From assembly GCA_012522755.1 (NCBI GenBank), contig JAAYJV010000111.1, positions 1 through 34,524 on the forward strand: 34,524 bases of DNA, in the 5' to 3' direction. Source of the DNA: Candidatus Hydrogenedens sp. (GTDB taxonomy: Bacteria; Hydrogenedentota; Hydrogenedentia; Hydrogenedentales; CAITNO01). Under the pieces are notes generated by a model, which was given only the letters and a program-made list of their open reading frames with translations, did no database searches and was not told the DNA's origin. Below, piece after piece: positions 1 through 34,524 of the stretch; the first letter of the stretch is position 1, and each line of letters opens with the position of its first letter. The translations under genes and the position numbers were made by a program.

Positions 1-3
1 CCC

Positions 4-31
4 TATCACCTATCACCTATCACCTAGTCCC
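4..31. repeat. Heptamer array remnant at left window edge
   Basis: Three exact tandem copies of TATCACC (4-10, 11-17, 18-24) are followed in phase by TAGTCCC. The 7-bp period and C-rich strand match the right-hand flanking arrays of the composite elements at 6109, 14600 and 22677. This is probably the right end of a fourth copy whose body lies outside the window. Confidence 0.6.
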
Positions 32-122
32 TCATTCTGAATATGCTACAATAGTGCTGCGTGTGTGTGCAGAAAAACAATCACCGAAGGAAGTACCGGC
101 ATTCCCGTAAGAAGGTCTTGCA

Positions 123-2009
123 ATGACGGAGAGTACGCAACAGGCCCAGGATCAGCCCAATGAGGAGGGAAGCAGGCTCAGGCTGAAATCCGGCTCAGGG
201 CTTATAGAAACAGCGGCCCGCTCAGGGTTGCAGCTTGTTCTTGCCTGTGGCGGCCGGGGACAGTGCGGCAAGTGCCGTGTCCGTTTCGAAGACAGGGCAC
301 CGGCGGCGGGGGAGAGGGACCGTCATTTCTTTTCAACTGCTCAACTGGATGCCGGCTGGCGTCTGGCCTGTCAGGTGCCTGTGGAAGCGGAGGGCCGCCT
401 CTTCATTCCTCAGAGCAGCCTGTCCGGAGACGCCCATCAGATTGTCACTGTCGCTTATGATCGCAAAGAATGCGCTCCCGATCCTCCTGTGCGCAAAGCA
501 TTTCTGAAAATGTCGACACCCACTCTTCAAGACAGCGATGCCGATCTCCTTCGTTTGGAAAAAGCCTGGCATGAAGCCTGTCCCGAAGAGAAGGGGAAAA
601 GTCTCCGAGCCTCCCTCCCCCTGTTGCAGCAGCTGGGTCAGCGGCTTCGCGGGGCTTCCTGGGAGGGCACTGTTACTGTCAGGGACGATGAGCTGCTGGA
701 TTTCGAGGAAGGGGATACGAGCCAGGCCGCTTATTCTCTGGCCTTTGATCTGGGCACGACAACTCTGGTCGCTTCCCTGCTGGATATGCAGACAGGCCTA
801 GAACTGGCACTTTCGGCGGAGATGAACCCGCTCATCGCCTGGGGGGATGATGTGATCAGTCGCATCACGGCTGCTTCCACCGACGACAGTGCGCTGCAAG
901 AAATGCAGGAGACCCTGCTGAATTCCATTGCAACCATGAGCGAATCGTTGATTCTGGAAGCGGGGGTATCGGCCCATCATGTGTATGAGCTTGCTTTTGC
1001 CGGCAATACAACGATGGAGCATCTCTTTTGCGGCTTCAATCCTTCCCCCTTGGGTCAGTCTCCTTTCATATCTCTTTTTGCAGGGGGTCACAGTCACGGC
1101 AGCGCCGCTTTCGGTTTGCCTGTTCATGATCGGTGCTGCGCTTATTTTTTTCCGGTCATTGGCGGCTTTGTGGGCGGGGATACTGTAGCGGCACTGCTGG
1201 CAAGCGATTTTGCCTCTCTGGAAGGGACGCGCCTTTTGGTGGATGCGGGAACCAATGGCGAAATAGTTCTGGGCCACGGTGATCGTCTCTGGGCTGCGAG
1301 CACAGCGGCGGGTCCGGCCTTCGAAGGGGCCCGCATCTCTCAGGGAATGCGTGCCGCCCGGGGCGCCGTGGAAGGCGTGGTCTTTCACGGGAAGGGCCTG
1401 TCTTTGTCCGTCATCGGCGGCGGAAGTCCCTTGGGTATCTGTGGCAGTGGTCTCATCGATCTTTGTGGCGAGCTGCTGCGCTGCGGACTTGTCGATGCCG
1501 GAGGCCGACTCCGTGTTCCTGAAGAGTTCGACGGTCATGAAGACAGCTTTCCGCTCTCTGCTCTGCGTAAAGATGATCGGGGCGCCCTGTCCTTTGTGAT
1601 CTATGAATCAGCGACAGGAAGCATTGCTCTCACTCAAAAAGACATACGGGAGTTGCAGTTGGGTACGGCTGCACTGCGTACGGGCATGACCCTGCTCCTT
1701 CGTGAGGCGGGTCTGACTGTTGAAGATCTGGACCTGCTTATTATCGCCGGAGCTTTCGGCTCTTATATCCGCGTGGAACAGGGGCAGCGTACAGGACTCA
1801 TTCCAGAAACATTGCCCCCGGAAAAGATCCGCATTGCAGGAAATGCCGCTCTGGATGGCGCCAGATGGGCGTCCCTGTCCCGGGCTGCACGATCTGAGGC
1901 GGAGGCTCTGGCCGCTCGTATCCGGCATATTGACCTGAGCACCTCCGACGACTTCGCTGAAACCTTTGCTCTGGCCACCCTTTTCCCGGGGGCCGGTCTC
2001 CGGTTATGA
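123..2009 (+). CDS. 2Fe-2S ferredoxin/ASKHA-domain protein (RACo-like, DUF4445 family)
   Basis: Proteins of this family reductively activate corrinoid proteins at the expense of ATP (RACo of methyltransferase systems). The N-terminal 100 residues form a ferredoxin-type domain with C42-x5-C48-x2-C51 and C83, the spacing of a plant/adrenodoxin-type 2Fe-2S cluster. The rest is an ASKHA (actin/Hsp70-type) ATPase: a phosphate-binding strand DLGTTT near residue 210, then DAGTNGE, GICGSGLID and IIAGAFGSY motifs typical of the DUF4445 C-terminal part. The length of 628 residues is normal for the family. The ATG at 123 has AAGG seven bases upstream. The next gene begins 28 bases after the stop, so an operon is likely. 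No corrinoid protein or methyltransferase gene lies in the window, so the client is unknown. Family assignment is firm; the activation role is inferred. Confidence 0.88.
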   Translation: MTESTQQAQDQPNEEGSRLRLKSGSGLIETAARSGLQLVLACGGRGQCGKCRVRFEDRAPAAGERDRHFFSTAQLDAGWRLACQVPVEAEGRLFIPQSSLSGDAHQIVTVAYDRKECAPDPPVRKAFLKMSTPTLQDSDADLLRLEKAWHEACPEEKGKSLRASLPLLQQLGQRLRGASWEGTVTVRDDELLDFEEGDTSQAAYSLAFDLGTTTLVASLLDMQTGLELALSAEMNPLIAWGDDVISRITAASTDDSALQEMQETLLNSIATMSESLILEAGVSAHHVYELAFAGNTTMEHLFCGFNPSPLGQSPFISLFAGGHSHGSAAFGLPVHDRCCAYFFPVIGGFVGGDTVAALLASDFASLEGTRLLVDAGTNGEIVLGHGDRLWAASTAAGPAFEGARISQGMRAARGAVEGVVFHGKGLSLSVIGGGSPLGICGSGLIDLCGELLRCGLVDAGGRLRVPEEFDGHEDSFPLSALRKDDRGALSFVIYESATGSIALTQKDIRELQLGTAALRTGMTLLLREAGLTVEDLDLLIIAGAFGSYIRVEQGQRTGLIPETLPPEKIRIAGNAALDGARWASLSRAARSEAEALAARIRHIDLSTSDDFAETFALATLFPGAGLRL

Positions 2010-2037
2010 TAGAGCCACAACTTTTGCAGGAGTGTTT

Positions 2038-3732
2038 ATGAAAAAAACAAATCCCGTGGTCTTTACAAAAATCGGCCGGCAAGCGGTGAATACAGTCCGT
2101 TTCGCTGAGATTGTCCAGGTTTTCGTCCGTCATGGTTTCAAAGACCTTATCCAGCGTTCCGGTCTGCACAAGGGATTGCCCGGAAAGCTTCTCCACGGTC
2201 TGCGTCTGGTCAATGCTCCTGTGGGCGAGGCCGCTACGCTCGGTGCCAGACTGCGCAACGCACTCACGGATCTGGGACCCAGCTTCATCAAACTGGGGCA
2301 GGTACTCAGCACCCGTCCTGATCTGGTGGGTCATCGTATCGCCCAAGAACTTGTCGCCTTGCGCGATGATGTGGATCCCTTGCCTTTTTCCGAGATGCGC
2401 CCCATTCTTGAAAGCGAACTGGGTGGCGGGGTGGAGGATCATTTTTCCTCCTTCGATGAAACGCCCATTGCCTCCGCATCACTCAGCCAGGTGTACAGGG
2501 CCCGGCTCCACAGTGGCGAAGATGTTGTCGTGAAGATTCAGCGCCCGGAGATAGAGCGTCTCATTGAATCGGATATCAGCCTGCTGGTCACCCTGGCCGA
2601 GTGGGTACACGATTATCAGAAAGACAAGGGAGTCTTCGATTTTCCCGGGATTGTGGAAGAATTCGCACGGAGCATCCGCCGTGAACTGAATTTTCAGATT
2701 GAGGCCAGTGTGGCGGAACAGTTCGCCCATAATTTTGAAGAAGAGGAACAAATCCTTATCCCGGCTGTTTTTCGCGAATACAGCGGACGGCGTGTTCTGA
2801 CACTGCAATGGATGGACGGCATACCCATAGACCGTATTGATGCTTATGAGCAGCGCAACTCTGATCCGGGAGAGATCGCCCGCCAGGGCTGCAATACTCT
2901 GTGCAAGATGATATTTGAAGACCGGCTCTTCCACGCGGATCCTCATCCGGGCAACATCTTTCTGCTTCAGGACAACCGGATCGCCTTTCTGGATCTGGGC
3001 ATGGCGGGACATCTCGAAGAAAGCGATGTGCAGGCTTTGCTGGCCCTCTTCTCAGCCATGTTCCAGGGCGATGCGCACCAGTGTGTGGAGGCTGTGCAGC
3101 ATCTGACCTCGGGCATGCTTCCTGAAGACAGCGAGTCTCTGGCCCACGAGATTTCGGAATTCATCGCCTTTGAAGCGCCTGTGGTGATCAACCGGGGCGA
3201 AGTTGCCCAGGGCCTGGACCTGGCCGTGCAGATCATGCGCCGCCATAAACTGGAACTGGCGCCACGCTTTTCACTGCTGCTGAAATCTCTGGTGACCATT
3301 GAAACAGTGGGCAAATCTCTGGATCCTGATCTGGATATGCTGCCCATTATCCGGCCCCATGTGGAGCGTCTTTTTCTCGCAAGACTCAAGCCTCGCAACA
3401 TTCTCCACGAAATGCAGGCCCATGCCGATGGCTACATTCAGCTGAGCCGTCATGCGCCCGTGGATCTGGCCCACTTGCTCAAACAGATGCGCAGTGGTAA
3501 ACTGACCTTTAACATTCACCATGAACATCTGGAAAATCTTGCCCAGACCATTGACCGATCGAGCAAACGCAACGCTGTTTCCATTGTCATCGCATCGCTG
3601 GTCGTGGGATCCAGTCTCCTCACAGCGGCCGGTGCGCCCTATGCCCGCTTCGGGAGCATCGGATTTCTTGTTGCAGGTGTTCTGGGATTGACCCTGATTG
3701 TCTCTATTGTCTGGAAAGGTAACCGCTCGTAG
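2038..3732 (+). CDS. AarF/UbiB (ABC1) family atypical protein kinase
   Basis: UbiB-family proteins are membrane-anchored atypical kinases/ATPases. They support ubiquinone or other isoprenoid-lipid metabolism in many bacteria. The family KxGQ signature is at K85-Q88, a nucleotide-binding Lys is at K166 in VVVKIQRP, the catalytic-loop DPHPGN runs through about residue 306, and the metal-binding DLG is at 319-321. The last 50 residues hold two hydrophobic helices followed by WKGNRS, the usual UbiB C-terminal anchor. The open frame extends 24 codons further upstream into the previous gene. The ATG at 2038 is preferred because CAGGAG lies six bases ahead and MKKTNPVV is a normal N-terminus, giving 564 residues. 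It sits between the RACo-like gene and a small membrane protein. No quinone-biosynthesis gene is nearby, so the substrate is unknown. Confidence 0.92.
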   Translation: MKKTNPVVFTKIGRQAVNTVRFAEIVQVFVRHGFKDLIQRSGLHKGLPGKLLHGLRLVNAPVGEAATLGARLRNALTDLGPSFIKLGQVLSTRPDLVGHRIAQELVALRDDVDPLPFSEMRPILESELGGGVEDHFSSFDETPIASASLSQVYRARLHSGEDVVVKIQRPEIERLIESDISLLVTLAEWVHDYQKDKGVFDFPGIVEEFARSIRRELNFQIEASVAEQFAHNFEEEEQILIPAVFREYSGRRVLTLQWMDGIPIDRIDAYEQRNSDPGEIARQGCNTLCKMIFEDRLFHADPHPGNIFLLQDNRIAFLDLGMAGHLEESDVQALLALFSAMFQGDAHQCVEAVQHLTSGMLPEDSESLAHEISEFIAFEAPVVINRGEVAQGLDLAVQIMRRHKLELAPRFSLLLKSLVTIETVGKSLDPDLDMLPIIRPHVERLFLARLKPRNILHEMQAHADGYIQLSRHAPVDLAHLLKQMRSGKLTFNIHHEHLENLAQTIDRSSKRNAVSIVIASLVVGSSLLTAAGAPYARFGSIGFLVAGVLGLTLIVSIVWKGNRS

Positions 3733-3752
3733 CGGAATTAAAGGAGCCCGCC

Positions 3753-3974
3753 ATGAATATCACACGAACTCTGTTGCCTTGGGTGCTCTTTCTGATCATG
3801 TCTCTGCTCGCCGCTTTTTTCTGGCATCAATCCGATCAGCGGGGCCGACGCATACACGAACTGGGCGAAGAAATACAACGCTTTGAGAAACAGCTGCACC
3901 GGCTCAGCGAAGATATTCTTGATCTGAAAGCACTGGCCGAAGAACAGCAGGAAAAGGCCGGGGAAGGCCCTTGA
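3753..3974 (+). CDS. Small single-pass membrane coiled-coil protein
   Basis: This gene encodes 73 residues. One hydrophobic helix (about residues 7-25, LLPWVLFLIMSLLAAFF) is followed by a highly charged segment, residues 30-68, with heptad-spaced leucines and isoleucines, predicting a short coiled coil. The topology resembles FtsL/DivIC-type bitopic proteins, but I see no family signature. AAAGGAG lies six bases upstream of the ATG, and the gene follows the UbiB-family gene by 20 bases, so it is very likely real and cotranscribed. A role as partner or anchor of the kinase is a guess from position only. Confidence 0.7.
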   Translation: MNITRTLLPWVLFLIMSLLAAFFWHQSDQRGRRIHELGEEIQRFEKQLHRLSEDILDLKALAEEQQEKAGEGP

Positions 3975-4154
3975 GCGTCAGAGTGCGGTCTGCGGATCAA
4001 CGTGCCTTCTCCTTTCAACAGCCCATAATGCGGAAGCAGGACTGGTCAACGGGGAATTGCTTTCAGAGAAAAGAATAAAGATCGATCTTTGGAGGAGCTG
4101 CGCTGCTATTAACAGAAATAACGCTGTGAAAATAAAGACGTTACTCGGGGGAAA

Positions 4155-4183
4155 TTGACTGATCCTTCTCTTTCCGGTATACT
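4155..4183 (+). promoter_or_regulatory. Strong sigma-70 promoter upstream of rny
   Basis: TTGACT (4155-4160), a 17-base spacer and TATACT (4178-4183) form a near-consensus housekeeping promoter. Transcription would begin near 4190, giving a leader of about 260 bases before rny. No other gene lies between. Confidence 0.75.
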
Positions 4184-4254
4184 ATGTCTGTTGTAAAGTA
4201 ACAGTTTTGATAGCGGAAAGCATGAAAACAATCGATAACCCAGATGATAAAATA

Positions 4255-4293
4255 ACACCGGTTTCCGGTGCTTTGGACCGGGTGTCCTTTTTT
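4255..4293 (+). terminator. Putative attenuator hairpin with alternative pairing
   Basis: ACACCGG (4255-4261) can pair with CCGGGTGT (4278-4285, one bulged G), followed by CC and six T (4288-4293), as in an intrinsic terminator. The same CACCGG can instead pair with CCGGTG at 4265-4270. The two folds exclude each other, as expected of a switch. Confidence 0.4.
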
Positions 4294-4336
4294 AGAGCAG
4301 CCATAGCGGCATTGTGTCACTGGCTCCTGATTACTC

Positions 4337-4382
4337 AACCGCCACAGCCTGTGGATCGTTTCCGACAGGGGGCGGTTTTTTT
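4337..4382 (+). terminator. Intrinsic terminator in the rny leader
   Basis: AACCGCC (4337-4343) pairs with GGCGGTT (4371-4377). An inner stem CCTGT/ACAGG (4348-4352, 4365-4369) continues the helix, and the T-run covers 4376-4382. It lies 68 bases before the rny start, so rny expression must read through it or use another promoter. Confidence 0.6.
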
Positions 4383-4450
4383 CATGGTTCTCCGCCGTCT
4401 TTTCCAACCTCAGTTAAAGACTGATCCCACTCAGGGACAGGGAGATATCC

Positions 4451-6010
4451 ATGATGATTTATTATGCTATTGCCGCAATTTGCGGTATTGGTATCGGCGC
4501 TCTTGTGATGATGGCGATTTCCAGAATCCGGGCTGGCAACTATTTGAGCCTGGCCCGGCGTGAGGCTGCGCAGATTCTTTCCGATGCGGAACGCGACAGT
4601 GCGGCCATTGTAAAAGAAGGCAAAACGACACTCAAAGAACTGGAAATCAATTTACGGGGCAAGGTGGAAAACGAAGCGAGGGAACTGCGCCGGGAAATCA
4701 GTGCCCAGGAAAACCGCATTGCCTCCAAAGAGCAGAACCTGGACAACCGCGCACAGACTCTCGACAAAACAGCCGCATCCCTCACAAGCCAGGAAAGAAG
4801 TCTGGCGGCCCGTGAAAAAGAAAATGACCAGGAACGCAATAAATTGGCGGCCATGGTTCAGGAACAGATGGTCAAGCTGGAAAATATCGCCGGTCTCACA
4901 GCGGAACAGGCCCGTAAAGAATTGTATGTGCGCCTGGAAAACGAAGTGAAAAGAGATTGTGCCTTCGAACTCAAACGGGTGGAAGACGAACTGCGTGAAA
5001 ATGCGGAGAAAAAAGCACGGTGGATCATCGGCGAGGCGCTGCAGCGTTGTGCGGCTGATCATGTGGCCGAAAGTACCGTGTCCGTGGTGCCCCTGCCCAA
5101 CGATGAAATGAAAGGGCGGATCATCGGCCGTGAAGGACGCAATATCCGCACGCTCGAAAGTGCCACAGGCATCAGCGTCATCATTGACGATACCCCTGAA
5201 GCCGTTGTTCTTTCCGGTTTTGATCCCGTACGCCGTGAAGTGGCCCGTATCGCTCTCGAACGGCTTATTGAAGACGGGCGCATCCATCCCGCACGGATTG
5301 AAGACATGGTCGAAAAAGTGACCCAGGAAATGACCGCCTGCATCCGCGAGAGAGGCGAACAGGCCTGTCTGGATGCCGGAGTACATGGTCTCCATCCGGA
5401 GATTGTGAAACTTCTGGGCCGGCTCAGCTTCCGTACCTCTTACGGGCAGAATGTGCTGCGTCATTCCCTGGAAGTTTGTCACCTCTCCGGTGTCATGGCG
5501 GCGGAACTGGGCGTGAACGTGCAGGAAGCCAAACGTGCCGGGCTTATTCATGACATCGGCAAAGCGCTCACCCACGAAGTGGAAGGGTCTCACGCCGTTC
5601 TGGGTCATGACATGGCCAAGCGTTATGGTGAGAATGAAGCTGTCGCCAATGCCATCGGCTCGCACCATGCCGAGATGCCCATTACAAGCCTTGTTTCCGT
5701 GCTCGTGCAGGCTGCTGACGCCATGTCGGCCGCACGGCCCGGCGCAAGAAGCGAAATGCTGCAACACTATATCAAACGGCTCGAACAGCTTGAAGAACTC
5801 GTCAACGGCTTCAATGGTGTGGAACGTTCCTTCGCCATTCAGGCCGGTCGTGAAGTGCGTGTTGTCGTGCATCCCGATAAAGTGAACGATGCGGAAGCGG
5901 CTCAGCTTTCCCGGGATCTCGCCCGCAAGGTGGAAACGGAAATGACCTATCCCGGCCAGATCCGTGTTACCGTTGTCCGCGAAACCCGTGCCGTGGAAAT
6001 CGCCAAATAG
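4451..6010 (+). CDS. rny: Ribonuclease Y
   Basis: RNase Y is a membrane-anchored endoribonuclease that starts mRNA decay and processing. The layout is canonical. An N-terminal membrane helix (about residues 2-23) is followed by a long charged coiled coil (about 30-200). A KH RNA-binding domain follows with [12 protein letters not shown] near residue 220. The HD domain has its metal site in HSLEVCHL and GLIHDIGKA (HD pair near 365-366), followed by GSHHAE. The 519-residue length is typical. GGGAG sits seven bases before the ATG; a second ATG follows directly and either could be used. The long leader with two terminator-like hairpins suggests expression is controlled at the RNA level. A terminator follows at 6035. 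Confidence 0.97.
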
Positions 6011-6034
6011 ATAAACAGTGATAACGATCATACC

Positions 6035-6098
6035 CGCCGGATGTGTGGTATCCCTTGTTGACAGGTTGTGCAAAGGGGCCGCGCATCCGGCGATTTTT
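6035..6098 (+). terminator. Intrinsic terminator after rny
   Basis: CGCCGGATG (6035-6043) pairs perfectly with CATCCGGCG (6084-6092), followed by A and five T. The 40-base loop can form its own small hairpin. The position 25 bases after the rny stop fits. Confidence 0.75.
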
Positions 6099-6108
6099 GT
6101 TTGTTGCT

Positions 6109-6408
6109 GGGGATAGGGGACAGCGGATAGCGTGGGACATGGTTCAGGTAGGGGCACGGCATGCCGTGCCCATTTCACCCTGACCAACCAGAGCCCTTCG
6201 CGTCACGCTATTGGTCTGGGCTTTATTCTGGATCCAGTTCATCAGCAATATCCGGGGGGAATCGGTCGGATCGGTCGGATGTGCGATGGGCTGTGGTTGG
6301 GCTTGGGGTATCATGCTGGGACAGTGGCCAAGTGGACCAACTGGGCACGGCATGCCGTGCCCCTACCTGCGCGACTCTCGTCCCTCGCCCCTCGCTCCTC
6401 GCCCCTCG
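6109..6408. repeat. Composite palindromic intergenic element, copy A
   Basis: This fills most of the 480-base gap between rny and the next gene. In order it holds three in-phase G-rich heptamers (6109-6129, GGGGATA type), a 20-bp perfect palindrome GGGCACGGCATGCCGTGCCC (6152-6171), and a core with two to three 9-bp units GTCGGATCG near 6267-6283. The same palindrome then recurs at 6343-6362, followed by four C-rich heptamers (6381-6408, CCCCTCG type). The outer flanks of the two palindromes are inverted: AGGTAGGGG on the left (6146-6154) and its reverse complement on the right, ending at 6368. The element therefore has terminal inverted repeats of about 27 bp. Copies B and C share this order. 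Confidence 0.85.
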
Positions 6409-6490
6409 TCATAATTCAGGGGCGCCCATCCTTTATGTTATGATTAATTCTGTGTCTTTTTGTTGAGAATTTCAGTGCTGGAGTGTACTC

Positions 6491-8491
6491 ATGGTTCTTG
6501 TAATCCTTGCCCTTCTGTTTGGCTCTTTCTTTTCATTGTCCTCCTGTGCCGAGGAGAGCGAGATTCTGAATTATCGGGACATTTACCCCGATACCTGGGT
6601 GGCCAGCGACGGGTTGGGTCGTACCATGCCCGGTCATGAGGAGGTGGGCTCTCCGAAGATGGATCAGCGCCGAGTGGCGGGAATGTTTTATATCACCTGG
6701 CATGGTGACCATCTTCACAGAAAGAAAAGTCCTTACACTGGCGATGTTACCCGTATTCTTGAGGCTGATCCCGGTGCGCGCTTCGACGGGAAACACCCTC
6801 TCTGGGAGGACGTGATGTACCACTGGGGCGAGCCGGAGATGGGTTATTTTCTGAGCAAGGATGAGTGGGTGATCCGCAAAGACATGTCCATGCTCTCCGA
6901 TGCGGGCGTGGATGTTCTGATCATGGATGTGACCAATGCCCAGCGTTATTGGGATGAATGGGAAGTCGTGTTTTCCACCCTTCAGGCGATGAAAGCAGAG
7001 GGCAACAAGGTTCCTTATTTCCTGTTCTGGTCTTTCAATGGCCAATCCTATCTCGTGGTTCGTGAACTTTACGAGCGCATTTATAAAGAGGAGAAATACA
7101 AGGACCTGTGGTTTTACTGGGACGGCAAGCCCTTGCTTCTGTATAACCACAATCCGCGGGTGGACGCTACCGGAGGCGATATCAGACATCCCAATCCGAA
7201 CTATGATGCTGAAGCGGTCACCAATCCGGAGCATCCCCACTATGGTGACCCGGAATATACGCAGGAAGAATATACGGATTATCCTCAGGAGATCCGGGAT
7301 TTCTTCACTCTGCGCACCATGTGGTGGGGCTATTATGAGTGGGCGGGAGAGCGGGCGGCCGGTGCGGAAGATTACTGGAGCTTCGGCTATGAGCTGAACG
7401 ATGAACGGGTGCGCAATCTGAAGCCTTCTGAACTGCTGTCCACGCATCAGGGAAAAAAAGAGCAGGGGGCTGTCACCCCGGCGCAACATTCCAACAGCAT
7501 GACGGGTAAATGCTGGACACGCCAGAACTTTGAGCCGCCCCTGAACGAATATGATATGCCCCAGCCCACATTTGTGCCCTGGCTGGGTGAAACAGTGGCC
7601 AACCCGGAAGGCTACGGCATTTATTTCCAGGATCGCTGGGATGAGATTCTGCCCCAGAATCCGGAGTTTCTCTACATCAACGATTGGAACGAATGGACAG
7701 CGGGCAAATACCATCCGGAAGAAGGGCATACGGTACGCTTTCTCGGTCGTGAGAGCAACTACTATTTCGTCGATCAGTACAATGCCGAATTCAACCGTAC
7801 CATCCAGCCCATGAAAGGCGGCTATACGGACAACTACTATATGCAGATGGCGCAAAACCTGCGCAAGTACAAAGGAGCCCGGCCCATCCCCGAGCTGAAG
7901 GGATACAGTGACATGGCCGTGGATGGTGATTTTTCAGATTGGGATTCCGTGCAGGTGGAGTACAGAGATACCATTGGCGACACTTTCCACCGCGACTATC
8001 TCGGCTATGGCGGTCTGGTTCACAAGAACGATTCGGGGCGCAACGATATCATCACGGTGAAAGTCGCGGTGACAGAAGAGGAGATTTTTTTCCTGGCGGA
8101 AAGCCGGGAAGCGCTGAGCCCCGCCTCGGATCCCAACTGGATGCTGCTTTTCATTGATGCCGATCAGGACAGTTCAACGGGCTGGTATGGCTATGACTAT
8201 CTGATCAATCATGAAGTTCTGTCTGAAGAAACAACAACAGTGAAACGCTATGAAGGCGACAACAGCAAAGGACATTGGGAGACGGTGGCGGAAATTCCTT
8301 TCCGATATGAAGGCGCTTTTCTTGAGTTGTCTCTTCCCCGTGCTGTTCTCCAGCTGGAGGGCGATGCCCTGTCTTTTGATATGAAATGGAGCGACAATGC
8401 GCAGGAGCTGGTCGATCCCATTTCATTGTGTACCCACGGAGATACGGCTCCCAATCGACGTTTCAATTATCGCTGCATCTGGAAGAAATAA
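6491..8491 (+). CDS. Secreted GH71/GH99-like lipoprotein with C-terminal CBM9-like domain
   Basis: This is a predicted exported carbohydrate-active protein of 666 residues. The N-terminus is a hydrophobic signal ending in a lipobox, LSSC (Cys near residue 19), so it is probably a lipoprotein. A TIM-barrel-like catalytic region (about 60-440) holds GMFYITWHGDH at the first strand, VDVLIMDVTNAQ, YFLFWSFNGQ, and DWNEW at 398-402. The last resembles the WNEW-type acidic motif of GH71/GH99 endo-acting enzymes, so E401 is the candidate catalytic acid. Residues about 475-660 (VDGDFSDW, then beta strands with FLAESRE and LLFIDADQDSSTGW) resemble a CBM9/DOMON-like sugar-binding domain. GGAG lies seven bases before the ATG. 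The next gene starts 58 bases downstream, so the two are probably cotranscribed. The substrate is unknown; the family is judged by motif only. Confidence 0.75.
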   Translation: MVLVILALLFGSFFSLSSCAEESEILNYRDIYPDTWVASDGLGRTMPGHEEVGSPKMDQRRVAGMFYITWHGDHLHRKKSPYTGDVTRILEADPGARFDGKHPLWEDVMYHWGEPEMGYFLSKDEWVIRKDMSMLSDAGVDVLIMDVTNAQRYWDEWEVVFSTLQAMKAEGNKVPYFLFWSFNGQSYLVVRELYERIYKEEKYKDLWFYWDGKPLLLYNHNPRVDATGGDIRHPNPNYDAEAVTNPEHPHYGDPEYTQEEYTDYPQEIRDFFTLRTMWWGYYEWAGERAAGAEDYWSFGYELNDERVRNLKPSELLSTHQGKKEQGAVTPAQHSNSMTGKCWTRQNFEPPLNEYDMPQPTFVPWLGETVANPEGYGIYFQDRWDEILPQNPEFLYINDWNEWTAGKYHPEEGHTVRFLGRESNYYFVDQYNAEFNRTIQPMKGGYTDNYYMQMAQNLRKYKGARPIPELKGYSDMAVDGDFSDWDSVQVEYRDTIGDTFHRDYLGYGGLVHKNDSGRNDIITVKVAVTEEEIFFLAESREALSPASDPNWMLLFIDADQDSSTGWYGYDYLINHEVLSEETTTVKRYEGDNSKGHWETVAEIPFRYEGAFLELSLPRAVLQLEGDALSFDMKWSDNAQELVDPISLCTHGDTAPNRRFNYRCIWKK

Positions 8492-8549
8492 GATGCGGCA
8501 AGAGCTTATTTCAACACCATCATTTTAAAACCCCCTTGGAGGAATCGTG

Positions 8550-11500
8550 ATGAAATCAGTGAAAATGATGCTTTTATGTCTGCTCCTGGCTTCAGGGCTG
8601 TCTGTGGCCGCAGAGCCGGAACTGGTCTGGCAATATGAGTCTCCGGCGGGACATGTGGATGCCTCGCCCGCTCTGGGTGCTCTTGAGCCCGGCGGCGATC
8701 TGCATATTGTCGCCACAACCACGGGCGGTCTGGTTCTGGCGCTCACGGAAAAAGGCGAAGAAGTCTGGCGCAGCGAAGTGGAAGGCCCGGCCTGTGTCTC
8801 TCCGGCTATGGGTGATCTGGATGGCGATGGCAACGTGGAGATTGTGGTTCTCACCCAGGCGGGGAATCTCTATTGCCTGGACGCCGCCACGGGCCGGCAT
8901 CGCTGGAAAACAAATCTTCCCGGCCGGCTCACCTGGGGCGAAACAGCCATTCTGCTCGCAGATCTTTCCGGTCAGGGCCGACTCCAGATCATCACGGGCG
9001 ATGCAGAAGGCAATGTCGTCTGTGTGTCCGATGTGGGCGAACAGCTGTGGGTATTCCGTGAGGCCATGGGTTATGTTCAGGCTCCTGCAGCCGCTGATCT
9101 GACTGGTGACGGTCTGTGTGAAGTCCTGGTGGCCGGACCCAAAATCCCCCTTATCTGTCTCAATGCCCGGGGCGAAGAACTCTGGCGGATCCCTGCAGGC
9201 ACCGGTGCCAGTCCCGTGCTCTGTGATCTGGACGGCGACGGTATTCCTGAAATCATCACCGGTATTGATGAGAAGGTTGTTCTGGTGAATGCCCGGGGTG
9301 AAATCCTCTGGGACTATCCCATGCGTCTCCGTCTGGACAGTGCCATCACCGTGACCGATCTGGACGGCGACGGTGTTCCTGAGATCATCGCTGTGGATCT
9401 TGCCGGTGATATGGTCTGTCTCTCTGCGGAAGGCCAAAAGCAGTGGGATGCCAGTGTGGTGGAGCGTGTGCGCCGTTCCCCGTCTGTGGGCGATATCAAC
9501 GGCGATGGTATTCTGGAGATTCTCGTCGCCGGATACAGCGGTTATCTGCATGTGTTCCAGCCCGACGGCAGCGAGATATACCGTCACCGTGTGGCGGGTG
9601 GGGGCATGAACGGCACACCCACCCTGGTGCCTCTCTCTGACGGCGGCCCGGGCGTACTCGTCACGCCTGCGGGAGCGCCCATGAGTCTGCTCCGTTTTCC
9701 CGGTGCCGGAAGTGATGCAGCCAGGCCCTGGCCCGAGTACAGGCAAAACGCCCGACGCACGACCATGCCTCTGAAAAAGGCCGATGAGAGCCAGCCGGTT
9801 CTCACTCTGGATACAGGCAATCAGTATGTGGGCGCCAATGTATTTCGCGCCACAGTCAACAATGCCGAAGGCCGTGAGCTGCGTCTCAGTCTGGAAGGGG
9901 GCCGTGTCGGTGGCGCCCCACTGAGTACCAGCCTGCTTTCCTCAGAAGAAGAGATCAGTGTCTGGCTGTCCTATGCCGTACCGGCCGGAAGTCCCGCCCA
10001 TTTTGAATTCGGCTGCACGGTACATGAAGGTGATGACCTGCTTGTGAAGCGCAGCCGGGAATTCGCGACCATGCCCTTCATGAGAGAGCTGGGCGATTCC
10101 GAGCAGATGCTGCGCGAGATCCAGGATAATTTTTCAAAGATGTCTGATATCCGCGGACTGGAAGAACGTGCCTTTTTCCTGGAAGCGCAACTGGATAAAT
10201 TCAGGCCCCGCTTCTTTGCGGCGCTGTCCCTGTCCGATGATGCCCGTGTGGATCTGAAAAACAGTTTCTCTGACTATCAGCCCGAGTTGCAGGCACTGCA
10301 TGCTCTTGTTCGTGCGGCTGTATATGTGGCCGAAGAAGGGGGGACCATTCTCGCCGCTGCAGCCAATCCCTGGGCGCCCTTCGGCGGTATGGACGAAATC
10401 CGTGAAGGCCGTACGGAAAACAGAAGCCTGTCCATCGAGGCTTTTCCGGGCGAACATGAATCGGCCGCCTTCAATTTCTTCAACATGAGCGGCGATACAC
10501 GCATCTTCAGAGTGACTCTGAGCGATCTGGTTCAGGGCGACAGTGTGGAAGAATCTTCCGCTTATATTACCCTTCATGAAGCGGTGCCCGTGCCCACGGA
10601 AATGATCAATTATTCCGTGGATGCCCTGCCCGAACTGAACAATGCCTCACTGCTTCAGGTGGCGCCCTGGTCGGCTGCACAGCTGTGGCTTGATGTGAAT
10701 ACGGCTGGACTTGCGCCCGGCGAATGGCTCACCACAGTGACCCTCACCAGTGTGGAATGTGAGCCTGTCCAGGTGGAAATGCCTGTGGTCTGTACACTCT
10801 TTGATACGCCCCTGCCCGAAGAACAGCCCCTTTCTCTTTGTCATTGGGGCTATGTGGACCGTTCCATGCTCAAGCATATTCCTGAAAAAGCACTGGAAGA
10901 CCAGGTGAGCCACGGGACCAATGTATTTGTGGGAACCGTCTATCCCCAGGCGAAGTTTGATGAAGAGGGCAAGCTCATTGGCGCACCTGATTTCACGGCC
11001 CATGATGCCTATGTGAAAGCCCATGCACCCCATGGCCGCATCCTCTTTTTCAATTACCAGAATGCGCTCAAAGGCCCCGGCGACATCTTTTCCGAAGCCT
11101 ATGGCAAAGCCCATGTGCAGTGGCTCCGGCTGTGGGTGGCCCATCTCAGAGAACTGGGTGTAGGCTATGACGGTTTCGCCTTGTATCCTGTTGACGAGCC
11201 CGGCCTGAGCGATGGCCTGGTGGAGCGGCATATCGCCATGGCGAAACTTGCCCGCCAAGCCGACCCTGATATCATGCTTTATACGGATCCCGTGGCCAGG
11301 ATCAGCCTGGAAGAACTGGAAGCGTTGCTTCCCTTTGTGGATATCTGGTGCCCCCACCGCAACGGTATCCTCCTCGATGAAAGCAGTGCGGAAAAGTTTG
11401 AACTGATCCGCAAGCACGGCAAAATCATCTGGACCTATGAATGTGATGACAATGTGAAGCACCATTCTCCGCTGGGCTATTATCGTGCCCAGGCCTGGCT

Positions 11501-11909
11501 GGTCAAATCCCTCGGCCTCACGGGAATCGGTTTCTGGTCCTATTGCACCTCTCAGGATGATCCCTGGTTCCGCCCGGGTATCCGCCATGATTATCTGATG
11601 ATCTATCCAGGCACGGATGTAGTCACCAGCAAACGCTGGGAAGCTGTCCGTGACGGCATCGAAGATTTCACTTTGCTTGATCTTCTCACCAAAAAAGCGC
11701 AAGGTGCCGAAGGCGCTCTGAAAGCGGAAGTGGAAAGCTTCCTCACGGAACAGGTGCAAGCCATTGCCCGCTATTGTGGCGGCGATGAAGACGGTACGCT
11801 CCCCGGGCCGGAAGGCATGCCGGGAGTACGCCGTGTTACAGACAAACGCTGGGAAGCTCTGAAGGCGGCCCGTCGTGAAATGGCGCGCTACCTCAGCCTG
11901 CTTCCCTGA
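8550..11909 (+). CDS. Secreted FG-GAP/PQQ-like propeller plus DUF4091 (GH123-like) protein
   Basis: This is a predicted exported 1119-residue protein. A signal peptide covers residues 1-22 (LLLASGLSVAA). Residues about 25-400 form a beta-propeller. They carry recurring calcium-loop motifs (GDLDGDGNVEIVV, DLTGDG, DLDGDG twice, DINGDG) alternating with GEEVW/GEELW/GEILW strands, a mix of FG-GAP/VCBS and PQQ-like repeats. A beta-rich then helical linker follows. The C-terminal 370 residues match DUF4091, a TIM-barrel domain related to GH123, with the adjacent acidic pair D882-E883 in YPVDEPG as candidate catalytic residues. The family tail RWEAVRDGIEDFTLLD is also present. The frame can start at GTG 8547, but ATG 8550 has GGAGG at better spacing. 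It probably acts with the GH71/GH99-like gene on an extracellular polysaccharide or amino sugar; this is inferred. Confidence 0.8.
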   Translation: MKSVKMMLLCLLLASGLSVAAEPELVWQYESPAGHVDASPALGALEPGGDLHIVATTTGGLVLALTEKGEEVWRSEVEGPACVSPAMGDLDGDGNVEIVVLTQAGNLYCLDAATGRHRWKTNLPGRLTWGETAILLADLSGQGRLQIITGDAEGNVVCVSDVGEQLWVFREAMGYVQAPAAADLTGDGLCEVLVAGPKIPLICLNARGEELWRIPAGTGASPVLCDLDGDGIPEIITGIDEKVVLVNARGEILWDYPMRLRLDSAITVTDLDGDGVPEIIAVDLAGDMVCLSAEGQKQWDASVVERVRRSPSVGDINGDGILEILVAGYSGYLHVFQPDGSEIYRHRVAGGGMNGTPTLVPLSDGGPGVLVTPAGAPMSLLRFPGAGSDAARPWPEYRQNARRTTMPLKKADESQPVLTLDTGNQYVGANVFRATVNNAEGRELRLSLEGGRVGGAPLSTSLLSSEEEISVWLSYAVPAGSPAHFEFGCTVHEGDDLLVKRSREFATMPFMRELGDSEQMLREIQDNFSKMSDIRGLEERAFFLEAQLDKFRPRFFAALSLSDDARVDLKNSFSDYQPELQALHALVRAAVYVAEEGGTILAAAANPWAPFGGMDEIREGRTENRSLSIEAFPGEHESAAFNFFNMSGDTRIFRVTLSDLVQGDSVEESSAYITLHEAVPVPTEMINYSVDALPELNNASLLQVAPWSAAQLWLDVNTAGLAPGEWLTTVTLTSVECEPVQVEMPVVCTLFDTPLPEEQPLSLCHWGYVDRSMLKHIPEKALEDQVSHGTNVFVGTVYPQAKFDEEGKLIGAPDFTAHDAYVKAHAPHGRILFFNYQNALKGPGDIFSEAYGKAHVQWLRLWVAHLRELGVGYDGFALYPVDEPGLSDGLVERHIAMAKLARQADPDIMLYTDPVARISLEELEALLPFVDIWCPHRNGILLDESSAEKFELIRKHGKIIWTYECDDNVKHHSPLGYYRAQAWLVKSLGLTGIGFWSYCTSQDDPWFRPGIRHDYLMIYPGTDVVTSKRWEAVRDGIEDFTLLDLLTKKAQGAEGALKAEVESFLTEQVQAIARYCGGDEDGTLPGPEGMPGVRRVTDKRWEALKAARREMARYLSLLP

Positions 11910-11939
11910 GCATAAAACGCTCTTTCTGAGATGACAATG

Positions 11940-11982
11940 CTTTCTCCGTTTCGGGATCGACCCGGGACGGAGAAAGTTTTTT
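11940..11982 (+). terminator. Strong intrinsic terminator between convergent genes
   Basis: CTTTCTCCG (11940-11948) pairs with CGGAGAAAG (11968-11976), continued by an inner TCGGG/CCCGG stem, then six T (11977-11982). It ends the glycosidase operon and abuts the end of the minus-strand acylase gene at 11984. Confidence 0.9.
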
Positions 11983-11983
11983 A

Positions 11984-14494
11984 TCAGGGGCCCGGCTCCA
12001 GGGTCATCCGGTGAATTCCGTGTTCTTCCACGAGAGCCCGGCTCATATAGGCTTTGCGATAGTCACCCCGGATAAAAAGCTCCGCCTGATCCGCATAATG
12101 AGGGCTGCGCAAGTGCCCCGAATTGCCTGTGGGCAGAATAGTGAATGATTCTTCCGGATGAGCGAAGTCGATGAGTCGCCGTGTGGAAGGCCCGGCGATG
12201 ACATGATAGTTGTGCAGTTTTTTGGAGAGCATGTTGTTCACCGTCTGATTGGAGCCGCCTGATTCCAAAGGACCGATATTGACCAATCGTCCAAGAAGAG
12301 GGATGTAGCCGAAGGGGTGGGTGTAGGTGACCTGATGCACCCGGCCCCAGCGCCATTGACTCGGGTCGGAGCCCAGTTCTTTTTGCAGTCGGGCGCAGGC
12401 ATCCCGCAGAGCCCGGGCCACCATCTCCGGCGCCTCTTCCTCTTTCTCCGTGTCAGGACAGTCCCACCAGAGATTGCCCTCGTCTTCCAGCAGCTGACGC
12501 AGGGCAAACCAGTTGTCTTCGCAGGCCGCATAGAGGGTATACAGTCTTTCGGGAAGTTTGTTCTGAAATACTTCCTGAAAAATACTGTCGAACCAGAAGT
12601 GGAACAAGGGGGCGCCCAGACTGTCCGCACCATGTTCAAAATCCCAGGACTCCAGTCTTGCCAGAGACTCTTCTTCCAGAGCACTGAAAGAGCTCGCTCC
12701 TTTCCGGGCAAGACGGATCATCAACGGAAGGAGACTGCGCATGGTATATCCTTTGTTGTCCATTTGCACAGCCTGCAGTTCTTCCACCGTCCAGTCGTTG
12801 CGTTCTTCCAGAATTTCACGGATGCGCCCGGCCCGGTCACTGGCTTTGAAATAACCGGCCAGTCCTGTAATCGCCTTTTCGCCCTGGCCCACAGGCTTGA
12901 GCGTTGGCCGGTTGTTGGCTGTGATAATCATGCCTTCCGGTGGATTTTTCAGATGAAGCCAGTCCTGGGTCCGGAGGTGATCCGCGATAATCTCTTCACC
13001 TCTTCCGGCCGGGATGACGCATTTCGGATCCACATCCGGCGGATACCAGGGAAGATGGCCTGTGCCCCACCAGGCAATGCTTCCCTCGCGATCGGCATAG
13101 CTCACATTGAGTCTGTAAGAACGGACTTTTCTTACTCCGGTCTCAAAGCTTTCATAATCGCGGGCCAGAGCCATTTCATAAAAAGCGCAGAGATCAGCGA
13201 AGCAATGTTCCTCTTTGCCACTCCAGCGTACGGCCAGAGGCGGCCCCGTATAGTCCATATAGAGATTGAAAAAATCATTGCAGACCACGCCCAGTTCACA
13301 GGAACGGAATTCACAGTCCCGATCTTTTCCGAAACGTACGGTGATATGTTCTTTTTCTCTGGTGAAAGTGCGCCACTCACCGTCATAAAAATATCTGTCG
13401 GGATCGTCCGGATCGAGAGTCAGCTCGTGGATATCCGCATCGTCATTGGCGAGCATGGTCAGTGCCCAGCCGCAGAAGTCATTGTGCCCCAGCAGCGGAA
13501 CAGGGAGGGGGGGCAGATAATAACCGTAACTTTCAAAATCACCGCCCGACACGTGGGCCTCATACCAGATGGAGGGATTGGTGAATACAATATGCGGATC
13601 ATTGGCCAGAATGGCATTGCCGCTTTTTGTTTTCTCTCCCGACAATACCCAGGAGTTGCTCCCCGGAGGAACCTGTTGCCACGGAGACGACATGACGAGG
13701 GACAACCATTGCGCCGCCTGCTCCAGGCCTTTCATTCCGGCTGCTGTACAGGCTTCGGATTCTCTTCGGCTCTCTTGAAATGCAGTCGTTTCATCCGGGC
13801 TGTCCATGATTGTGACGGGGAAGGCCTCAAAGCCGTTGAAGAGCAGATCAACATCGTAGCCCGGCACTGCTTCCCGGATCATGCTTTTCATGAGATCCGT
13901 GCGGATACCGTCGGCAAAGGTGAAGGCTATTGTACCGGCTACGGACAGACAGTCGACAAGCTGAAACTCTTCGCAGCCTGTGCGTAAGGCCTGAAATTCC
14001 CAGGGCAGGTTCCCCTCCCCGATAAAATGATTGACACCATCGAGAAAAGCATTCATGAGCGACAGCAGTTCCGGCGGGAAAAACGCTTCGCTGCGAGTAC
14101 TGACCTTTGCAGCCAGAGGGCCCACACCCATGAGCCGGGCAAGACAATCTATCTTCACAGCCGGAGGCCCGAGAATTTCAGATAAACGGCCCTGAGAAAA
14201 ACGGCGGAAACATTCCATCTGAAAGAGCCGATCCTGGGCCAGGCAATACCCCAGAGCGAAATGGGCATCTTCCACTGTGGCCCCTTCAATATGGGGGACG
14301 CCCCACTGGTCACGGATGACAGAGACGGAAGCGCTCACGGGACAGTTCGTGACTGTGCCGTTGTAGTCGGGAAGACAGCGGTAACTCTGCTTTCGGATCT
14401 GATACAAGTGGATGAGACCGGCTGCAAGCAGCAGCAGAAAAAGCAGGAAAAGTCCTGAAAAAAAACGGCGCATTATTTTCCCTGTAATCGTCAT
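11984..14494 (-). CDS. Penicillin acylase family N-terminal-nucleophile hydrolase
   Basis: Members cleave amides such as beta-lactam side chains or acyl-homoserine lactones after self-processing into alpha and beta subunits. The protein has about 836 residues, typical of the family. The N-terminal membrane helix (FFSGLFLLFLLLLAAGLI) may be an anchor or signal peptide. The alpha part has IRDQWGVPHIEG and the conserved LGYCLAQDRLFQMECFRR. The beta subunit would begin at Ser279 in PGSNSWVLSG, the nucleophile exposed by cleavage after G278, followed by ILANDPH and GHNDFCGWALTML. The frame opens at 14512. ATG 14494 is preferred because AAGGA lies six bases ahead, but ATG 14473 with AGGG upstream is also possible. 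It stands alone between a terminator and repeat element B. The natural substrate is unknown. Confidence 0.9.
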   Translation of the reverse strand: MTITGKIMRRFFSGLFLLFLLLLAAGLIHLYQIRKQSYRCLPDYNGTVTNCPVSASVSVIRDQWGVPHIEGATVEDAHFALGYCLAQDRLFQMECFRRFSQGRLSEILGPPAVKIDCLARLMGVGPLAAKVSTRSEAFFPPELLSLMNAFLDGVNHFIGEGNLPWEFQALRTGCEEFQLVDCLSVAGTIAFTFADGIRTDLMKSMIREAVPGYDVDLLFNGFEAFPVTIMDSPDETTAFQESRRESEACTAAGMKGLEQAAQWLSLVMSSPWQQVPPGSNSWVLSGEKTKSGNAILANDPHIVFTNPSIWYEAHVSGGDFESYGYYLPPLPVPLLGHNDFCGWALTMLANDDADIHELTLDPDDPDRYFYDGEWRTFTREKEHITVRFGKDRDCEFRSCELGVVCNDFFNLYMDYTGPPLAVRWSGKEEHCFADLCAFYEMALARDYESFETGVRKVRSYRLNVSYADREGSIAWWGTGHLPWYPPDVDPKCVIPAGRGEEIIADHLRTQDWLHLKNPPEGMIITANNRPTLKPVGQGEKAITGLAGYFKASDRAGRIREILEERNDWTVEELQAVQMDNKGYTMRSLLPLMIRLARKGASSFSALEEESLARLESWDFEHGADSLGAPLFHFWFDSIFQEVFQNKLPERLYTLYAACEDNWFALRQLLEDEGNLWWDCPDTEKEEEAPEMVARALRDACARLQKELGSDPSQWRWGRVHQVTYTHPFGYIPLLGRLVNIGPLESGGSNQTVNNMLSKKLHNYHVIAGPSTRRLIDFAHPEESFTILPTGNSGHLRSPHYADQAELFIRGDYRKAYMSRALVEEHGIHRMTLEPGP

Positions 14495-14599
14495 GGCATA
14501 TCCTTGGTCCATTATACGCTCTCAGGCGGGAAAGAGGGCTGCCCGTACCGCAAACACTGATTGAATAGTGCCATGTTTCCACTGGTCACTTCAATACAG

Positions 14600-15096
14600 G
14601 GGGATAGGAGCGAGGGGCGAGGAGTGAGGGGCGGGGGATGAGGGGCGGGGGATGAGGGGCGATGTTCGGGCAGGTAGGGGCACGGCATGCCGTGCCCACT
14701 CTGTCCACTTGGTTTATAGACCCTGCATGATGCCCTGACCACAACCCGAGACCCTCGCACATCCGGCCGACCCGACCGATCCAACCGATACGACCGATCC
14801 GACCGATCCGACCGATACCCTCGGTGTTTTCTTTGTTTTGTTTCTCCTCGCCATTAGTCCGGGCTTTATCCTGGATCCCGGTCTTTTTCGTGTTGTCGGG
14901 TAATCATCTTTGTACAAAGGTGTCAGCACGAAAAAACCGGGATGACGGCGGGGGTTGGAGTCCGGGTATCAGTGGATTAAGTGGATTAAGTGAACCAACT
15001 GGGCACGGCATGCCGTGCCCCTACTTTCCCTCGCTCCTCGTCCCTCGCCCCTCGTTCCTCGCCCCTCGCTCCTCGCCCCTCATCCCTCATCCCTCG
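14600..15096. repeat. Composite palindromic intergenic element, copy B (core rearranged)
   Basis: This is the largest copy. It has nine exact in-phase G-rich heptamers (14600-14662, GGGGCGA/GGGATGA type), the 20-bp palindrome at 14678-14697, a core, the palindrome again at 15001-15020, and ten in-phase C-rich heptamers (15027-15096, CCCCTCG type). In the core the 9-bp units read CCGACCGAT (about 14762-14816), which is inverted relative to copies A and C. The nearby segment CCGGGCTTTATCCTGGATCC (from 14861) is in the same orientation as in copy A. The core also holds CCGGT-CTTTTTCGTG at 14879 and its near-complement CACGAAAAAACCGG at 14927, an imperfect inverted repeat. No gene lies in 14513-15186 apart from the tRNA promoter. 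Confidence 0.85.
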
Positions 15097-15141
15097 CCTT
15101 TCACAGCTGAATCCGCCCTTAAACAAAAGCCCTTCCATAAG

Positions 15142-15171
15142 TTGACACGCCCTCTTTTTTTTTGTTAAACT
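15142..15171 (+). promoter_or_regulatory. Promoter of the tRNA-Gly/tRNA-Lys unit
   Basis: A perfect TTGACA (15142-15147), an 18-base spacer containing a T-run, and TAAACT (15166-15171) lie 15 bases before tRNA-Gly. This fits a stable-RNA promoter. Confidence 0.75.
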
Positions 15172-15186
15172 ATACCCTACCAATGA

Positions 15187-15261
<75 letters not shown>

Positions 15262-15280
15262 TTTTTTTTCACCCCCGGAG

Positions 15281-15356
15281 GGGCCGTTAGCTCAGTCGGC
15301 AGAGCAGGTGACTCTTAATCACAAGGTCACTGGTTCGAATCCAGTACGGCCCACCA
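15281..15356 (+). tRNA. tRNA-Lys (anticodon CTT)
   Basis: The acceptor GGGCCGT pairs with ACGGCCC. The D-arm contains AGCTCAGTCGGCAGAGC. The anticodon loop CTCTTAA gives CTT, reading AAG. The T-loop is GGTTCGAATCC. Discriminator A and encoded CCA end at 15356. It lies 19 bases after tRNA-Gly, in the same transcript. Confidence 0.97.
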
Positions 15357-15378
15357 ATATCAATATGGTATACTATCA

Positions 15379-15419
15379 GGCGGGGCGGGCGTTTCAAATC
15401 CGTCCGCCCCGTCTTTTTT
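15379..15419 (+). terminator. Intrinsic terminator after tRNA-Lys
   Basis: CGGGGCGGGCG (15381-15391) pairs with CGTCCGCCCCG (15401-15411, one G-U pair), closely followed by six T (15414-15419). It separates the tRNA-Gly/Lys unit from tRNA-Leu and tig. Confidence 0.85.
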
Positions 15420-15442
15420 GTTTTCACCATGCTCGTCCGGAC

Positions 15443-15474
15443 TGGCGACAGTACGCCTGATTGGCGACAGTACG
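15443..15474. repeat. Short direct repeat before tRNA-Leu
   Basis: TGGCGACAGTACG occurs at 15443-15455 and again at 15462-15474, a 19-base repeat distance of about two helical turns. It lies between the tRNA-Lys terminator and tRNA-Leu. It could be a regulator site for the tRNA-Leu/tig transcript or a small duplication. Confidence 0.5.
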
Positions 15475-15495
15475 AAAACACTTTTTGTTCCTGTC

Positions 15496-15580
15496 GGGCG
15501 AGTGGCGGAATTGGCAGACGCGCTGGACTTAGGATCCAGTATCGTAAGATGTGCGGGTTCAAGTCCCGCCTCGCCCACCA
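15496..15580 (+). tRNA. tRNA-Leu (anticodon TAG)
   Basis: This is a class II tRNA of 85 bases including CCA. The acceptor GGGCGAG pairs with CTCGCCC. The anticodon stem CTGGA/TCCAG holds the loop CTTAGGA with anticodon TAG. A short variable arm TATCGTAAGATGT and the T-arm CGGGTTCAAGTCCCG follow. Only 30 bases separate it from the tig start, and no terminator or clear promoter lies between. Confidence 0.97.
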
Positions 15581-15610
15581 ATGTCAACCTTTTGGAAGAG
15601 AGTACTATCC

Positions 15611-17128
15611 ATGACAGAAAAAGACAACGACGCTGTGGAAACCCCTGAACAGGAATCCGCCCCCGAAGTAAGCGAAATCGAAGAAACGACAGACTTGGAC
15701 ACAGCCGATCTGTCTGTTGACGCTGAAATGGGGGACGATGAGTTTGAATGGAAAGAACCGCCCGTCTTTGAAATTGAGCACAAAGAAGATTGTCTGTGCG
15801 AAATCAAAGTGACGATTCCAGCCGCCAATATCGTTTCCACCCTCGATATTATTTACAAAGAAATGAATGATGGAGTGCAGGTACCCGGTTTCCGCCGTGG
15901 TAAAGCACCGCGTAAGCTGCTCGAAAAACGTCTCGGCAAATATGCGCACAGCACAGCCATTGAACAGCTCACTGATGCGGCCGCAAAGAAACTGATGCGC
16001 GATCATGAGCTGCGTCCCGTCTCCGAGGCGGAAGTGACAGGTCTGGAAGATAAAGACCAGCTTGACGACAAAGAAGATCTGGTCTATACCGTGAGCTTTG
16101 AAGTGGCCGGCACTTGTGAACTGGCCGACCTCTCCACCATTGAACTCGAACGCCCGGAATATGAGGTGGACGAGGAAGCTGTGGAGGCGCAGATCAACAA
16201 CATGCGCACACGCTTCGGCCGTTATGAGCCGCTGGAAGAGGGCGTTGCTGAAGACGGCGACCAGCTGGTCATCGACTTCAAAGGCACTGTTGACGGAGAA
16301 GAATTTGAAGGCGGCAGCGCCGAAGCCTATCCCTATATTCTGGGCAGCAAGCGTTTTTACGCAAGCATGGAAGAGGCCATGCTGGGTAAAAAGGCCGGCG
16401 ATCAGGTCACGGCTGAAGTCACCTTCGAAGAGGATTATATGTCCGCCGAAGTCGCCGGAAAAACAGCACAGTTTGAAATCAGCATCAATGAAATCAAACG
16501 CCGTGTTCTCCCCGAACTGGACGATGAATTTGCCAAAAAAGCCGGCCATGAATCCATGGAAATCATGCGTGAAACAGTGAAGAAGCGCATGTCAGAAACG
16601 GCTGACGACCAGCTGGATCAGATGCTGGAAGAACAGGCCATGGGCAAACTGGTGGAAGCCAGCAGCTTCACACTGCCCAAAGGACAGATTCAGCAGTTTG
16701 TGGAGATGGAACGTAATTCCATTTACGGACGCATGCTCGAACAGAATGTATCCGCCGAAGAGATGGAACGGGAAGCGGACAATGTTGATGAAGCCGCTCA
16801 GAAACAGGGACTTTTCAACCTGAAAGCCATGTATGTTGTGGATGCGCTGAGCGAACAGGAAAAGATCGAAATCACGGAAGAAGATTTCGAAGACTATACC
16901 CGCCAGTTTATTCAGGGCGAAGATACGCAGATGCTCGAAGCCTACAGGGCCTATTTCAAGAGCGATGAAATGCGCAGCACCACTGCACACCGTATCCTGT
17001 ATAATAAAGCAATGAAGACCGCTGTAGCCAAGTGTCAGATCAAAATCCTTTCTGAAGAAGAAATGAAAAAAGCCGAAGAAGACGCAAAGGAAAAGGAAGC
17101 GGTTGAAGAGGAAAAAGAAGATGCGTGA
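15611..17128 (+). CDS. tig: Trigger factor with acidic N-terminal extension
   Basis: Trigger factor binds the ribosome near the exit tunnel and chaperones nascent chains. The ribosome-docking signature GFRRGKAP is at residues 93-100, followed by RKLLEKRLG. The FKBP-type domain spans about 215-300 ([27 protein letters not shown]), and the C-terminal helical chaperone arms follow. Two features are unusual. A 50-residue Asp/Glu-rich extension precedes the ribosome-binding domain, because the signature sits near residue 45 in typical proteins. There is also a Lys/Glu-rich C-terminal tail. The protein has 505 residues against about 430 in E. coli. The start at 15611 is chosen over in-frame codons inside tRNA-Leu (15551) and at 15581, with GGAAGAGAG upstream. 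The clpP start overlaps its last codons. Confidence 0.96.
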
Positions 17129-17786
17129 TTTCCCACTGTCTGGTGTAAATGCAGCCCGTGCCGGTCTGGACATACGGGATGTACCGCCTGTGGCCCCCGA
17201 AGCGGTCACTATTTACCAGCAGACCAGTCGCGGCGAAAGAGCCTATGATATCTATTCGCGCCTTCTGGAAGATCGCATCATTTTTCTGGGCTATACCATC
17301 GATGACGCTGTGGCAAATTATATCATTGCACAGATGCTCTATCTCGAAGCGGAAGATCCCGATAAGCCCATCAATGTATATATCAATTCTCCGGGTGGAA
17401 GTGTTACTGCGGGACTGGCCATTTATGACACCATGCAGTATATTCGCCCGGAAATTACCACCATTTGCATAGGCCAGGCCGCAAGTATGGGGGCTGTTCT
17501 CATGGCGGCCGGAACGAAGGGACGGCGATTCGCTCTTCCTTACTCGCGTTTCCTGCTCCATCAGATCATGGGCGGCGTGCGCGGACAAGCCACGGATATA
17601 GAGATTCAGGCCCGCGAAATTGTACGGATCGGAGAAATGACCGACGAGATTCTGGTTCGTCATACAGGTCAGCCTCTGGAAGTCATTCGCAAAGACAGTG
17701 ACCGTGACTTTTTCATGGGTGCTGAAGAGGCCAAAGAATACGGACTCGTGGACGAAGTGCTGCACCGTCTTCCCGCAGAGAAGTGA
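17121..17786 (+). CDS. clpP: ATP-dependent Clp protease proteolytic subunit
   Basis: ClpP forms the tetradecameric serine-protease chamber loaded by ClpX. The catalytic triad is visible: S122 in GQAASMG, H147 in FLLHQIMGG and D196 in DSDRDFFMG. The spacing of 25 and 49 residues matches the E. coli enzyme. [19 protein letters not shown] forms the oxyanion-region strand. The 221 residues include an N-terminal extension of about 25 residues before [16 protein letters not shown], in the region where other ClpPs carry propeptides. The frame opens at TTG 17103. ATG 17121 is preferred because it overlaps the tig stop by eight bases with GAGG upstream, so translation is probably coupled to tig. Confidence 0.97.
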
Positions 17787-17856
17787 GCAGAGCCCTCTTT
17801 TGGCTGTCTTTTTCTTGAGACATACCATATGTAGTGTTTGTACGGGCTGACCAGCC

Positions 17857-17881
17857 TGTCAACATCTATATATTGTTGACA
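17857..17881. promoter_or_regulatory. Perfect inverted repeat overlapping the clpX promoter
   Basis: TGTCAACA (17857-17864) and TGTTGACA (17874-17881) are perfect 8-bp arms separated by nine bases. The right arm contains the -35 hexamer, so a bound dimeric regulator would block RNA polymerase. The arm-spacer-arm geometry is like the CIRCE site of HrcA, but the arm sequence is different. Confidence 0.5.
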
Positions 17882-17904
17882 AAAGATTCAAAAACTGATA
17901 TAAT
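17876..17904 (+). promoter_or_regulatory. Consensus sigma-70 promoter of clpX
   Basis: Perfect TTGACA (17876-17881), a 17-base spacer and perfect TATAAT (17899-17904). Transcription should start near 17911, leaving a leader of about 58 bases. clpX is therefore expressed separately from tig-clpP. Confidence 0.9.
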
Positions 17905-17968
17905 TATGCCTGTGTCCCAGCCATTGGTATGAAGTTGAGATCCAACCCAGGTAAAGGAGGCGCATTTC

Positions 17969-19255
17969 ATGGCTTCACAGCAGCGCTCGCGCCCCAAGGC
18001 GCCCGCCTGTTCGTTTTGCGGTAAAACGCACGACGAAGTCAATAAATTGATTGCCGGTCCTGATGTCAATATCTGTGATGATTGTGTCAATCTGTGTAAC
18101 GATATTGTTGCGGAAGACCAGGCCCGCAAAAAGAAACGTAAAAAGTCACACGTTCCCACCCCGCAGGAAATCAAAGACTTTCTGGATCAGTATGTAGTGG
18201 GCCAGGAACAGGCGAAACGCATCCTGGCCGTTGCCGTACATAATCATTATAAACGTCTTTCCGCCGATTCTGAAGTGGATGGTATCGAACTTCAGAAAAC
18301 CAATGTGCTTCTCATCGGCCCTTCCGGTTGCGGTAAAACACTGCTTGCTGAAAGCCTCGCCCGCATGCTGGATGTCCCCTTCGCCATTGTGGATGCCACC
18401 ACGCTGACGGAGGCCGGTTATGTGGGTGACGACGTCGAAAATGTGGTTCTCAAGCTGTTGCAGGCTGCTGATTTTGATTATGCCCGGGCTGAAACCGGCA
18501 TTATTTATATTGACGAGATAGACAAGACAGCGCGGAAAAGCGACAGTCCTTCCATTACCCGCGATGTGTCGGGCGAAGGCGTGCAGCAGGCCCTCTTGAA
18601 AATTATTGAGGGCACTGTGGCCAATGTACCGCCTCAGGGCGGCCGCAAGCATCCCCAGCAGGAATGCATCCAGGTGGATACGCGCAATATCCTTTTCATC
18701 TGCGGCGGTGCCTTCAACGGACTCGATCAGGTGATCCGCAAACGCACGGGCAACAACGCCATCGGCTTCAACGCTGACATCAAATCCAAGGAAGAGCAGC
18801 GGCTGGGGGATATTCTCTCCCAGGCACGTCCCGAAGATCTGATCAAATACGGTATGATTCCCGAATTTTCCGGACGCCTTCCCGTCATCGCCACCTTGTA
18901 CGATCTTTCCGCTGATGACCTGGAAAGAATTCTCGTGGAACCGAAGAATGCCTTGACTCGCCAGTATCAGAAGATTTTCCAGATGGAAGGTGTTGATCTC
19001 CAGTTTCAGCCTGAGTCCATCAGTGCCATTGCGGAAAAGGCCATTTCTTTTGAAACGGGTGCCCGCGGCTTGCGGGCCATTCTCGAAGAGGCCATGCTCG
19101 ATCTCATGTTTGACATACCGAGCCGCACCGACATTAAAGAAGTCATTATCACTCCCGGCGCCATCCTGAAAGATGAGGATCCGCTGGTTGTCTATGAGCA
19201 CGATAAACGTAAAGGAACCCCCAGGAGCGATTCCAGCAGCTCCGCATCAGCATGA
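17969..19255 (+). CDS. clpX: Clp protease ATP-binding subunit ClpX
   Basis: ClpX is the AAA+ unfoldase that feeds substrates to ClpP. The N-terminal zinc-binding domain has C14-x2-C17 and C36-x2-C39. Walker A is GPSGCGKT at 117-124 and Walker B is IDEID with D182-E183. The pore loop GYVG precedes it, and [13 protein letters not shown] and the sensor-2 region [13 protein letters not shown] follow. The 428-residue length is usual. AAAGGAGG lies eight bases before the ATG. It has its own promoter 65 bases upstream, with an inverted repeat over the -35 element, so regulation separate from clpP is likely. It ends in a Ser-rich tail. A 430-base gap separates it from lon. Confidence 0.98.
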
Positions 19256-19685
19256 GTTGAAGCGCTGAGATAAAAGCAGGGGTGCCTTTTCTTTCCTGAA
19301 TGCGCATCTCATCCGGGCGGAGCCGCACAGTTCGGCCGGATGCGTATCTGATGCCGCCGAATTTCCTGCACTTCCAGCCTCCTGTTCGTAGTAGCCCCCT
19401 GTAATTTCGTATAATACAGCAATGAAGGGCTGGACTGTGGCGGGCAGCCCGGTGCATCTGAGCGATCCGGAAAGGGTTCCTTTTTTCTATTACAGGAAAA
19501 GGGGCCTTGTCGCCTCCAAATCAGGCGCATGAGCTTTCAGGATATTCTGTACCAGTCCTGAGAGAGGGGAAGACCGTCCCCTGATCCCGACAACTCCGGC
19601 TGGGTCAGGATTGTGCCGACCCGGCTGGACATATGTTTTGGCTGATTGAAAATACAAAGAAGCATCTGATGCAGGAAAATAATTT
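19256..19685 (+). other. Gene-free structured region between clpX and lon
   Basis: No convincing gene lies in this 430-base stretch. It contains an imperfect inverted repeat built on CATCCGG/CCGGATG (about 19310-19345) and an isolated TATAAT near 19410 without a good -35. It also holds a GGGCTG/CAGCCC hairpin (about 19428-19451), a GGGGA/TCCCC hairpin (about 19566-19581) and a strong 11-bp hairpin at 19596-19628. It is probably the lon promoter and leader. Confidence 0.45.
19596..19628 (+). promoter_or_regulatory. Stable hairpin in the lon leader
   Basis: CCGGCTGGGTC (19596-19606) pairs over all 11 positions (two G-U pairs) with GACCCGGCTGG (19618-19628), around the 11-base loop AGGATTGTGCC. 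No T-run follows directly, so it is not an ordinary terminator. It ends 57 bases before the lon start codon. Confidence 0.55.
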
Positions 19686-22052
19686 ATGCCTCCGAAAGAA
19701 AAAAAAGAGAAAGCCGAAAGTTATTCCGTTCCTTTGCTGGCACTGAAAGACGCAGTGGTCTTTCCACGCATGGTCGCCCCGCTTTTTGTAGGGCGTCCGG
19801 CCTCCATCGCCGCTGTGGAAATGGCCGCCTCAAAAAGCACACCGCTCTTTGTCGCTCTCCAGAAAGATCCGACCGAAGAAATGCCTTCCCCTTCGGAAAT
19901 GTATCGCGTCGGAACCTTCACGAAGATTGTCAACGTGGTAGGCATGCCTGATGGTGCCCTTAAAGTCGTGGTGGAAGGCCTGGCCCGTGGGCGGGTCACT
20001 TCCTACAAGATGGATGATATCCCTTTCATGGCTCAAGTGAAGGATGTTTCCGCCCCGGCTGCACGGAGTCTCAAGATCAAAGGGCTCATGCAGACGCTGC
20101 GCCATCAGTTTGAAGAGTATGTGGAAAGCAGCCAGAAAGTCGCATTGGATATCCTGCAATCCATACAGGCCATGCAGGATCCTGATCTTCTAGCCGACAC
20201 CATGAGCGCCTATCTTTTCATCAATGTTGAAGAAAGACAGGAGATTCTCGAAACCATCCCCCTGGCGAAACGGATGGAAAAGATGGCCATCTTCCTCGAA
20301 AGAGAAATAGAACTGTCCCAGATGGAACGTACCGTCAGAAGACGCATCCGCAAGCAGATCGAAAGAGGTCAGCGTGAGCACTATCTGCAGGAGCAAATGC
20401 GTCTGATTCAAGCTGAACTGGGCATAATCGATGACGGCGGTGGCGATATGATGGAGCTCCACACGCTCATTGAAGAAGCGGGGATGCCTCCCAAGATTCG
20501 TGAAAAAGCGGAACGGGAACTGCGCCGTTATGAGCGTCTGCCTTCCATGAGTCCCGACAGTGCTGTCTTGCGCGGCTATCTCGAATGGCTCTGTGAGATG
20601 CCCTGGAACAAACGCACCCGTGATGCCATCAATCTCAAAAAAGCCAGAGAAACCCTCGATGCCGATCATTTCGGCCTGGAAAAAGTCAAAGAGCGCATTC
20701 TCGAATTTCTCTCCGTGCGCAAGCTCAACAAAGCAGGCAAAGGGCCCATACTCTGTCTGGTGGGGCCGCCCGGTGTCGGCAAAACGTCCCTGGGCCAGTC
20801 CGTTGCCCAGGCCATGGGTCGCAAGTTCGTGCGTCTCTCTCTCGGTGGAATCCGTGACGAAGCGGAAATCCGCGGACATCGTCGTACCTATGTGGGCGCG
20901 CTGCCCGGTCGGCTCATCCAGGGAATCAAAGATGCCGGCGTGAAAAACCCCGTCATGATGCTTGATGAGATCGACAAGATGAGCGCTGACTTCCGCGGCG
21001 ATCCTTCCTCAGCCCTTCTGGAAGCGCTGGATCCCGAACAGAACAAAAACTTCAGTGATCATTTCCTGGAGGTGGGCTTCGATCTCTCCGAAGTCTTTTT
21101 TATCACCACAGCCAACAACGAATACAACATACCCATGCCCCTGCAGGATCGCATGGAAATCGTGCGGCTCCCGGGCTATACACCGGAAGAAAAATATCAG
21201 ATCGCCCGGCTCTATCTGGAGCCCCGGCAAATACGGGAATGCGGTCTGCAGAAAATCAACCCCACCATTACACAGGCCGGCATGGATACGCTCATTCAAC
21301 GCTATACACGTGAGGCGGGCGTACGTGAGTTGGAACGCTCCATTGCTTCCATCTGCCGCAAGATCGCCCGGAAACTCGTGGACGGTGAAAAGAAATTACC
21401 GAAAAAGCTGGACAGTAAAGATATTGTGGCTCTCCTGGGCCCGCCGCCCTACAGCGAGATCCGGCCTGAAACCATGGCCGACATCGGTGTTGCCATCGGC
21501 ATGGCCTGGACCTATGCAGGAGGCGAGATACTCCGCATAGAATCCAGCACAATGAAAGGCAAGGGAGCCTTGCAGCTTACCGGACAGCTCGGCGATGTCA
21601 TGAAAGAATCAGCCGCTGCGGCCCATACCTATATCCGCACCCATGCCGTGGAATTGAAAGTGCCCGAAGACTTTCACACTGACAGGGATATCCATGTCCA
21701 CATCCCCGAAGGCGCCATTCCCAAAGACGGACCTTCCGCCGGACTCGCCATGATTGTGTCCCTCCTTTCCGCACTGATCTCCGAAGCGCCGGCACCGGCC
21801 ATTGCCATGACAGGAGAGATCACCCTCCGTGGACGGGTGTTGCCTGTTGGCGGTGTGAAGGAAAAAGTCATCGCCGCTTATCGGGCGGGAATCCGTCATG
21901 TCCTCCTTCCTCAGGAAAACGAAAAAGACTTCCCCGACCTGCCTCAGGAGATCAGGGATTCCGTCACCTTTTCACTCGTTTCAACAGTGGAGGAGGCACT
22001 GGCCATACTCTTTCCGAAACCGAAAAAAAAGAAAAGCGCTTCCAAAAAATAA
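19686..22052 (+). CDS. lon: ATP-dependent Lon protease
   Basis: Lon degrades damaged and regulatory proteins as a single-chain AAA+ serine protease. The N-terminal substrate-recognition domain (about 12-210) begins VPLLALKDAVVFPRMVAPLFVGR. Walker A is GPPGVGKT at 360-367 and Walker B is MMLDEIDK with D427-E428. The C-terminal protease domain has catalytic S684 in PKDGPSAG and K727 in GGVKEKV. Their spacing of 43 residues equals that of the E. coli Ser-Lys dyad. The 788 residues are full length, with a Lys-rich tail. AGGA is nine bases before the ATG. engB begins 38 bases after the stop, so the two are probably cotranscribed. The position next to tig-clpP-clpX is the common arrangement. Confidence 0.98.
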   Translation: MPPKEKKEKAESYSVPLLALKDAVVFPRMVAPLFVGRPASIAAVEMAASKSTPLFVALQKDPTEEMPSPSEMYRVGTFTKIVNVVGMPDGALKVVVEGLARGRVTSYKMDDIPFMAQVKDVSAPAARSLKIKGLMQTLRHQFEEYVESSQKVALDILQSIQAMQDPDLLADTMSAYLFINVEERQEILETIPLAKRMEKMAIFLEREIELSQMERTVRRRIRKQIERGQREHYLQEQMRLIQAELGIIDDGGGDMMELHTLIEEAGMPPKIREKAERELRRYERLPSMSPDSAVLRGYLEWLCEMPWNKRTRDAINLKKARETLDADHFGLEKVKERILEFLSVRKLNKAGKGPILCLVGPPGVGKTSLGQSVAQAMGRKFVRLSLGGIRDEAEIRGHRRTYVGALPGRLIQGIKDAGVKNPVMMLDEIDKMSADFRGDPSSALLEALDPEQNKNFSDHFLEVGFDLSEVFFITTANNEYNIPMPLQDRMEIVRLPGYTPEEKYQIARLYLEPRQIRECGLQKINPTITQAGMDTLIQRYTREAGVRELERSIASICRKIARKLVDGEKKLPKKLDSKDIVALLGPPPYSEIRPETMADIGVAIGMAWTYAGGEILRIESSTMKGKGALQLTGQLGDVMKESAAAAHTYIRTHAVELKVPEDFHTDRDIHVHIPEGAIPKDGPSAGLAMIVSLLSALISEAPAPAIAMTGEITLRGRVLPVGGVKEKVIAAYRAGIRHVLLPQENEKDFPDLPQEIRDSVTFSLVSTVEEALAILFPKPKKKKSASKK

Positions 22053-22090
22053 AGAAGCCGGCAATTGTCTGAGCAGAGAGGAGACCTCCC

Positions 22091-22672
22091 ATGGCAAGCA
22101 TCGACGCCACTTTCATCTGCAGTGCCCTCCAGGCGGAACAGTTTCCCAGACGGGGCCTCCCCGAAATCGCCTTTGTGGGACGCTCCAACGTGGGAAAATC
22201 GAGCCTCCTCAATAAAGTGCTGGGCAGGAAAAGCCTCGCGAAAACGAGCAGCAAACCTGGAAAAACACAAACCATCAATTTCTTTGAAGTGGAAGGAAAA
22301 TGGTATTTTGTAGACCTCCCCGGCTACGGCTATGCGCGGGTCGCCAAAACCGTCAAAGAGGAATGGAGCCGGAGAATGACTGAGTATCTGCGTAACCGTG
22401 ACACTCTCAAGCTCGTCGCACTGCTTCTGGATGCCCGGCACGATCCCACGGAAAATGACCTGCACATGCTCGAATTGCTCGAAGAAAGCGAAAAGCCCAC
22501 TCTCATCATCGCCACCAAAATCGACAAAGTGAAACCGAGCCAGCGGGTCAAACAATTGAAACAGATCCGCAAGTGTCTGGAACTCAGTGATGAGGCGTTG
22601 CTCATTCCCTTTTCAAGTGAAACGGGAGAAGGAACGAAGCAGGTCTGGGAAATTGTGAGAACCATGCGTTGA
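22091..22672 (+). CDS. engB: Ribosome biogenesis GTP-binding protein EngB/YsxC
   Basis: EngB is a small essential GTPase of the TrmE-Era-EngA-like family needed for late 50S assembly. All G motifs are visible in the 193 residues: G1 GRSNVGKSS, the G2 threonine in the SKPGKTQT switch I, G3 DLPGYG, G4 TKID and G5 SSETGEG. FFEVEGKWYFVDLPGYGYARV is characteristic of the family. GAGGAG precedes the ATG. It follows lon by 38 bases. No terminator hairpin was found after it; instead a G-rich heptamer array starts four bases beyond the stop. Confidence 0.97.
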   Translation: MASIDATFICSALQAEQFPRRGLPEIAFVGRSNVGKSSLLNKVLGRKSLAKTSSKPGKTQTINFFEVEGKWYFVDLPGYGYARVAKTVKEEWSRRMTEYLRNRDTLKLVALLLDARHDPTENDLHMLELLEESEKPTLIIATKIDKVKPSQRVKQLKQIRKCLELSDEALLIPFSSETGEGTKQVWEIVRTMR

Positions 22673-22676
22673 AATA

Positions 22677-23057
22677 GGGGATAGGTTTTAGGGGATAGGG
22701 GATAGGGGATACAGTGGGACATGGGGCACGGCATGCCGTGCCCATTTCACCCCGAGCCCAACTGAAGGCTCTCCCAGATTCAACTGATTTCTCCGGGTCT
22801 TCTCTTTGTCTTCTTTTTTGTTTTATCGCTATTCGTCAGGGCTTGACCCCGGATCGAGTTCATCAGCAGTATCTGGGGGGGGGAGTCGGTCGGATCCGTC
22901 GGATCGGTCGGATCGGTCGGATGTGCGAGGGGCTGTGGTTGGCTTGGGGCATAATGCAGGGACAGTGGCCAAGTGGACCACGTGGACATAAACCAACTGG
23001 GCACGGCATGCCGTGCCCCTACCAGCCCGAACCTCACTCCTCGTCCCTCACTCCTCG
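22677..23057. repeat. Composite palindromic intergenic element, copy C
   Basis: This fills the gap between engB and the transporter gene. Five in-phase heptamers (22677-22711, four exact GGGGATA and one GGTTTTA) are followed by the 20-bp palindrome at 22724-22743. The core carries four to five 9-bp units GTCGGATCG (about 22887-22922), followed by TGTGCGAGGGGCTGTGGTTGG as in copy A. The palindrome recurs at 22999-23018 and at least three C-rich heptamers follow (23037-23057). Compared with copy A, the sequence GGTTCAGGTA is missing before the left palindrome while the flanking GTGGGACAT is kept. Confidence 0.85.
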
Positions 23058-23155
23058 TCTCTTTCTGGAAGTCTTTCAAAAGGATATGTTATTCTCAGCA
23101 CAGGTCATTTATGAAAGCTCCGGAACAATCCGGACAGTTTTTGGAAGGAAAACTC

Positions 23156-24904
23156 ATGTCATCCCCCTCAGAAGACAAACCTGTCAATTTTTCAGTGAAT
23201 ACCGCCATTGAGCGTGATCGTGAACTTCTCAATACAGCCCGTGCCAAGGGACGGCTTCCCTTTTTCGGTGCGCTGGTTCGTTTGTCCGGACCGGGCTGGC
23301 TGCAAAGTGCCATTACACTGGGCGGCGGTACGCTGTCGAACAGTCTGTATCTGGCCGTATTGACAGGCTTCACCTTTCTTTGGCTTCAGCCTGTCGCCAT
23401 GGCTGTGGGGATTGTCATGCTCAGCGCCATTTCCTATGTCACGCTGTCCACAGGGGAGCGGCCTTTGCGCATGATCAACCGGCATATCAACCCTGTCCTG
23501 GGCTGGAGCTGGCTCTTTGCTTCCATGCTGGCCAATCTGGTCTGGAGCATGCCCCAATTCGGCCTGGCTCTGGCTTCTCTGACGAAAATGCTTTTCCCTG
23601 AAGTGCTCGGTCAGACCGGTGCCTTCGGCAGTCATGGTCGTCTTGTGGCGGCTCTGTGCATTCTCGTGCTGAATATCCTCTTTCTGACGCTTTACAGTTC
23701 CGGCGGCAAAGGAATGAAGATCTTTGAGACCATCATCAAATGCATGGTGGGCCTCACTGTCCTGTGTTTCTTCGGTGTAGTCGTTGTGATTACCAAAGAC
23801 GGCCTGGCCGACTGGCGCGAATATATGAGCGGTTTTGTTCCCCGTGTTTCCATGATGTTCAAGCCCGGCCCCAAACTGGCGCCCTATCTGGCGGAAGTGC
23901 CTGAACAGTTCCGTACCTTCTGGACGGGTAAAATCCTCAGTGACCAGCGTGATTTCATCATTGCAGCCTTTGCCACAGCCGTGGGCATCAACATGACCAT
24001 CATGTTTCCCTATTCCATGTTGCGCAAGGGCTGGGATCGGGATTTTCGCGGACTCGCTATTTTTGATCTGTCCACAGGCCTGTTTATTCCCTTCCTCATC
24101 GCCACCTCCTGTGTTGTCATTGCCGCTTCCACACAGCTTCACGCCAAAGCACAAGCGGGTCTGGTCACGCCTTTCGACGAGTCGGGAGAGCGTATTGTCG
24201 TGGATACCAGTCTCCTGAAGAGCTATGACGGGCTTCTGGGCGAACGGATCCGCTGGGAAAGCGAGCAGAAGGGCGCTGCGCTTCCTGAAGAGACGCAGGT
24301 ACCCGCACTCGTCGCTGACCTCGATGTAAGCGAAAAAACCATGGCCGCCATGCTCGCCCGTCGTGATGCGCCCCAGCTGGCTGCTTCACTGGAGCCCCTC
24401 ACGGGTTCTCTCGTTGCCCGCTATATTTTCGGGCTGGGTATTCTCGGCATGGGCATTTCCGCAGCCACCATGCTCATGGTGATCAACAGTCTGTGTTTCT
24501 GTGAACTGTTGAACCGTCCGGCAAAGGGCTGGCCCCAGTTTGTCGGCGGTGCAATGACCTCCATTTCTCTCTTTGTCATGCTCGCCTGGGACGGTGCTCT
24601 CATGGCGGCTGCCACGCCGACTTCCGTATTCTGCATGACCCTGCTTCCACTGGCTTATCTGACCTTTTTCATGCTCATGAACCAGAAGAAAGTCCTGAAA
24701 GATGCCATGCCTCGTGGTGGCAAACGTGTGCTCTGGAATACGCTCATGTCCATCGCTCTTTTCTGTGCCTTTTTCGGAAGCCTCTGGGGTATCTACGGAA
24801 AGATCGGCGGCACCTGGACGCTTGTTGTGCTTGCAGTTTTTACTGTCCTTGTACTGGCCGGACATTTCTACAGAAAGAAATATGCTCCCGTGGAGGAGGA
24901 ATAA
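23156..24904 (+). CDS. Nramp-related (SLC11-like) membrane transporter
   Basis: This is a polytopic membrane protein of 582 residues with about 11-12 helices. The N-terminal helix begins LSGPGWLQSAITLGGGTLSNSLYL, the Nramp helix-1 position after GPG (residues 45-47). The canonical DPGN metal-binding sequence is absent and reads LGGGT. The helix-6 equivalent, INMTIMFPYSMLRKGW (near residue 280), lacks the MPH motif. A soluble insert of about 90 residues (324-413) lies between two helices in the second half. Similar sequences are familiar from planctomycete-type genomes as putative divalent metal transporters. The substrate is uncertain because the metal ligands are not conserved. The frame is open back to 22973 through repeat C, but ATG 23156 has GGAAGGA six bases ahead and is the likely start. 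Confidence 0.7.
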   Translation: MSSPSEDKPVNFSVNTAIERDRELLNTARAKGRLPFFGALVRLSGPGWLQSAITLGGGTLSNSLYLAVLTGFTFLWLQPVAMAVGIVMLSAISYVTLSTGERPLRMINRHINPVLGWSWLFASMLANLVWSMPQFGLALASLTKMLFPEVLGQTGAFGSHGRLVAALCILVLNILFLTLYSSGGKGMKIFETIIKCMVGLTVLCFFGVVVVITKDGLADWREYMSGFVPRVSMMFKPGPKLAPYLAEVPEQFRTFWTGKILSDQRDFIIAAFATAVGINMTIMFPYSMLRKGWDRDFRGLAIFDLSTGLFIPFLIATSCVVIAASTQLHAKAQAGLVTPFDESGERIVVDTSLLKSYDGLLGERIRWESEQKGAALPEETQVPALVADLDVSEKTMAAMLARRDAPQLAASLEPLTGSLVARYIFGLGILGMGISAATMLMVINSLCFCELLNRPAKGWPQFVGGAMTSISLFVMLAWDGALMAAATPTSVFCMTLLPLAYLTFFMLMNQKKVLKDAMPRGGKRVLWNTLMSIALFCAFFGSLWGIYGKIGGTWTLVVLAVFTVLVLAGHFYRKKYAPVEEE

Positions 24905-24937
24905 GTTTCCCGGGACAGACAGTGGAGAACGAAGCTT

Positions 24938-26047
24938 TCAGCCGGAGAGTGGCAGCAGCCCCGCACGCCACGACTTCACCACCAGCTGTACGCCCCGGCC
25001 ATAGCTGCGAACACCTTCTTTCACTCCCTGTGATTTGAGGTAGTGGTTGTACATGCGCCAGCTCCATTTCTGAAAGAAGTCAATGCGATAACGGCTGCTG
25101 GCTTCCTGCATTTCTCTGATGTCTTTCCAGCAGCTCTCAGGAAGACGGGCCAGTACTTCCTGACGGCGCTCCGTATTCAATTGGCGCGCCACATCCAGAT
25201 AGAGATCCAGCGCAACACAATAGCGGGCATAACTGTTTTCGGCTTGCAACCCTGCGGCGAAGCCCAGCAGATTGGTTTCGCCTTCATCACACATCCCGGC
25301 GATATGCCCCAGTTCGTGAGCGGCCACAGCGACAAAGAAGGTGTCGGGTATTCCGCCATCCACATGAGCCTCCAGAGTGAAGGGGGCGCAAATGCCTGAG
25401 GTCCCGTTCATGAGCAGCATGCCGGGGATGGTGGCTTTCACCCGCCGGGGAAGAGCGACACTGCGGCCTTCCCAGATTCTGATGAGCCTTTCCATGGAAT
25501 GAGAGACAGAGGCTACAGCTCTTTCCACATTACGCTCCGCCTCCGTAGCGGGAAGGTCGCGCATGAGCCCGGCAAAAAGCTGATCGCCAATCTCTTCCAG
25601 CTCCGCCTCCGTAACGGCCTCCGTACCCAGATGAAGACGTGATTCCATGGGCTCACGGGCATAGCCCATGCCCCAGAAAAGCAGGAACCAGCACCAGAGA
25701 AGAGGGACGAGAAAAAGTAGAGCTTTGACTCCTTTCAGAAGGACGTGCCGGAACGACCTTTCTTTTTTCCGGAAGTATCGAATCAGCAGACGCAACCAGA
25801 GACCGAGACACAGCAGAGGCAGGGCAATGAGCAGTACCAGAGCCAGAGAAAAGGGGAGCCGTCCCGTAAGAGGGACCACGATGAAGCCCAGCGCTTTGAA
25901 AAAGCCCCGGGAATACCAGAATTCAATCAGTGATGAGGGCCAGGGGATGAGGTGCCAGCTGGCGCAGAAAAGCCAAAGCAAGACCGTCAGTAACCAGAAA
26001 GCCACTTGAAAAGAAGGACTGTTTTTCTTCTCGTTCTGTTGTTTCAT
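24938..26047 (-). CDS. DUF3810-family membrane zinc metallopeptidase
   Basis: This protein of 369 residues has three predicted membrane helices in the first 135 (about 16-35, 58-85 and 105-130). A soluble domain follows, containing the gluzincin motif HELGH at 244-248. The downstream sequence GMCDEGETN supplies a candidate third zinc ligand, E257. This matches the DUF3810 layout, whose members have no well-established substrate. The ATG is four bases after the stop of the ankyrin gene, and the ribosome-binding site GGGGGAT lies inside the end of that gene, so the two are translationally linked. Its stop is 33 bases from the convergent transporter stop, with no obvious terminator between. A role processing exported or membrane proteins together with the ankyrin protein is inferred from the operon. 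Confidence 0.82.
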   Translation of the reverse strand: MKQQNEKKNSPSFQVAFWLLTVLLWLFCASWHLIPWPSSLIEFWYSRGFFKALGFIVVPLTGRLPFSLALVLLIALPLLCLGLWLRLLIRYFRKKERSFRHVLLKGVKALLFLVPLLWCWFLLFWGMGYAREPMESRLHLGTEAVTEAELEEIGDQLFAGLMRDLPATEAERNVERAVASVSHSMERLIRIWEGRSVALPRRVKATIPGMLLMNGTSGICAPFTLEAHVDGGIPDTFFVAVAAHELGHIAGMCDEGETNLLGFAAGLQAENSYARYCVALDLYLDVARQLNTERRQEVLARLPESCWKDIREMQEASSRYRIDFFQKWSWRMYNHYLKSQGVKEGVRSYGRGVQLVVKSWRAGLLPLSG

Positions 26048-26051
26048 GGGG

Positions 26052-28787
26052 TTATCCCCCTTCAGAAGTTTCCGGCTGCGGAGCTTGAACGGCTTCTTCG
26101 TCGTCCGTGGGAGCCATGATGGCCATCAGATCTTTGCGCCCGGAACGCCTGGCTATGCTCAGTGGAGTCACGCCGGAGGCATCGGCCAGATCAGGCCGGG
26201 CCCCGGCCTGGAGCAACAGTTCCACCATGTCAGGATTGCCATGTTCAGCAGCCCGGTGCAGGGGTCTTTCTTTGTTCTTCGCAGGCGCAATAATATTGGG
26301 GTCGGCCCCTCTTTCCAGAAGAAGTTGTGTCATGGGAAGATTGTCCAGTGCCACGGCACGATACAATGCGGAACTTCCGAAAAGAGCGCCATCCTTCAAT
26401 TCAGGATAGGCATCCAGAAACTGACGGAGGAATTCCTCATCTTTTCGCTCCACTGTATTGCACAATTCGTCCAGGAGAACCCCCTGAAAGAAGGCCACAG
26501 AATGTGCCAGCGCAACTTTCGTGGCTTTGTCCCGTGAGCCGGGCTCTTTCAGGTTTTCATAAAATGCCTTGGACTTTTTCAGAACATCCATGGGCGTTTC
26601 ACCGGCAACATTGCGCTGGGTGAAGTCTGCGCCCCGGGTCAGCAGCAGCGAAGCGGTGCGATGGAAACCACCCTGCAAGCAACGGTGCAGGGCCGTGTTG
26701 CCTTCGCCGTCCGGCTCATTCACAGGTACGCCCCGCAGAAGGAACATCTGGATGGGGCCCCAATGGCCGTTTGTGGCGCTGTAGTGCAAAGGCAGACAGC
26801 CCGCACGATTCCGTATATGGAAATCGGCTCCATTGCTCACGAGATGGTTGATGTTGATGATCTGTCCGCGCTCAGAGGCAAGATGAAGGGGCGTATTTCC
26901 GTCATTATCCACGGCGTTTACAAGAGCACCTTCTTCCATAAGTATCTTGATGGTATCCTCACAGCCGCGCAACGCCGCCAGATGAAGCGGGGTCCTTCCC
27001 TGTGCGTTGACAGTATTCACATCCAACTTGTGGTCTACCAACCAGCGTACGGCCTGAGCATCTTCGTTGGTGGCCGCCGGGAAGAGCAGCGTTTCACTCT
27101 CCTGGTTCTCAACCTCCAGCGATGCCCCTGCTTCAGCCAGCATCCTGGCGGCGGCATAATGATCTTCCTGCAAAGCGATGAACAGAGGCGTCCGGCCCAT
27201 CTCATCGGTCGCATCAATAACCGCACCTGAATCCAGCAGTACCCGGATCAGTTTTGTGTCGCCCAGCAGTGCCGCCGTATGGAGGGAAGCCCGGCTTTTC
27301 TCGTCACTGATATCCGGATCGGCTCCGGTTTCCAGCAACAGTTTCGCCACAGCAAGATGCCCCTTCGCCACAGCGAGATTGAGGGGAGTACGGCCTTGCT
27401 TGTCAGCGGCGTCTGTATCAGCTCCCTGAGAGAGGAGGAAACGGATCATCCCTTCATGACCGGCATCGGCGGCTATGTGAAGAGGCGTCCACCGTCGCTT
27501 TTCAGTGACTTGTAACCGGGCACCCAGAGTAAGAAGCTGTTCAGCCATGACCGTATTGTTTTTTTCCGCCGCCAGATGCAGAGGTGTATACGCATCGGCC
27601 CGGCGAGACTCCAGCACAGCGCCCCTGTCCAGCAGAAAATTGAAGACCTCTCCAAGACTTCTGTCCACGGCGATGTGGATGGGTGTATCGCCCTTGGCTG
27701 AGGGATAGCCCAGACGCGCACCGCGGCTGATCAGAAAATCCATCATGTCCAGATTACTGTCCATAGCTGCATGACACAGCAGAGTCCATCCATAATAGGA
27801 ACTGTCGCGGCTGTCAGGACTCACACCATGCTTGAAAAAAAGATCCAGCACTTCCTTGCGACCGGCACGGGTTGCCAGAGAAGGCGGTGTTTCCCCTTCC
27901 ATATTGCCAAGAAGACGGACCCCGGCATCCAACATGACTTCCACTACCTTCGGATTGCCAGAGCCCATGGCTGAAATCATGACAGACTGCCCCGCCTGGT
28001 TCATGAGGCTCAGTTGATCCGGCTCATGTTCGGCATACCACTTGATGGCTGGCAGATCGCCCAGACCGGCATCCATGAATACATCGGGCTTGAATCCCAT
28101 CTCACGGAAAAGAGCGGTGATATCCCAGTGTTCATTGACAGCGGCCGCATGGAAAGCACAAAAATATCTCTCATCAGAGAAACTTGCCAGAGGATCTTCG
28201 CCCAACTCCACAAAGCGCCTGCAACTGTCCACTCCGCCGGCATCGGTTGCCTCAAAAAAAGGCGTGTAGTCCCGCTCATTCATGCTGTGGAGGGGGATCC
28301 CCATTTCCACAAGCATATCAATGGTGTACACATCATTTGCCCGCGCCGCCAGATGAAGAGCGGTATTGCCCTTCTCGTCCTGCGCCATCAGATTGTCGCC
28401 CCGCTCCACAAGCAGCATGATCACCTCAGGCATTTCATTTTCAGACGCCAGGAGCAGAGCATTTTTTCCCTGATCATCGCTCTCATCGGCCACGGCCCCG
28501 CCTTCAATCAGGTCCTTGGAAGCATACAGATCCTTTGCGGCCACGGCCTGAAGCAGACTGGTGAAGACCGGTGCTGTGATGTCTTCAATATCGCCGCTTT
28601 CTTCAACGATCACACTCCCGGAGGGGATATCCGTTATGGAATCAACAGCCGCGCGCATGCCTTCGATGTTTTCATTACCCGGGCTTTCAACAGCGGCTGG
28701 AGGAATATCCGCTTCTTCCCCAAGAGAGGAAAATACCGGCACAAGGGTCAGGCAAAGCGTAAAGAACAAGGGCAGCAGATACCGCAT
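26052..28787 (-). CDS. Large exported ankyrin-repeat protein
   Basis: This protein has 911 residues with an N-terminal signal peptide (LLPLFFTLCLTLVPVFSSLG, cleavage near residue 23) and no other clear membrane segment, so it is probably periplasmic. After an acidic linker (25-75), roughly 20 ankyrin repeats fill the rest. Typical units are GNTALHLAA, GRTPLNLAVAKGHLAVAKLLLETGADPD, GRTPLHLAALRGCEDTIKILMEEGALVN and RPLHRAAEHGNPDMVELLLQAGARPD. A non-repeat helical break is near residues 740-790. Ankyrin arrays bind proteins; no catalytic domain is seen. GGAG lies about ten bases before the ATG. It heads an operon with the DUF3810 peptidase and is divergent from the YhaO-like gene, with 260 bases between. 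Confidence 0.9.
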   Translation of the reverse strand: MRYLLPLFFTLCLTLVPVFSSLGEEADIPPAAVESPGNENIEGMRAAVDSITDIPSGSVIVEESGDIEDITAPVFTSLLQAVAAKDLYASKDLIEGGAVADESDDQGKNALLLASENEMPEVIMLLVERGDNLMAQDEKGNTALHLAARANDVYTIDMLVEMGIPLHSMNERDYTPFFEATDAGGVDSCRRFVELGEDPLASFSDERYFCAFHAAAVNEHWDITALFREMGFKPDVFMDAGLGDLPAIKWYAEHEPDQLSLMNQAGQSVMISAMGSGNPKVVEVMLDAGVRLLGNMEGETPPSLATRAGRKEVLDLFFKHGVSPDSRDSSYYGWTLLCHAAMDSNLDMMDFLISRGARLGYPSAKGDTPIHIAVDRSLGEVFNFLLDRGAVLESRRADAYTPLHLAAEKNNTVMAEQLLTLGARLQVTEKRRWTPLHIAADAGHEGMIRFLLSQGADTDAADKQGRTPLNLAVAKGHLAVAKLLLETGADPDISDEKSRASLHTAALLGDTKLIRVLLDSGAVIDATDEMGRTPLFIALQEDHYAAARMLAEAGASLEVENQESETLLFPAATNEDAQAVRWLVDHKLDVNTVNAQGRTPLHLAALRGCEDTIKILMEEGALVNAVDNDGNTPLHLASERGQIININHLVSNGADFHIRNRAGCLPLHYSATNGHWGPIQMFLLRGVPVNEPDGEGNTALHRCLQGGFHRTASLLLTRGADFTQRNVAGETPMDVLKKSKAFYENLKEPGSRDKATKVALAHSVAFFQGVLLDELCNTVERKDEEFLRQFLDAYPELKDGALFGSSALYRAVALDNLPMTQLLLERGADPNIIAPAKNKERPLHRAAEHGNPDMVELLLQAGARPDLADASGVTPLSIARRSGRKDLMAIMAPTDDEEAVQAPQPETSEGG

Positions 28788-29047
28788 GAGAGCAAGTCTC
28801 CAGCATAATGGTTATAATCAGGAGCAGGGAAACAATATCCCGCGACTCGGGCCACAGAGAAACTCTCTCTCCATAACGTTCCAGATGCATCGCGGGGATA
28901 CAATAAATCACCTTCAGTATAATGACCGTGCATGATTTTTTCAATCTCTTCACGGCCTGAAAAATAAACTTGGAATCCAAAGTGATTTGTGACACACTAT
29001 AGACATACTGTATTCTACACCCTGTCATCAGGAGGATTGTGTTTACC

Positions 29048-30193
29048 ATGAAACGTGTCAGACTTTTACATGCAGGAGCCTTGCGCCTGGACAGCTGTTT
29101 CAGTGCTTTGGGGCTATCAGCCGCTGCAGGAGAACAACTGCGCCGGGCCCAGCAGAAAGTGCTTGAGAAACTGGCACAACAGGCCCGGGAATGGCCTGCT
29201 GATCTCATTATCCTCAGCGGTCGTCTCTTTGATACGATTCCTGTCCGTGCTGATACACTGAGCCGGACACTGGAAGCTCTGGAACAGATGGCGCCCACTC
29301 AAATATGTATTCTCCCTGAGGGGGAGGAGGCCGTGCATGATTTGTCGCCCTGGGCCTTCGCCAGGATTCCCGATAATGTCACGGTTTTCACAGAGCCTGA
29401 CTGGATGGCTGCGGAGCATCCCCACCTGCCTGTAACTGTCCACGGGAAAAGGGGTGATTCAGAGGAAGACCTTTCACGTTTTTTTGAGGAACTGTCTTTG
29501 CCCGATGACGGTCGTATCCATCTGGCTGTGATTTTGTATTCCGAAGAAACACCGGCCAGCCTTCCATCACCACCGGCTGGACTGGCCTGGCTGGCCTCAG
29601 GGATGAAGAGACCCGATACCGATCTGAGCCACAAAGATGACGGGATGTCTTCCGTTGTGAGCGATCCTCAGGCACTGTCCTTCAAAGATTGTGGCGAAAA
29701 ATATATGTACAAGGTGGAAATCATACAGGAAGCCGACGGACGTTTCAGACACAGTATGGACACGATTTCTTCCTCATCACTTATTTTCGAAAAACGGACC
29801 ATTGATGCAGCCGATCTCATGGCTCTGGAAGAAAGCAACGGAGAAATACTGGCTTTGTCCACGGCAAACCTCAAGCGTGTATTGCTTCATCTGCAGATTC
29901 AAGGCCGGAAAAGCTGGCGTGACATTGCACATCTGGCCGCTTTTACAAAGCACTTTCGCTCGAAAGTTCAATTTCTTCACGTGGAAGACCTCTCCGAGCT
30001 GGATTCCGCCAGCCTGGAACTGACCGGAGCGGATACGCTCACCCGCGAGGTGGCCGGGCAACTGCTGGATCGTATCAGGGATTGCTCCGCCCTGGAAGAA
30101 AAAAAGCGTCTGGAAATGAGTCTGCATTTGCTTGTTAAAGCAGTGTATGAATCTTCTTCCCCCTTGAAAGAAGAGGAATTTGGTGAACGATGA
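29048..30193 (+). CDS. Degenerate YhaO/SbcD-like metallophosphoesterase-fold protein, metal ligands lost
   Basis: This 381-residue protein follows the block order of the YhaO/SbcD (Mre11-like) nuclease family but lacks the metal ligands. LLHAGALRLDSCF (6-18) aligns with the family start hHAADLHLxSPF, with D replaced by A11 and H by R13. LIILSGRLFD (53-62) aligns with GDLFD, with the ligand Asp replaced by R59. ILPEGEE (88-94) aligns with PGNHD/E, with Asn-His lost. LASGMKR (182-188) aligns with LGHxH, with both His replaced by M186 and R188. DPQALSFKDCGEKYMYKVEI matches the conserved capping strand region. The frame is uninterrupted. AGGAGGA lies 11 bases before ATG 29048, preferred over GTG 29039. 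It overlaps the next gene by ATGA. The alignment is from memory of family motifs, so the identity is probable rather than proven. Confidence 0.7.
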   Translation: MKRVRLLHAGALRLDSCFSALGLSAAAGEQLRRAQQKVLEKLAQQAREWPADLIILSGRLFDTIPVRADTLSRTLEALEQMAPTQICILPEGEEAVHDLSPWAFARIPDNVTVFTEPDWMAAEHPHLPVTVHGKRGDSEEDLSRFFEELSLPDDGRIHLAVILYSEETPASLPSPPAGLAWLASGMKRPDTDLSHKDDGMSSVVSDPQALSFKDCGEKYMYKVEIIQEADGRFRHSMDTISSSSLIFEKRTIDAADLMALEESNGEILALSTANLKRVLLHLQIQGRKSWRDIAHLAAFTKHFRSKVQFLHVEDLSELDSASLELTGADTLTREVAGQLLDRIRDCSALEEKKRLEMSLHLLVKAVYESSSPLKEEEFGER

Positions 30194-33100
30194 TTTTGAA
30201 TGCCCTTTCTTATCTTCATCCGGAAAAACGTACCATGACCACCCATTCCGTGGATCACAGGCGTTGTGTGCTCCACTGTTCGTCTTCCGAAGCGGCACGT
30301 ATGCTCAGTACGGACATGCATCGGCTGAGACCCCTTCCGGAAGACAGCTCACCGGAAGGACCGCTGACTCTTGCCTTGCCAGGTTACAGCACCGTCCGTC
30401 TGGATTATGGTCGCCCGGCCAATCCTCCGGAAGCTGAGAGCCTCTTCCCGGAAGAAGGACAATTTGACAGTGAAGTTGCCTCATCGCAGACTGGTATCCC
30501 TCCTTTCCCCAGCGGTCGGGACCTTTTTCATCTCTCTCTCGGTGATGCCATACAGGCGCAAGCAGAGGGAGAGCCCCTTCTTGCGGTAGAACTGGCTCCC
30601 CTTATTGACACGGGCGATAAAAGCCGCAGTCTGTCAGAAGCTGTTCATGCTCTCGATGAAATGGCCGTGTCTCTGGGCCGGGGAAACCGACCGGGAACCT
30701 TTCTCACCACCTTGAAGGAAAAAACTCATCGCCTCGCTGCGGAGAAAAAAGAAGCCTGCGCCGAGCGCCCCGAACTCCTTTCTCTGGCAACCGCCTTGAA
30801 AGAGAGCCGGGAGCGTATGGATACCCTGGAACTGCGCCGTCAGGAACTTCAACAGCAGGTGGATGATCTTACCCGTCAGGGGCTTGATCGTGTGGAATCG
30901 CAGATCAGCGATCTGGAAGCGAAGAGGGACTCTCTGGACTCTGCGCGTCGCCTCGATTCCGATCAGATGGCCGAGCTCAACCGCATGACGACTCTGGTGG
31001 AAACAGCACGCCGCCAATTGGAAAAAACCACGATGGAACTGGAGGTTATCCGTGACGAGATAAAGCTCCTGCCCGGCACTTCTTCTGAAGAACGAACCCC
31101 GCCTCCCACCTTTCCCAACGCCCTCGAACGTGTAATGCGACAGCTTGTCGGTAAAATTGCCGAAAACGAGGCGCGTCTGGAAGAGATTTTCCAGCAGATT
31201 CAGAAAGAAGATGAGCTTATCGCCCAGGCACAAAGCGAGATAAACGCTCTTCCCGATTTCTCAAGAATCTCCGCCAGTCCCATAGATTTGCTCAATCAAC
31301 TGCTTCAGTCTTTCAAAAGCGCTATGAGCAGTCAGGAACGGGAGGCGCAGCGTTGTGTCCGCCTGGAGGATGAACTGGAACACTTGCAACGCCTTTGGGA
31401 TACGGACGGTCCTGTCTTTGAGCAAGCCGGAGATTTTACAGCTGTAATGGTGGAAAACCAACAGAAACGAAAAGCCGCCAAAGCCAGGTATCCCCAGGTC
31501 TCGGAAGAAGTGGAGGAAAAACAGAATCTCCGGGATGAAAAACTTGATTTCCAGAAAGGCCAGCAGTGGATTGCCATAGGATGTTTCATATTGACCTGTG
31601 CCGCTCTGGCCGCCTTCTTCATTCGTGGCAATCCGCCGCTCCTCCTGGTGGCCGCTGCTGTCTTCGGGAGTTTTCTGATATTTTTCCTGCAAGCCGTCTT
31701 TGCCCATCGCCAGGTTCAACGACTCAACCAGATTATAGCCGAAGATCACGGGGAACTCGATCTGCTTCAGGCGACTATGGAACATAAAGATACGCATATT
31801 GAAGAGTTGATGGTTCGCCTGGGGTGTCAGACTCCCCGGGAGTTGGAGGCTCGCTACGACAGGCACAAGGAACTGTCGAAGAAAATACGCATAACAGCCG
31901 AAGAGCTCGCCCAGGAGCAGGCACTGCTTGCCGAAAGCGAAGAGCGTATACCGGCCCTTTTGGAGCGTCTTTGCGAAACCCTTTCGCAGGTCGATGAAAT
32001 GCCGGAAAGCGCCGCAGCCATGGATTCCTGTGTGACCAGCGCCATAGCCAAATATCACCGCCACAAAGATCTGAAACGAAATCTCACAGACAGACAGAAT
32101 CTGCGGCAGACCCTCTTTGCCCGCAAGTCCTATTTCGAAACAGAAAAAAATAACTGTCAGAAAAAATATGATCAACACGAAGAAGAGCTCCGCACACTCA
32201 TGCGTGAGGCCGGATTCTCGCAGGAATCCCTGTATTCCGAATTGGATGATCTGTGCACCAATTTCCGTTCGTATCTGGAAGATGCAGAAAGCTCTCTCGA
32301 TAAAAGTGATCTGCTGGCCAGGCAAAAGCAGAAGCTGGAAGAACGCTTGGAAAATGAAAAAGAACAGCAGAGCCGCTATGAAAAACAGCGTGAGGAACTG
32401 CTGGAAAAATTGGATTTCCCGAGTCTGGAGATTGCACGGGAGGCCGGAGAACTGGGTGCGGAATTCAGAACCATTCAAAAAGAGATTGAGGAGCTCAGGG
32501 CGCAAAAGGACAGATATCTGCAGGGGACTACCCGGGTCAATGGCGAACTGCTGCTTCCCGAAGAACTGGCCGCTGAAGAGGGGGAGGGCCCGTTGCGACA
32601 GCTCAGCTCAACCCTCAGCCGTGTGGAAAAAGAATACACGGCCACCAGACAACAGTGGCTGGATGGCTGGACAAGATACAGCCGACTCACCACTGAAGAG
32701 CGGCTCCCGGGAATCATCGATGAAGAACTCACTTGCACTCACAGTTCACTGGAGACAGCCCAGCAGTTGATCAGCGCAGGAGCACTGACAGTATCGCTCA
32801 TTCAGGAGGCTCTGCTTACAGGACGGCCCGAACGCTGCGGACGCATTGCCGCGAAAGCAAGCGAATTGCTTCAATCCATCCAATGCGATGTGCTCGTGCA
32901 GTTGAGCATTACTCCCGAAGGGCGGGCTTGCATTGCAACGGAAGTAACAGCAGACCAAGAAGAGCCCGCGCCTCTCCTGATCTATACGGCTGTTAAAATC
33001 GCCGCGGCACTGGTTCTGGCCGGTGAAGAAAAGCGCAGACAATTCATCGTTGATGCGGCACTGCAACAGCAGACTCCGCCTTTGGAGTCCCAGGACTTCT

Positions 33101-33210
33101 ACGGCCTCCTCGAAGCATTGCCCGCTCACTGGCAGACACTGGTGGTTACGGAGAATGCGGAGCTGGCCGAAGCCGGTGCAGCCCGGGGATGGGCATCAGA
33201 GAGCTTGTAG
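30190..33210 (+). CDS. Degenerate YhaN/SbcC-like membrane coiled-coil protein, Walker motifs lost
   Basis: This 1006-residue protein is built like the YhaN (Rad50/SbcC-like) family: a globular N-terminus, long coiled coils (about 165-455 and 505-860), two membrane helices in the middle (about 460-479 and 484-503), and a globular C-terminus. Where Walker A (GPNEAGKST) is expected near residue 30, the sequence is SSSEAARML (31-39). The Glu-Ala is kept but Gly-Lys-Ser is gone. FHLSLGDAIQAQ resembles the family FAFGLDELQ segment. The C-terminus has no ABC signature, and the Walker B equivalent is FIVDAALQQQ without the second acid. The start at 30190 overlaps the previous stop as ATGA, indicating coupled translation; ATG 30235 is less likely. 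It probably forms a complex with the YhaO-like partner at the membrane, without ATPase activity. Function unknown. Confidence 0.68.
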   Translation: MILNALSYLHPEKRTMTTHSVDHRRCVLHCSSSEAARMLSTDMHRLRPLPEDSSPEGPLTLALPGYSTVRLDYGRPANPPEAESLFPEEGQFDSEVASSQTGIPPFPSGRDLFHLSLGDAIQAQAEGEPLLAVELAPLIDTGDKSRSLSEAVHALDEMAVSLGRGNRPGTFLTTLKEKTHRLAAEKKEACAERPELLSLATALKESRERMDTLELRRQELQQQVDDLTRQGLDRVESQISDLEAKRDSLDSARRLDSDQMAELNRMTTLVETARRQLEKTTMELEVIRDEIKLLPGTSSEERTPPPTFPNALERVMRQLVGKIAENEARLEEIFQQIQKEDELIAQAQSEINALPDFSRISASPIDLLNQLLQSFKSAMSSQEREAQRCVRLEDELEHLQRLWDTDGPVFEQAGDFTAVMVENQQKRKAAKARYPQVSEEVEEKQNLRDEKLDFQKGQQWIAIGCFILTCAALAAFFIRGNPPLLLVAAAVFGSFLIFFLQAVFAHRQVQRLNQIIAEDHGELDLLQATMEHKDTHIEELMVRLGCQTPRELEARYDRHKELSKKIRITAEELAQEQALLAESEERIPALLERLCETLSQVDEMPESAAAMDSCVTSAIAKYHRHKDLKRNLTDRQNLRQTLFARKSYFETEKNNCQKKYDQHEEELRTLMREAGFSQESLYSELDDLCTNFRSYLEDAESSLDKSDLLARQKQKLEERLENEKEQQSRYEKQREELLEKLDFPSLEIAREAGELGAEFRTIQKEIEELRAQKDRYLQGTTRVNGELLLPEELAAEEGEGPLRQLSSTLSRVEKEYTATRQQWLDGWTRYSRLTTEERLPGIIDEELTCTHSSLETAQQLISAGALTVSLIQEALLTGRPERCGRIAAKASELLQSIQCDVLVQLSITPEGRACIATEVTADQEEPAPLLIYTAVKIAAALVLAGEEKRRQFIVDAALQQQTPPLESQDFYGLLEALPAHWQTLVVTENAELAEAGAARGWASESL

Positions 33211-33343
33211 AAGGAGGATGTCCGGACATTCGAGTCTTGATTTGGAAAGTCTGTAATCCACGCAGGTACCATCTCAGTCAACCAACTCCCGGAAGCATGA
33301 GGAAGATCCCGAGTCGAAAGATTTGCTGTATACACCTCCACTG

Positions 33344-33369
33344 AGCCTTTATGCCTGTAAATAAAGGCT
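33344..33369 (+). terminator. Hairpin downstream of the YhaN-like gene
   Basis: AGCCTTTAT (33344-33352) pairs perfectly with ATAAAGGCT (33361-33369) around the loop GCCTGTAA. No T-run follows, so termination is uncertain. Confidence 0.4.
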
Positions 33370-33381
33370 GTGAAGAAGAAA

Positions 33382-33420
33382 ATACAGGCCTGTGAAATAA
33401 ACTTACGCAGGCCTTTGTAT
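33382..33420. repeat. Bulged inverted repeat containing AGGCCT twice
   Basis: ATACAGGCCT (33382-33391) pairs with AGGCCTTTGTAT (33409-33420), with two unpaired bases in the right arm. ACAGGCCTGT (33384-33393) is also a perfect palindrome by itself. The role is unknown. Confidence 0.4.
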
Positions 33421-33499
33421 CTGTTTATCTCCAGATTGGCTTATATCTGATCAAAATCTCGATGTTACAACGATTTTATATATGTTTCTCCCGTACAGG

Positions 33500-33519
33500 C
33501 GTTTTTTATAAACGTTTTT
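33500..33519 (+). terminator. Weak terminator-like hairpin
   Basis: CGTTT (33500-33504) pairs with AAACG (33510-33514), followed by five T (33515-33519). The 5-bp AT-rich stem makes this weak. Confidence 0.25.
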
Positions 33520-34233
33520 GCTTGCAATTCCTGTAATATAATGATAATAATGACGGCATAATCGTTTCTTGGAGTGAATGGCCATGGATAAACATCAAGA
33601 GAGACAAGACTCGAGACCTGCAGGATACGCAGCGATCATCGACATCTTCGGGTTGGAGGTCATCCCCAATTGGCACTGCTCCTTCGTGGCTGAGTCTTCT
33701 CGGCGCCGTACTGAAATTGTGGAAAGCTCGGTCAACGAGTTTTTTCCCCTGGCATACTGGCCTGGAGACAGGTGGGTCGACCACATCGAATTCGCGCTGA
33801 AATATGATGGTATGAATCTGGCCATTTTGGCCGCATTTTTTGAGAAGGTTCAGGTAGAAGAACTGGCGGCATATGTCCTGTCCAAACCGACCGGCAAGTA
33901 TGCGCGCCGTCTTTGGTTTCTCTACGAATTCATGACCGGCAAATTGCTGTCCCTGGATGATGCAAAACAGGGCAACTACATAGATTTGCTGGATCCAAAT
34001 GATTACTACACGGCCCCGGCACGTCCAAGCCGCCGCCACCGGGTCAATGACAATCTCACGGGTAACAGCCGGTTCTGCCCTTTGATCCGGCGCACTCAGA
34101 CTCTCAGAGACTTTGAAAGTGCTGATCTGGCTGGTAAGAGCCGTCAAATTGTATCGGCCTACCCGCTTGCACTGCTGCGGCGGGCACTGAGCTGGCTCTA
34201 CACAAAGGAAACGAAATCTTCATTTGAAATCAC

Positions 34234-34256
34234 TGGTGTCCAAATTAAGGACACCA
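34234..34256. repeat. Perfect inverted repeat at the Fic truncation point
   Basis: TGGTGTCC (34234-34241) and GGACACCA (34249-34256) are perfect 8-bp arms around AAATTAA. It begins two bases after Fic homology ends, so it may be the end hairpin of an inserted element. Confidence 0.6.
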
Positions 34257-34270
34257 TCGAATCCACACAG

Positions 34271-34306
34271 TTGAATTCATTGATATTTTGGGCAGATTTT
34301 GTCTTC
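34271..34306. repeat. 36-bp direct repeat, first copy
   Basis: This begins TTGAATTCATTGATATTTTG and runs to GTCTTC. A second copy at 34489-34524 differs at two positions (A to G). The repeat distance is 218 bases, all in the sequence that replaced the end of the Fic gene. Confidence 0.8.
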
Positions 34307-34413
34307 ATTTTCCCGATTTCCAGGATCAGGTTGACTGATCGTTGCATTTGCCTGTCCAAGAAAAGTTGATTTGGACAAGAATGAATTTTTATAGTCTGCC
34401 TTTTCTTTTCTTC

Positions 34414-34431
34414 CACGAAGTTACACGAAGT
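34414..34431. repeat. Short tandem CACGAAGT repeat
   Basis: CACGAAGT occurs at 34414-34421 and 34424-34431, a 10-base period, within CCACGAAGTTACACGAAGTC. The stretch 34370-34524 holds no gene. Confidence 0.4.
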
Positions 34432-34488
34432 CACACTAAAGGAAAGACGATGCAAATATAAAGGCATGAAGCCTGTTCAGGTCATTTG

Positions 34489-34524
34489 TTGAATTCATTG
34501 GTATTTTGGGCAGGTTTTGTCTTC
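34489..34524. repeat. 36-bp direct repeat, second copy at window end
   Basis: This begins TTGAATTCATTGGTATTTTG and matches 34271-34306 at 34 of 36 positions. It runs into the end of the window, so the repeat may be longer. Confidence 0.8.

What the first reader, a model, noticed from the sequence alone, without database searches (positions are those of the whole stretch)
29048..33210. Intact YhaO/YhaN-like (Mre11/Rad50-like) gene pair with nearly all catalytic motifs lost in both partners
Seen: two long open frames joined by an ATGA overlap. The first keeps the order of phosphoesterase blocks, but the positions of D-x-H, GD, GNH and GHxH read A11-L-R13, G58-R59, EGEE and G185-M-K-R188. The second keeps the YhaN layout with two mid-coil membrane helices, but Walker A reads SSSEAARML, the ABC signature is absent and Walker B lacks its second acid. 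Known: YhaO/YhaN and SbcCD need these residues for nuclease and ATPase activity. Inference: selection kept about 1390 codons open, so this is probably a pseudoenzyme complex, perhaps a membrane-tethered SMC-like scaffold or DNA/protein sensor, rather than a decaying pseudogene.
Basis: partly seen in the sequence, partly recalled or inferred. Interest (0 to 1): 0.75.

Follow-up and report, generated by a model that had tools for sequence, protein, structure and literature searches.

The report
Catalytically dead membrane Mre11-Rad50-like pair
A pair of bacterial genes related to a DNA-break repair machine (a nuclease and its motor) has lost all the residues needed to cut DNA or burn ATP, yet natural selection still preserves the proteins and similar loss happened several times in related bacteria, so the pair probably survives as a membrane-anchored scaffold rather than as an enzyme.

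Summary
Window 29048-30193 and 30190-33210 (a Candidatus Hydrogenedentota MAG) encode a YhaO/SbcD-like protein O and a YhaN/Rad50-like protein N. AlphaFold plus Foldseek give an Mre11/SbcD fold for O and an SMC/Rad50 fold for N. All 7 metal ligands are gone from O; P-loop, ABC signature and the second Walker B acid are gone from N. The loss is shared with the same-genus genome, and one close pair of motif-less O alleles gives dN/dS 0.20, so this is not simple decay. In the order, 17 of 62 O sequences are eroded and 12 of 65 N sequences have a dead ATPase; a tree without the motif columns needs about 6 and 3 changes, and intact outgroups make it loss. In this family the ATPase died first (sister genus g4 keeps an intact nuclease); in family f7 the nuclease died first. 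A membrane hairpin at the coil apex is kept throughout, and in the dead clade conservation moves from the heads to the coil near it. No active substitute was found in the genome. Best reading: an ATP- and nuclease-independent, membrane-anchored scaffold of Mre11-Rad50 shape; its ligand is unknown.

The parts
29048..30193 (+). O: YhaO/SbcD/Mre11-like pseudo-nuclease, 381 aa
   Evidence: ORF; AF2 model pLDDT 76.8; Foldseek top hits all Mre11/SbcD, E 1e-11 to 1e-9; orthologues in 65 of 68 genomes of the order
29078..29086 (+). place of motif I D-x-H, reads A11-L12-R13
   Evidence: alignment columns
29219..29224 (+). place of motif II G-D, reads G58-R59
29315..29329 (+). place of motif III PGN(H)D, reads P90-E-G-E-E94
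29600..29611 (+). place of motif V GHxH, reads G185-M-K-R188
30190..33210 (+). N: YhaN/Rad50-like pseudo-ATPase with coiled coil and membrane hairpin, 1006 aa; ATGA overlap with O
   Evidence: ORF; AF2 model pLDDT 77.5, pTM 0.38; Foldseek hits Smc5/6, condensin, Rad50, MukB
30277..30306 (+). place of Walker A / P-loop, reads C30-SSSEAARM-L39; loop shortened into helix
   Evidence: AF2 strand 25-29, helix 33-45; no GxxxxGK[ST] in the protein
31567..31698 (+). membrane hairpin: two hydrophobic helices, residues 460-503, at the apex of the coil
   Evidence: hydropathy scan; at least one such helix at the same place in every full-length relative of the family, two in most
32953..32985 (+). place of the ABC signature LSKGTVDQ, reads DQEEPAPLLIY
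33043..33063 (+). place of Walker B LLDDPF, reads F952-I-V-D-A-A-L; second acid lost
   Evidence: strand 951-956 in the model
29030..29035 (+). AGGAGG, likely ribosome-binding site of O
   Evidence: read directly

Best explanation
The locus encodes a Mre11-Rad50-shaped (YhaO/YhaN-type) complex converted into a pseudoenzyme. O keeps the Mre11/SbcD fold and probably still pairs N heads through its conserved N-terminal part, but has none of the residues that bind the catalytic metals. N keeps an SMC-like coil with head remnants and is probably anchored in the inner membrane by a two-helix hairpin at the coil apex, but cannot hydrolyse ATP by the ABC mechanism. It most likely works as a static, membrane-anchored scaffold or tether whose important surfaces are the coil near the membrane and the O dimer/partner surface. 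Shown here: predicted folds, motif loss, sharing within the lineage, purifying selection on O, repeated independent loss, kept hairpin, conservation shift, no detected active substitute. Inferred: complex formation, head-to-membrane geometry, tether/scaffold role. What it tethers (nucleoid DNA or an envelope complex) is open.
For: Mre11/SbcD fold for O; SMC/Rad50 fold for N. 0 of 7 ligands in window and G001. dN/dS 0.20 between two O alleles that both lack the motifs, dS 0.30, binomial p 3e-14 against neutrality; window vs G001 O 0.24; N pN 0.29 with synonymous sites saturated; other eroded pairs 0.14-0.34 where dS is usable, intact pairs 0.10-0.29. Erosion in five families, about 6 changes for O and 3 for N on a tree without motif columns. 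Hairpin kept. In the dead f1 clade the N-lobe falls to 0.16-0.20 identity and the C-lobe to 0.31-0.38, while coil 321-370 and 571-620 is highest at 0.54 and 0.51; in intact f1 members the heads are highest at 0.54-0.66. No SbcD over cut-off, no AAA_27 match over cut-off and no soluble second pair in the own genome, while other AAA_23 proteins of SMC, RecN and RecF size are found.
Against: The lineage evolves fast: N and O are 54% and 52% identical between two same-genus genomes, against 59-82% for three neighbouring genes. One g3 genome (G008) has two in-frame stops in N, so loss can be tolerated. No direct evidence of expression, complex formation or membrane insertion. The unsaturated dN/dS comes from one pair whose contigs are mosaic, and N has no unsaturated pair in g1. 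The AlphaFold alignments held only 6-7 sequences.
Confidence: 0.6

Rival explanations
1. The pair is on its way out: catalytic function was lost, and the long open frames are only slow decay of a dispensable complex under weak selection.
For: Fast divergence, in-frame stops in N of the related genome G008, low head conservation.
Against: The same-genus genome shares all losses yet keeps both frames; dN/dS 0.20-0.24 for O, near that of intact pairs; same outcome reached in f1, f7 and f6 with open frames; hairpin kept.
Confidence: 0.15
2. The pair keeps its ancestral role, which needed only structure: in this family the membrane-anchored complex serves the cell envelope, and catalysis was an accessory that was lost several times.
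For: A GT2 glycosyltransferase gene lies next to O in 9 loci of several families, a YfhO-like gene about 1 kb away in some; apex hairpin in all; repeated loss.
Against: In g1, g3 and g4 the neighbours differ; most of the order keeps every catalytic residue; adjacency is weak evidence.
Confidence: 0.12
3. Activity persists through unusual residues, or the pair regulates an active Mre11-Rad50 complex by mixing with it.
For: A second, soluble, intact YhaO/YhaN-type pair exists in all four g19 genomes, whose membrane-type O is eroded.
Against: No such second pair, and no SbcD over cut-off, in the own genome; no second pair in g1, g3, g4 or f6; all ligands are replaced, several by R or hydrophobic residues.
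Confidence: 0.06

Closest known systems
YhaO/YhaN (called SbcEF in some work) of Firmicutes
   Same: Gene order O then N, metallophosphoesterase plus AAA_27-type SMC-like partner; intact relatives of the window pair score over the Pfam cut-offs for Metallophos and AAA_27. That Bacillus YhaN and YhaO are SbcE/F, and membrane helices in Bacillus YhaN, are recalled, not tested.
   Different: All catalytic residues lost in both window proteins; the window proteins match neither Pfam family. The role of SbcEF itself is described as poorly characterised (PMC6452273).
SbcCD / Mre11-Rad50
   Same: Mre11/SbcD fold by Foldseek, Rad50/SMC-like fold
   Different: No metal ligands, P-loop, signature or complete Walker B; membrane hairpin at the coil apex
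VPS29, retromer scaffold with a metallophosphoesterase fold (PMC3101248, title and abstract)
   Same: Phosphoesterase fold used as a scaffold, not as an enzyme
   Different: Eukaryotic, other partners, not derived from an Mre11-Rad50 pair
Soluble second YhaO/YhaN-type pair of genus g19 (L144, L145)
   Same: Same two families, same order of genes
   Different: Motifs intact, no membrane hairpin

Membership tests
YhaO/SbcD/Mre11 nuclease | metallophosphoesterase (Mre11) fold | tested here: met
   AF2 pLDDT 76.8, Foldseek top 50 all Mre11/SbcD
YhaO/SbcD/Mre11 nuclease | seven metal ligands D-H-D-N-H-H-H | tested here: not met
   0 of 7; no Pfam or NCBIfam match
YhaN/Rad50 ABC ATPase | Walker A, ABC signature, Walker B with second acid | tested here: not met
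YhaN/Rad50 ABC ATPase | SMC-like head lobes at both ends of a long coiled coil | tested here: met
   model elements and Foldseek; N-lobe low confidence at residues 78-108
YhaO/YhaN pair | adjacent, co-oriented O and N genes | tested here: met
   ATGA overlap; same pair in relatives
membrane-type YhaN family of Hydrogenedentota | hydrophobic hairpin mid-coil | tested here: met
YhaO/YhaN pair | physical O-N complex | not testable with these tools
   no complex prediction offered
pseudoenzyme under selection | purifying selection after motif loss | tested here: met
   O dN/dS 0.20; N only by a saturated comparison

The most novel reading that the evidence does not exclude
In Hydrogenedentota a membrane-anchored Mre11-Rad50-type complex has, several times independently and in either order of loss, been turned into a nuclease-free and ATP-free structural machine, which would mean that the anchored coil, not catalysis, is the part under lasting selection, for example as a nucleoid-to-membrane tether.
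Probability: 0.35. Interest if true: 0.8.

Novelty: new variant of a known kind. Interest (0 to 1): 0.64.

Why it matters
Mre11-Rad50 and SMC proteins are textbook ATP-driven machines. An order of bacteria with every stage of stepwise loss (ATPase dead and nuclease intact in g4; nuclease dead and ATPase intact in G022; both dead in g1, G029/G034 and G021) separates the structural from the catalytic role of such complexes and makes that question testable by comparing sister genera. My paper searches found no description of a doubly inactive Mre11-Rad50-type pair, but they cover open-access text only and the terms were narrow.

Tried and rejected
phmmer against PDB sequences gave nothing useful for either protein, so fold comparison was needed. 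Pfam and NCBIfam show only weak coiled-coil or membrane matches. The first alignment for the genome-contig scan was too diverse. The N gene of the third g1-like copy (L101, in 'Delta_02') was sought and not found: the contig ends inside O. Using the ankyrin gene of L101/L102 as a rate yardstick failed because the contigs are nearly identical there but diverged in O. The careful tree did not finish; the quick tree is used. An association test between loss of O and loss of N had too few independent pairs. The idea that an active substitute compensates holds for g19 only. The promoter-like site upstream is not above chance. Only loci of the permitted kind were handed to structure prediction, so its alignments are shallow.

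Full report
Observation. The organism is a Candidatus Hydrogenedentota genome: named records of the same-genus and same-family relatives are Hydrogenedentota MAGs. The window genome G000 holds one copy only. Codes such as f1, g1 or G014 are the group and genome codes of the genome search.

Homology. The window proteins themselves match no nuclease or ATPase family, but clear relatives sit side by side in most of the order (O in 65 of 68 genomes). Intact relatives score over the Pfam cut-offs for Metallophos and AAA_27. A model of O (7 sequences, pLDDT 76.8) matches Mre11 and SbcD structures at E 1e-11 to 1e-9. A model of N (6 sequences, pLDDT 77.5, pTM 0.38) matches Smc5/6, condensin, Rad50 and MukB; long coiled coils inflate such matches, but the terminal lobes show the expected strand-helix order.

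Motif loss. On alignments of 68 O and 69 N sequences the 7 metal ligands are complete in 46 rows: 42 genomes of the order, one outgroup (Bin13), one distant genome and the two soluble second copies. The window and G001 keep none, G029 and G034 none, G021 and G022 one (G021 with one column gapped), G039 two, g19 two to four, g36 four, g3 one to five. N has lost P-loop, signature and the second Walker B acid in g1 and g4 and in the g3 members that can be read, and P-loop and signature in G029, G034 and G021. For the f1 clade the P-loop stretch does not align and was scored as lost by hand because no P-loop pattern occurs anywhere in these proteins; G004 and G016 are cut off by contig ends and G008 is broken, so only part of their N was seen.

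Order and number of events. With motif columns removed, the tree groups the nine dead f1 sequences, the four f7 sequences, g19 and g36 as separate clades, each with support 100. Fewest changes: 6 for O, 3 for N. Independently of the tree, families f1, f5 and f11 hold intact members beside eroded ones, and in f7 the ATPase motifs are intact in G022 and in what can be read of G039, but dead in G029 and G034. Intact outgroups (Bin13, KSB1) make this loss. In f1 the ATPase died first, since g4 keeps the nuclease; in f7 the nuclease died first. G021 has a long branch and its place is unsure.

Selection. O from L101 and L102, both without motifs, gives dS 0.30, dN 0.061, ratio 0.20 (binomial p 3e-14). 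Window against G001 gives 0.24 for O; N is saturated at synonymous sites with pN 0.29. Intact pairs of the order give 0.10-0.29, other eroded pairs 0.14-0.34 where dS is usable. A caveat: L101 and L102 are almost identical upstream and diverge in O, so recombination or mosaic assembly is possible; the estimate is for the two alleles, not for the genomes.

Where the constraint lies. In intact f1 members the N heads are the most conserved segments (0.54-0.66). In the dead f1 clade the N-lobe falls to 0.16-0.20, while the coil at 321-370 and 571-620, on either side of the membrane hairpin, is highest (0.54, 0.51). In O the N-terminal 115 residues, which in Mre11 carry the dimer helices (from knowledge of the family), are best kept between the two g1 genomes (0.60-0.72), whereas the 151-215 stretch with motifs IV and V stands at 0.36-0.40, against 0.51-0.80 in intact sets. 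The hairpin is kept in the family.

Substitutes. The own genome has no SbcD over the curated cut-off, no AAA_27 match over cut-off and no soluble second pair, but has AAA_23 proteins of SMC, RecN and RecF size (named by size and domain only). All four g19 genomes do have a second soluble pair, so loss there may be buffered.

Mechanism. Shown: predicted fold, motif loss, shared and repeated loss, selection on O, hairpin. Inferred: O2N2 complex, apex in the inner membrane with heads in the cytoplasm, scaffold or tether role without ATP. Precedent for a phosphoesterase fold used as scaffold is VPS29 (PMC3101248). The ligand is unknown.

Verdict. Real, selected in O at least, and a new variant of the Mre11-Rad50/YhaO-YhaN kind; not a member of the active enzyme family, because defining catalytic features were tested and not met.

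Noticed in passing
L101:2900-4228 against L102: Contigs of two g1-like genomes are almost identical over the ankyrin gene but 81-96% identical over O; L101 is filed under a Syntrophobacterales MAG (Delta_02) and is probably a mis-binned Hydrogenedentota contig.
   Followed up: partly
L068 (G008), N gene 3763-6756: The N frame of one g3 genome carries two in-frame stops (codons 530 and 755), an apparent pseudogene or assembly error.
   Followed up: partly
L144 and L145 (G030, G048); also G040, G046, G027, G059: A second, soluble, YhaO/YhaN-type pair (motifs intact where read); present in all four g19 genomes, whose membrane-type O is eroded.
   Followed up: partly
L076-L080, L090, L093, L095, L096: A family 2 glycosyltransferase gene lies next to O in several families, mostly just upstream, with a YfhO-like membrane protein nearby in some.
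   Followed up: partly
window 26052-28787 (-): 911-aa ankyrin-repeat protein divergent from the pair; found next to it only in the g1 relatives among the loci compared.
   Followed up: partly
window 33578-34369 (+): 263-aa ORF near the contig end with no Pfam match.
   Followed up: no
O motif III of intact relatives: The histidine after the metal-binding Asn is R, K, E or N in 15 of 46 rows with all ligands, so the nuclease chemistry may vary in this order.
   Followed up: partly
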